Source: Tetraselmis striata
Taxonomy: Eukaryota; Chlorophyta; Chlorodendrophyceae; Chlorodendrales; Chlorodendraceae
Direction: 5' to 3'
Assembly (NCBI GenBank): GCA_006384855.1
Contig: VCJN01003035.1
Span: 56,191 to 120,190, forward strand
DNA length: 64,000 bases
The notes beneath the pieces were generated by a model. It made no database searches and was not told the DNA's origin. It worked only from the letters and a program-made list of their open reading frames with translations. Made by a program: the position numbers and the translations under genes. Shown piece after piece: positions 1 to 64,000 of the stretch (positions are counted from its first letter, which is position 1; every line of letters starts with the position of its first letter).

Positions 1-14
1 GGGAACGGGACAAG

Positions 15-85
15 ATTATAGCGTAAACGGTAGAGGCCACTATACTTCACTTATGACTCACTGAAAATGGGACAATTTACTAGCT
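15..85 (+). repeat. left terminal inverted repeat, 71 bp
   Basis: It matches the reverse complement of 4253-4323 at about 69 of 71 positions. The matched block includes GCCACTATACTTCACTT and GGGACAATTTACTAGCT. Confidence 0.85.
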
Positions 86-879
86 TTAAACCCTGTGCAG
101 GTTTTTAGGGTTCGCGTGTACTGGCACCAAGTACATGATCACTTGGTGGCGGCGGAACGAGGCAGAGGCGGCGGGTCGAGGCTGGTTCTCCGAAGGTAGG
201 TAGGTAGGTAGGTTGCCGCGAAGTCGAGGCAGTTCTCCGCCTCCCACACCTGTCTAACAATTCTCGCTGAAACAAGTAGGAAGTAGGGCTGCGGGGTCAG
301 TATGGGTTCCCCCTTACTTGCGGGCTATACACGAACTTCGCGCTGCACTTTGGGAGGTGCGGGAACTCATTCAAGATCATGAGGGAATGTTGAGTACGGA
401 AGTTCTTGAGATGGCAACAAGTTGTATCGGGTCTGCCGTCGGGTATGCCCGTCTCCTCGCGTGGGGCAGCCTTGCGTGATGTTGCGACCTTGGAAGAGTC
501 GTTAAGGGGGGGTGGCCAGCGCCCCCCTGCGTCTTTGGCCGAAGTAGTGGCGTCTGAAGAGGGTGCCGCAGGCAGCCCCGGTATGCAAGGCAGCGCTAAG
601 CGTTCCGACACGGCAGTTGCAGGGGCCACACGGCCCACCCCGGCTGGGGCTGAGGTACAACCACACCATATCGGTCATCACTAGCTTCCTGCCGAAGATG
701 GCCACACTGAATATGCCGACTACAAAGCGGTCAAGTCGGTAATCTCATGCCTCTCTACTAATTGGCGGTTCTTGTATGCCTCGGCGGCTACAAAGGTATG
801 CTGCCCCTCCTCAAACAATTTCCGCGTGCATGTAGCAGTCACATGCGGTTGAACCAACGGATACATTGCAGCAAGGCCG

Positions 880-2660
880 CCCACCTTGCGACTGGCGTCG
901 CGTCTTTTGAGGCCGGTTGCGACTATGCGGCAGCAAGGCGAGGGGGTACGTCGCTCGTGCAGCTAGCAGTCGGGGGGATGTGGGTAGGTTGAACGCGCGA
1001 TGGCGACATAAGTAGCAAGCCATAAAAATGCAAAGGTGGACAACAACATTATGTCGCAGCAAGGCCGACCACCTTGGCGACGTGTGTCGCTTCTTTTGAG
1101 GGCGGCTGCGACTCGTTGGCGGCGGGCGAGGAGATGCGTCGCTTGTGCCAGCTTTTGCACTCGGGGGCTGTGGGTCGAATGTGCGATGGCGACATTATCA
1201 TTACCAAGCCGAAAACTGAAACAGCCCAGCATAGCCTTACCTCGCATAAAGGCCGCCCACCTTGGCGACTCGCGGCGCCTCTTGCAGGCCGGCTGCGACT
1301 CGTCGGTAGCAAGGCGAGGTGGTGCGTCGCTCGTGCCAGCTTTTGCACTCGGGGGCTGTCGGACGAACGTGCGATGGCGACATAATTAGCAAGTCGGAAA
1401 CTAACTAAAACAACCTAGCATAGCCTTACAGCATCGCAGTAAGGTCACCCACCTTGGCGACTCCCGGCGCCTCTTGCGAGCCGGCTGCGACTCGTCGGCA
1501 GCAAGGCGAGGGGGTGCGTCGCTCGGGGGCTGTGGGTGGAACGTGCGATGGCGACAAAATTAGCAAGCCGGAAACTACAGGAGCCTATGTCCCATAGCCT
1601 CACATCACAGCAAGGCCGTCCACCTTGGCGACTGGCGTCGCTTCATTTGAGGCCGGCTGCGACTCGTCGGCAGCAAGGCGAGGGGGTGCGTCGCTCGGGG
1701 GCTGTGGGTCGAACGTGCGATGGCGACATAAATAGCAAGCCATAAAAATGCAAAGGTGGACAACAACATTATGTCGCAGCAAGGCCGACCACCTTGGCGA
1801 CGTGCGTCGCTTCTTTTGAGGGCGGCTGCGACTCGTTGGTGGCGGGCGAGGAGATGCGTCGCTTGTGCAAGCTTTTGCACTCGGGGCTGTGGGTCGAATG
1901 TGCGATGGCGACATTATCATTACCAAGCCGAAAACTGAAACAGCCCAGCATAGCCTTACCTCGCAGAAAGGCCGCCCAACTTGGCGACTCGCGGCGCCTC
2001 TTGCAAGCCGGCTGTGACTCGTCGGTAGCAAGGCGAGATGGTGCGTCGCTCGTGCCAGCTTTTGCACTCGGGGGCTGTCGGACGAACGTGCGATGGCGAC
2101 ATAATTAGCAAGTCGGAAACTAACGAAACAACCTAGCATAGCCTTACAGCATCGCAGTAAGGTCACCCACCTTGGCGACTCCCGGCGCCTCTTGCGAGCC
2201 GGCTGCGACTCGTCGGCAGCAAGGCGAGGGGGTGCGTCGCTCGGTGGCTGTGGGTGGAACGTGCGATGGCGGCATAATAATTAGCAAGCCGGAAACTACA
2301 CGAGCCCATAACCCATAGCCTTACATCACAGCAAGGCCGTCCACCTTGGCGACTTGCGTCGCTTCATTTGAGGCCGGCTGCGACTCGTCGGCAGCAAGGC
2401 GAGGGGGTGCGTCGCTCGTGCCAGCTTTTGCAATTGGGGGCTGTTGGGTCGAACGTGCGATGGCGACATAATTAGCAAGCCGAAAACAACATAAGCCCAG
2501 GATAACCTTACATCGCAGCACGGCCGCCCACCTTGGCGACTGGCGTTGCTTCTATTAAGGCCGGCTGCAACTCGTCGGCAGCGGGGGCAGGGAGTGCGTT
2601 GCTCGTGCTAGTTTTTGGAGTCGGGGGCTGTTAGTCGAACGTGTAATGGCGACATAATTA
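880..2660 (+). repeat. tandem satellite, ~170-195 bp units with a 720-bp higher-order period
   Basis: Every unit carries CAGCAAGGCCGCCCACCTTGG, then a GCGTCGCTTC block, then a GGTGCGTCGCTCG block, and ends at GCGATGGCGACATA. The terminal motif recurs near 997, 1183, 1371, 1545, 1714, 1902, 2090, 2262, 2456 and 2646, giving spacings of about 186, 188, 174, 169, 188, 188, 172, 194 and 190. The stretch starting at 1021 (CATAAAAATGCAAAGG) recurs at 1741, exactly 720 bp later, and the two copies stay near-identical for about 580 bp. Four monomers therefore form a higher-order unit. Eroded monomers continue at 3060-3480. Short ORFs in all frames here come from the repeat and are not genes. Confidence 0.85.
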
Positions 2661-2739
2661 GAAAGCCGTATAAAAATACAAAGGTGCACCACAACATTAT
2701 ATCGCAGCACGGCCAACCCCCGCCCCCCCCCTCTCCACC

Positions 2740-3061
2740 CTGCCCTCCATCCCGCCTTTTCCGCATCTCTTACAATGGGCATGGTGGTTGTCGCGCCTTT
2801 AGCCTCCGAGCCGCTGGCATCCGGCACGCCCTCACCACCGCCTAATGCTAGCGCCAGTCCAGAGAGTGTGGCTGCCGACGCGCCGGCTCCCTGCCCGCCG
2901 CTCTCCCCCGCGTGGCTATCGCTAGGCGTAGGCAAGCCCTCGGCCGCATCGCCAGCGGCAGCCGCCAAACTCGGCGACATGTCTGCCGCTGGCGGGCCCT
3001 GCCCTTGACCCGCCACTGACTGCGTATCGGCCCAGCTAGGTCCAATGGCCAGGGCCGCCAC
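2740..3061 (-). pseudogene. Ala/Gly/Ser-rich ORF remnant inside the TIR element
   Basis: On the minus strand an open frame of about 100 codons runs from 3061, with Ala-, Gly- and Ser-rich composition typical of algal coding sequence (for example LPTPSDSHAGESGGQG). It then enters repeat-derived sequence and a C-rich tract near 2720. No domain is recognised and no clear splice sites were found. It could be a captured host exon or decayed transposon protein; chance openness of GC-rich DNA is also possible. Confidence 0.25.
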
Positions 3062-3499
3062 GCGACGAGAGCATTTGGCATGCGGGTTAGGAGCAGCGCC
3101 GCGAGGGGGTTCGTCGCTCGGGCCAGCTTTTGCGCTTGGGGTCTGCGGGGGCCAACGTGCGATGGCGACTCAATTAGCATGCCGTAAAAGTAACAAGTGC
3201 GCAACGGCAACAAAGGTGCAGCGGGTCCAACCCATCTTGGCGACATGAGGCGCCCCTGTCGAGGCCGGCTGCGACTCGGGAGCAGCGCTTCGAGGGGGTG
3301 CGTCGCTCGGGCAAGCCTCTGTGCTCGGGGTATGCGGGGCCAACGTGCGATTTCGACTCTATTAGCGAGCCGTAAAAGTAATAGGTGCGCAATGGCAACA
3401 CGTGCAACGGGGCCAACCCACCTTGACGACTCGCGTCGCCCTTGTCGAGGCCGGCTGCGGTTCGGCAGCAGGCACGCGAGGGGGTGCGTCAACACGACT

Positions 3500-4084
3500 G
3501 CCATACAACACGACTGCCACTCCGAGTACCAGATCACCCAGGCGCGCATTGTCGCGTATACCAACAGTAGGCGAGGATTGCTGCCCCAACCTTGTCGCTT
3601 CTTGCAAGCCGTCCACAGAGTTTGTTGTCGACCGAAGTGCGTTTCTGCGGGCGACAATGGGGTTTCCTGCGACTGCGATGAGTCCAGAAGGTGCCGGCAG
3701 TGCAGCCACCTTTATCTATGGCGGGCACTTTTGCATACATCACCAGGGTCTCAGGCTCCGCTGCGCCCGGCACCACTTCAGCGGTGCCCACCCCATAGTA
3801 GAGCTGGCGATCCTGCGCTCCGCCCTCTTCCTCACGTCCTGGGGAACGATGGACCAGAACCGCGGCGGCTTGACTGCAGCGGATGGGACGGACTTGTGCG
3901 GTGCTCCGGGGGAGGTGGGTGAAGAGGAAGTGACGGGAGTGGCAATAATCGGCGGCGGGATCGCTCCTCGCGGCCGCGCTTGGAGCCAGCACCACCCTGC
4001 CCGCGTTTGCCCTTGCCTTTTCCCCCTTTTTGCTTCTCCCGGCCTGCACAGGCGTAACCAAAGGATTGCCGCAACTGTGAGCAA
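3500..4084 (-). pseudogene. degenerate ORFs, possible transposase remnant
   Basis: Two overlapping minus-strand frames look protein-like in adjacent segments: one contains FWSIVPQDVRKRAERRIA, the other VPAIDKGGCTAGTFWTH and RRKPHCRPQKRTSVDNK. This suggests one decayed reading frame broken by a frameshift near 3790. The position next to the right TIR fits a dead transposase, but no family signature was recognised. Confidence 0.25.
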
Positions 4085-4252
4085 ACTGTGAGGGTCGTTC
4101 AGGCCTTTTGCAGCGGGGGCAGCGGGTGCGTCGCTCGTGCCAGATTTTGGAAGAGTCGACTTGGAAGAGTCGTTAAGGGGGGATGGCGGCGGCGATGGCG
4201 AGTACAGTACTTTGCGCTGTATATGTATGTGTAGTACATTGTTTGGCGCGTG

Positions 4253-4323
4253 AGCTAGTAAATTGTCCCATCTTCAGTGAGTCAAAAGTGAAGTATAGTG
4301 GCCTCTACCGTTTACGCTATAAT
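4253..4323 (-). repeat. right terminal inverted repeat, 71 bp
   Basis: It is the reverse complement of 15-85. Similarity stops sharply on both sides, which fixes the element boundary to within a few bases. Confidence 0.85.
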
Positions 4324-4857
4324 ATTGCGCTTTTCCCCTAGGCCTCATCGCGTTGCCAAAGGGGGTGCATGGCTGTAGCGTGGCTAGCTTTTCTATGATG
4401 GAGGGTGCTAAAGGACCATCAGCTACCATATTGTTTGGCGGATGTGCTAGTGCGCGCAGGGCAATCGTAGTTGCTTTTCCAAAAAGAACTAAGTTCGGCG
4501 CCGCGCCTGGACGACTCGCGCTCCGCTATTATATATCGCAGTTGGTAGCCGTACGAGTACCCGGCTTGCTGCGTATCCATAACGTAAACCCCCCGTAATT
4601 TTGTAAAGTACAGAGCCGTATCTCGTATGGCGCCCGTAATTAGCACGAGGACCCATGTGTCGCCTGATGACGCAGACGTGCTCCAGTGTCGCAATTAGCC
4701 CGTAACTACCCCTTAATGGGAATGGGTCCCGTAATGAGCTTGTAATTCGACGGTACACGTCAACACTAGCCCAAACATTGAGACAAGCGACTACATGTAC
4801 GTCGGGGCTGCCGACGGTGGGGTAGGTCAGAACACAAGTACTGCCCAATTGCGCGCG

Positions 4858-5088
4858 ATGGAAGCAGCCCCGGACGTGAAGCCACAGCCCGTGGCAAAAC
4901 ATGCACCCCCCGGACCCGAGCCCGACGAGCCAGAAGTGGGGAAAACGTCAGCCCCCGCGCCCGAAGCCGACGAGGTGTTGCGTTGCCCGTGGGACGATCC
5001 ACCTCATGATGTGTGGGCGAACATTCGGGAAAATGCCGCTAACAGCTGCATGGTAGTGTTCGGCGCCCTAAAGAAATGGCTCCCTTGA
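4858..5088 (+). CDS. small hypothetical ORF, 76 codons from ATG
   Basis: An ATG-started frame encodes a Pro/Glu-rich N-terminal part, then ADEVLRCPWDDPPHDVWANI and a stop. The composition is more protein-like than the surrounding AT-balanced DNA. No domain is recognised. It may be an exon or a captured fragment; no clear splice sites or partner exons were identified. Confidence 0.3.
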   Translation: MEAAPDVKPQPVAKHAPPGPEPDEPEVGKTSAPAPEADEVLRCPWDDPPHDVWANIRENAANSCMVVFGALKKWLP

Positions 5089-6045
5089 AGGATTGTGAGC
5101 CGCGCGTGGTCCAAGGCTTGGGCTGCCCCTCCATGAGCACACAACCTTCAAAAGAATTCGGCGGATTAAGGACACAGTATGGCACCGGCGACCATATGTG
5201 CCTAAGTACAAACGAGGCGATCTTGTGACGCCTTGCTTGTGATGCCTTGCCCCCCCCCCCCCCCTCCCCCGCCGGGCTCCTATATACCATCATTGAGGAC
5301 TGCTCCTCAGCCGTGTTGTGCATGCTTTCGTGTATACGCTAGTAGGCATAGAGTGGGAGACTCTACACTCCGATTGTTGTCCTTGGGCTGCGGGACTGTC
5401 TTGCGGGCCATCATGTGCTAGATATTGCCCTGACCCCCCCCCCCCCCCCACCTACTCCCCCTTTGACACTCATAATCTCGCGCTCCACGCCCCTCTAGGT
5501 TACGGGCTCAGTGGACACGGGAGCTGATGGTGAAGTAAACTAGTAAATTTCCTAGTGCTTTTCGCCGTAGGTTATCGGCAGAAGCCGCCCCAGCACTCGA
5601 CCTCTTGCGCCCACTGCAGTTGTAGGTCTGGCATATATAGCCATTTGACCGTTGTTTCGTTCGAATTCCGAAGGGGTAATGCATCATTCAGGTTCACGCG
5701 GGACACGGGCCCGGTCGATATTGTCCGTAAATGATAGAGTCGGAAATTATCCGGAGACCTCTTGAGTATAGGAGACCTCCGCTCTATCGAGCGGACATAC
5801 TAGGCATGTGATAGATGGTGCTTATATGCATGCAAAAGGATAGCAAATACGGATACCCGCGGAAGTATGCCGCCGCAAGCCAAGGTGTCGTATTATCCAT
5901 CCCTGGACAACGGCATAATGTCGGGTGCGATCACATTGGGGCCGCTAAAATAAGGGGCGTATGTAACACCAGCCTGCCTCTTGCAGGGACCTACCGCCCT
6001 TGGACCCCTCCGACTGCGTCGTGAAGATGGCGGCCGCGCAGGGGG

Positions 6046-6204
6046 GTGTTCACTCATGTTAGCTTGTCCGCGGACGAGGAGACGGCAGTGGTGGTGGACG
6101 CCGGCCACTGCCTCTTCATCCACCAGCCGGTGCGAAGTCGCCAGCGCTTTCAAAACATGGACGCCGCAACCCTTTTCATGGCAACGCCCCATCATGTTAA
6201 GGAA
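6046..6204 (+). pseudogene. possible exon fragment
   Basis: The frame contains SLSADEETAVVVDAGHCLF followed by HQPVRSRQRFQNMDAATLF and then runs into a poly-C tract at 6206. A CTTGCAG acceptor-like site lies upstream at about 5980 and GTTAG at about 6058. It reads like protein but has no recognised family. An isolated exon or transposed fragment is as likely as a gene. Confidence 0.2.
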
Positions 6205-6454
6205 CCCCCCCCCCCCCCCCCCCCCCGCCCCCTTTTCACCCTCCCCAACGCCGCACCCAGCGGGTGCCTAATCGGAGATATAGCGAAATGTGAATTTCGC
6301 GGTACGTTATTTAGTACTATAGAATATTTTATCGTGTTTATCGCTTATTTCCCGGTAAATTTCGCTCGTGTGCTACGTGGCAGTGTGCGAAAACGGCCTA
6401 CTGTCGGCCGCAACCGACTAATATCAGCAGCGAGTAGCGAGTACCAGTAAGAAT

Positions 6455-6809
6455 ATATCGCCTTCTGCTGCTATCTCATGAAAAATATAAGGATTAAGCG
6501 AGTTACAAAAAGGATTACCAGCAGCGAGCGTTCGCATTGCCAGCGCTTTGAGGTAGTCGCTACCAGTTTTTTTTCCATTACCAGCAGCGAGTAGCGAGTA
6601 CCAGTACCAGTACCTCCCAGCCGTGAGATCGTAATCGGACGGCTGTGTAATTAAGGACCGTGGGCGGGTGGGTGGGTGGATTATAGTACTTAATATTACA
6701 TGCCAGTAGATAAGCGCTTAAGTCATGCACCTGTAGGCCCGATCCGCTGCACTATACGGGTACCCGTACGGCAATAAAGCTCACCGCCGAAAAATCGACG
6801 CTTCGCTGG
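6455..6809 (+). repeat. dispersed repeat A, copy 1 (~355 bp)
   Basis: It is collinear with 36661-37012 in the same orientation, with high but imperfect identity. Shared blocks include GTGAGATCGTAATCGGACGG, GTGTAATTAAGGACCGTGGG and CGAAAAATCGACGCTTCGC. Both copies carry a GGGTGGGTGG run, a poly-T stretch and CAGCAGCGAG short repeats. No ORF is conserved, so it behaves like a non-coding interspersed element. Confidence 0.85.
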
Positions 6810-6822
6810 TTAATAGTCACAT

Positions 6823-6870
6823 GAGCTAGCTGCAAAAGGCGATCAGGAAACTACCCGAAAAGGCAATAGG
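6823..6870 (+). repeat. dispersed short repeat B, copy 1
   Basis: GAGCTAGCTGCAAAAGGCG plus ATCAGGAAAC and a following AAAAGGCAA recur at 55962-56008 with small differences. Confidence 0.65.
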
Positions 6871-7404
6871 AAACGTCCACTACATTTACATCAATATGTA
6901 TATTTTTAAACTTCAAACAAATACTGCGCATGCTGCACATACTCGTTACATCGATGGCAGCAGAATTTGTGTGATTACGTGACAAATGTGTGGAAACTAT
7001 TATGCGCCCATTCTGAGATATGTTATATATTCTGAGATAATAATATTACAAGTATGTTCCGAGTGCCAACGACAGCAGTTGCTACAGCAGTACTTCAAGA
7101 ACTGGGCTATGCTTGTTGGTTATATGTTATTAGCGGGTAGTACGGGTCCCAACGCACCCATGATAATACTTAGCCCATACTATACGCATCAGTGAGATTG
7201 GGCTCGCGTGCAACCTGAAAGAACATTCGCTATGTTTCCGCTTAAGTTTTGTTCAGATTTGACCTCTGGCAGGCATGGCGGTAGTTTCTAATGCGCAGCG
7301 TCCTTGTCTGCGCATCGGCACACGTAGAGACAATGTGTTGGCAACGTACTGGAAATACGTATAACTTGAGAGTGTGTTATGTGTCAGCCCCCTAGTGATT
7401 GAAC

Positions 7405-7731
7405 ATGTCCTCCCATAATATCTGGTATGCAGAAATTGGCGGGGACTCTGAAGGCGCTCTGCTGTTTACGTTTGCCCCCCACCCTCCCCCCAAAACACCC
7501 TGGGGAGCGCTTATCCTTGCCCATCAAGCGCTTTTACAACATCATCAAGCACTTGTCCGCCATGCCCGCAAACTCGTGACCCCACAGCTGCTGGAAGTCA
7601 AGCGCTTCCTACCTGACAGCGGTACTTTGTCCCGTCCTACAACTGAGGGGATCCCACAACACTGGCAACGCAAACTAATTGCGCTTATAACGATAGTTCG
7701 ACTAAGAAACGACACCCTCGATGGAGTTTGA
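7405..7731 (+). CDS. hypothetical ORF, 108 aa
   Basis: An ATG-started open frame ends at TGA in 7729-7731. It contains WGALILAHQALLQHHQALVR and a Leu/Arg-rich C-terminal half, with no recognisable domain, signal peptide or membrane segment. It stands alone between repeats and the kinesin 3' end. It could be real, an exon or noise. Confidence 0.25.
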   Translation: MSSHNIWYAEIGGDSEGALLFTFAPHPPPKTPWGALILAHQALLQHHQALVRHARKLVTPQLLEVKRFLPDSGTLSRPTTEGIPQHWQRKLIALITIVRLRNDTLDGV

Positions 7732-8009
7732 GGAGTTGTCCTTGCGGCTTGTGAATGGAAGGTGCATGACACATTCTTGACCGGATACAAGCAGCAGCTA
7801 CCGAGGATGCATGCTAACACATCGTTGCTTAGCGGTGCACATTTCTTACCCTTTGAGCAATGCCGCGTACATTAATTGGCTACATAGCTGCCGTATGGTG
7901 ATTGGTAGCTAACATTGGTAGTGATTGGCTGCAAGGGGGCAGCATGCAAGACGGCAGCATGCTGCAGGGTGCGCGTATCAAGCAACGCATGCTCGCGCGA
8001 ACCATGTCT

Positions 8010-8014
8010 TTACA
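8010..8014 (-). promoter_or_regulatory. TGTAA polyadenylation signal for the kinesin gene
   Basis: TGTAA, the polyadenylation signal typical of chlorophyte algae, is on the minus strand about 200 nt past the kinesin stop codon. Confidence 0.45.
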
Positions 8015-8211
8015 TCAGTTTATCTGCCTCGGGATTGCGCTGCGCAATCGCGGCGATGCCGATACACGGGAAGAGGGACTGCGCAAGCTGCGGTAGCAGC
8101 AGCTCAACTTATAAAGCCTCTACGCTACAGGCGCGCAGCTACACTCCGCGCTAGACCCATTGCCATTGCGCTCTGATACCGGCGCCCCCGATGGCTCTGG
8201 GCGTCATGGAC

Positions 8212-11200
8212 TCAGCGCCGCTGCCGGGTGTGCCGGCGCTCCTGCACCGGCGAGTTGTCCAGCACGTCGCTGTTGAGCGCCAGCAGCGCGTTGGCGGGCC
8301 CGAGGCGGCGCGTGCGGCGCTTGCCGGCGGCCTTCCGGCTCCCCGAGTTCTCTTTGCCCTTGCCCAAGTTCTCCTTCTCCTCCTCCACCGCGAGGGCGAC
8401 GGCTGCTTCGGGCACAGTGTGGCTTGTGGGCTCAGCTCCGACCTCGGCGGTTTCGGCCTCCTCGACCGCCTCAACCTTTGCCGAGTCGACTCTCTCGACA
8501 TTTGCTGGCTCGCACTCCTCGATATCTTTCGTCTCAATCTCCTCAGCCTCAGTAATCGGCGCGAGGATCACGGCGCCCTTGGCAATCTTGGCAGACGCCC
8601 TAGATATTCGACACAGGGTAGGAAAGGCGTGCAATGCCGAGTCAGTCGATGCAACAGCTGCAACGTACCGACTATCCACTCAGCTTGCACCAGCAGATGC
8701 AAGGCCGTTCATCCGTACCTGGGGTTTGCAGTCGACTTGCGGCGGTTGCGACGCGGCTTGATCTGCTCACGCGGCGGCTGCGGCTCTTCTGCCCCCTTCT
8801 CACCATCGGCCTCCTCGACACTGACGCACAGAAACCGAATTAGCGCGGCGACCGACCGTAGAAATCAAGCAGCAAATAAATAAATAAATAAATAAAAAAT
8901 ATTAGGTGCAGCAGTTTCGGCGTTTCTATGTCGGTGCCCACCTGTCCAAGGTTGGTGGCGGTGGTGGAGCCACAACGGCCGCGGCTGCTAGCCGAGTGCT
9001 GCGGCGGCGGCTCGACACCGACTGCCGGCAACCCGCCGACGACGACGCGACCATCTTCGCAGCAGCCAGTAGCGACGAGTCCGCGGCGGAGGAGGTGGCG
9101 GCAGCGCTGCTGGTGTAGTACTGCTCCTCGTCGACCGGCAGGCTCCACGCTAGCTCCGCCAGCAACCGGCTCCCACGCCGGCTGGACTGCCGTTTCTTTT
9201 GCTGCTTATGCTCCTTTGTCCGCGCAGCTGCAACCTGACGTTCCTCGTGTCTTTCACCCATGCCGCCGTTGCACTGTTCCTCGGCAGCGCCCTTCGCCGC
9301 TGCCGTGTCATCGGCACCCAAACTCTCAGCCTCTGCGCCGAGAGCCTCCTCGGCAGCGGACTTGGCAGGCACGTCATTGCCAGCAGCCTGATCCTGGACA
9401 CTGGGATCGGCTGTTTCGCACTCGTCACTAGCCTTAAGTTCGCGGAGTCCGTCATCGCCGATTTCCGGGCTCTCGTGGTGTGGCGATGCGATCAGAACGT
9501 CATCCTCGTCGCAGTAATCCACCATCTTGGCATGAGCTTCCTCCATTTCCGTGGCGACTTCCTGGCCGTCGTCGTTCTCCTGTGGCATGATTTGCAAGGC
9601 ACAGCACCCAATCCGCTATTTTTAAGGCCCGCTAATGTGGGCACCATGCTCAGCGGTATGCGAATCGCAAACCTGGCGCACCTGCTCTGCCGTTGACGCC
9701 TCGTCGGCGGCAGATCGGACTTCCTCAAATTCCGAAGCGCACTTTTCGGCCGCCTCCTCGTCCTTATCGGCCGCTTCTCCTCCCTTTGATGAGCCATCAG
9801 CAGCGGCCCCGAGTTCCTCCAACATTCCAGCGCAGTCGCCCAAATCGGCCGCCCCTCGTCCATTCTGCGCCCTGCCACCAACAGCCCCGACTTGTTCTGA
9901 CCTGATGCACTCGTCTGCCTCCACGTCATCGTAGGCCGCTGTCTCGCCGGCACCCTTGGGGCTGGTCTTCCCTCCGTTCTCTTCCTCAGTCGACGCGATG
10001 TCGGCCACGGCCCCGATTTCCTCCGACATAGCGGCACCGTCGAGCACCTGCTCGACGTCTTTGGTCGCAGGTTCCTTGGCTATCTCTAGGCTTGGTTGTT
10101 GCTGCTTCTCGCCCTCCACTTTGGTCGACGTGTCGTTGGGGGCGGGTCTGACTTCCTCCGACATGGCGCAGTCAGCGCCCTCCTCGGCTGTGTCGATCGC
10201 ATGTTCACCGACAATCTCTGGACTTGTCTGCTCCCCGGTCTCCTCGGCCACCTCCTCCTCCTCCGAACTGGTGGGGCTGCCAACATGGCGAAGGCCCTTC
10301 ATCGCGGACGGTGGCGCCTCCGCCATCGCCACCGAGGTGCTCTGCATCCGGCTCAGCAGCTCGGTGGAAGCCATCAAGCTAGCGTATTCGTCGCCCGCGC
10401 GGGCGTCCGCGTCGGGCCGAGGCGCAACCGAAAGCTGCCGGCGATGTCTGGCAGGCGTCGCTGTAGCGGCGGTTGCGACCGCGGCGACGACGGCAGCGGA
10501 CGCCTTGCTGGCGTCCTCCACCGCCACGGCTCGAAGCGCGCGCTGCAGCGCGACGGTGTGCGGGGTTCCGACACCACCGCCGCGGTGCGGTGTGTCTCCG
10601 CCCACTGTGACCGCCGGTTCGCGACGACGCGGCGTACACGCGGCAGCGGCGGCGGTGCTGCAACCGCAGGAACAAGACTCGTAGTTGCCCAGCTTCCGCA
10701 CCAGCTCCTGGACCCGCCCGGGGAAGGGGGGGGGGGGGGGGGGCACCCTCGTCTGTATCATTTTTACGGATTTCGGAGATCAATGGTATGTGCAGCCTTA
10801 TATATCTTCAGTGTTCTCGGCGCAATTTCACACTCACTATCCCTTATGTTGCTGCTTTTAATGATGCGAATGACGGATAATAGTGATTTCACCTATGCAG
10901 ATACCCGAAAAGCACCATCCTCTGCGAGTCTTTATCTCGGCCGACCCGACACACCGACATGCCCTGCAGCAAGGGGGCGTCGACGCGCACCTGCACCCTG
11001 CCGCGGAGAGCTCTGTTCGTGCGGGCGACTTCCGCCTGGCGCGCGGCCTCCTCGGACAGCATGGCGATTTCGGCGGCCGTGTTTGCCTCCTGCTGGGTGA
11101 GCTTGGCCTAGAGGAAGCAAGCAAGTCGTTAAGGCGGCGCCAACCCCGGCACCCATATACATCCTCGGTTCACGGGGTCTTTGTACGGTCAGCACAGAAT

Positions 11201-14200
11201 AATAATGAGCAGCAGCATGAGGAGCATCAGCAGCAAGCTTATTGATGAGTACGAGTCATTTCCAGCAAAGTTTTGATAATGAGAATTGCTGCTGCTTCAT
11301 TGTAGCGCGACGCTATATAACTGACGAATAAGATCTATACATGTATATGGTATACTGCGCCACAAATAGTATAAACCGCGCGCGCCGCCTCGCACGCTGC
11401 TGACGATGATAATGTGTGCTGATATGATGATGATTTAAGTGTGCTTGGATATACTGTGCCACAAAACCTCCTTTGTAAATGCGCGCACCTTCCAGTACTC
11501 TTCCGCCGCCAGGGCCGCGGTAGTCAGCTCCGTCTCCACCACCGCCCGCTCCTTCGCCCAGCCATCCTCTTTCTGCAGCAGCTCGTCGACCTTGGCCTGC
11601 AGCTCTTCTTCCAGGCTGTAGCATCTGCGGGGGCGCGTGACAGCGTGCAACAATTGAGCCAGTCCATCGAGGGCAGGGGGGGGGGGGGGGGGAGGGGTCA
11701 CTACAAGTGCACGGGAATTAAGGGGGATATGATGCCGCCGTGGACGATTACGAGGCTGTTCCGGCCGAATGCACCATCACACGTCTGCCGCCGACAACGT
11801 ATTATAAATCAAAGCCGGACATGCTGCGCGCTGTCAACCCAGTCAGGGGCAAATCAATAAGAACACCAGGACTTTACCGGGGCCGAGAGTTTCCAAGTTG
11901 CGGAACAAAAGTTTTGCACCGACCACAATGTGAAAACAGCACACGACGGGATATTCATTGCGTACAAGCCGCTTGTGCAGGCACTGCGGGTACAATGGCC
12001 GGGATGCGAGGTGCACATCATCCCGCTCATCATGAGCCGGACAGGCACCCCGCAGAAGTCTACTGTCAAGCGTCTGACCCCTGAGGGCCGGGGGCTGGGT
12101 GCTAGGGTAAAGGTGCGGGGGGGGGGGGGGGGGGGGGGGGGGTGGGGGGGACGACGACGATGACACTACCACTCTCTCTTAGATTAGGGACCTTGCCTTC
12201 AGAGGGCTGCACGCTACGCGCTTTCCTTAGTGCACCCTATAAATGCGAGTTTGTGCAGCCATCAAAAAGACAGCTGGCCGGTTGAACATCAAAAAGACTA
12301 AGCAGGAACAAAGGTGTAAGAAATCCAGTTCAATTTCAACGCGGCGAGAACCAGGAGGAATCGCTGAGTGGGCCCAAACTGGAAGGTTGACAACCAGCGA
12401 ACGACGACAAAGACTGCAGTCCTGCAGGCCAAAGCGCGCTAAAAGAAACAAGGCGGTCTGAAAGGATCATATCCCCCCCCCCCCCCCCCCCCCCCGCGCG
12501 TGCCACGCGCGCATACCTGCTCCTCAGCTGCTCCACCAGCCCGGGGCTAACAGCTGCGGCCGCCGCCGGGGCGGCAGCCTCCCCGCCGGCCGACGCGCCA
12601 GGCTGAGCCGAGGCCGCCGCCAGCTCCTGCCGCTGCGCCTCCAGCTCGTCGCGCATCTCGAGCTCGCGCTCCTGTCGAGAGTCGAATCCAGTCGAGTGTC
12701 AGTGCCGAATGAGGTTCTCCTCGCTCGCTAAAATATGACGACAATCCTCAACCAAAGATTCACCGTACTCCGCCAACACGAGCGCCCTCCACTTCACCCC
12801 TGCTTGTTGAGCCAACTTCTTTGCCCGCCCACCTTGTAGCGGGCCTCCATCTTCGCCAGCAGCTCCTTCATGTCCTCCGACACCTCCTCCCTCACGCGCG
12901 CCTCCGTGAGCGCCACCTCCTGCTCCAACGACTGCGCCGCCTGCTCCGCGCCCTCCTCCAGCTGCAGACACATCCCCGTTTTGCTCAAACCCTCAGCATA
13001 ACCGAAACCCCAAAGCATAACCCCCCCCCCCCCCCCTACCCATCGACAACACATCACCGCATCAGGTCCACAGCCGCCGACAACCCCGTCGCCCCTCACC
13101 TGCTCCACCTGCTCCCGCAGCGACTTGTTCTCCGCGCGCAAGTCCAGCACCACCTCCTCCATGCTCTGAATTGTCTCCGCCATCTGTCGGATGACGGGCG
13201 CCTCCGGCGGCGGCCCGCCCGCCAGCGACTGCCGCACGCCGCCCCTGCAGACGGCGCACCCGCCCGGCCACATCACGCGCTGTCAATCACGGCCGTCGAG
13301 ACAATCCACTCTCACAAGCATTCACCCCTCGGTATTTTATGACCAAATGCACCAGTAAACGGTCATCATGCAATGTGGTCCCCTTTTCGCGCTTTACACC
13401 ACACTTAAGGTTCGGTGATGATACCGCCGTGTGCTACAAACGCAACACATTTTCCACATTGCCTTTATGTAGTCTACTAAAGCCACTCTTATCATTTGTA
13501 TGGTCTGGCCTGGGAATGGGCCAAGCAATGCCGCTCCACTGTGCGGGCCAGGGAGTGCATGGCAGGGCGTGAAACCAGCAAGCGGTACACAAGTGGTGGC
13601 CTGATGCTGGCAATTACACTGCTATCAGTGATGCAGCACACGTTGCATTTTTGGGTACCGTACTATTGTGTCAGATTATAAATATGAAGGACATTATGTT
13701 TCTGTCGGTATGAGCGGCAGTGGCGAAGTAGGTATGTCGCTGGCTGAGATGGCAGTTAGGGGAGGGGGGGGGGGGGGGGGGGCACCTGACGGCTGTGGGC
13801 GGGCAGCCCTTGCGCGCCGTCATCGGGCCATTCCCCACGCGGCGCCGCTTGGCCGCCGTCCCCTGCCCCGCGCACCCGGGCGCCTGGTTGCGCGCCTGCG
13901 GCCGGTTGGGCGCCTCGGCGCGCGACAGCTGGCTGATCTGCGTCGCCAGCTGGGCGTACTGCGTGGCGCCGGGGGTGGGGGGGTCATGGTGAGTTGCGAC
14001 GCCTCTGCGGTGAGGGCAGGGATTCAGCAGGCCGGGCGCTGCTTCCTTAATGACACTCACATATTGAATTCAGCGGAGGGCGATGATACCGTATATGTCC
14101 ATGTATTGCTAAATGCGTACATTGTTATGCACACATACACGTGCGTATGGGTGCCGACCGTAGGAATAACTCATCGGCGACCACAAACCTGCCCCGCACA

Positions 14201-17200
14201 CCAGAGACGGCGCTACACACACCCACTGTTGTTCCTACACGTGGCATTCGGCCCTGACTGGTAGCATCTACTTCTCCCCGGGTATGTACATGTACAATTC
14301 CAGGGTATTGTAGGCGTGTCGGCACCAATGGACGCATGTGATGTTGTTCACTGCTGCTCTTTCTAATAAAACGCCGGCGCTTCTGCATGCCGCATTTTAA
14401 ATTGAAAACCCTTGGAGATCGTCAAACCAAACGACATCACCCTTGACGACAATAGTACTCACGGTGGGCAGCTAGCCATGTCAGGAAGTAGGCGGGGGGG
14501 GGGGGGGCACCTTGAGCACGCGGTGCGTCTCGTCGTAGTCCGCGGCGGCGGGGCTGACGCACACGGACAGCACGAGGCGGCCCCAGCCGTGCAGCACGTC
14601 GCGGAAGATATGGGTGACCTTGCTCTCGCGGTACGGCACCAGCTTGGGCTCCGCCTCGGGGTGGCGCTGGTTCCAGCGCAGCGCCTCCATGCAGCGGCCC
14701 AACGTCATGAGCGATGAGTTGATGCTGACGCTCTCCCTGCCGGGGCGGCCGATGTCGGCATTAGAGAGATGGCATGAAAGAGGTAGTATGGGCTGTCGCT
14801 GTTAATGCCACGTCCCATTCATGGCAGATCGCAAATCCAATGCGCAACTGCTGTATGAATGCCACAGGCGCGCTTGGGAGGCGTGCAGCTGAGGCTCATC
14901 GCACTGACAGGGAGGCAGGGGCGCACTTGAGCCGCTTCCCGGCGTTGCCGGTCCGATTGGCGCGCTCCGCCCCGGCCAGGTCCACGAAGGATAGCTGCCC
15001 CAGCCGGCCGTCCTCGCCCGGGTCCGCTCCCTCGGGGACGGCCGCGCGGTGCTGGTTGCCGGCCCGCGTCAGCGAGATCTGCAAGTGGGCCGCAGCTCAG
15101 CGCGAGGCGGACGAGGAATGGAGCCTCACCAGTGGCACGTGCCGGCTGAGGCATGTAAAGAATCTACATGTGGATGAGCACGAGTGCCAAAAAAGAGAGA
15201 CTGCTGAACGAAAGAGAGAGCGATATCGGTGATAATAGATGCCGTGATTCATACTTCTAGGTATGCCAGTTTTTCGCAGGGCAAAAGGGAGAGCGCAAAA
15301 GGAGGAAGGGGGGGGTTACGGTGAAGATGGTGTGGCTACGGCTGGACTGCTGGTTGAGCGCGGTGCCGGCGCGCTGGCGGTGCCGCGAGCCGCGGTGGAG
15401 CACGCCCAGCGCCTCCTCTGTGGTGCTCACCCGCTCCTGCTCAAATCCAGGTGGATATGGGAAAGGAGAGGGTGGGAGGGGGGGGGGGGGGGGGGTAGGT
15501 CAGCCCTAGACGCACGCAGGCCGGACTTCCCGCTTGGAGGAGACACCCCGTTGTCGCATCCAGATAGCTGAAACGATGGGCGCCGCCTCATCTAGCGCTC
15601 ATGTAAGGGCCATCAATGGCTCATCAATGCGCCCCCCCCCCCTCTTGCCCCCCCCCCCCCCCCCCCCCCGCACCCCCGGCCGGCGGCTCAGCCTCAGCAG
15701 CCAGCTCAACCGCAGCAGGCGGCTGAGCCCCAGCAGGAGGAGGGCGTTGAGGTGGAGCCCTACTTCAGCGCCAGTGAGGGCGGGGAGGTAGACAGCGACA
15801 GCGGCATGCCGCAGCCAGTTGCATAACCCATCAGCCAGGCAGAGAGCTGGGCTCATCAGTGCCCCCCCCCCCCCCCCCTCTTGCTATACTCGAGGCCCGC
15901 CGAAGAGTTATGCCTGGGGATGAGTCTTAGATGAGGCCTCAAGTGAGTCCTGGAATGAAAACAAGTCTGAAGACAAGAACGATACAGAACGCAGCAGAGC
16001 TTCTTGCGTAGGTTGCATCGTATATAAGAAAACCCGGATGAACCTCAGCTTGCCGGGGGACGCAGTTCATCCGGGTGACGGCAGCCCTGGTCCGCCCGCA
16101 CCTTGGACAGGCCCGCGATGAAGATGTGCCCCGTCGCGTTCTCCTTCACCTTCACCTGCGCCCGCCCGCCGGCACCCTGCCCCAGCAGGTCGTACACCTG
16201 CTCGTTGTACACCTCATAGTGCGACACGTCGACGGCCGTGCTGCCGTCCTTGGCCTATGCGGCGCAGCGTGGCGGGGGAGGGTGAGCTCAGGCCAAGCGG
16301 GGCAATCGATGCTGGGATGGTTGAGTTTCAAGGCACGGAGGCGTGATGATGTAGCATGACTGATCCAGATGGGGGGGGGGGGGGGGGGGGGGGGGACCTT
16401 GAACAAGAGGTCCAGCGCCCTGGGGAGCACTCCGGGGTTGGACGCCACCCCCTGTACGTCAAGAAAGGCCCAGAACACGACGCACGGCTTGAGCACGGGC
16501 ACGCCTGCCAGTATGGATCCAGAACGTGGCAAACTATCGCGGAGGTTGGCAAACACAAAGGCGACCCTGGCGAACGCCAATCTGTGCTCTGTATACTGCG
16601 CTATATCGAAGTTTCCTTTTTGGGACAGAAAGAGACAGATTTGTTCCATAAACTGTTGCGTTGACCGCGTCATATTATGCTGGTGGTCGGTCTGACTGGT
16701 AAATTGCTCCTTGGCGGGCCGCGCCGGGGGGGGGGGGGGGGGGGGGGGAAGGGGGGGACAACACATCATCAACATGGCATATCAACGGGACTGATATCTC
16801 TTGGATACTTGTCGCGGATGCTTGGGTATATCGGCGAGAACTCATCGAACTACTGAGTGGCTGGTGCCCGCCAACGTTTCCCCAATACATCTGGAGCCCG
16901 ACCACTTTCATCCGGTGGCGTGGAAGATGGATACAGCAGCAACGAGCGGGGTAACCCAGCGCCCGGGGGCGGGCTCTGGTGGCAGAAATGGAACAGGGTG
17001 CGTGCGGGGCGCACCTGGATGGTGTGCGTCTTGCCGGACGCGGTGATGCCGTAGGCCATGATGACGCTGGCGAACGGCGTCTGGCTGTGGGCGAGCTCCA
17101 CCACCTGCGAGACGGCCGCGTTGGAGTCAGCCCATGCGGGGGCCCTCGCTGCGGTGATACCAGGCGAGTGCGGGTCTCTGCTGGGGAATCGCCCCGCTTC

Positions 17201-19219
17201 CTTCCGGGGGGGGGGGGGGGGGGGGGGATTAACAAGTCCAACAAATCTAATTCAGAGGAGGATTGAGCCCCTGTTGTCTCTCGATGTGCAGGGCGCGTGA
17301 TAGTCATGCAAAAGGCGTGGATGTGTTGAAGCATCAGCTCATGAGCGCAGGAACTGTGCATCCCGAGAGCCAGTCGGCTGCATGCAGCATGAAAAATGGC
17401 AGCTCTCGCCCGGCAAATGAATATAATATACTGTTTGTTAAACCCGCTGCGTTTTGTTTTGGGAAAGATTGTTCGAAGCCAATCAGCCATTCAGCTATCG
17501 GGGGGGGGGGGGGGGGGGGTTCACCATCGGCGCGGTGGTGGCCTGGAAGTACTCGTCCTGGTCCGTGTCCGGGCCAAAGACCTGCGAGAAGGTGTACGAC
17601 TGCCCGCGGTCGCCGTTCTTGTACCTGAGCACACCGGCCGTGCCCACCTCAGTGCCAGGCCGAGCTGGGCTGGTGAGGGTCTCGCGCCCTCCAGGGCTGC
17701 CGGGCAGGCAGGGAAGGCAGGTGGCCGGTCCAAGCAGCTTCCAGAGCCTGTGCACTGCCGGGCAGGACTGGCCACGGACTGATTTTGGCAAAGCAAACGC
17801 TGAAGCGAAATATGAACGATAAAGGGGGGAGGGGGGGGGGGGGGGGGGGGGGGGGGTGCGCTATCAATCCCCCCTCCCTCAACCCTCCCTTTCCCTTGGA
17901 GGAGATGGGCACTCCCGTTGTGTAGATACGACAAAGATCGAGGGCGCGCCTTCTGTATCGCCTCTCTGAAAGAACAACCAGATAAGTCGTATCTAATGGC
18001 TATTCAGGGGCTCAGCTATGGCTGCAGAGTCCCGTCCCCCTGGCTCCCTGTGCTACTTTGCTTCTGCTGACGCAATAAGCGGCAGATATGCCACCTGTTG
18101 CCAAGGCCTATATAGGAGGTGTCTGCGCAGGTGTTAGATGAGTCGTATTTCAAGTAGCCCCCGGGATACGATCATGAGATAAGTCCGAGGTTCGACCGCA
18201 AAGCTTTCCACTTGTCTTACTTCACAGCGAAAATAACAGCTGCAAAACTGGATAAGACTGATGTAGAGGATGTCTTTCCCGGTCAGCGCGCAGCCCTGGC
18301 GCGTACCCCTGGGAGCCCTCTGGCGCCGCGATGGCAATGGCGTCCTTGGCAGTGGCGTGTATGCACAGCTGCCCCCTCCACCGAGGCGCTGCGACCACCT
18401 CGCTGGGCCGGATGCGCAGCATGACCTGCATCGGCTGCGCCACGCGCTCGCCCGATGCGGTGATCAGCCGCACCGAGTTGCTGACGCACTGCAGGCGGCG
18501 CTTGAGGGCACTGCCGGCAGGGCCGCGCCGCCAGGCGGACGGCGGCGGGGCTGCGGGGCTGCTGGGCAGGTGGGAGAAGGTCACCGCCAGATTTCTGCCA
18601 GCACGAAAGGTGGGGATCGGGAGGCACAGGTGTGGGGATAGTGGGGGGGGGGGGGGGGGGGGGGGGGCTCAGAGGGCTGCCCCCAGGTGAGCGCCCATCC
18701 CTCTTGACGCGCCCCTGCCTAGATCAACGACCTATTGCCCCGATCCAGCCCTTGCAAGCTCCCACCTGTTCTCCCACTCAGTTCCTGCTGAGGTATTGTT
18801 ATGCCAGCAGATGTTACCAGCCAGCTAGCCCAGGCTGGCCCACGTCAGGATTGCGCATCCCAAACAGCACCTGCCGGCTACCTGCGTAGCGCCGAATACC
18901 AACCAGCGGCTCGGGCGCTGGGTGATATTCACACGCACGCCGGTCGGAGTCGGCAAGAGGAAGCCTCGGGCCGAGCCGCGTCGGGGCCGAGCGATGGCCA
19001 CAGCGGCGAGGGCTGTGACTGAAGGGGGTCGGACCGGGGTGGGGGGGGGGGGGGGGGGGGGCACCTCGGGTGTATCTCCGAGGCCGGCTCCGGCAGCTGC
19101 TCCCAACAGGGCGGCGGCCCGCCGTCCGCGGCCTCCTCAGTGGGCGGCAGCGGCGGGCTGGGCTGCGCCACCGTCGCCTGCGCCTCCGCTTCCAGCTCCT
19201 CCCACGGCTGCGGGTCCAT
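8212..19219 (-). CDS. kinesin-6 family motor protein, 19 exons, ~1450 aa
   Basis: This is a microtubule motor of the kinesin-6 (KIF20/KIF23-like) class; that class acts at the central spindle or cleavage site in other eukaryotes. Exons (high to low): 19219-19065, 18594-18307, 17624-17525, 17104-17015, 16451-16398, 16254-16102, 15436-15320, 15078-14927, 14736-14511, 13958-13786, 13244-13100, 12961-12833, 12671-12517, 11624-11489, 11107-10991, 10707-9673, 9579-8942, 8820-8719, 8599-8212. All are GT..AG with consistent phase, 4353 nt in total. The motor is about residues 88-450: P-loop GITASGKT (~200), switch I NQQSSRSH (~308), switch II DLAGAE (~352). The kinesin-6 run ERANRTGNAGKRLKESVSIN follows, and VLKYAQLATQIS forms the neck. 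Then come a basic KRRRVG patch, coiled coils (exons 11-15), a long acidic tail and a basic C-terminus. Unlike the usual motor, GQTGSGKT is GITASGKT and DLAGSE is DLAGAE. Confidence 0.92.
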
Positions 19220-19950
19220 GGCGGCGATCGTTTCGACCTACTGTACCCCGACAGCTGCGGCTTGTGCGCGAGGGGGCAGCGCAGCCGCGCGTGGGCCGAT
19301 GCGCTCGCGGCGACAGCCCTGGCCAGCCCAGCCGGACGACTATCGGCTGCAGCCCACTGCCGCGCGCCTGCCCTGGCTAGCGATACCTGAGGCTCGCGAG
19401 ACGGGTTGAGGCCAGTGGTGTGCTCGGGCTGCCGGGTTGGGTGGCGCGTGTTTGACCGCTCCTCGTGTCGTTGCTGCACTGGCCCCACCCTGGTTGCGCC
19501 GGCTGTCCACCGTTGACCGTATCAAAGCCCGTCGTTCGAAGATATCCCATTGGAACTGGGTGGCCATGTACTGATAAACGTACATACGAATATGCCGGGA
19601 GTACTTTGTCCTGCAGTCGTTGTATTGCCGTTTATTCAATCGTATAATTAACGAATGTTGACTTCGTTTTGACCATGTTTGACCGCGCTTCATTCCGTTT
19701 GCGATGAACGCGCGATTATACATCAATCCGCCAGGAATCCGCGCATCAGTGTCCGGGTAGGAACCTAATGTGATGGGTTTATTGGTTACACGGGGTGGAG
19801 TCGGGCGAAGGCAAAGTAGGGACCTAATCCTTACTCGACGGACGATATCGCACCTCGCGGCCCATATCGGATCGCGCGATAATCAATAAAGAATAGCTTT
19901 AAAAAACGGCCGCATTGCCATATGTGACTCGCTTACATTTTGCGATTGGT
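19220..19950. other. upstream region of the kinesin gene
   Basis: Apart from the presumed minus-strand promoter and 5' UTR of the kinesin gene, nothing distinct is seen. No TATA box could be assigned. From about 19500 the sequence becomes less GC-rich and looks like ordinary intergenic DNA. Confidence 0.35.
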
Positions 19951-20459
19951 AGCTAGGAAAACATTAGGTCCATCCGGGAGCCTAGTGCGGGAGCCTACAC
20001 GGTTGCTGCCCGGCGGCGCTAGCAGACGCTACCGGGACGTACGAGCATCCCGCCCGTAGGGCTCCCTGGTTGTCGCATGCATGATTCGAGGATCAACGGG
20101 AACCGCTCAGCATGCTGCCGCACCCAGCCGGGCACGGGTCTTAAGGATTACCAACGCTCATGACGGGAAGATGGGATGGTGCCGCTAGGCCTGCCGCACC
20201 CATGATCCTCCACTCTTGGTGAGCCGCTACTTGGCGGCGGGCACCGCCTACCACGGGCCGGCCTCAAACGGGGAAAAGCGTCAAGGTGATGGCGCTCACG
20301 GCGCCCCGGCGCAACTGCAACCAGCCGGAACGGCACCCCGTACCCGGAAGATGTTCACGGCCTAGCGCGGCGCTCCGAGCATACCGCGTCATGTCTTGCG
20401 CCCCGGCTAGAAGAGCTCGGGGCTTGGCTGCACACCCCGCTCCGCGACGGCCATCTAGG

Positions 20460-22374
20460 TGAATGCATGGTGCCACACATTGCCGCCCGCTCACCGGGGT
20501 GCCACCACGACTACGGAGGCGGCGGCACCGCTTTGCCGCGGCTTTTGCACCAAGTCGGGCATGAGCGCCGGCCAAGGCGGGTTGGAGTAGTTGTTCCCCG
20601 CGCCCGCCAGCTGGCATCGGACATTTTCAGGGAGTCCACCGCCTCGCCGCCCATGTCCAGCCACCGACGATGCATTGTAGCGGGGTAGCATTGCGTCCAG
20701 GGCCGACGCAAAGTGGTCGACGAAGTGGGGAGGGGCCACTCGGCCTCGAGCTCCGCGAAGAGCACTACGGGGGTTCAGCTGCCAATCTTCATTCGTTGTT
20801 TATATTGGGTGCCGGCTTAGGCGGCCCGCCCACACGTTGGCGGCCGACCGGATGTAGCGCACCGTGGCGACGTAAATGCCGTTGGTGTTCAGTAGGCACC
20901 ACGGCCGGCGCATGCAGCTCCGTTATCATCTCCGGGGACCCGGAGGTGAGCCCAACGAGGACGCTGCACACCGCTTGATTGTCCTCGTGCAACCGCACGC
21001 GGCGACCGGCGAGGTGCGGCGGGAAGGACTCCACCGCCAGCCGGACGGCCTTGAGCTCCTTCTATGTGATATGTTGCCGCTTGTCCCCATCCATACCCTC
21101 AAAAGCCTCGCGCCTCGAGGTGGCCGTTGAGCACCGCCCCCGAGCATCCGTAGCCCGAGCTATCGCAGGGGATGCAGGCGGTCTCGACATGCCGGTGGAT
21201 GGGCTTGCCGTTGGATGGACCGAGCGGGCACATGTGTCCGCCATTGCAGGTCCTGACGAAGCTGCGGCGTCATCCGGACGCGGCCGCCACACTTTGAGCC
21301 CACGACGTCGTGGAGCTCCCGCAAGAGGAAGCGGGCGGCCGAAATTGCAAGGTATTACATGTATATTTAATGTGCCCCACCCGCCTAGGACCGCAACTCT
21401 CGGACGGCCAGCCATCGCGCGTTGCGAGCGGCCCGCTGCATCATCTGCTTGGCATGATGTGACGGCTTGGCTAGCTTGGCCTCATCTGGGGCATAAAAAT
21501 AACCCGTAGTAGCCGTGTCGATGTCCACACCCATTTGCTGCCCGTACGTGACAGACTTCCAAAGCTCCTTCGGGGGGTAACGTTGCAGTAGCCCCAAATT
21601 GTCCAACATGTCGGCGACGCGCTGGAGGGGCTCCAACGCCTCCGGCGGCTCCGACGATCGGCGAGGCAAACAACAAGAAGTCGTCCACGTACGGCGTAAG
21701 ATGCGTCCTCCCCGCCACTGCCCTCTGCGGAGCATGCGGCGCAAGCGGGGCACGTTGCCAACCGGCGTAGGAGTAGCCGGGGAGCGCAGGTGCCGCACGA
21801 ACTTCATGCTGAAGGTGGCGAAGTCGTAAGGGCTTAGCGACCACCCCATCGGTAGAGCCGGTACAATTCGCCGCGATGTTGACCGTGAAGTAGTCTCGGT
21901 CGGAGGGTGCGATGACGCTTGCCCAAGGTGTAGAACGAAGCCGTCTTGAAGGTCGAAGGAAAACATGCAGTCTCCTTTCTTGGTGGGGTGTCGCACACCC
22001 ATGAGCGTCTTCATCCAGCGGCGCTTCCGAGCGCAGTATAGGTGTTGAACACTCGAAGGTGGATGATGAACCGCCACTGGTTGTCGCCATGCTTCGGTAT
22101 GATGAAGAAGGCCAGCGACACCCACCACGCGCACGTCGACCGCTCCCACGCGCCAGCTGGCGTGAAGCGGTGTAGCTCGGAGCGGAGGACCGAACTTGAT
22201 GGATTTTGGAAGGAGACTACGCCTTGGTTGTATCTTATTGGGGGTGTCCGGCCGTTCCGGAAATAAGGTACTCGTACGCCCTCCCGGATCCATCTCTTTA
22301 CTTGAGCGCACGCCGCTCGCGCCGACGCACGCTGTGTCGTATAAAGTCGGAGCCCGGGATGCAGCTGTCGGCAC
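20460..22374 (-). pseudogene. DIRS-like pol: RT, RNase H and methyltransferase-like remnants
   Basis: RT motifs in order on the minus strand are FSFDLQDGF (~21.94 kb), LPMGWSLSPYDFATFSMKF (~21.83 kb) and the catalytic YVDDFLLFAS (~21.67 kb). ARFLLRELHDVVGSK and MTPQLRQDLQW follow at 21.2-21.4 kb. RNase H-like sequence VESFPPHLAGRRVRLHEDNQ is at about 21.0 kb. A DIRS methyltransferase-like segment (DHFASALDAMLPRYNA ... NPPWPALMPDLVQK) is at 20.5-20.73 kb. These motifs are spread over all three frames with internal stops, so no functional polyprotein can be made. Motif order matches the DIRS-order RT-RH-MT arrangement. Confidence 0.75.
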
Positions 22375-22388
22375 GGCGCGTCACACCG

Positions 22389-22943
22389 TCATTCGTTGCC
22401 CTTGCCCATGCCCTTGTCGCCCTTGTCATTCTTGTTCTTGGCCTCCGCCCCAAGTCGCTCCCGCTCACACTTCTCACGCGCCGTCTTGTCCTTGCTTTTC
22501 CGCGAGGCGGCTGTGCCGGGGTCCTCCGCCCGCTCCTTCTTCTTGAATTGTGCCGCTGCCTGTGCGTTGGTTGCAGCGGCTAGACACACCTCGAGGCGCT
22601 TGTCTTCGAGGGCGGCGAGGAGGCCGTCGACGACGTTGGCGGAGCACTCGTGCTCGGCGGGATCGAAGACGCGGAAGTAGTAGATGAGGCGCTCCGCGAC
22701 TCGATGCTCGTCGCCGGTGAGTGATTTCTTGGCCTTGAAGCGGCGTAGGTAGCCCACCTGGGCCTCGTGCGCGTCGCCCACTGCCGCAAACATTTGAAGC
22801 GCGGTGTCGAGTACGTCGAGGGCGTCCTTCTCCGTGCTAGTGGCGTTGCGCGCCCGAAGCGCTGCCATATTGTTGTCGTTGCCGCCACTCTGCGGCCTCA
22901 TCGTGGAAAAGGCCGCCATGGCACCGGACGTGTCGGTACTCAT
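22389..22943 (-). pseudogene. Gag-like protein of the DIRS-like element, 184 aa ORF
   Basis: An ATG-started ORF contains a helical core (DVLDTALQMFAAVGDAHEAQ, YLRRFKAKKSL, AERLIYYFRVFD) and a Lys/Glu-rich tail (KKKERAEDPGTAASRKSKDK) ending in GKGNE. Its likely N-terminal half is in another frame at 23088-23456 and has a coiled-coil-like stretch (ILQALKLQFDSLSTRV). Between them lie pieces reading RRDWVDDPPARAYHDILPP. It lies directly upstream of the RT and on the same strand, which supports Gag. The function is inferred from position and architecture only. Confidence 0.55.
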
Positions 22944-25257
22944 CGTCTCGGGATGCCGTCTTATTCGCCTCCGTGAAGTAGAGGTCCGCCTCGTTGCGCA
23001 TGGGCTTGAAGAGGCTAGCTAGGGCGTCGCACGCCCAAAGGGGGCAGGATGTCGTGGTAGGCGCGGGCTGGCGGGTCGTCTACCCAATCACGGCGGGGGT
23101 CGATGAATTCGCCGCAATCGTCGCCTTCGTCGTTCTCCGTCGCGATTGCTGCCCGGGTCGCTAGCCCCCTCGTCCTTATCTTCGTTGGTCACATGATTGG
23201 CACTCTGCTGGTTGATCTCCTCCCGGTTGCCTACCCGAGTCGATAGGCTGTCGAACTGTAGTTTTAGCGCTTGCAGAATCGTAAACGTTGCCTCCGCGGT
23301 GCACGCGGTCGTCTGCTCCACCGGCTCCGACGTCTTGCCTTCGAGGGTTTTCTCTGTGGCCTGGTCGTTCGAGGAACAACCCACCTTCTTACCGCCCGCC
23401 ACCGTAGCTGGGAAGTGTAGGGAGTGGGTGAGTCGGTCGGTACCGTACACTCGAGAGCAGTCACACCTTGATGCGCCCCTACAAGAGAGGCGACGATGCC
23501 GTTGCGCGAGCTGTTAAGCTAGCGCAAAGGCAGAAGGTGGACTCCCGTCGCTGCTCCGGAGCGTCATAGAGCATGGCTGCCTGGGGCTGGCGCGAGCGTC
23601 GCTCGGCATCGGCGTTGCCCAGACATCGCGACGCTGCTAGCGGAATACGAGGCGGCTGTTTTCCCGGTTTACTGTACTTCAAACCTCTATATTACCAATA
23701 TATGACCAAAATGTCAATATACTGGACAGATATTAAATATAAAACCAACGGCCGATCAATTAAATGGTAGAATATACGCAAGATTTTACATAAGTGCTCC
23801 GCAAGGTATTATAACAAACGAAGTTTGGTCCAGATTACCGAAAGTGTGACGACGACGACGACAGATTTCGGGTTTATTTCGCCTCCTTCGTGTGAGAACC
23901 ATTAAATTTGTTATTTAGTGTGCTTCTATTTGCTTCTGTTGTTTTCCATAATAGAAAAAACAACGGAACTCTTGTTGAGTTTCTAAAATTGTCATGCTTG
24001 TCTGTAACAAGTTGAAACATTTCGGATATCTTGGTAGAGTAGAAGCTGACAATATGTATATACTTGTTCTTTGTCACTACATATGATGAGGACTGCACAT
24101 CGTACATGGAGTTCAGGGACAAGTGCAAGCTGTATGCCAGCTGCGATTTGGTCAACCCGGTTGAGGTTGACGTTGTCCCGTATGTCAAGACCGCGGAGAG
24201 CAGCAGCAGCGCTAGCGAGGACAGTCGCTGATCTGCACGCTATACCCTAGCTGCCCGCCTTTGATGGATTCATACAACCGTGGCAACCCGGCCTGTGTTG
24301 AACACATAATCACTGAGTAAGGCCCATTCATTCCCCAGTTTTATTCTTGTTTTGAATTAGTTTATGTCTCTATAGAGTCGCATTTTGATAATCGGGCAAT
24401 GTAACTTGATTGCATCACAATCCCCAATAAACCTCCTGATTACGCATCCATCGTGTCTGATTATACTTGTACCGACGTGACACGGGACACACACGGCAGT
24501 ACTTCCTGTTCAGTCTCGCTGTCTGGTATGGCATCAACAGTAGCGACTGGAGTCCGGCCAGCTCCGCCGCGGATCGCTTCCGCATTACTTCAAGGCGCAT
24601 ATCTTTGTGAGCTAGGCGCCCTCTATTCAGTCTGACTGCTTCACAAGGCAAGATCGTTGCGGCATCAGTCGTATCTGCTCAACCTCCGGCGGAGTGTGCA
24701 GAGCCTTTCAGGGCCAGGTGCCTCGATGAAGTTGCTGAAGGTTGCGGCTGCTTCAGCGCGCACTACTCAGCTGCTACAGACACGTGCCCACGGAGGAGTG
24801 GCGTCGATCCAGGTTGCGTCATCACACAACACCCAAAGCGTGGCACATCTTTGTGCCACTACAAAAACAACAAAAAACCTACTGCTCTAGTGCAGTCATT
24901 TGACCCATGCGAGGTGGTGTCTCTCCGCGGGGCTCAGAGAAACAGGCCATAGTTTCATAGCTCAACACCGCCTTGTGGTGATCTGAACCCCGCAGGGCGC
25001 GTTGCCCATTGCCGATGTTTCTCTCCTGCCTGACGTCTACTACGGAGGACATGAAAAGGAGACTTGGCCGTTCTGCGAGATCCGGGGCACCAACAACACC
25101 GCAGCGGATGCGACATCCCAATACCACCTCATCATGCCGCATGTCAGCGCAGGCAAAGTTGCGACGGCGCCACAACAAGTAGTTGGTGTGCAACCACCAA
25201 CGGCAATGAGGCAGTGGCAGTACCAAGCCCCTCCCCATTCCGCAGCCCCCGCCCCCC

Positions 25258-25267
25258 CAAACACACA

Positions 25268-25316
<49 letters not shown>

Positions 25317-25323
25317 GCGCGCA
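25258..25323. repeat. (CA)n followed by (CG)n dinucleotide tract
   Basis: About 40 bp of alternating AC with one interruption runs straight into alternating GC. Purine-pyrimidine alternation of this length is a classic Z-DNA-prone sequence. ORFs across it are artefacts of Thr-His repetition. Confidence 0.9.
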
Positions 25324-27643
25324 TGCTCACATGCACGAACATATACACAGATACGCTAGCTCTTCCCTGCGGCCTGAGCAATTATTCCTGGTGCTTAAAT
25401 ATTAGTTGTTTTGAGCAGCACTGTGACGCCGCGGCGTTCTGCGCACAGTCCATAATGCCGCACCGCTTCAGCACATATGTGTGCTCATCATACCTACACG
25501 CAGCTGCCCAGCCGGCTCCCAGACGCGCCTAAACCTCTGCATGTGCAGCCAGCCTAAACACCTTCCAGGCATTCAACACCTGATCACAGCGTCAGCAGAA
25601 TCCTATCTCACCGCGCTTCCCACAGGAACATGTCACCAGTCTCTAACAATACTCTGCATCCGTTGTGATGAATACTGAAGCTCAGTTAATGTCATCCAAT
25701 GCGGTAAAAAAGCTGTAGATCACGCAACACGATTGCAGTATACATGACATACATCACAATAGCACAACGGCGTCTGTTGGAATTGTGCACCCCCTTTATT
25801 CCAGGGCGACACGGGCGAGCAGTTGGCGCAAGTAACGTTGTAGCTGCGAAAATGCATATGTTTGAGCAAATGCTGAAAAGCCGCGCCCCGTTACATACCG
25901 GTGGGCAGCCACAGCCGTTTAGTAGGGTACACGGATCGGTAGGCCAAATCGCCAGGACGAAGGGTGGCTACAGGTGGCTAGCTCGCTTTGACGCTGCTGT
26001 CTATCCTGCGAGGCAGAAAGGAACCAACGTCGCTGCTGACTGGACTTGGCATGTGGGTGCGCTGCTCGGTGCTATTGCGGAAGTCAACATATGCTATGTG
26101 CTCGTGGTATCCATACCTCTTGCACAAAACTACATCAGATGGCATGAGGTATGTTGCCGGAGCAGGCGGCACTTGAATGACAGTCCTGAGGGTCGGTACA
26201 ACAGGTGTCTGGTACACACAGCTGATAAATAGTCCCCATAACGCACGCAATTGTGATACACTTTACACTGCGCCATAATTTTTACACATGCGATATTTCT
26301 CGCGTTCCGATATTGGTGAACCAGGGCTGTCAGCTTTGGTCGTTCTCATCCCATCGTACCGTAATCCCATATGAAATACAGCGGCAGCGTGTGGGTGGTT
26401 TCTTACCGCCACCCAGTCCTGCCTGCGTAGGCAGCCTTCAGGAGCACTGGACGCTAAGCCCACACGTGCGATGTCTCGCCGAACTCCGACTCAAGCTCAC
26501 CAGACGATGTGTGTGTTGCTGATGCAATTTAAATGCTATCGACCCCATGCTCACCTCAGCCCCCTGTTAGCATTGCCACTGCTGCCCCTGCCGTTACCTC
26601 GCTACTCGCTGCCATGCCCCTGCTCCTATCCATGCCGTCGCTCCTGAGCTACCGCTCATATTGCTGGTATTGCTGCTGACCATATATATGCTTGCTGCTG
26701 GCCATGGCACCGGCGCCAGTGCCTATCCCTGTGCTGCCGGCCATGCCGCCGGCCATGCGCAGCCCGATGCGATGCCAACGCTGATGCCGATGCTTGCCGT
26801 TTGTTGTCATGCTGTTGTCGCTGACACATAAGATTATCACGTGCTCGTCTCACCAGCCAGGCCCAACCGGTGCCAATGCTTGTTCCCCATGGCAGCGGCT
26901 GGTGCTGATGTTGATTCGGCTGCCCATGCCGCTGCCACTGCTGCTCCATATGCGGCTCCCCGTGCTGATTTGCCAATGCGGATCCCAATGCCGCTGACAG
27001 GGGCCCTGCTGTCGGCGCTGCTGCTGCTGCCAATGCACGCAGCGCGAATTCACCAAAAAATCGCACGTGGCAGCTTTCCGTTCTCTTGCGGCCTTGTGCG
27101 TCTGCTGTGTGAGAGATCGTCAGCCCAGGGCTGGATGACATCTGTGCGGGTGCACGCCGACAACGAGAATATACCCTGCTGTGTGTATCTGATGCGCAGC
27201 TACTGGCCAGAGTTCCAGGCGCGAACGGAGCTGGGATTCTGAATGCCTTTATCGGATATGCACAGGACCCCGAACAACCCTTCCCATGACTAGCTGCTGT
27301 CCCCCACCTGCTGGCTGCTGCGCGCTCATCAATGCCCGGTCGGGTAGTACTACATACGTAGCCGGTATCTTTCTCAGCTGACGTACACAGCAACTCAGAA
27401 CCCGAGAACGTGTCCTAACAGGCGAGGACGAAAGCAGCAGGTTGCAAACCGGTGAAAATGCAACCTCTGACTGCAGCTCTTGCCAGGTTCACGCGACGTG
27501 CAGCCGCCATGTACTTGCACACAGTACGTTATACGGTGGCGAAAAGGATAACATCAGGGTCACTGCATCGTCTTTTCACTCCCCTACCTGTACCAGCGAG
27601 CGCGTGGCCACTTCGACGCTATCAAGACCCCCCCACCCCCCCC

Positions 27644-27645
<2 letters not shown>

Positions 27646-27684
<39 letters not shown>

Positions 27685-27722
27685 TCACTTAATCACACTC
27701 GCGCGCGAGCGCACGCACACGT
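27646..27722. repeat. (CA)n tract with flanking CG-rich alternation
   Basis: About 35 bp of AC repeat follows a C-rich run, then shorter CA and GCGCGCGAGCGC stretches. It has the same composition and polarity as 25258-25323. Confidence 0.85.
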
Positions 27723-28121
27723 TTCGCCACTATGTTTATCGTCGTCTCTCACAACGCCGAGGCAACAGCTGTCCCCAAGCTTCGACACGGTGCCGCGACG
27801 TCCCGCAGTGCCGCCCTCATAACGATATCCACTGCCGGGCCAGTGGTGGCGTCAGGCGTCGAAGCCCAAGGCCATGCCGCAGGCAGGCACTTGAATTCGG
27901 ACACCATTCGAGTGTCCGTGCCCCGCCGGCCCATCCGACCAACACTCCGCCGTGACCGAGTCGCTTTATTAGTGGTGCAGTATCCCCGGGCATACGGGGA
28001 TACCGTATGCCCTGCTGATGGCTGATGCTGATGCCCTGTTGATGGCGGATGGCCGTGCGCGCGCGCGCAGCTTTAGCATGCGGCCGCGTCAGCAATCGCC
28101 AAATCGCGAGCAAGTTATCCT

Positions 28122-28171
28122 TAGCGACTACCTCCATACTCGTGACAGATGGCAACTACAGGTAGTCGCTA
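28122..28171. repeat. short inverted repeat TAGCGACTACCT/AGGTAGTCGCTA
   Basis: Two perfect 12-bp inverted arms (28122-28133 and 28160-28171) enclose 26 bp. The arm sequence recurs elsewhere in the window (about 46683, 46971 and 55939). Confidence 0.6.
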
Positions 28172-29534
28172 GGTTTGGCGTGACTCGCGAGATATGACTC
28201 CCAACAATTTTTTTAGGACCACGTCGTATCCCCTCGTACGGCTGCTCGTATACCACCAACGAAATGCGGCGGTAGGGAGGGCCTACGACTATTAACCTGT
28301 AGCTGCGACTGAATAGCGCCCTGGGCTGGCGAGCATCGTGCTGTCTCAGTTCCACAGTCCCCCGCGCGCGAAATATAGGGTTGATCGGATAAGGCATCAA
28401 CAAGATCAGGCGCCGCCGCGCCGCCCGACCTGCGCGTATGCTCGTATATGCGCGCCGACATCAGCTTCGAGTACGAGTACAGCGAGTCCGAGTAGGCGCC
28501 TTACATACTGAAGCGCTGCTCGGCGCGCTCGCGCTCATCCGCAGTACGGGTACTGATACGTACCGCGCCGCCTCGTCGGCGCCGGCTGATGACAGCACCC
28601 CCCAGGCCCTGTGGCGCCACCTGCACCCACACTACCTTGCCCTTACCGCGACATCCAGCAGCCAGCTCACCTTCGAGCCGGACCAGCCGCATAGTCGCTC
28701 TGCCTGATGGCGGGCGCCCCACGTGAGCCACCCGCTCCTGCGCCGCCGCCGCTGATTGCATCCGGCCGCTTTTACAGTGACTATCTCGGGCGAAGAAATA
28801 TGCCCGGCGGGCAGCACAGCCCACCGAACGCCGATGCCAACGCCGCGCCCCTCCTTTCAGCCGCGACTCCTCACTGCATCCTGCGATCCTCTAGCTACAT
28901 CAGTACGCGATGCATGTTATACCTTCGCTTTCGGAGCGGACGATACCCCCCCCCCCCCCCCCCCCCCAACCTTGCGCCCGCCCCGCTCGCCGCCGCCGCC
29001 GCCGCCGAGTCCTTTTCGCCTCGTACTGGTAGTGCGATTCTGCTGCCCGCGCATTGATGGCTGAGGAACGGAAGGCGACGCGCGATGCTGCCCCGGGCCC
29101 CACTCCCGACCTACCGCCATGAAAACTCGCCGCTCGCATGATGCCAGTCAGATCGCAGCCTGCGGTGGCATCTGCGCTGTCTCTGCCCTTGGTCCCCAAG
29201 CCGCAGGCTGAATCCCTCCTCGCCCCCCACCCCGCCCCGCCCGGTTGCCTCCCCTCTTGGCGCGCTGCTGGGCGCCTCCTACAGAGGACTCTCCGCAAGT
29301 CATCCGGCTTCCCGAGGTGCGAATATCCCCCCATCGCCCCCTTCGAAAGTCTCTGGAGCCAGCACGGCACCCTGCCTGAAACAGCGCATGGCAGCGCGCC
29401 GCGTTCACCCGTGATGGGGACGCCTGCCTGCCAAGCGGCAGCTGCGCCGCAGCCGGGGCATGTTGTCCTCCCAGGGGCTGCACCCCGTCGCTTGCTGACC
29501 CCTTCCCCTCCTGCCTTTGTCGCCCCCGCTGCAG

Positions 29535-31305
29535 GAGACTGCACGCGCCCTCTCCGCGCTCAACTTTGTGGTGACGCGCAAGGCGGTGCCGGACACCTCG
29601 CTCCTGCAGGGCTGGACCGCCGCCAACGCGGCCGAGAACGTCCGGTCCGCGCTTGAGGGCCGCGTGCCGAACGTGAGCGAGGAGCAGGTGCAGCAGTACG
29701 TGCGCGCCCTGATCCCTGCCGTGGAGGCGCTGGCCGGCGAAGGAGCGCCCTCGGAGCAGCCCGCCGCCGCTGCGGGTAGCGACTGCCCCGTCGACGTCGG
29801 CAGCATCTTCGCGCGCGCGGTGGAGCAGGCGCAGGCCGCCTCGGTGCCTGACGCCGCCAGCACAGCCGCCGCCCCCTCGGCACCCGCGCCAGCAGAGTCC
29901 TGCCCCATGGACATTCGCGGCATGTTTGAGCGTGCCATCGCGGCCTTCTCACCCACGCCCGCCCCCGCCGCCGCCTCTCCCGCGGCCGCCTCCGCCCCCC
30001 GAGGTGCGCTGCCCCCCTCCCTGGCCTTGACATCAGCCCCAGACAAGCTCGCTTGGGGCCTACATGGCCGCAGTCCTCACGTCGGACTGGCCTCCCTTGC
30101 AGCACGAGGCCATATTTGCCCCACGTCACGTCCCGCTCCCTCGAGGGTGTTGTAGGGGCAGGACGCGGTCGCACAGTTCTACTGGGAAGATATGGGTGAT
30201 GCATTGGCGTGAGCGCCCTTAGGGCGGCTCCAGCTGCATCGCATGCATGCTGCAGTGTTGTGTGCATCAGGTGGTGTGTCTGTCCGGCTGCATCCCTGCG
30301 CCTTGAGGGGGTACTCCGGGGGGGGGGGGGGGGGGGGGGTTGCTGGTGATGCTGTAGAGCCTGCCTTTTGGGTTGGGCCGCTGTCCATGTGGACTTGCTG
30401 GCTGGCTGTAGGTGGCCGGCGGGACCCCGTGTGCATGCGCAGCGCTGAGCCCCCCGCTGTGTCTCCCACCGCAGGGCCGGGCGCCATGCCCTCCCTCCCC
30501 GCGCGCCCCACCCGTCCCAGCCTGGGATCGCGCCCCGCCGGCGCCGCCCCTGCCGGCGGCTCCGCCGCCCCCGCGGGCGCGGCCCCGGCAGGCGCAGCGG
30601 GAGCCACAGCCGGCGCCGTGGCGCCCGCCGCAGCCGCGGAGGAGGACCCCAACGAGAGCCCCGAGGTGGCGGCGCTGCGCAAGAAGGTGCAGGACATCCG
30701 CGTGATGCTGTTCCGCCTCGCCAAGCGGCTGGACCAGAACCTACGCGGCTCCATCGTCAACCAGGTGGAGTACCGCCTCAGCCTGGCTGAGCGCATCCGC
30801 CTCACCAACGCGCGCTCCAACGCCGTGCGCCGCGCCAGCCCCTTTGACGCCGCACGGTGAGCCCCCCCCCCCCCCCACCCCCACCTCGGCCTTTTTTCCT
30901 GACTCGTCGCGCCCACATGAGGCCACAGCGCTCTAGCCAACACAACTCCCAGTGTGCCCGGGGATCGCCCCACCGCCACATGCTCTTATGCTTCCCCTGT
31001 ATCTATATACCTACCTGCTGTATCCATCGTGCGCTGGGATGTGGCCGTGGCTTTGTGTATATACGGGTGCCGGCGCACCTGCAACAACCCGTAACAGGAT
31101 CCTGAAATCGGGGCTGCATGCCACCCATGATAACAAGTGCCATCGTCCCGATGTAGCCTCGCCTGCTGGTTTATGTGAACCCTGACGGGGCAGGCCGCTT
31201 CTTCTGCGCTGCGTCGTAATTACCCTGGCATCATGTCAACGTAACAAACGCATGCTACTGCGGTTTTGCATTAACTACCTGGCCACCTGCACCTCGTCTA
31301 GTGCT

Positions 31306-31370
<65 letters not shown>

Positions 31371-32155
31371 ACGTTGGCGTTTGTGCGATGGAAGCCATGT
31401 AGGAAACAGGCAGCTTAAGTAATCCCTGGCGCATTATTGCCGCCGTGCAGCGAGAAAGCCGAGGCGCTGGAGGAGGCTGAGCCGGAGGGCGACCTGAACT
31501 TCAAGTGCACCGTCATGCTGCTGGGTGAGCGTAGGCAGCATCGTGCTCCGCGGGGCCCGCACCCGCACGACCCGTTGTCTCCTTGCTGCTTGCGGCGTTC
31601 TAGAATGGCTGATGCTAATGATTGTCCCCCCCCTTCCGCGTCCCTCTGTCTTTTTGCCCCTGCGGTGCGCCAGGCATGTCCGGCGTGGGCAAGAGCGCCA
31701 CCATTAACAGCCTGCTGGGCGATAACGTGGTGGGCACCAACGCCTTTGAGCCGGAGACGCGCCGCGTGCGCGTGGTGAGCGGCAACGTGAAGGGCGTGCA
31801 GATGCGCTTTATCGACACGCCCGGCCTCATGCCCTCCGCCTCCATGACCGGCAAGAACCAGCGCATCCTCAGCCAGGTGCGCCCGCTGATTGCCGTGGGC
31901 ATTGGCCCCGCCGCAATGCCACCGAGCTGCTGTGTGTGCAATGCTTTTCTATTTAGTGAGGAGCTTTGAATACACGCAAATGCAACAAGTGTTTGATCAC
32001 GTGCAGATTGACATTGGTATATTCGTGTGTTCTGTATTGAGATGAAACACTTGCTACACTTGTTCTATGGAATGACATAGTTTTACAGTATGTGTCGTTA
32101 TGATCTGTGGACAATAGCAAAGGGCGCGGGGGGAGGGGGGGGGGGGGGGGGGGGG

Positions 32156-32201
<46 letters not shown>

Positions 32202-34897
32202 ACGCCTGATGCGGGTTGTTGCGATGTCGCTTGGTGGTGGCCTCGCTGACGCTGGTCCTGGTGCCGCCCGCAGGCCAAGGCGGCGTGGAAGAAGTACAAG
32301 CCCGACATCGTGCTGTACCTGGACCGCATGGACTTTGTGCGCCGCGATTTTGGCGACCTCCCGCTGCTGCGCTCCATCACCGAGATGTTTGGCGCCAGCA
32401 TGTGGTTCAACACCATCGTGGTTCTCACCCACGCGTCCACCGCGCCGCCGGAGGGCCCCAACGGGCAGATCAGGTACGCGCGCCCGCGACCCCTGCCCCG
32501 CCTAACCCTTCCCTGTTATAACACCATGTATCGGCTGCTGGTCCCATTGGCAACAGCGAAGCTGTGCCTTTGACCGTAGCTGTGCGTCCTTTCAGCACGA
32601 TTGTTCGCTCCCAGAAGGTTGCTGACGTTGTTGTGCCCCCTCTGCCCGCGCGCTTTTCCTCTGCCTCAGCTACGACATGTACGCCAACCACCGCTCGCAC
32701 ATCCTGCAGCAGACCATCCGCCAGGCCGCGGGCGACATGCGGCTGCTGAACCCGGTGACCTACGCGGAGAACCACCCCAACTGCCGCAAGAACCGCGACG
32801 GGCACGCGGTGCTGCCCAACGGCGTGATGTGGCAGCAGAACCTGCTGCTCTACGTCTTCTCCTCCAAGATCCTGGCGGACACGGAGAACGTGCTCAAGAT
32901 CCAGAGCACCACCTCCCAGATGGCGCAGATGGGCGGGCAGAAGATCCCGCCGCTGCCCTACCTGCTGTCCAACATGATCCAGTCCAAGACGCCCCGCAAG
33001 GCACCCGATGACGAGAGGTCCTACAACCCTACCTCCCCCTCTCTCTTGCCCTCCTGCCCTGGCTGTCTGCTCATTGGGGTCGCACTGTCAACCCTGGCCA
33101 TTGATGCGAGGCTCAGACATGCACGCTGCTCACTCCGCCCTGGTCCGCGTCCTGCAAGCGCTGACCGGTGCACGACGTGACCTGCGCAGGGAGATCAAGT
33201 CGCTGGAGGAGTTGAACGCGCTGCCGGACGACGAGCGCAAGGAGGAGATGCGCAAGAGGAAGGAGTACGAGAAGATGCGCGCGGAGGAGGCCAAGGCCGA
33301 CGCGGAGAGCAAGACCCAGGTGACGGCTCGCCCCGGCTGCCTCCCCTACCCCTTCGCATTGCGCAGCGCGAAAGTGCCATCCGCATCGAAGGCGCGTTCG
33401 CGCTGCCGCCGATTTGTCCGTCCGTGTTGCTAGGACTCGGTGCGGTTCAAAGATTGCCCCATGGTTTTAGATAGATGGACGATGGTGGGGGGGGGGGGGG
33501 GGGTTAGCAATGAAATCAAGGGTGTAGGGTTGAAAGCACAACACCCTGTGCCTGTGCCTGCATGCCGCGGGGTATTGGAGGTACAGAGGGGGGGGGGGGG
33601 GGGGGGGGGGGCACGTGTCAGAGTCATTGAGGCGATGTGGTCCGCCCACTGGCCGCATGAGCTGTGTTTTACCGGTTCCCGGGCGTGCCTGCCTGGCCTG
33701 TGTCCAGCGCAGCCTGGCCGCTCACCGTGGCCTCACTTGTTTGCGCAGGTGGCGGTCCCCGCGCCGGACCCCGCGCTGCAGCCCACCTTTGACTCGGACA
33801 GCAACGGGCACTACTACCGCTTCCTGGAGGCCGCCGGCGGCTGGGTGGTGCGGCCCTTTGTGGAGGCGCACGGCGTGGACCACGACGACGGCGTGGAGGG
33901 CTTCTCCTGCGAGAAGGGCACGATGCTGCGCCCGCGCGATCAGTACCTGGGCGGCGTGCCCACCAACGTGATGGCGCAGCTGCAGAAGGACAAGAACAAC
34001 TTCTCGGTCAACGGCGAGGCGGAGGCGTCCGTGTACCACCGCCGCAACATCATCTCCACCGCCGCGGCGGAGGTGCAGACGATCGGCGGCAAGGACATGG
34101 TGTACACCTCCCGCCTGGAGACGCGCATCAAGAACCACGCGCGCAACAAGACCGCCGCGGGCGTCACGGTGTCCCGCCTGGCGGAGAACAACCTGCCGCT
34201 GAAGGGCCCCGTTGCGGTGGGCTTCAAGGCGGAGGACCGCCTGAAGGTGCGCCGCCACGGCCGCTGCGCTGAATGCTGTGCCTGCGCCTTTTCGGCAACA
34301 GACTGCAGTGGCCAACAAGGCATCATTGGGCATCGCCGGCCGCTAGCCGGGCCACAGACAGCGAGGACGTTGAGCCGATGGGCTTGCGCTGTTTGTTTCG
34401 TGTGCGGCTGCAGATCATGAAGGGCCTGAAGGCCATCCTGTCGGGCGGCATGATGTCCACCAAGACCCGCATGGGGCGCGAGACCGCCAAGGCCGCCAAC
34501 GCGGAGGTGCGCATGAAGGCCGGCGACAACGCGCAGCACCAGATCACCGTCGGCGGCAGCGCGATGCACTGGCGGCGCGATCTGCTGCTGGGCGGCAATG
34601 TCAGCGTGCAGACGCCCCTCACCGAGGAGACGGTGGTACGAGCCCCGCCCCCGCCCCGCCCCCTGGCTTGCCCTCCATCACCCCCGCCCGCCCTTGTCGC
34701 CGTTCCGGCCTGAGTTGCCCCATCCTTCGCCCCCCTCCCGTGTGCAGATGACGGCGCGCAGCAACCTCAACAGCAAGGGCACGGGGCAGGTGGCCATCCG
34801 GCTGACCAGCCACGACCACCCCGCGCTGGGCTACAGCCTGCTAGTCCCCATCGTCGGCGCCCTGTACGACAAGATCTTCCGCGGGGAAGTCTACTGA
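29535..34897 (+). CDS. TOC159: Toc159-family chloroplast outer-envelope import GTPase (5' end unresolved)
   Basis: This is a preprotein receptor GTPase of the TOC translocon on the chloroplast outer envelope. Exons: 29535-30003, 30475-30856, 31451-31524, 31674-31876, 32274-32473, 32670-33017, 33190-33319, 33749-34246, 34414-34635, 34748-34897. All have GT..AG ends and matching phases, encoding 891 aa from the first recognised exon. The N-terminal ~300 residues are Ala/Pro-rich. The G domain has G1 GMSGVGKSATINSLLGD, G3 DTPGLMP and G4-like VVLTHAS, with DIVLYLDRMD between. Receptor-specific blocks include LLNPVTYAENHPNCRKNRDG and PPLPYLLSNMIQSK. A charged helix (EERK/EE-rich) links to the ~290-residue membrane-anchoring M domain, starting TFDSDSNGHYYRFLEAAGGW and ending LYDKIFRGEVY. 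The N-terminal exon(s) upstream of 29535 were not found. The A region lacks the strong acidity of plant Toc159. Confidence 0.93.
31309..31371. repeat. (CT)n then (GC)n microsatellite in a Toc159 intron
   Basis: About 50 bp of pure TC repeat passes directly into GCGCGCGCGCGC. It lies in the intron between 30856 and 31451, about 80 nt before the acceptor. Confidence 0.9.
32129..32198. repeat. poly-G run joined to (GA)n microsatellite in a Toc159 intron
   Basis: A run of about 30 G is followed by 40 bp of GA repeat, on the coding strand of the intron between 31876 and 32274. The all-purine block is about 70 nt and could form triplex or quadruplex structures. Confidence 0.9.
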
Positions 34898-34959
34898 GCG
34901 GCCACCGCCGCCCCACAGTAGCTCCAGCCCCTGCTCGGCTGTCCACGGGCTGCTGTCTA

Positions 34960-34993
<34 letters not shown>

Positions 34994-35096
34994 TTTGGCG
35001 CCCCTGGTTGTGGCCCACCCCCGGACGCACCTGGGAAGCGCAGCGCTGGCTGCTGCTGCGGAGCGGCCCTCGCTAGGCTGGCGGCTCTGCCGTCAA

Positions 35097-35101
35097 TGTA
35101 A
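35097..35101 (+). promoter_or_regulatory. TGTAA polyadenylation signal of the Toc159 gene
   Basis: TGTAA occurs 200 nt past the TGA stop at 34895-34897, the usual distance and motif in chlorophytes. Confidence 0.5.
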
Positions 35102-35234
35102 TAGATGCCCGAGTCCCACACCAACTCTGAAGCAACTCAACACCACATGGCCTGCATGCCTTCACCATTACAGCCCACACGCAGCAACCGTCAGCACCGG
35201 TATATAAGATAGCGAAATGCCCTGATTCCTGTGC

Positions 35235-35269
35235 TTTAGGGTTTTACGGTTTTTAAACCAAACCCTAAA
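35235..35269. repeat. TTTAGGGTTT / AAACCCTAAA hairpin
   Basis: Two perfect 10-bp inverted arms, each with the plant-type telomere word TTTAGGG, enclose a 15-nt loop. It lies about 340 bp past the Toc159 stop. It is too short to be a telomere array. Confidence 0.5.
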
Positions 35270-36660
35270 TTATGTTGAGAACCACCCATGTGGCGCAGCG
35301 GCGATCAGGTGTGGTTCATCATCACTGTGCTGCTTGACTGCTGCCTGGTTGAAACATGTAATCCCCCGAGGCACGGCATGAGGCTCATTTAAGAGTGTTT
35401 CGACAGGGGATGATACGGCATAAGTGAGCACGTCCTGATACTACTTGCTGTGACGCAAGCGTTGACTCTGCCCATCTGTCATAGTGCATTGCATAACTTT
35501 AGGTCATCATTAAACCAGTCCAGTTCTCATCCTCAGGAGGTCGATGGGTTGGCGCACGCGGAGCCCCCACAGTGCTGTTAAAAGCCACAGCCCGCCGCAC
35601 TGCGCCCTGTCATTTGGCATGGACTACGACTGGCTGGCACGAGTGGGTCAGTACTTCACACGTCCCATCGAGAGATAAATCACGCACGGTGCGACATGCA
35701 AGTAACCACGGATTCTCAAGGAAATGGAGGGGAGTTCCCGGGCTGTGATGGGGCCATAGATAGTACAGGGAAACTACATGGATTTTCAGGGTCACGTTTG
35801 GCTCGTCGCCTTTAAAGTTGTCGTGGTCAAGCGGTTGGAGGCATGCTGCAAGGTCGGTCACTATTGGCCGCCATGCGGTGCCGATGCCACACATTTTGAG
35901 GGCCTTCCGAATCGTACGGCCATGGGTCATGTTGCCTCTGGGGGTGTGTGATGACAACATGCGGCGGGGTGGACGCGCAAAGTCCATCCGGCTAACATGT
36001 CCAAGCCAGCCAAGCTGCCGTCGGGCTAGTCACCGGAGTAGACCTCCAGCTCCGCCCACAGCTTCATAGAGATGTGGCATCTTCATGTGTCCTTGCGTGT
36101 GACTCGTGTGTGCAAATGTGCAATGACCCACATGCACAATTCATTCGAGCATGCACATATACATACATGTACGCATATGTATACATATATGTATATATAT
36201 ATACACATTTCGATATATATACACATACATGTATATATATACATGTATATATCCATCCTTGTCGTCGTTGCGCTACCATGCGCTAGTATGTATGAAGTAA
36301 CTTGACAGTTGAATCAGCGATGCGTCGATTTTTCATAAAAGAACGGGTTCTGTATCACTGGCCTACAGTTCCATCAATTGCATTGGTCAATCCGTGGTCA
36401 ATCCGTTCAGGCACTTCGGAACTTTGTCGCCAGCCAACCTGCTGAGTTCCGCCGTCACTTGTCGCGCACACGGCGGGGGCTGTTGCAGCGGGTCTCGGCT
36501 TGCGTGCATGGTACCCTGGGCGGCATTCTCTCTGCCGGTGTGCAGATGGCCAAGTCTGATGCGTGTGCCCGTGCCCACTCTGCGTCTTCTCATGTTACTG
36601 CTTCCACCCCGCAGTCGCTGGAAAGGACCTTTCTAATTGCCGTTTATTTTGGTGATTTCC

Positions 36661-37012
36661 GATATTGCCTTCTGCTGCTAGCTCATGTAAATATATCAAT
36701 TGCATTGCCAGCGCTTTGAAGTACCAGCAGCGAGCGTTTGCATTGCCGGTGCTTTGAAGCACCAGAGTTTTTTTTTTCCATTATCAGCAGCGAGTAGCCA
36801 GTACCAGTACTCATAGCCTCCCAACCGTGAGATCGTAATCGGACGGCTGTGTAATTAAGGACCGTGGGCGGGTGGGTGGACTGTACTACTTAGTAGTACA
36901 TGCCAGTAGATAAGCGCTTTAGTCATGCAGCACCTATAGGCCCGATCCGCTGCACTATACGGGTACCCGTACGGCAATAAAGCTCACCGCCGAAAAATCG
37001 ACGCTTCGCTGG
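36661..37012 (+). repeat. dispersed repeat A, copy 2 (~352 bp)
   Basis: Same-strand homologue of 6455-6809. It differs by several small indels, for example an extra CAGCGCTTTGAAG segment and CTGTACTACTTAGTAGTACA replacing GATTATAGTACTTAATATTA. The final ~90 bp to CTTCGCTGG is nearly identical. Confidence 0.85.
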
Positions 37013-38134
37013 ATAAGCGTGCGAGCCGGCAAGTGTAGTAAGAAATTCCAACACAATTAGAAGGGACAGAATATTGAATAGAACGCGGCGCCCTGCGCGC
37101 TGCGCATATAGTAACGCCACGGGGCATCCATACAGCCTCGATGCTGCTGCGAGAGAGAGGGAGAGGGGGCAAACTTATATAGAACTGTATGTATGTGGTT
37201 CAAGTAGGGGATCACATCCTCCCAGCATTTGGGTAATAAAGCCGCTATAACCGCTTTATCAAACTTGACAAGTATTCGCCAATCCCTGTGGTGCAAGATG
37301 TGCGCGCAGATAGCCAGCCCGACAGCCCGCATCAGTCCCGCCACACATTATGCAGCACCATTTCATCATTTGTCCGGTTTCCGCAGCTCATGCACTTGCC
37401 GGCAGACACACATCGCTCAATTGCGCCCGGTTTGCTACCGCTCGCACCGGTCACTGCCTTCCGCAACGAAGCGCTATACTGGCGGCCCAGTTATGCACGT
37501 TGTTTGCAGCACTGTGATGAAGGTGCAAGCGCCGAGATCAGCCACCACATCCTAGGAACGCTGCTACTTGCTGCGCGCTCATCTCTTTGCCGGCGTCTCC
37601 TGATGCTCAGTGGAACGACTGAGGGCCCTACCGACCTCAGGGCGCACACTGCCCGGTGAATCACCTTTGTCTCTCTGTCACAACATATTGTCTTCCATGT
37701 CGCAGCAAGAGTGACTACGGGAGCAGCGCGTTAGTATGGGAGCAGCACGTAAACAGCGTCCGGGCGGAAGCTGCAAGGCTAATTGCAGGGAACCACGACC
37801 ACGTCCACTTCCTGCCCCTAGTGTCCTGCACCCGGCCCACGCGGTGGCATTATCTATGGCCACGCTTGAGGCCGTGGCATTCCCACACACAGAGGCCCAA
37901 CGACGGCAAGCAGGAGCGGCAGTGTTCTTGTTCTCTACACCCCATCTCCTGACCCGTGTCGGACTGTTGGGGGGGGCAGCTGCTGCGGCAGAGGCGAATG
38001 TGCATTTCGAGTCAAGCTTGTGTCCACTGCATCTCGGCACTGTTCCGCCTGCTGTCTGAGGGGACCCTCCCCATGGGTGGGGGAGAGACAGACGGGGGGA
38101 AGGCGCCGCGGTCGATCGTCAAGCGAGGCGGGTC

Positions 38135-40195
38135 TCACTGCGGTGAGGTGAGGCGAGGGTGGCCGCGGCTGGAGAAGCTGCCGATGGTGGCTGCCGTTAC
38201 GGTCAGGGAACCTAGGTGCGGGATATCTCGGCTGGCGAGCGACGAGGCGGCGGAGGCCGTGTCGCGCGAGTGCCGGTTCGGCGCAGGCATGTGCAACGGG
38301 GCGGACGGCCCAAGCAGCGCGTCGGTCACCTCGGACAGGGCCGCCTGCTCCTCCGTGAGCTGCTTCGGCTCGCACGCAGCTGTCAGCCAGGACCAGATCG
38401 GCGGCAGCACCAGCACCATCGGCACTGTCGCCATCAGCACGTCCAGCTGCTCCCAGCCAAAGGCGCTCTTCGGGTCGACGCAGACCGAGACGATCGCGGT
38501 CTGCGCCAGCTGGATGAGGCCCGCGATGGTGGACGCGAGGCCATTGATGGTGCCAAAGGTGCGGAAGCCGAACTTCTCGGCGGAGTAGGAGATGAAGGTG
38601 GAGAAGACAAACTGGCGGGCCACCGGGAAGTCGACAAAGAGGAGCACGTAGGTGGGGATGGTGGGCCACAGGAAGAGGGCGCCGTAGGTGCAGGACAGCA
38701 CACTGGTGACGACAAAGGCCAGGTTGAAGCGGCTGAGAATGAAGCCGGAGATGCCGGCGAATGTGCAGAGGAGCACGGGCAGGAAGCCCATGGGCAGCAC
38801 CACGGAGAAGGTCTCCGCCAGCATGTCGGCGGTCTCGGGATCTGGGAAAAAGTGCGCGACCTGCTCGCCCATCGTGGTCATGACTAGCCCCTGCGTGAAG
38901 TTGTGCATGCAGAAGAAGACCAGCAGGTAGGTGAAGTCCCAGGTGGCGAGCTGCCAGAGGAAGGGGCGATCGATTAGTGGCAGCTGGGACGGCGGTATGG
39001 CCGGCGGCGACGCGAGCAGCGACTGCGTGCCCTCGTCCACGTGCGCCCCCACGCCGACATCCACCTCCTCGTCCTCCCCCTCTCCCTCCTCCCCCGGCGC
39101 CTCGTGCGGGGCGTCGGGCCAGAGCGCAGCCGCGGTCACCAGCGTGAAGATGCCGACGCCGGCGTACAGCGTGAAAAGGGCCTCGCGCCCAGCGCCCAGC
39201 GAGCGGTTGGCGACGTTGAAGAGGTAGAAGACGCCGGTGGAGAGCTCAAACAGCGTGATCATGAAGCTGATGATGGAGGACTTCATGAGCGGGAACAGGT
39301 TGCTGAACTGGAAGCAGCTCATCTGGATGAAGGGGCCGCTGGCGCCCAGGCAGAAGTACGCGGTGCCCTGCACCGCCACGCTCTGCTTGTCGCCCCACGC
39401 CATCGCCAGCGAGCCGCCGATGAGCAGTATGCTGCCCACGATGCTCGTTGCGCGCGGGCCGTACCTGGGCCGGGGCCCAGTGGGGGTTCACGTGAGCTCA
39501 ACGCGATCAGTCGACAGGGTAAAGGGGGTGGGGAAGTAGTCTATGTGCACGCATGGCAGGGATGTGTAGGAAGAGCCATATATAGGCTTGAATGGAGAGT
39601 TCACGAAATGTCAACGGCGGCACTAGCGGATGGCAGCCGGGCGGCACCTGTCGAGGAAGATGCCCAACGGCAGCTTGCACAGCGCGTTGGCAGCGATGCC
39701 CAGCGTCGACACCACGTTCAGCATGGAGGCCTGCTCCACCTGCTCACCCACGCCAGCAGAGAGACGAATGAGAGGTGCGCGTGCGGATGACGGGGAATGA
39801 GGAAGGGGAGGGGGTGGGGGCAGTTTGAATTAGGTATCTGTATCGGCGACTTGCGCGACGAGTGTACGAGCCGCAGCCCCCCCCCCCCCCCCCCCCCCGC
39901 CCCCCCCCACCACCACTCCTCCACACCCAAGTCCCCATCAAGTGCGAAACCGTGTGCCCGAATCTGTCACGTGTGTGGGTGCCTGTCGGCCCGGCTCGCG
40001 CACCTCGTCATAGTCGTCGAAGAAGCCGGTGCGGTACAGCATCGGCCGCAGCGCCGTCCACCCGAAAGCCTCACCGGAGGCGAGCAGGATGTGCAAGGAG
40101 GCTGCAACCAGGATCAAGCGCCGCAGCATCGGCGAGGGCGTCTTCGGTGCGCTGCCCGCCGAGCGCATCGCCGGCCCCTCCACGTCGCCCGCCAT
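38135..40195 (-). CDS. major facilitator transporter, SLC43/Fmp42-like, 3 exons, 537 aa
   Basis: This is a predicted polytopic membrane transporter. Exons: 40195-40004, 39739-39648, 39464-38135, with GT..AG sites and matching phases. The first in-frame ATG (40195) opens a short hydrophilic leader, then TM1 (MLRRLILVAASLHILLASG). Exon 2 encodes TM2 with an LPLGIFLDR end matching the MFS A-motif region, continuing into exon 3 as YGPRATSIVGSILLIGGSL. PFIQMSCFQFSNLFP and FELSTGVFYLFN are typical of the SLC43/Fmp42 branch, which includes amino-acid transporters. A charged cytosolic loop rich in Glu/Asp (about residues 230-260) splits the two six-helix halves; about 12 TM segments are visible. The C-terminal ~90 residues are hydrophilic. 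The substrate cannot be told from sequence. Confidence 0.85.
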
Positions 40196-43100
40196 CGTTG
40201 GTCGATCGACGGCCAAAGAACCCTAGGCGATCAGGCCGACCCCCGCTGGCCGCAGTACAGACGGCCGTCCGCCCCGAAGCCGCTAAACGGACGGACCCGG
40301 CGGCGGAAATGCTCGAAGCAGGTGCAGAGCGAAGCAGCGACAGCGGCGTAAACTACACCACCGGCCCGAGCCTTGATCGTAGTAGACTGGTTGTCGGCAC
40401 GGCGCCGCTACATAGTCGTTGTCACGGCAGGGTGCGCCGACCGCCGTGCAAGCTGCCGGGGGGGGGGGGGGGGGGGGGGGGGCGTGTCCCGGTGTGCGCC
40501 CCATCGCTAAACCGCCCCAAAGTATGTAGCACTACCCGTACCGGTACCCTGCGGCGGTACATCAGTATGATTGAGGTGGAGCGACTAAGGATTTTTCCTT
40601 GCTAATCCTTGTTATTTTGCGACTATATGGAGATATAAGCTAGCGACCACAGGCGTCAAAAGCGATGAACGGGATTTTAACAGCTCAACTTCAAATCGGT
40701 GCCCCACGCGGTACAGTAGCGAGCTGTTCGGTACCGGGTGTAATGAGGAACGAATAATGAGAATAATCATAATATTAATAATTATAAAAAGCCGAATATG
40801 ATTACATGATATAATTCAAATATACACCCCCCCACAAACGTTTAGCCCTGGAGGAATCCGCATGCGAGCGCATCGCTGCGTGCCAGCATGCAGTAAAAAC
40901 CACACACACTCCACTTAACTACACTAAAGCTTAGCTTGAATGGCCTTGGTTGCAGCGCAGCCTCCAAAATGTCGCGCTAAAGCATCGTTTTACGCGATGC
41001 GCTTTTTTCTGCTCACAGTGAGTAAATGTTGTTTTTGACCAGAAAATGGCATAATACGATTGCATGCGTTTCAGCTTTTTGGGGCTGCGCATGCTCCCGA
41101 GCTTTCGCGCACGGAAAGTACATTAGATGATGAATAAATTGTGCAAGTATTGTGCCAGTTGGATGATGGTCAGTGTGGCATCACACCTTTGCATACGCCA
41201 CTATCCCTACGTTTTTCTCAGCGTTCGAAAAGGACTGGAAATGCGCGCGATCCGTTGCTAACCTTGTAGCATAGCACGCGACGCGCTATATGGCCCATCC
41301 TCACCATGCGAGTAGCCCATATCAAAACCCTTTTGATGCGCCACTACCACGACGCAGCGCGGGAGGTGTGCATGAAAGATCATAGGCATTGTGCCAAAAC
41401 ACTCAGTATTGCCAAGTTGCAGAAACTTTCAGGCATCACCTGCAAACAGTTGTCTAGAAGCATGGGGAAACGCCATAATGCAAAGTTTTTGGTCCACGTT
41501 AGAGCATTAATTTAGGACTCGAGTCTGATGAGGCACACTGGGTTGCATCTAGGTGCCCGTGACGTGGCCCAACACTGGGCCCCTATGTCTGAAAACACTT
41601 TTTGGGGCATGTAGACCCCTTAAACGTCAGCGATTCGCAATTATGAGCGCAAAAATCCGGGAAACATGACTCCCCTGACCCATGTGAGAGCGCTTTTGCT
41701 ATGGCTTCTCCAACGCGACCTCGTATGTCTCAAACGGCGCGCCGTTTCGTTTCGCAAAGATATGCCCCGTGGCACGCCTCCCAAAACTGCGATTGCAGCA
41801 CAATATTGCCGATATTGATAGAGCTCGGATTCGTCTACCCTCTCGCGTAGAGACTCGTTTTTACTCAAAAAAAGCAGGGAGTGGTTGCATGACACCACTA
41901 TGTTGACGAATTCCGAAGATGTACCTATACTTAGCAAAAAACATTATTTATATGCTCCGAAACCGCTTACAGTGCTGAAATTGGGGCACTGTTGCAGCGC
42001 GTCTGCCACTTTGTCTGCGACTTCTCTGCGCCAAAGTAAGCGATATTTCCCGATTAGCGACGATAAACCCAGCCACGATTGGGCATACTTGAGGTTGGTC
42101 GAATGGCATATAGTAATAATGCCATATCTCATCACAACAGTGAATTCCCGCGTGTCGTATGACTTGTGGCGGGGGAGGGGGGGGGGGGCAAGCCTTTTGT
42201 GGGCAGGTGTATGTCATCTATGGTCGATTATAATGGTTATATGGTCGAGGTAACGCATTTGCATCTGGCAAGTAATGTAATCGTAATGATAATGGTACAT
42301 ATAACTCGTATATGTCCGCTTAGCTGCCCCTAGTAGTCCTGGGCGACCGAGCCCTAGGGCGACCTAGCTGGAGGGAAGGTGAGGATATATGCCCACATGG
42401 CGGCAATCGACGCCCACATGGCGGCACGGATTAAGGCTCATCCCACCGTTCATTACATTGACGCCTGTAGTAAAGTGGGTTTGGTTGCAAAGAAAGCATC
42501 CGGAGAATGCACGGAAACTACTGAGGAGATATATCAGCAGATGTAGATATACCTGTATTAGCAGACGCCGGCAATGGCTCGTGATCATAACGATGATTCT
42601 ATGATGAACTGTGGCAGTAGGCTCATCATACAGAGAGGGACTCTCCCGTTGCTTGTCCAAGCTTCAAAGGGTTCCGCCGGTCACCGGCACCGCAGGACTG
42701 CACAGCCGGGGTCCCTCTCCTCCATTTGCAGTTTAATCATCACATGCACCGTGCACAAAAGTGAAGCCTCCCGAGTAACACACCTGGACAGCATGTACTC
42801 GGTTTGGTGGCGATACCGCAGTCATCGAGTATTGCACCCATGCTATGCTGGCGGAGATATCACTCGGTTCGACCCCTAGGGATACAAACACGTGACGGGG
42901 AGGGTTCGATTCAGAAAATGTGCAAAACTCTTGCAGCAGCAGGGCACATGCGGGATTCATGCCGGCAAGCGGCATGTAGTGCAATAAAATCGTCAGCAAA
43001 TGTATTGATAGTGCTGATAAGGATTAATACTGCTGAATGAACGATTTATAAGCCACCAATAATTAACCCGCCATCCTACTTGTGCGCGGTTTTTCAGAAT

Positions 43101-44112
43101 CCGTTATGCCGTTCCGATTTGATGTTATGTTTTACGTCCCCCCCCCCCCCTCCAACTTTACCCCTGCCCTCAACTATCTTTTATTTAGGTCGTACAGCTC
43201 TTAGTACAACATGGCCTCACCTACATAAAAACCGCCACTGGCATGACTTTTTTGAACTCTTTCAATGAATGGTTGATGTGCGCATGAGGGTGTTGCCTGC
43301 CATATGCAAGGATGAAACGGTGAGGGGGTGGGGCACTTTTTGTAACCATCAGCAAATAACTACTAACAATCAACACCATGGCAACCCAACCATACGCGGG
43401 GGGGCATATCCAACCCTCCATGAAGTGCTATGCTGCCGCTCACCTGTTGTATGTCGCTGCTACTTGCTGCTAATGTTGTTGCTGGTCTGACTGCTGCTGT
43501 GCCAGAATGCGCAATGTATTTTGCCACTTTTGCAGTAATCCCTAGTCGACAACTACATTTTTGTTTCTGACTTAAATTGAGTCCCGGGCCTGAGAAGCTG
43601 TCAATAGGTCGTCGGCGCAACAGTACCTGGTACCCTTTGCGAGGCTTGTCGTGTGATCTCATCGCGCGGTGCCACTTACCAAGACCACTGGTGTGTTGAA
43701 ATCTGAAGTTTCTTATTTTATTCCCGCTTAGTCTTTGATGCTATTCATGCCAGCTGTCATACGACCCGGCGGCACGAACCGGCACAGAATCCACTAATTA
43801 AAGCGCGTAGCGTGCAGGCCCCTGAGGGGCAAGTCCCTACCCTCCTCCCAGTAGCAGCTAGCATGGTGATTCCTCGTGAGCCTTGCCCCTCACACAGCAC
43901 TATGGTCAAGCCCTAGGCACCCGCCTCTGGTGGCGTTGTCTAAACGCTAGGCCGGGTAGGAAGTGTGGGAGGATACCGTCCCCCAGCTCGGTTCGTGAGG
44001 TGAGCTCCCACCCCCAACTCCCCTGCATCTCATTGTTATGCAGCATCTAGCAGAGTGCGACATGTATGTAATTCATGTGCATTGCCTCCAACTACCCATT
44101 ATCTGTGCCTCG
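40196..44112. other. 3.9 kb without a convincing gene
   Basis: A G homopolymer at about 40459-40481 (and a shorter one at 42175-42188) and AT-rich DNA at 40.74-40.85 kb are the only marked features. Short ORFs (for example 41306-41515 and 42574-42879) have no recognised domain or splice partner. The sequence from 40.6 to 43.9 kb has lower GC than the flanking genes. Confidence 0.4.
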
Positions 44113-44412
44113 CTAGGCCTCACCCTTGCCCTTCTTCCTGGCGGCGGTCTTCGCCACCTTCTCTGCCTTGGTCCCCGCTGCGGCCTCTGCAGCCTGCTCC
44201 TCTGCCAGGGAGGGCCCGCGTTCCTCCCTCTCTCCGTCCTCCTCTCTTCCATCGTAGCCATAAACTCCTCTGCCTCCTCCACCTCCATGTCTGTCATGCC
44301 AGTGCGGCCCTCCTCTGTCTGGCCCGCCAGCGGCTGCTGCTGCTCCTGCCCCAAGCGCGGCTGGCAGCTCGGCGCAGCCCCCGATCTTCGCCTCCCCATT
44401 CGCATAGGGCAG
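44113..44412 (-). CDS. possible terminal exon, Lys/Ala-rich C-terminus
   Basis: On the minus strand a frame open for about 99 codons ends at TAG (44115-44113). It reads through an Ala/Gly-rich part and a Gly-rich part (GGGGRGVYGYDGREED) to a charged tail (AEKVAKTAARKKGKGEA). Tails of this kind often end nucleic-acid-binding proteins. It starts right after a stop, so an upstream exon would be needed. Upstream at 44.45-44.75 kb there are hydrophobic stretches in two frames that could not be joined. No family is assigned. Confidence 0.3.
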   Translation of the reverse strand: MPYANGEAKIGGCAELPAALGAGAAAAAGGPDRGGPHWHDRHGGGGGRGVYGYDGREEDGEREERGPSLAEEQAAEAAAGTKAEKVAKTAARKKGKGEA

Positions 44413-45310
44413 TTGTTAGGGTAATAGGCGGCTAGCTAGGGCTAAAGACCACACAGAACGACCCGCGCGCCGACTTTGCATCTCGGGCGGTGGCTCAGCT
44501 CCGCCGCCTGCACGATCGCGGCGACCGCCATCGCGAGCGTGGCGAACACCATGACGAGCGCCCGCGCTGCGCAGCCACGCCGGCTCGAACGGAGACAACA
44601 TGGATGAGGACCTACCGGGCCTTGACGACAACCTCCTGCCGTCGCCCTTCCCGGAGGCGGGACCAGTACCGGTCCTACCGACGACTGCGCTGACTACGAT
44701 GGCGACACCGGACGTCACCGCGAGAACCGACACCCTGCCGACTAGACCCTTCCTGCTCCGCCAGCATTCGTGGCAGTGTTATCATCACTGCGTCGTCACC
44801 GTACTCAATACTCAAGAGCAATAGTTTGGCCCGTCGATTCAAAATATCATCTGCACTTTGTTCAAGCATTGTGCGCATGGCCAGGTACCGGACATCACGT
44901 ACAATTGCACGGGTGAAGGTATAGGCAGCAGCAGAAAGGCAAGGGCTGTCAGCACTTGTTTACACATATGCACAAGAAATTGCATCGGGGCACCTGAGGG
45001 TCTCGCCACCAATTTGATTGCATTCCACATATCCAGTGACTGATGGCTTGTCTGCCCTTCGCCTCCTCCCACAGGATTTATAGGCACAGCTATGCATGCG
45101 TTTGACGGCACAATCGAGAATAATCGCTGGCCTGACTGTTGCGCGTGGCCCAACCAGCGCATATATCGTTATCAAGGTATTGACTGTACGATGGCGTACA
45201 CGATGGCTGCTTGAGTAAGCTTCTGATGGGCACGATTCAGCAATGCGTGCGTGCCTCATCGTTCGTGGGGAGAGGCGAATGTTTTGGTTGGATAAGAGGG
45301 GTTTAAGCAG

Positions 45311-46484
45311 TTAGGCTAGCGCCGGGAGCAGGGCACCCGCAATGCCCGCAACCGCCAGCAGGAGCATCCCGGGCACCTGGGACCCGCCGCTTGCATCACT
45401 TGCATTGCTCTCGCCCATGTCTTCCTCCTCGTTGTTGGGGCTCACTCCAGTTATGCTGCCGGAGCTACCTACTGTTGTGCTGCCAGAGCTCGCTCCTGTT
45501 CTGGCGCCACCACTGCCTCCAGTTGTGGTGCCACCGATGCTGCACACATCCACCAGCACGCGCCCGTCGCTGAGCAGGCTGCAAGTCTCCTCATCAGCGC
45601 TCAGCGGCACCGTGTTTTGGTGGAACTCGTCATAGGCATCGGTCCCCCAAACAGCCTTCAGAATGCTCTCTCGGCGGCAGCCCGTCTTGTAGCGAGTGTA
45701 GCTTGTAGGGTTGGTGAGGAAATAGTTCTGTGCGTGCGGACGCAGACATTGGGGATGGGGGTGGGGGGTGAATCCGGAGACTCGCTGGCGGCACGAGGAA
45801 TCATGTGATGTCTACAGTCCAGGCGACAAGCAAGTGCTGACCCTGCCCCCACGGGCTGACACCACCGCTCAAGCAATTTCGTGGGCTTACCTGATGGTTT
45901 GATTCGGCAACATAGAAGGTACCAAGCGGGAGCACCTCGGTCAAGATGGTCCAGCTGTTAGCGGCCTCGAAGGCTGCCTTCGAGTCGAGCGCCGCCTGCT
46001 GCTGTTCGGGTCCGTCATAAAAGATGGCGCTCCGGTAAGAGGCGCCCCTGTCGCAGAACTGCCCGTCGTTTTGCAAGGGGTTGACATTATGCCAGAAAAA
46101 GCCCAGCAGCGTCTCGTAGTCGAGTACGGCGTCGTCGTAGACCACGCGTACGACCTCCAGGTGTCCCGTGTCCTCGCGGACGACCTGGTAGTAGGTAGGA
46201 CAGACAACGTCGCCGCCTGCGTAGCCGCTCTCGGCGCACAGCACGCCCGGAAGCTTCTGTAGCGCCTGTGGCGGAAGAGCGTTTTGCAGTGTCAGTCCGG
46301 TGCAGGTTCGGTGGATTTGTAAAATCAGGGCAACTGATAATGTATTTGTGGGTGGGCGGTAAATTCGGCACGGCACCTCTTCGCCACACCAGAAGCAACC
46401 CATTGCGAAGACAGCCGAGGTGGGGGCGGCCCTGGCAGCGGGAGCCGTCAGACCGAGGAGAATGAAAATCAGGATTGGCTGCAT
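45311..46484 (-). CDS. msrA: secreted peptide methionine sulfoxide reductase A with GPI-like tail, 299 aa
   Basis: MsrA reduces the S-epimer of methionine sulfoxide, free or in proteins, back to methionine. Exons: 46484-46377, 46265-45891, 45727-45311, phase 0 at both junctions. Residues 1-20 form a signal peptide (MQPILIFILLGLTAPAARAA). The catalytic motif GCFWCGEE starts at residue 29, with Cys30 as the expected nucleophile. Further MsrA blocks are LPGVLCAESGYAGGD, HLEVVRVVYDDAVLDYETLL, FFWHNVNP and QFCDRGASYRSAIF. The fold is complete by about residue 180. The last ~70 residues are Gly/Ser/Thr-rich, then end in a hydrophobic segment (GMLLLAVAGIAGALLPALA) with nothing after it, the pattern of a GPI-anchor signal. 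Most algal MsrAs are cytosolic or plastidic, so a secretory, membrane-tethered form is unusual. Confidence 0.92.
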
Positions 46485-48016
46485 GATGGCACCTTGCTGC
46501 CCCCCCTGCTAGTCGGGAAATAGGTAGAGGATGCGTTCTGGGCGGACTGTTGCTCTTTCCTCGCTAACTGGTGGTGCCGTCCAAGGATTACGAGAGCCCT
46601 CCAGCCCCAGCGCGCCCCCAGCCCCTCATGTACCTGTAGACTGTAGTCATATCCAGGTGGTAATGCAGTACTAGCCTTGAACTAGCGACTACGTGTAGTA
46701 GCGCCAGAACGCCAGCAGGCCGTTCTGGCGATATATTACTAGTGGCGATATAGTACTAGCGATATATTGTCATCGTCATCAGCGCCATATAATACGCTCG
46801 CTGCTCGTATCCATCGTTAATGGACACCCCTAACTACAGGACTTTAGCAGGACTGAAATAATGACATAACACAGGCGGCGCTCGTATCGTCCCGCCGCCA
46901 TATTTAATTTAATACCTTATTTAGTCGGTAGTCGCAGATGATGGAGCTCTACCCAGAGCGCGTATGGGTTTAGCGACTACAGATAATTCGCATTCACAGT
47001 CGATTTTAAGGATTTTATATGTGTATAATATCATGTATACTACATACAGGGCGGCACCAGCGGTAGCGACATAATATGGCGCCTACCCTCGTATTACGTT
47101 ATGCGCTGCTGAAAACCTATCTCCTATGGAGATACCGACGACGCTACTCGCGCCGCCTGTCCGTCTTCCTGGCTGGCCTGCCTGGGCTGGGGCGGTGTAT
47201 GGTCGCTACAACTTAATTTTGTTCTTTTCTACATGATGCTGCGCGCAACATACATTACACCAGTCCACACAGTCTTTGCACATAGAAATCCGCGCGTATC
47301 CTTGCCTTGGTGCCCAAGCCACGAGGCCAAGGGGCCATGTAATCCAGTGTATGCAAGCCTCCTATGCCAAGGAGGCAGCCGTTTCTCCCGGTTATCGCAC
47401 TTTTAGAAATGTTCTTTGGCAATGGCATTGCTTGGCACATGTATGGCTAAAACCACAGAAAAAACGGGCGATGAATAGAGGGCAGCTTGTTGACGGTGTA
47501 GCTACCATCCGTCGCGTATGCCCGCGCGCTGCCCGTGGTGGGTGGATGTAAATGCATGCGATGTAAGACGGCCAAGCTTGAGCCCAATCCATGCACGCTG
47601 CCGATGCAATGCATGGCATTTCCATGAGAGTGTGCCAGTAATGCCGTCGTCGTGATGGGGCCAATCATCCCACAATTTTCCAAGCTATAAAATAAGCGCC
47701 GTTTGGCCGCGCCTCGCTGGGTGAAAGTAGCACACATAAAGTGCCTTCGATAGGCGCATGCTTATACCGCCTGCACCGTAGGCCAAGCGCGAGCTGGTCC
47801 CCTCGACAACAATGTCGCCACCGCTGCACAGGTCTGCGCGCATGTTGTAACACATGTCACCCATCATCCAAGGGGAAAAGCCAAAATGATGACGGGGTCC
47901 GCGCTACGTGGAGATCTATCCAAAGCGGTCCTCGCGCCTGGGAGCTTGCGTGGAAGGCACATTACATGCCCCCATCACGCGCCCCCACCCACAGTGAGTG
48001 GGCTGGCTGGGATACC

Positions 48017-48054
<38 letters not shown>

Positions 48055-49636
48055 TTGACAGACCATAAATAACATTTCGGCGTTTTATAAAGTTGGGCTG
48101 TAAATCAATGCGTTGGAAAGCGCGGGTCACGGGCGTTTCATCGCACTAATTTACAGCCCAATTTGATAAAACGTCGAAATCTTGTGAATTAAAACGTGAT
48201 TGCAATATTACTGCGTCTTCCAGGGCGAACAGCCAGTTTGCAAATGTCACATGCAGCCCGCTAGCTGACCATAGACTCTAAACCATGCGCCGCGTGGCAT
48301 GGGTAAGGTGGCCAACACATGTATCTCGGCAACCATGGGAGAAAAACACGGTTCTTTATGTCCGAATGTCGGCGTGCCGTGCGCTCAAACCGTTCACAGC
48401 CCGGCCGTAAAGCACTTGCTACACTGGTAGTGCCGCATAACAGGCGCTGCGCGCGCGACACTCGCCGTCGCATTGGCCCTAGCATACCATGTGCACGCTC
48501 TTTCATGTTTATCCTCGCAATGGCTGCAACGGCGTAGACCATGTGTGGGTTTACCGACTAAAAGCGACCGAACCCAAATCATACCCGTAAAAACAGGCAG
48601 AGACTTTTGTGGGCTGCTGTACCTAAGAAATACTGACCGCCACCTTTGAATATCCGCAAGTACCTGTATGGGTAGTTGCTAAAAATATCTGCGCCATGCT
48701 TCTGTTCGACCCTGCTGCATCCTTATCTCCAGCATAGCCAAACAGTAGTATGACCAACTAGTATTTACCAAATCAGTATTTGTCTTTTGAAAGTGACAGC
48801 AACTGGAACATCACTTCCACATCAACTGTTAATAGTTTCGTATTGTGCTATCTATCGTGTGCTGTACATTTATTGCCCTGCAAATTGCAATATCATTCTT
48901 GACTTGTGATATATAGTTTTTTTCAGTTCCCATCAGACGGGTATTGAGGCATTCAGCATCAACCAATTACTGGTGCAAAATTAAAACATAGCACCCTTAC
49001 AAGGTGTAGTTCAGCCCTCCTTCAAGGCTGCGTCTTGCTTTCAAACGCATATGCCTGTAATGTGACAGCTACCGGTTTCGCATCGCGTTCTCCTGAATCT
49101 TAGAAAACGACAACCGTAGGTGCTGAGAATTAGTCTCTGCCACAGTTCTTGCAGGTCTCGTCAGTTTCGTCACTGCGCCGCCTTGGCCAGTATGTCCTCT
49201 CTCCCCTGTAATCGACCGACGACTGGGATGTATCGTACGTGTGCCAGCCATGTGTACGTCTCGCCATAGATTTGGGCTTGGTAAACTTGCATGTCACGAC
49301 TCCTTGGGTCCTGATATGTCACGCAAACGACCTCAACATATCAGTGCATGCGTATCGATGTCAAGTACAAAGCGCACAATGTTTCAATTGGCACTATGCG
49401 GTGCCTGTGGGGTTCACTTCACGAGGGAACTTTCAGGGGGAGTACCTGGGCGAGTTTCTGTCGATAGCAAAGAAAATGCGGTTGTCGAAAATCTGTATGC
49501 CCTCGATCCCATTCTTCTGAGACACAAACACCACAGCAATCAACAATCTACGGCGTTATCAACATCTACAGTGATATCCATTGACAAACTCACTGAATGA
49601 GGCATTGACTATGCAGCGCTTTTATTCGTCATCAGG
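46485..49636. other. intergenic stretch with a hairpin and a G-run
   Basis: No gene is supported. It contains GATATATTACTAG-type short repeats at 46.70-46.78 kb, two TAGCGACTAC motifs (46683 and 46971), a ~30-nt G homopolymer at 48022-48051 and the imperfect hairpin at 48073-48181. From 48.6 to 49.1 kb the DNA is AT-rich. Confidence 0.4.
48073..48181. repeat. 33-bp imperfect inverted repeat with 43-nt loop
   Basis: The arms 48073-48105 and 48149-48181 pair at about 28 of 33 positions (shared: GGGCTGTAAAT / ATTTACAGCCC and CGTTTTAT / ATAAAACG). It sits 20 nt after a poly-G run. It may be a MITE remnant, a structured RNA or a cruciform. Confidence 0.65.
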
Positions 49637-51056
49637 TCAGATAACAGAGGTGTATTTTGCGATGAATGCGTTGAGATTCCGCACCATTGGTATGCCATCA
49701 ACAGCCCCTGACAAGAGTTCGAATGGCTCCGTTAAGGTGACATCATTATCCTTGCCCTGCTCCACCAGGTACGGGTCCACGTAGACAGCTGCATTATTTT
49801 GCTCAGAACCTACAAGCTGTAGGAGGCACAACGCGATATTCAGACAGCAAGCCGTGTGCATGCAATTCGTTCATAGCATTACCAACTGCCCGTAGGCCGG
49901 ACAAGATGCAGATATCCGTGCATCTAATCGCCTTACCAGTGCACCGTAGGCTCCGTCTTGCACTTTGAAGGTTGGATCTGCACATAGCAAGCACGACAAA
50001 ACCCACAAAATGTCAGACAAAAGGTCTACGTGCTTGCTTGCTTGTAAACAAAAGGCAGGGGAGGGGAGACAATGTGTATGCTAAATCCTGGCAGGAATTC
50101 TCACCAAACTCCATCATGTCAATCTCGACGCTGAAGTGCGCCTCAAAGTCATTGCAGACAGCTGGAAGACTCCAATCTGCCAGAGGGATCTTGCAAGCTT
50201 GGATGTTTTTTGTTTGTGTGCCCATGAAAAGTGTCCCAATGTAAATATCATTGTACAGGTCTGGTACAAAAGCCAGACCCTCCAAGCCCCGCGGGTACCG
50301 CGGAATGCGGAACTTGGCAGCTGTTGCCCGATCAGACCTCTGCGGACCATCCCCAAGCTTAGTGGTGTCAACCAGGTAGACCACTGGCTCTGCGTAGTTT
50401 TCCTCAACTGTCATGATGTAATGCTTTAAGTTGCTGAGGATCCGCCAGTTCTTGTGCCACCTCCTGTCATCACGGTCTGGCTCTGGCAGATCAAAGTCCA
50501 GACCTGCAGCTGCCTCAGCGTCACCACGGCCAAGGCTGAGTTTGGAACCCTTGTAACAGCCTGAGATATGATATTCGTAATCACCAATATCGGTGCGCGT
50601 TTCGTTCAGGTGCATGATGTATTCCTGGCCAACCGCATACAACTTCCCGATGCTGGGTTGGTACACCAACCCACTGGGGTTGATAAGGTGCCCGCACGTC
50701 GCCATGATGTCGTCCATAGTCACGATTGACTTGCAGCTGCAAACAAATAGTGCATGTGAGAGCCCGGAACCAATACGATACAGCCTGCCGGTGAGCAAAC
50801 GGGCGGGAGAGGGGGTCGAGGGGAAAGGCGGGCAGGTTTAAGTTGCGTTGGGACTCCGGACATCAGACACTGCGAAGTGTGGCACATACTCTGTGTATTC
50901 GACAGGGGCGAAGCCTTCCCTGACGTTCTCGCGTGATGATAGCTCCCTGGATGCCGTTCCATGGAGGCAGGCCAACAGCACGAGCGCCGCGTACAGGGAC
51001 CGCCGTGCAAAGCGGCTGGTTGTATGCGCGAGCAGTGGGAGCTTCGCGGCCGCCAT
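49637..51056 (-). CDS. predicted secreted beta-propeller-like protein, 4 exons, ~345 aa
   Basis: The function is unknown. Exons: 51056 to about 50867 (donor uncertain), about 50736-50105, 49977-49937, 49816-49637; the last two junctions have clean GT..AG sites and phase. Exon 1 gives a leader with a hydrophobic core (SLYAALVLLACLHGTAS), a probable signal peptide. The body has NPSGLVYQPSIGKLYAVGQ near the start, GLEGLAFVPDLYNDIYIGTL in the middle and GALLVGSEQNNAAVYVDP near the end. This recurring small-hydrophobic/GLxF pattern resembles blades of SdiA-regulated or esterase-like-phytase beta-propellers. A tiny 41-nt exon 3 (PTFKVQDGAYGAL) restores the frame between exons 2 and 4. Fold assignment is by pattern only, and no catalytic residues can be named. 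An ER or extracellular location follows from the leader. Confidence 0.7.
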
Positions 51057-51649
51057 ATTGTACCGCTGGCACCGATACCCGCGGGTAACGCCGGCGCGAA
51101 GCTCCCGGGAGTATAATGCGCTTGCAACGGAGGTGGGGATGCTGGCAGCCAGATTCCTAGTCGAGGGCGAGCAAATGGCGGCGGCGGCGGTATCACCGAC
51201 CGTTGCCGCGTTGCGGGGCGTCGTGGAGTCTAGTTTCCCAAGAGAAAAACGGTTTTTACCGTTCAGACTGTTGCTCAGCTGCCACGCAGCCCCAGCGTGC
51301 ACTGCTGTCGAAACGGTCCGCCACGACCGCACAGTGGAATTGCTCCCAGAACAAAACAACTAGCGACTAACGCCTCTCGAGATATGTTTCGATTCGAAAG
51401 GCAGCACTAGGCGGCAATGGGTAATGAGAGTTCTCACAGCAACAGCTACCGTTGGCGCTGTGCCGCTGTAGACCGACTGTGGCAAATGATGCTGGCCCTT
51501 AGCGAGTAGTTAGCGATAAATGGTCCATGATCCCTGTTTTACTCGCTACCCTCACCTGCATAGATTGAAAAAGAATGCCGTCGAGCATTCCGGGCGGCGG
51601 GCTCCGCGCCCGTGCGCGCGGTCGTTCCGAACACTCCCCGTACGGGTAT

Positions 51650-52909
51650 TGATCTAAACTAGTTTATGGGGTTTCCATCCTTGAACTAACCGCTTTTTAG
51701 CTATAGCTAAAAACTTTTATGTATACAAGTGCTGCTCAGTGGTACGGGAACTAGTAACTGTTGTTGCGCCCTTGTTGGGTGCAGCACGAGTAGACAGAAA
51801 AGCAGCCAGAACAGCTGAGCCTGCCATCTTCCAGTTTTCGCTGCGTTCCACGCAGCGATGTAAAAACTGTCTCGTAACCCGTTGCGAGCAAGGTCACCCC
51901 AGGTTGTTCAAGACCACACCCGGCTCGCCATCCGAGTGTGATATTCTCGTCCGTACGTCCGTGCGTTACCATGTCAGATGGAGAAGAACCCGTCGCTGAG
52001 CCGACGTTGCAGTCGCTGAACGCAGATATGAGGGCCCAGTCTTCATTACTGCGAGAGCTGGCTACAGCTGTGGCACAATTGACGGCTCGTGATCGCGTTG
52101 TTGATGGAGAAGGGGCACATGGCTCCGGCTCAGGGCAGCGCTTCGCGGGACAGCCGACAGGCAGCGGGGGAGCCGCAGAGCGCCCCGACTTGCTAGAGCT
52201 AGCCCAGAGCGGCCGTGTCGGAGCAAAATCCGTGAGTGCCGAGGATGATTACCTCGCGGTGCCAGAGCTACTGCAGAGAGCAGAGTCTGGTTACGAGGCC
52301 GTTCGACCGGTCAGCCGAGTGCCTGGACTTTTCCCTTTGAGCACCGACCTAACGAACGAGTACCTCAAGCAGGATGACCGGCGTCTGCCGGCCCAGGAGG
52401 AGTACTTGTGGATGTCGTGTTTCGGGGCCCACATGGCCGCCCTTTTCGTGGCGCTCGACGAGCTGCTACCTTACGTCCCCGCCACTAACCAGGACTTCAC
52501 CCCCTACCTCGCGAGAGCTCGGAATCACGCCGAGGCCATCGACAAGGCGTTTCGTTTTCGTCTAGCCTTCCTGCGGAAACTGAATGAGATCAAGCGGGTA
52601 CACGGTGACCAAGGTGTTCTGGACGTGCTGCGAGCTCAGCATTTTCAGCCTGCTTCGGAGCATTTGGGTTCTGCGATTTTTGGGGACCTCATGAGGGACT
52701 ACGAGCGTCGTGTCTTCGAGGCGACCGTTGCCAGCAGCGCCAAGGCGACCGCTACTTCTCGAGTAGCGGCTGCAGCTGCAGGTCGCGGGCGTGGGCGAGG
52801 ACGTGGCGGCGGACGTGGACGTGGCCGCGAAGGTGAGCACGAGTGACGGTGTGGGGCGCCGCTCGTCGGAGCTGCAGGAGCCTTGCGAGGCCACCTTTCG
52901 GTGACCGCC
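51650..52909 (+). repeat. left inverted arm, 1260 bp
   Basis: It pairs with 54545-55782. In the shared region positions mirror at a constant coordinate sum of 107454, so there are no indels across the Gag ORF. Confidence 0.93.
51971..52846 (+). CDS. Gag-like protein, left arm, 291 aa
   Basis: The ATG at 51971 (context TACCATGTCAG) opens a protein beginning MSDGEEPVAEPTLQSLNADM. A heptad-like helix (LLRELATAVAQLTA) comes next, then a Gly/Ser linker and a helical core: CFGAHMAALFVALDELLPY, NHAEAIDKAFRFRLAFLRKL and SAIFGDLMRDYERRVFEA. The C-terminus is an RG-rich nucleic-acid-binding type tail (GRGRGRGGGRGRGRE), ending EHE before UGA. N-terminal coiled coil, helical core and basic RG tail match Gag architecture in DIRS-type elements, and a decayed relative sits at 56.8-57.8 kb. 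Downstream, the same frame stays open into the recombinase after the single stop. A strong donor (AAG|GTGAGC) lies at 52833, 12 nt before the stop. No zinc knuckle is present. Confidence 0.75.
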   Translation: MSDGEEPVAEPTLQSLNADMRAQSSLLRELATAVAQLTARDRVVDGEGAHGSGSGQRFAGQPTGSGGAAERPDLLELAQSGRVGAKSVSAEDDYLAVPELLQRAESGYEAVRPVSRVPGLFPLSTDLTNEYLKQDDRRLPAQEEYLWMSCFGAHMAALFVALDELLPYVPATNQDFTPYLARARNHAEAIDKAFRFRLAFLRKLNEIKRVHGDQGVLDVLRAQHFQPASEHLGSAIFGDLMRDYERRVFEATVASSAKATATSRVAAAAAGRGRGRGRGGGRGRGREGEHE

Positions 52910-54490
52910 GCAAGACGCACCCTTGCAGCTCAACGGCGGAATGAGCGCCCTGTGTCAGGACCTGACCCCCCCACCTTACAGACTTCATTTAGACCTTCCT
53001 CGGTGCGGCGCTTCTTACAGCTACAGCCGAGCGCGGCTCAACCATCCGCACGCCTGCACATGGCGGCTCAACCATCCGCCTTTCTTACAACCCCATCTCT
53101 GCGTTCGTCGGTTGTTACACTACGTGTTACAACCGGTTCGCAACGACCAAGTTTCGCGCGTGTACGTTACGCACGTGACAGGCGCTTTGAGCGCGAAGGG
53201 CGCGCGGGGCGGCCCTCTTACCTGAACCTAGCCCCGCAAACCCGTACTGGAGCTACTGCAAACCCGTCCAGCAACTACCGGCCAACCGCCGGGAACCTAA
53301 CCGTTGCTGCCGAGTACTTTGCGAACAGTAGCCGTGTCGGTGGAACTCTGTCAGTAATTGACGAGCCCGCAGCTATCGCTCCATGGGCTGCGTCACTGCG
53401 ATCTCGACTGCAGGACGCGTTCGGCTCAGACGAGCTAGGCCAGCGGACGCTCGACCTGCTCTCCAGCTCCCTCAGCGCTCAGACCCTCAAGAGCTACGCC
53501 GGCAGGTTGTCTCAGTTCGCTGAGTTCTGCCACGACTCCGAGAACATCAGCCCGCTGGAAGCGACTACTGCTACTGTTGTTCGGTACGTTGCCTGGATCG
53601 GAGAGCGAGGGCACATCGCAGCTAAATCATTGCAGCCCTACCTGTATGCCATCAACACCTTCTTCGAGCTGCACAACCTCGTCCCGATCGCCAAGGACAG
53701 CCTACACCTCACTTCAGCGAGACGTGGGTTAATGTTGCGTCAGCGCCGACTGGACGCTGCCCCTTTGCGTGTCCCTCTGCCTGCGGATGTAGCTTATCGC
53801 TTCGTCTCAAAGGCCGAGCTAATTGTGTCTGCTCCTTACTCAGAGTCCCACCTCGACTACCGAGCCCTCTTGGCCTCGGTTGTCAACTTCCTGTTCTTTG
53901 CCAGGGGCCTTACTGGCGTCTCCTGTCGAGTGCAAGATGTGCATGTCGACACCTACAACATCACCTTGCAGATCTGCCGCGAGAAGGGTCGCGCTGGCCG
54001 GCGGGGGCCCGGCGACCTGCGCGTACTTCTCCTTCCAGTGTCCGAGCACCCTCGAGTGGCACGTCTCTTGCACCACTTCATCGACAACGTCCAGTCTGTC
54101 CCCCTGGTTACTGTTGGCTTGGCTGCCTCCAACTTCTGGGCTGTCAATGTGGCTGAGCAGTCAAAACCTTGGACTGCGGCTACGATGTCAGACTGGTTGT
54201 CTACAGCAGTCAACCTAGTCAACGCTGCCCCCCCTGCTGGCACTTCCTGGACTTCACACAGTCTACGCAAGGGCGCAGCCTCTGCAGCAAACGCCATCGG
54301 AGCGCCACTGTCCCACATCCGCTACCAAGGCGGTTGGGCCACTAACTCTGATGTCGTTCTGGACTACATCGACCCCAACGTTCTTCCTTCACCTGGCGCG
54401 TGGTTCTTCTTTGGACACATCGCCCCCCTCCGCCACTTCCAAGTCCAACAGGACTCCGCAGCGGTGGCCTTCCCAGTGCCTCCTTCATGA
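52847..54490 (+). CDS. tyrosine recombinase, in frame with Gag
   Basis: This integrase-type enzyme cuts and rejoins DNA through a tyrosine. The frame is open from the base after the Gag stop. The first in-frame ATG is at 53060 (478 codons with stop), so the N-terminal ~70 codons are only made if expressed as a Gag fusion. An N-terminal SAM-like core-binding part is seen (SSSLSAQTLKSYAGRLSQFA and LEATTATVVRYVAWIG). The catalytic domain carries the box A Arg (FLFFARGLTGVSCR), a Lys/Arg-rich beta region (CREKGRAGR), box B H-x-x-R in TSHSLRKGAASAANA, a following Trp (YQGGWATNSD) and the nucleophile Tyr in VVLDYIDPN. All expected catalytic positions are filled, so the enzyme looks competent. The stop codon is TGA at 54488-54490. 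Confidence 0.88.
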   Translation, partial: RCGAPLVGAAGALRGHLSVTAARRTLAAQRRNERPVSGPDPPTLQTSFRPSSVRRFLQLQPSAAQPSARLHMAAQPSAFLTTPSLRSSVVTLRVTTGSQRPSFARVRYARDRRFEREGRAGRPSYLNLAPQTRTGATANPSSNYRPTAGNLTVAAEYFANSSRVGGTLSVIDEPAAIAPWAASLRSRLQDAFGSDELGQRTLDLLSSSLSAQTLKSYAGRLSQFAEFCHDSENISPLEATTATVVRYVAWIGERGHIAAKSLQPYLYAINTFFELHNLVPIAKDSLHLTSARRGLMLRQRRLDAAPLRVPLPADVAYRFVSKAELIVSAPYSESHLDYRALLASVVNFLFFARGLTGVSCRVQDVHVDTYNITLQICREKGRAGRRGPGDLRVLLLPVSEHPRVARLLHHFIDNVQSVPLVTVGLAASNFWAVNVAEQSKPWTAATMSDWLSTAVNLVNAAPPAGTSWTSHSLRKGAASAANAIGAPLSHIRYQGGWATNSDVVLDYIDPNVLPSPGAWFFFGHIAPLRHFQVQQDSAAVAFPVPPS

Positions 54491-54544
54491 CTTGGCGCTA
54501 CCCCTTCTCCGTCAATCCACCGCTCTCTCCGTTCGCTCAAGACT

Positions 54545-55782
54545 GGCGGTCACCGAAAGGTGGCCTCGCAAGGCTCCTGCAGCTCCGACGAGCGGCGCCC
54601 CACACCGTCACTCGTGCTCACCTTCGCGGCCACGTCCACGTCCGCCGCCACGTCCTCGCCCACGCCCGCGACCTGCAGCTGCAGCCGCTACTCGAGAAGT
54701 AGCGGTCGCCTTGGCGCTGCTGGCAACGGTCGCCTCGAAGACACGACGCTCGTAGTCCCTCATGAGGTCCCCAAAAATCGCAGAACCCAAATGCTCCGAA
54801 GCAGGCTGAAAATGCTGAGCTCGCAGCACGTCCAGAACACCTTGGTCACCGTGTACCCGCTTGATCTCATTCAGTTTCCGCAGGAAGGCTAGACGAAAAC
54901 GAAACGCCTTGTCGATGGCCTCGGCGTGATTCCGAGCTCTCGCGAGGTAGGGGGTGAAGTCCTGGTTAGTGGCGGGGACGTAAGGTAGCAGCTCGTCGAG
55001 CGCCACGAAAAGGGCGGCCATGTGGGCCCCGAAACACGACATCCACAAGTACTCCTCCTGGGCCGGCAGACGCCGGTCATCCTGCTTGAGGTACTCGTTC
55101 GTTAGGTCGGTGCTCAAAGGGAAAAGTCCAGGCACTCGGCTGACCGGTCGAACGGCCTCGTAACCAGACTCTGCTCTCTGCAGTAGCTCTGGCACCGCGA
55201 GGTAATCATCCTCGGCACTCACGGATTTTGCTCCGACACGGCCGCTCTGGGCTAGCTCTAGCAAGTCGGGGCGCTCTGCGGCTCCCCCGCTGCCTGTCGG
55301 CTGTCCCGCGAAGCGCTGCCCTGAGCCGGAGCCATGTGCCCCTTCTCCATCAACAACGCGATCACGAGCCGTCAATTGTGCCACAGCTGTAGCCAGCTCT
55401 CGCAGTAATGAAGACTGGGCCCTCATATCTGCGTTCAGCGACTGCAACGTCGGCTCAGCGACGGGTTCTTCTCCATCTGACATGGTAACGCACGGACGTA
55501 CGGACGAGAATATCACACTCGGATGGCGAGCCGGGTGTGGTCTTGAACAACCTGGGGTGACCTTGCTCGCAACGGGTTACGAGACAGTTTTTACATCACT
55601 GCGTGGAACGCAGCGAAAACTGGAAGATGGCAGGCTCAGCTGTTCTGGCTGCTTTTATGTCTACTCGTGCTGCACCCAACAAGGGCGCAACAACAGTTAC
55701 TAGTTCCCGTACCACTGAGCAGCACTTGTAGCTAAAAAGCGGTTAGGTCAAGGATGGAAACCCCATAAACTAGTTTAGATCA
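54545..55782 (-). repeat. right inverted arm, 1238 bp
   Basis: It is the reverse complement of 51650-52909 without the 22-nt insertion. The Gag proteins of the two arms are identical in sequence. Confidence 0.93.
54608..55483 (-). CDS. Gag-like protein, right arm (inverted copy), 291 aa
   Basis: It is identical to the left-arm Gag over its full length and starts from the mirrored ATG. It runs convergently toward the recombinase gene. After its UGA the frame stays open across the arm boundary but stops nine codons into the unique centre, so this copy cannot give a Gag-recombinase fusion. It is intact with no silent decay visible, which implies a recent origin, gene conversion between arms, or an assembly duplication. 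Confidence 0.75.
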   Translation of the reverse strand: MSDGEEPVAEPTLQSLNADMRAQSSLLRELATAVAQLTARDRVVDGEGAHGSGSGQRFAGQPTGSGGAAERPDLLELAQSGRVGAKSVSAEDDYLAVPELLQRAESGYEAVRPVSRVPGLFPLSTDLTNEYLKQDDRRLPAQEEYLWMSCFGAHMAALFVALDELLPYVPATNQDFTPYLARARNHAEAIDKAFRFRLAFLRKLNEIKRVHGDQGVLDVLRAQHFQPASEHLGSAIFGDLMRDYERRVFEATVASSAKATATSRVAAAAAGRGRGRGRGGGRGRGREGEHE

Positions 55783-56790
55783 AACACAGTACTCGCGGTA
55801 CAACGTGTACATACCTGTAGTCGCGGTACGACCGGTACCTATTGTACCGACTACCGAGTACCTGTAGCGAGCTTATATGTAATTATATTGTACCGCGTCA
55901 TCGCGAGTAGTACGAGGCAAGGTAATGAATAATAATATACCTGTAGTCGCTATGGTTACCTGAGCTAGCTGCAGAAGGCGATCAGGAAACCAAAAGGCAA
56001 GGTAATAAATAAAGGTAGCGAGTACCCGTCGTCCCGTCGTCGCGGCGGCGGTCGCGGCGCTCGCACTGTGCGCATGCGGTATAATATGATATCTATTACT
56101 TAAAATTTTATTGGTGGTCTTTAAGGTGTTGGCGCGGACACCCATTCTAACTACAGACATAGTTCGAGATATTACCGTCAATATTTCCTCACCATTAGCA
56201 GGTGTGTATGTATGTATGCACATGCTGACATCAATCGCGGATTTTGTATGGGAAATTCCTGGCGGGTACAAAATATGAAACGAACTACAGGTAGCAACTA
56301 TCCAGAGCACGGATTTTGGCGGTTTGAATATGGCCTTGCTGCAGTCTGAGGCCCCCGCGGCGTTTATTCTGCGCAATCGGTTGTCCTGCCAAAGCTTGTA
56401 CGGGAGTACGGGCCCGCCCTCGGCCCCTTGTACGAGGCGGTTGGCGCCGAGGTGTCGTCCGTGCTTTGCCATATGCATAATGGGCGCGCGAGACGCGCCG
56501 CGTATACGAGACTGTACGGGCCCTTACCACGTTACCGCAAGCAGATGTGCAGCGCGCACGCGCCGCGTACGGGCACGCCCACGAGATCTTCGAGTTATTT
56601 ACGGTCGGTGAGAGACTGAGAGAGACGCCTTGTAGAGAGACGCCCCGGTAGAAAGGCGTGCGTGGGCGCCGCGCCAAAGAAAGGCAGCGGCACTCCCTCG
56701 CGAACCCACTGGAGCACGCGCCCGCTTGCTCCGATTCGCCGCCACTCCCGCCAGTTCTGCCGCACGCGATGGCGCAGAAACGTGGAAGGG
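55783..56790. other. repeat-rich intergenic stretch
   Basis: It contains CCTGTAGTCGC motifs (near 55814 and 55939), a short dispersed repeat (55962-56008), a GTATGTATGTATGCA tract near 56205 and GC-rich DNA from 56400. Overlapping ORFs on both strands at 56285-56677 show no domain. Confidence 0.4.
55962..56008 (+). repeat. dispersed short repeat B, copy 2
   Basis: It matches 6823-6870: GAGCTAGCTGCAGAAGGCG, ATCAGGAAAC and AAAAGGCAA. Confidence 0.65.
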
Positions 56791-56820
56791 CGTGCTAGCG
56801 AAGCGGAACGGCGGGCCGCA

Positions 56821-57784
56821 CCGTCAGGCCTTGCCCTTGCCCTTGCCCTTGTCGGCGTCGTCGGTTGTGGGGCGGAAGTCTGGGTGCGGGCGGCGTCCGG
56901 AGGGCCGGCGCCGGCGCGATCTGGATGGTGGCTCGTCGTCGTCCTCCTCCTCCTCGTTGAGGTCTACCGAAGCGCTGTTGTACGGCTGCCTTTGCCGCCG
57001 CCGTGACGATGTACTCGGCCTCGCGGCGCAAAAGCTCGTCGCTGAGCCGCGCCACTGCTTCCGAACCGTAGTCCGCGAAACCGGGTTTGAGGAGGCTGCG
57101 GCGAACCACTTGTGCGACTGTCTTGGTCCGCGCATCCGCATCGTTCGACTCGTAGAGGCGGATAAACGCCAGGAAGTCGCGCCGGTGTTTATTTGAGACG
57201 TCGTAGGCCGCCACGCCCGCTTCAAGGAGGCGAAGGTCCTCCTCACCAGGGGGCTGCGCCGCGCTCGCCGCTCTCTTAATCGACGCGAGCGCCTCGCAGA
57301 GAGCCGCGTGGGCCACCGCATCGTAGACGCCAAAGCACTATAGAGAGCGGTACTGATCCAAAGTGGCCCAATGCCGATGCGCGATGAGCTGGCGGTGTGT
57401 CTCGTCACATGAGATGTCGTACATCTGGGGAATCAGAGAGAGGCCGGGGCTGGGCTGGACGGAAAAGCCAAGGCCAATTAAATGAGCCCACTCCTCCTAG
57501 ACTAGGGAAGGGGCAGCAGCACTAGGGCCACCGCGGTGGGGCTGGGGCACGGAAACCTACTCTGCGCGAGCCGGTGCGTCGTGCTGGGAACTCGCCGCGG
57601 CAGCGCTACTAGCGGGCGCGCGGGGCTCGGCATGAGTAGAACCACTAGGCCGCTGGAGGTCACTCCGAAGGGCTTCCAGAAGCTCCGTAAGCCCCGCGAA
57701 ACCGGCCTCTAGCGCGGCGATGCGGTCTTCGGCCAGGCCACTAGGGGCGTCACCCGAGTTGTCAGGCATACCGAGCCCTGACAA
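56821..57784 (-). pseudogene. decayed Gag-like gene related to the 51.6-kb element
   Basis: The ATG at 57784 opens an N-terminal part (MSGLGMPDNSGDAPSGLAED) with a helix (IAALEAGFAGLTELLEALRS) and stops at 57557. The downstream core is found again in the 56821-57316 frame: CFGVYDAVAHAALCEALASI, then HRRDFLAFIRLYESNDADAR and ARLSDELLRREAEYIVTAAA, with a basic tail. CFG..., the F-x-FLxxI/L helix and the AAxAKA region line up with the Gag of 51971-52846 at low identity. The break between the parts (57317-57556) has stops and frame changes, so the gene is dead or has an unrecognised intron. No recombinase or RT was found next to it. Confidence 0.55.
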
Positions 57785-58119
57785 TGCCGTGCGCAGGGCG
57801 TCGTGCTAGCGCAGGCGGAAATATCGACAAGGATCGCTTCCCCTCGCGGCACAGGTGCCGCGCGATTGCGGGTGCGTGAAGCGCAACAGCAAAAGGGATG
57901 AGCGCTATGGTCTAGATAGTTGGCTAAGTAGTAGCTGCAGGTAGGCAGGGAAACGGGTCGGGAGCTGGTGCGGTCGCGAGTCCGCTGCTCACTCTCCCGT
58001 CCTTGAAGATTCTAGACAGAGCCAATGACTGGCTACTGTGCTATATTTTTCATGTGGTAGTCGTTTGACCGCACAACTCGGTCCGTCGTCTGACTAAACT
58101 CAGTTGAGTTCTTAACAAC

Positions 58120-58385
58120 GAGTAATGCTACGACCACCGCTGCACCGGATCCGTCAGCTGGTACTACGACCCGTACGGGTACGAGCACTAGCGGAGGACT
58201 GCGCGTCACCACATCTCATGTTACGGCCACTCCCCACGGAGTTGGTACTGGTGAGGCTGCCTCTGCTGCCCAGCAGCAATCGCTTCCTATCGGTGGTACG
58301 AGTACTGCCAATACCGTTACTACATGCGCTTATGTAGCTCTCAAGATTCCGTCGCCCCGCGAACTAGTGGCACCCCCTCCGTGAG
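58120..58385 (+). other. Thr/Ser-rich open frame of unknown origin
   Basis: One plus frame reads as a Thr/Ser/Gly-rich stretch (TTTRTGTSTSGGLRVTTSHV), ending in ALKIPSPRELVAPPP. It is low-complexity and has no partner. It could be the N-terminal part of a retroelement protein leading into the following fragment, or noise. Confidence 0.2.
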
Positions 58386-58499
58386 TGGCATCTCCTTCCC
58401 TATTAGAACCTCAGCCATGCGGTACTACAGCTCCGCTCTCGGGTACGGGTACGGGTGCTGCCTCCGATGATCAACCCACGACGACCATGGTTGTCCAAC

Positions 58500-59294
58500 G
58501 CCACCTCAGCCGTGCGATTCGCTTGCGTGACTTCGTGACCCTCGCTCTTGGCTTCCATCGTATGGGTGCCGCGGCCTCGCGCCTTGATACCTTGCGCTTG
58601 CACATCGCATGCGGGGCGGGCTCCCTATCGCTTTTCCAGTCGGGTCACGAGTCAGCCCACAAGATTCCCCATGCCGCTTATTCGGCCTTCGCCCGCGCGG
58701 GGGTTCCGCGCTTGTCACATGTCCTTGCCCCACGTGTGGGATTGACCTCTTAGGGCTTCGCTCTACGGATGGCTCGAACCGAAATGCCACGGATTTCGTC
58801 GTGGATCATCTGCCCCATTGCGAACTACAAGCCGCGCATGCACACCGCTTTGAAAAATCTGTGGGCTTCCGTGGCGATCGAAGCGGGGGCGGTGCCCGAC
58901 CGGGACCGCTCGGGAGTCGGCGACTTGACCCTTAAGACGAGTGGGCTGCGCCCAGCGGACCGCTCGCGACCGTCATATTTGACGCTGGCGGGGTTGGGGG
59001 GGGGGGGGGGGGGGGGGCGGCGTGCGACTACATGATCGATTTCGCGTGCGTGTCCTCCACGACTCCCACTTGGGGCAACGACCCCCGCTGGCGCACCCCG
59101 GGGATCGCGGCGACCGAGGCGGAGCGCAACAAGCTAGCGGCAGACCGGGCGTCTTTCGTCCCGGTAGTGCAGGCTGTTCCCCGGTACTACCCTTTTGTGG
59201 TTGAAGACCGCGGCCGCCGCCTCGGAAAATCCGTTGTAACGGTGGTCTACATCACTGTGAGATTCAGATGTGACGTAAATGTGCCCTACTGGTG
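58500..59294 (+). pseudogene. 3' end of a non-LTR retroelement: zinc finger and nuclease-like domain
   Basis: Three frames carry successive parts of one module. Frame 1 has a zinc-binding pattern CPCPTCGIDLLG ... DHLPHCELQAAHAHRF (C-x2-C ... H-x3-C ... H). Frame 2 has AIEAGAVPDRDRSGVGD and LRPADRSRPSYLTLAGL. After a ~22-nt G-run at 58996-59017, frame 3 has DFACVSSTTPTWGNDP, AATEAERNKLAADRASFVPV and PFVVEDRGRRLGK. This order (zinc finger, RPAD block, D-x-x-V/C strand, AxxAExxK helix, PFVVE...GRLG) is, to my knowledge, the C-terminal arrangement of many green-algal RT proteins, thought to be nuclease-like. The RT itself is missing and frames are broken, so it is a dead 5'-truncated copy. Confidence 0.55.
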
Positions 59295-59824
59295 ACGAAC
59301 GACGACATACGGGGACGATACGGGACGGACGAGGGACGTGGATTTCATACCCAGTAGCGACGACTATCGCGCGCGACCTGTAAAGTACTATATGAATTTC
59401 TCGTTTCCATAATTTCATCAAATTGATATGCGCACGCGGGCTCGCGTGTCGCCCGCCGACGCGGAGTACCCGGGCTAAGTACAGGCGGCTGCAAGTACTC
59501 GCTGCACATCGCTGCACATCGCCGCGGTGTGCCGCGATGTGCGGCACGACGGGCGGAGGTGTGGGCGGATGTAGGTGGTACGGTAGGTGGTAGGCGGTAG
59601 GTGGTGTTCGTAGGTGCGCGTTTTAATGCAGCCGCCCTAACTGCTGATGATTGTGTAACGCCCCAGCACGCGCATGAAGTACGGGGTCGCCTCACGGTCA
59701 CCGCCGCTCACCGTTGAATCAAGCGCGGACAGCCGCGCACTCGCATCTGTGTTGCCTGCCGGTGGTGGGTTACATCCACCCCAACTCTCAACCCCCCCCC
59801 CGCCCCCCGCGCGCGGCAGCAGGC

Positions 59825-60241
59825 ATGCCGGCAAAGGGATGGATAGCGAGTGTGTCGAAGGATGGCGTGTACACATGCAAGCACTGCCACGGCATCGTGA
59901 CGGGTAGTAGTGAAAGGACGGCGCGAGAGCGGCACTTCCGGAAATACCCGAACTGTAGCCACTCGTTGAAGCGTGCGGCTAAGTTGCGCCGCAAGGCCGC
60001 CTTATCACAAGCAGCACCAGCAGGGGCGGCAGCAGCAGCAGCAGCAACAGCAGCAACAAGCGCGGCAGCAGGAGTAGCTGCAGCCGTCGGAAACGGCCCG
60101 CGGGCGCCGGTCTCGGACGACGGCGGCTCGAAGGTGGACGATGTGATGGGCGTGGGGGAGGACCCCGTTGGCGAAGACGGTATGGACATCGACGCGCCTG
60201 CGTGGCCGCCGGCGGGCGTCGAACCCGCGATGAGGGCGTGA
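59825..60241 (+). CDS. BED-type zinc finger protein or N-terminal exon, 138 aa
   Basis: The ATG at 59825 opens MPAKGWIASVSKDGVYTCKH. The finger is C-x2-C (YTCKHCHG) followed by H-x5-C (RHFRKYPNCSHS), the spacing of BED fingers found in hAT-type transposases and chromatin proteins. A basic helix (RAAKLRRKAAL) follows, then poly-Ala and an acidic C-terminus ending AMRA. Its TGA overlaps the ATG of the next frame (TGATG at 60239-60243). A single-base shift would fuse it to the Tudor-like part, so the two were probably one gene before an indel (or there is a sequencing error). Expression as a separate small protein is possible. Confidence 0.55.
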   Translation: MPAKGWIASVSKDGVYTCKHCHGIVTGSSERTARERHFRKYPNCSHSLKRAAKLRRKAALSQAAPAGAAAAAAATAATSAAAGVAAAVGNGPRAPVSDDGGSKVDDVMGVGEDPVGEDGMDIDAPAWPPAGVEPAMRA

Positions 60242-61300
60242 TGTGGAAAGGCGATCCCGGCGACTTCTACATGAAGGTCATCGCCAAGAAGTTCCGGGGA
60301 GTATGGCACTACGGCGTGATAACCGGCGTCGTTACCGAGTGGGTGTTGGAGGACTACGGCGGGGCGACCCAGTGGCGCGCTGTTTTCGAGGACGGTGACA
60401 TTGTGGACCTTCTGCGTTCAGAGGTGAGTGGGCCCGGCCTGCGTGCTGGTGGCACCACTCAACTGCGGTTGTATGGAATCACACGCACCCGCCCGGTCGG
60501 CGTGGCAGGTTGTGGAGGCTATGGCGGCTGCCCAGGAGCACCCCCCTGTGGATGCGGACGGGGATGCTCGCTTGGTAACCGTCCATCAAGGCGATGACTT
60601 GTCCAGTGAATCACGCACCTTGCCCGGCGTGCGTTCAACACAACCCGGCTGGCGGAGGCCAAGCAGAACACTGGCTGCCATGGCGTGTGCCATGTGCATG
60701 TGGTCCTGGGCTATGTCAGCATGATCAACCTCTTCCCCCTCGCGCCGTTCCACCTGTTTTTTTTTGGCTTGGGAAGGGACTTATGGAGGAAATTTGTCAC
60801 CGTGCAGGGCCACATTGGATTCCGAGCTATGAAGCAGGAAGACCGGCGCCAGGCTTTAGTCCCGATACCCAGCCACTTTGAACGCGGGTTGCGCCCTTCG
60901 TTTGCAGTGTCCAAGAATCGAAAGGTAACCCCCCCCCCACCCCCCCCGGGCGTGGGCGTGGGCGTGGGCGTGGGCGTGGGCGTGACGGCATTCCCCTCCA
61001 TGACTGCAGGGTCAGGCAAGGTGACGGTGCAGTCCGGCTGGGTCATGGAGGACTGCTTGCACCACATGGAAACGTTTTCCATTCTTAACGCCGGTCCGCT
61101 GCTCGAGGAGGCCCGGGTGAAGGCGATCATGACCGAGAAGGAGCTTCGCGTCCCTAGGCGGTGCTTGGGCACATGTACAAGCGCATGCAAGGAGCTGCGT
61201 GGTTCGTCACGCGGTGGGGGTTGCAGAATGTGGTGACGGAGGAGGACGGCCCCGAGCGCAAGGCGCAGGTGGGCGCGCTCACTAGGGAGGGGAGGACTCG
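60241..61300 (+). CDS. spliced ORF with Tudor-like domain, continuation of the BED gene
   Basis: Likely first exon 60241-60422 encodes GDFYMKVIAKKFRGVWHYGV and QWRAVFEDGDIVDLLRSE, a small beta-barrel reader pattern (K-x-F-x-G-x-W/H...F-x-DGD) like plant Tudor/PWWP-type domains. It ends at a strong donor (GAG|GTGAGT). Further coding-like blocks with plausible splice sites: VVEAMAAAQEHPPVDADGD (~60509), HIGFRAMKQEDRRQALVPIP to FAVSKNRK (~60808-60925), VTVQSGWVMEDCLHHMETF to EEARVKAIMTEKE (~61018-61142) and GHMYKRMQGAAWFVTRWGL (~61163). The last runs into the minisatellite. The intron at 60926-61010 holds a C-run and a GGGCGT repeat. It looks like a transposon-derived or chromatin protein; the family is not recognised and the exon chain is tentative. 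Confidence 0.45.
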
Positions 61301-61306
61301 ATACCC

Positions 61307-61946
61307 CGCGCGGCGCCAAGGCGCGGCGGCCGGGGCAGCGCGGCGCCAAGGCGCGGCGGCCGGGGCAGCGCGGCGCCAAGGCGCGGCGGCCGGGGCAGCG
61401 CGGCGCCAAGGCGCGGCGGCCGGGGCAGCGCGGCGCCAAGGCGCGGCGGCCGGGGCAGCGCGGCGCCAAGACAGCGGCGGCCGGGGCAGCGCGGCGCCAA
61501 GACAGCGGCGGCCGGGGCAGCGCGGCGCCAAGACAGCGGCGGCCGGGGCAGCGCGGCGCCAAGACAGCGGCGGCCGGGGCAGCGCGGCGCCAAGACAGCG
61601 GCGGCCGGGGCAGCGCGGCGCCAAGACAGCGGCGGCCGGGGCAGCGCGGCGCCAAGACAGCGGCGGCCGGGGCAGCGCGGCGCCAAGACAGCGGCGGCCG
61701 GGGCAGCGCGGCGCCAAGACAGCGGCGGCCGGGGCAGCGCGGCGCCAAGACAGCGGCGGCCGGGGCAGCGCGGCGCCAAGGCGCGGCGGCCGGGGCAGCG
61801 CGGCGCCAAGGCGCGGCGGCCGGGGCAGCGCGGCGCCAAGGCGCGGCGGCCGGGGCAGCGCGGCGCCAAGACAGCGGCGGCCGGGGCAGCGCGGCGCCAA
61901 GACAGCGGCGGCCGGGGCAGCGCGGCGCCAAGACAGCGGCGGCCGG
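61307..61946. repeat. 30/31-bp GC minisatellite, ~21 units in two variants
   Basis: Variant A (30 bp) has CGGCGCCAAGGCGCGGCGGC; variant B (31 bp) has CGGCGCCAAGACAGCGGCGG; both end in CCGGGGCAGCG. The order is about 5 A, 10 B, 3 A, 3 B (last truncated). Units are near-perfect copies within each class. Since 31 is not a multiple of three, each B unit shifts the reading frame. Open frames of up to ~480 codons on both strands here are by-products of the repeat. Confidence 0.95.
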
Positions 61947-62214
61947 TACCAATACCAGTTTCTCATCCCGGCGGGCAGTTGATGCGTATACCCAGGCTTG
62001 TGCGTACGCAGTGCGGGGGGGGGGGGGGGGGGGGGGGGGAATCACTATAGCTAAGCTAGTGATGTGAGATATGAGTGCAGCAACAGATATTGTGCAAGAT
62101 ATAATACGATGGCATGCAAGCGGGTCCCCGCTCTTCCACAATCATTGGCCCTGCTCCCTCTTGCCCCGCCCCCGGTGCCCTTTAGCTGCTCTCAGCATCC
62201 CGAGTGGGATGGGC

Positions 62215-62515
62215 GGGGCAGCGGTTGCTACCGAGTGAGGCGTAGCATCGTTTGCAGTGGCAACGCAGCCTTTCCGGTGTGACGCCGCCTGGATGTAACC
62301 CAGCAGTACGCGCAAAGTGCAAGTGCAAGCTGCTGATGGCGGGGATCCCGCGCGGGGGGGGGGGGGGGGGGGGGCAGCGGCTGTGGGATAGGCGCGGCAG
62401 CGGTTGCTACAGAGTGAGGCGTCGCATTGTTTGCAGTAGCAACGCAGCCTTTCCGGTTGCATAGTGTGACGCAGCCTGGATGTAACCCAGCAGTACGCGC
62501 AAAGTGCAAGTGTTA
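62215..62515 (+). repeat. tandem duplication of a ~110-bp segment around a G-run
   Basis: GGCAGCGGTTGCTAC...GTGAGGCGT through AGTACGCGCAAAGTGCAAGTG occurs at about 62217-62330 and again at about 62395-62512. The second copy has a 7-nt insertion (TTGCATAG). A ~23-nt G homopolymer lies between the copies (62355-62374 region). Confidence 0.8.
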
Positions 62516-62554
62516 CACGTCCGTGTGCCCCACCCAATGACATTGCGCCCGACC

Positions 62555-63184
62555 TCACTGACGGCATGTCTCGCTCTCCTTCAGCTCCTGGGCCGTCCGC
62601 CGCCTCACCCTGCGCACCCTACCAGCCGCGCGTGCCTTCTCGGAAGCCTCACACACGGCGGCGCGAGTCGCGTCGTGGAACGCGTCCCTGACATGGCGGA
62701 ACTCCGCCCTCTTCGTGGCCGTGGTCGGGCAGGGGACTGCCCGCTGATGGGTCGCCATGCATGGGTACTTGGGGCCGCACAAAGCCGGGGTGCCGTCGCA
62801 GCAACACTCCCAGTCCGTCCGTTGGCCGCAGTCCACGCATGACGGGCGTCCGGCCAGGACACGCACATGATAGTGCATGTGGCCGCCTCCCGCCACTGCT
62901 CGTAGTGCTCCGGTCAACATGGCGACGAGCAAGTCGGCATGTCCCGCAGGTGGCTGCGGGGCGGGTGGCGCGAGCGCAGCCTCGCTCGCCTCGACAACCC
63001 CCTCAGCCCGATCAGTCGCCTCGACCACGGCCTCCTCTGCCTCCTGACGCGGCGCACCAGGCGCATCATCGTCGCCTGGCAGGGCGTCCCCCCCCGCAAC
63101 GGCGCCGTCGGCGGTGGCCGACGCCGTCGTGGCGGGGTGTTGTGAGGAGGTGGCCCTAGACATAGGTGGGGCCGGCACCGCCAT
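62555..63184 (-). CDS. Cys-rich protein, possible piggyBac-type C-terminal domain, 209 aa
   Basis: The first in-frame ATG is at 63184 (MAVPAPPMSRATSSQHPATT). An Ala/Glu-rich acidic region and a helix (HADLLVAMLTGALRAVAG) follow. Then comes a Cys cluster: CVDCGQRTDWECCCDG, ALCGPKYPC and MATHQ, that is C-x2-C-x7-C-C-C ... L-C-x5-C-x3-H. This spacing resembles the cysteine-rich C-terminal domain of piggyBac transposases. The tail is basic (RAAGRVRRVRRRTAQ). If so, the DDE catalytic core should be upstream on the minus strand, but nothing like it was found, so this may be an orphan domain, a final exon, or an unrelated zinc protein. Confidence 0.45.
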   Translation of the reverse strand: MAVPAPPMSRATSSQHPATTASATADGAVAGGDALPGDDDAPGAPRQEAEEAVVEATDRAEGVVEASEAALAPPAPQPPAGHADLLVAMLTGALRAVAGGGHMHYHVRVLAGRPSCVDCGQRTDWECCCDGTPALCGPKYPCMATHQRAVPCPTTATKRAEFRHVRDAFHDATRAAVCEASEKARAAGRVRRVRRRTAQELKESETCRQ

Positions 63185-63483
63185 GTGTTGCTCCACATGC
63201 GGTGCGGTTCCTGACGCGACAGCTCCGTCGCACCAGTACCGGCGCCGGCACCCCACGCACGCCTGCTGGGCTTACCACCAACCGGCATGTTCCTTTGGGA
63301 GGCGGTTCATCCGCGTCGGAGGTGAGCGGCGGTGCCTGTGTGGGTGTGGATACTGCCCGGCCATTAGGGCTCCCGCCGCCTGTCGCTCCGCCGACCCACG
63401 CCGCGGCGTGTGCTGCGCCCCGCATAGTCGCCTCGAATATAATATACATGACGCGGGGACGGGGGGGGATTCGTGCGTTTCGT

Positions 63484-63785
63484 ATGTCGGCGGAAAGGCG
63501 TGCGAAGCTGCGGCTGGCGAAGGTGGTGGAAGTAAGCGTGGCGGCGTCGGCGGCGTATTACCGTGCGTGCATGCGTGCGCAACCCCGCGGCAGCAAGCGC
63601 CGGACTCGGCGTGTGCCAGCGGCAGAGCTGCGAAGCCATGGACACGGTACGGGATGCCAAGTCTGGCTAAGCAACTGCCGAGGCTGGCGGCTTAACCCCC
63701 ATGTCCGGCGGTTGAGGGACGGAAAGTGCGTAGAAGTTGATCGGGAAAGCGGGCATATAAGCCTGGCTGTGCTAGGTTCCTATTA
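63484..63785 (+). CDS. hypothetical basic ORF, 100 aa
   Basis: An ATG-started frame gives MSAERRAKLRLAKVVEVSVA, then a basic stretch (RGSKRRTRRVPAAEL), and ends in GHISLAVLGSY. A possible donor-like GTGTGCC site lies inside, so only the first ~45 residues may be coding. No domain is recognised. Confidence 0.25.
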
Positions 63786-64000
63786 AGTAATGACGGTTTG
63801 TGCTAAGTAATTCTTAGGGGTAGACCATGCAGCGCAGGTAGGGGGCGGTATAAATGAGGCCGGGCACATATACTGCTCCACGAAACGACACTGTCGCACG
63901 TGTAGTTGAATAGACGCCCCCCCCCCCCCCCCCCCCCGCCGGGTCGGCCCGCCGACCCGCCACGGCATGTAATATTTGTCATGCATCGCTGGGGTATGTG
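63786..64000. other. right window edge, no gene seen
   Basis: This short stretch has a C homopolymer at about 63918-63937 and no coding signal. Confidence 0.4.

Follow-up and report, generated by a model that had tools for sequence, protein, structure and literature searches.

An unusual element in the chlorodendrophyte green alga Tetraselmis striata, in which a tyrosine recombinase (YR) gene lies between two long inverted arms that each encode the same Gag-like protein, is read here as an aberrant copy of a family of elements (the gag-YR family) whose other sampled copies carry no such arms. It was found in a 64,000-nt stretch of genomic DNA (the window), and we put at roughly 55% the probability that it arose by snap-back of a 3'-truncated linear DNA ending in the terminal repeat A1, followed by end joining into the chromosome. 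The fold-back copy looks like a one-off, the product of a rare replication accident, and it is probably unable to move by itself.

The layout of the copy is given in Table 1. The initial annotation had described arms of 1260 and 1238 bp around a 1635-bp centre, which agrees with our coordinates and lengths to a few bases, and inward-facing arms with the same 291-aa Gag-like protein on either side of the YR, and these frames were indeed found in both arms. The main inverted pair (51724-52909 and 54545-55730; 1,186 nt, with 1,635 nt between) has an identity of 100% after rounding, and an outer pair of 64 nt (51640-51703 and 55729-55792) has an identity of 92%; two 38-nt internal pairs inside the arms are the sole further inverted pairs reported for this copy. 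When the comparison is carried outward to both ends of the element, 1,238 bases align with 3 mismatches, and a 22-bp insert is confined to the left arm. Together with adjoining bases, this insert forms a perfect 20-bp palindrome (51694-51713), perhaps the footprint of a second, small fold-back. Within the window, the 21-bp terminus of the element is present solely at the two ends of the fold-back copy, in opposite orientation, and none is expected from shuffled sequence. Opposing transcription of the arms could possibly yield double-stranded RNA over gag. Elsewhere in the window are tandem arrays at 868-2668 (187-bp unit, 9.8 copies, 74% matches) and 61308-61946 (31-bp unit, 20.9 copies, 99% matches); neither Rfam nor tRNA scans matched anything in the 64-kb window.

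Table 1. Positions of the parts of the fold-back copy and of its flanks in the window
Feature	Position	Strand	Basis or remark
Left host flank	51350..51649	.	adjoins right flank in empty haplotype C2399 (L033)
Left arm: A1 terminal repeat and gag, ending 63 bp past the gag stop	51650..52909	+	inverted-pair and relative alignments
A1 repeat with 22-bp insert (184 bp in relatives)	51650..51855	+	A length from relatives, insert from arm alignment
22-bp insert	51702..51723	+	absent from right arm and from 19/19 aligned relatives
gag-like frame (291 aa) with RG-rich C-terminus, ending in TGA before CGG	51971..52846	+	'Gag' by position
YR frame, open from gag stop, 547 codons; 535 aa from first TTG at 52883	52847..54490	+	
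Centre (loop) with YR gene	52910..54544	+	inverted-pair and ORF analysis
Fold-back joint GGC	54545..54547	+	unique within 3 mismatches
Right arm: reverse complement of A1-gag	54545..55782	-	in place of relatives' B1-A2-B2
Second gag-like frame, same protein as left arm	54608..55483	-	
Second A1 terminus without 22-bp insert, stopping at exact A1 end	55599..55782	-	
Right host flank	55783..56082	.	in C2399 joined to left flank for ~150 bp, then indels

The gag-like frame of each arm spans 302 codons (291 aa when counted from the ATG). Its product had no Pfam match above cut-off, and no zinc knuckle was reported, so that the name Gag rests on position and on the RG-rich end. The window YR matched Phage_int_SAM_1 at 27.8 bits (Pfam cut-off, 22.3) and Phage_integrase at 19 bits, under the cut-off of 27.1, and its residues 454-497 gave weak matches to 14 Cre chains (E 0.012-0.064); the residues that we take to be catalytic were assigned by eye. 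Predicted structures had a mean pLDDT of 43.3 (Gag) and 33.5 (YR), and these models were unusable. Among relatives with a full centre, 18 of 19 aligned in 1,653-1,657 columns (L024 in 1,641) versus 1,635 for the window, whose YR thus appears to lack ~18 bp in frame; six residues missing from it are present in the protein P0002, as read by eye. In the window copy, gag and YR share one frame with a single TGA between them, in the sequence TGA-CGG, which is a read-through context. As the YR stays open in the gag frame past this codon, it may be translated by read-through of the gag stop. The 90 nt at 52841-52930 fold at -44.4 kcal/mol (z -2.07 versus shuffles). Gene models of T. striata (Tetstr1) were the best protein matches of both YR (97% identity over 81%) and gag (96% over 87%), and the 120 matches listed of 339 (YR) and of 308 (gag) were all Tetstr1 models, except P0001 and P0222 (JGI). 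One Tetstr1 relative of the YR with an RT domain, P0081, was considered as a pol-bearing sibling and dismissed as a fused gene model, its RT reading by eye as what we take to be Ty3/gypsy-like. In P0175, element pieces are likewise fused, with a chlorophyll-binding domain (PF00504), and both fusions are probably annotation artefacts.

Relatives of the centre are frequent (at least 39 further ones in the best 40 of 2,495 candidates scored), and 21 were fetched (20 loci and 1 more). Their order is A1-gag-(TGA)-YR-B1-A2-spacer-B2, with split direct repeats and no inverted arms, where A denotes the 184 bp over which A1 and A2 agree and B is ~26 bp long. An A pair was present in 17 of the 21 and direct in all 17; for L012, L015, L020 and L025 the fetched stretch held no full A pair, and they were left out of this count. 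B1-A2-B2 was found in each of these 17 relatives, B1 and B2 differing by 0 or 1 mismatch over 21 bp in 16 of them, and the sequence at the B1-A2 joint is that expected from B2 joined to A1. The distance from A1 to B2, filled by gag and YR, was 3,173-3,242 bp in 13 of 14 copies tried (L016, missed here by a strict motif, was counted in the A-pair and B-repeat analyses). Neither RT nor RNase H was found in the sampled relatives, in which ~3.2 kb leaves no room for pol. The absence of pol claimed for the window copy is therefore borne out and extends to the sampled relatives, whereas the proposal that pol was lost through fold-back is rejected, since the sampled relatives without a fold-back equally have no room for it.

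The terminal 26-mer occurs 2,904 times (1,416 + 1,488) in the assembly with up to 2 mismatches; copy counts such as this are inflated, partly doubled, because haplotypes were at least partly assembled apart. Among the first 100 termini listed of the 2,904, 28 same-strand neighbours were 2,876-2,949 bp apart, no spacing fell between 3 and 8.8 kb, no opposite-strand neighbours lay within 15 kb, and nothing pointed to a sibling that has these ends and carries pol. Tandem gag arms spaced 2,917-2,918 bp apart were seen in G000:C1388:60477-67549 (three) and G000:C2200:59465-63620 (two); this spacing equals the A-A distance within an element, as though circles had entered resident copies. For L010 and L024, the left flank of one resembles, by eye, the reverse complement of the right flank of the other, as if both had entered another repeat at one position but in opposite orientations.

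In the window copy, the split direct repeats are missing, and the inverse of gag-A1 occupies the place of B1-A2-B2. At the joint of YR and arm, GGC is common to the normal YR-B1 sequence and to the reverse complement of 52907-52909. This joint occurs once in the assembly (224 Mb, 2,903 contigs) when up to 3 mismatches are allowed, and in a search with a 601-bp junction query only the window's own match spanned the junction among the best 40 of 3,765 candidates scored. A family of inverted gag arms was rejected on these grounds. The initial annotation had considered, as one of two options, that the arm-centre-arm layout is an architecture in its own right and proposed a search for further copies in the assembly; that search returned the window copy alone within 3 mismatches at the joint, and the A pair is direct in every relative that has one. 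That the unit is, as first suggested, a mobile form leading an independent life is highly improbable: the exact A1 termini at both outer ends, the open YR and two open gag frames and the single insertion site would suit such a form, but it is represented by one copy in the assembly, has no counterpart as an opposite-strand pair among the first 100 termini listed, and is without the B1-A2-B2 of its 17 relatives with an A pair.

The assembly holds both haplotypes of the window region as separate contigs (C2448, with the window, and C2399), which lets insertion polymorphism be read from it. C2399 follows the window collinearly for 7 kb or more. It matches window 44612-46500 at 99%, a query without any other match of >80% over >100 bp, and it matches the left flank at 99.6% over 751 bp and the right flank at 91% with indels. 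The empty allele in C2399 reads GGGTAT-TTGGACA-AACACAG and the filled allele GGGTAT/TGATC ... GATCA/AACACAG (slashes mark junctions). The empty-site check suggested earlier thus gave a clear outcome, with one insertion site for the whole unit and 4-7 bp of target lost, depending on the assignment of shared bases. The right arm runs precisely to the A1 terminus, and beyond it comes the true right flank, with no second left flank. This argues against a read fold, and on the same ground we rejected a fold-back of DNA that was already integrated in the chromosome. Nor are two insertions at separate sites likely, given the single empty site with its true flanks. Assemblies are known to be at risk from long inverted repeats, and the layout was found once, which would suit a read fold or a collapsed palindrome assembled in error. 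However, a read fold would have produced a second left flank, whereas the sequence next to the right arm is the genuine right-hand side of the empty site; moreover, 3 bases and 22 bp distinguish the two arms, and the joint falls at a microhomology within the element, so that we hold an assembly error to be very unlikely.

For normal copies, empty sites were sought with four joined pairs, two candidates were fetched (L013 and L028) and one was resolved (L013). Its alleles, CGTAA/CTAAAA (empty) and CGTAA/TGATC ... TTTGAAA/CTAAAA (filled), indicate precise exchange at a short AA core without target-site duplication. The loss of 4-7 bp at the fold-back copy fits end joining better than precise exchange of this type, a contrast drawn from one resolved site.

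The two arms are each other's nearest neighbours among the copies compared, with 3 differences between them versus 4-5 to the next copy, and were grouped together with 85% ultrafast bootstrap (22 sequences). That next copy, in C1822, has 4 mismatches to the right arm and 5 to the left; the right arm is thus nearly as close to it as to the left arm, which, like the imperfect identity of the arms themselves, counts against an origin from one molecule. Differences in the 171 pairs among 19 other copies (relatives without L025 and L030) ranged from 0.40 to 4.8% (median, 2.0%). Both arms carry A at 52600, for which 3 exact 27-mers exist genome-wide (two of them the arms) versus 51 with G. This base had seemed private to the arms (0 of 19 relatives) until the genome search found it in a normal element in C1391, 14 mismatches from the right arm, and it therefore counts for less as evidence of a common source. 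Taken together, sequence comparison favours, but does not prove, one molecule as the source of both arms.

These data bear on two further origins. A second copy may have landed at the B2 end of the first, facing the opposite way, the centre of the resulting palindrome (both B1-A2-B2 tails and one YR) then being deleted at GGC. The family inserts often, the tandems in C1388 and C2200 with their spacing of one element length and the flanks of L010 and L024, which look like one site used in both orientations, offer precedents, and GGC is common to both sides of the joint. Nevertheless, we consider this origin unlikely: it requires two insertions at one site plus a deletion, it sits poorly with the 4-7 bp of lost target, the arms are closer to each other than the members of any of the 171 pairs, and the first 100 termini listed include no opposite-strand neighbours within 15 kb. 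Still less likely, in our estimate, is the capture at a chromosome break of two truncated extrachromosomal copies from one pool, end joined to each other. Such a capture would explain the target loss, the 3-bp microhomology at the joint and the exact A1 ends at both outer junctions, and the 3 arm differences need not then postdate insertion; against it, two truncated molecules must meet with their tails inward, and the rare 52600A in both arms is simpler to derive from one molecule.

Under the preferred reading, snap-back of a single molecule, a linear plus-strand DNA whose 5' end was A1 would have stopped or broken just past the YR (54547). Its 3' GGC would then have folded back, paired with GCC at 52907-52909 and primed synthesis, which would have proceeded to the 5' end of the same strand and run off exactly at the A1 terminus, leaving A1 at both ends. 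Because B1-A2-B2 is absent, no normal circle could form, and end joining would have brought the product into the chromosome at the cost of 4-7 bp of target. Snap-back would account for the exact right A1 end, the unduplicated centre and the two A1 termini; the 3-bp GGC microhomology, however, is weak evidence for it. As to the 22-bp insert of the left arm, short inverted templated insertions are reported at breaks in yeast (PMC11724301).

We also assessed the coding state of the family in 20 relatives (L025 left out). In five of these (L010, L011, L014, L015 and L017), gag of 284-296 codons is followed by an in-frame YR of 552-553 codons; all three YR motif strings checked are kept in L010 and L015, and one is changed in L011, L014 and L017. 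Gag, YR or both are interrupted, or the frames are not consecutive, in the remaining 15. The gag end carries TGA-CGG in 12 of the 20. Against a diverged copy (the second element of L017, itself broken), dN/dS was 0.058/0.293 for gag and 0.102/0.364 for YR; pooled pN/pS over 21 aligned copies was 0.28 and 0.39, respectively, and dN/dS of the family is near 0.2-0.3. With dN/dS well below 1, gag and YR may be under selection, part of the signal perhaps predating the loss of pol. The diverged copy has the same A-gag-YR-A span (~3.2 kb), and the pol-less form therefore seems at least as old as that split.

Seven A variants recurred in the 17 elements, and all 7 were present in A1 and A2 alike within an element; none within the 184 bp separated A1 from A2 as classes. 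Pooled A1-A2 difference was 0.83% within elements versus 1.26% between elements, a modest contrast. Sharing of this kind would follow if one template served to rebuild both repeats in every cycle, which is how reverse transcription would act; a circle stage with only one A would equally give it. We infer that normal copies would replicate via RNA, with RT supplied in trans, and would integrate by their own YR via a B2-A1 circle junction; RT would then have to come from elsewhere. An RT-bearing DIRS element was found in L031 and L032 (G000:C2745:10200-19700), with a zinc-knuckle gag, an RT-RNase H-Dam frame and short direct repeats ordered A1-B1-A2-B2; its third frame of 459 codons has no Pfam match and is a putative YR by eye. 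Of 122 Dam matches, 20 lay within 696-codon frames, and one such element was examined (L031). Between the L031/L032 element and the gag-YR family there were no shared ends, no DNA similarity and no detectable similarity of YR frames. The lack of common ends with this one RT-bearing DIRS element is a point against supply of RT in trans.

What is known of how DIRS-order elements replicate comes mainly from models. Run-off exactly at the A1 terminus constitutes indirect evidence for free linear A1-ended DNA, which circle-joining models require, and the fold-back copy shows a possible one-event route from direct to inverted end repeats. Of the two, the pol-less gag-YR family is the more interesting object. 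If gag and recombinase are retained in so abundant a family that lacks RT, the supply of RT in trans would become testable in a green alga that can be cultured. Both the clean junctions of the fold-back copy and the family merit follow-up.

The kinship with DIRS-order elements seen in the initial annotation stands, by the YR, the gag-like frame and the split direct repeats of the relatives. PAT-like elements (Pat1, TOC3 and kangaroo) share the combination of a YR, a gag-like first frame and, in the relatives, the arrangement A1 ... B1-A2-B2, and they also insert without target duplication, as the gag-YR family did at its one resolved site (L013). In contrast, the gag-YR family has no RT, RNase H or methyltransferase, and the window copy has two inverted A1 arms in place of split direct repeats. 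The family resembles Ngaro and VIPER in having no methyltransferase, and Ngaro in its split direct repeats, but Ngaro and VIPER carry RT/RH, found in none of the sampled relatives. By its relatives, the gag-YR element is a pol-less PAT-like derivative that works like the PAT/Ngaro type; as it has no RT-RNase H, it is not filed as a full PAT-like member.

DIRS1-like elements share the YR and gag, and their inverted ends are resembled by the window copy alone, whose gag-bearing arms of 1.2 kb, in one copy, set it apart. DIRS1-like elements are described with short inverted terminal repeats, internal complementary regions and pol (PMC3266345); the repeats of the gag-YR relatives are direct, which excludes them from this group. 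With Cryptons, which according to a survey contain a YR domain only (PMC4157794), the family has in common a YR without RT, but it differs in its split direct repeats and in a gag-like frame under selection. The YR is thus not its sole protein, the gag frame being open with a dN/dS of 0.06/0.29 against the diverged copy. TOC1 is a non-autonomous DIRS-order element without RT. The family is like TOC1 and SIRE in lacking RT and in presumably being moved in trans; unlike them, it retains coding frames for gag and YR, whose dN/dS lies well below 1. SIRE is built from VIPER ends (PMC6681497).

Within the literature searched by title and abstract opening, neither a gag-YR family without RT nor a fold-back DIRS copy appeared, and titles on Tetraselmis and DIRS included none on transposable elements. 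In the nematode YR-element survey, intermediates between split direct and inverted repeats were not observed and are possibly inviable (PMC4157794). The window copy is such an intermediate form. We tentatively propose, at somewhat less than even odds, that the gag-YR family is a stable RT-less lineage with selection on Gag and YR and with RT borrowed in trans, and that the window copy is a natural one-step bridge between split direct and long inverted repeats, formed by snap-back of linear A1-ended DNA.
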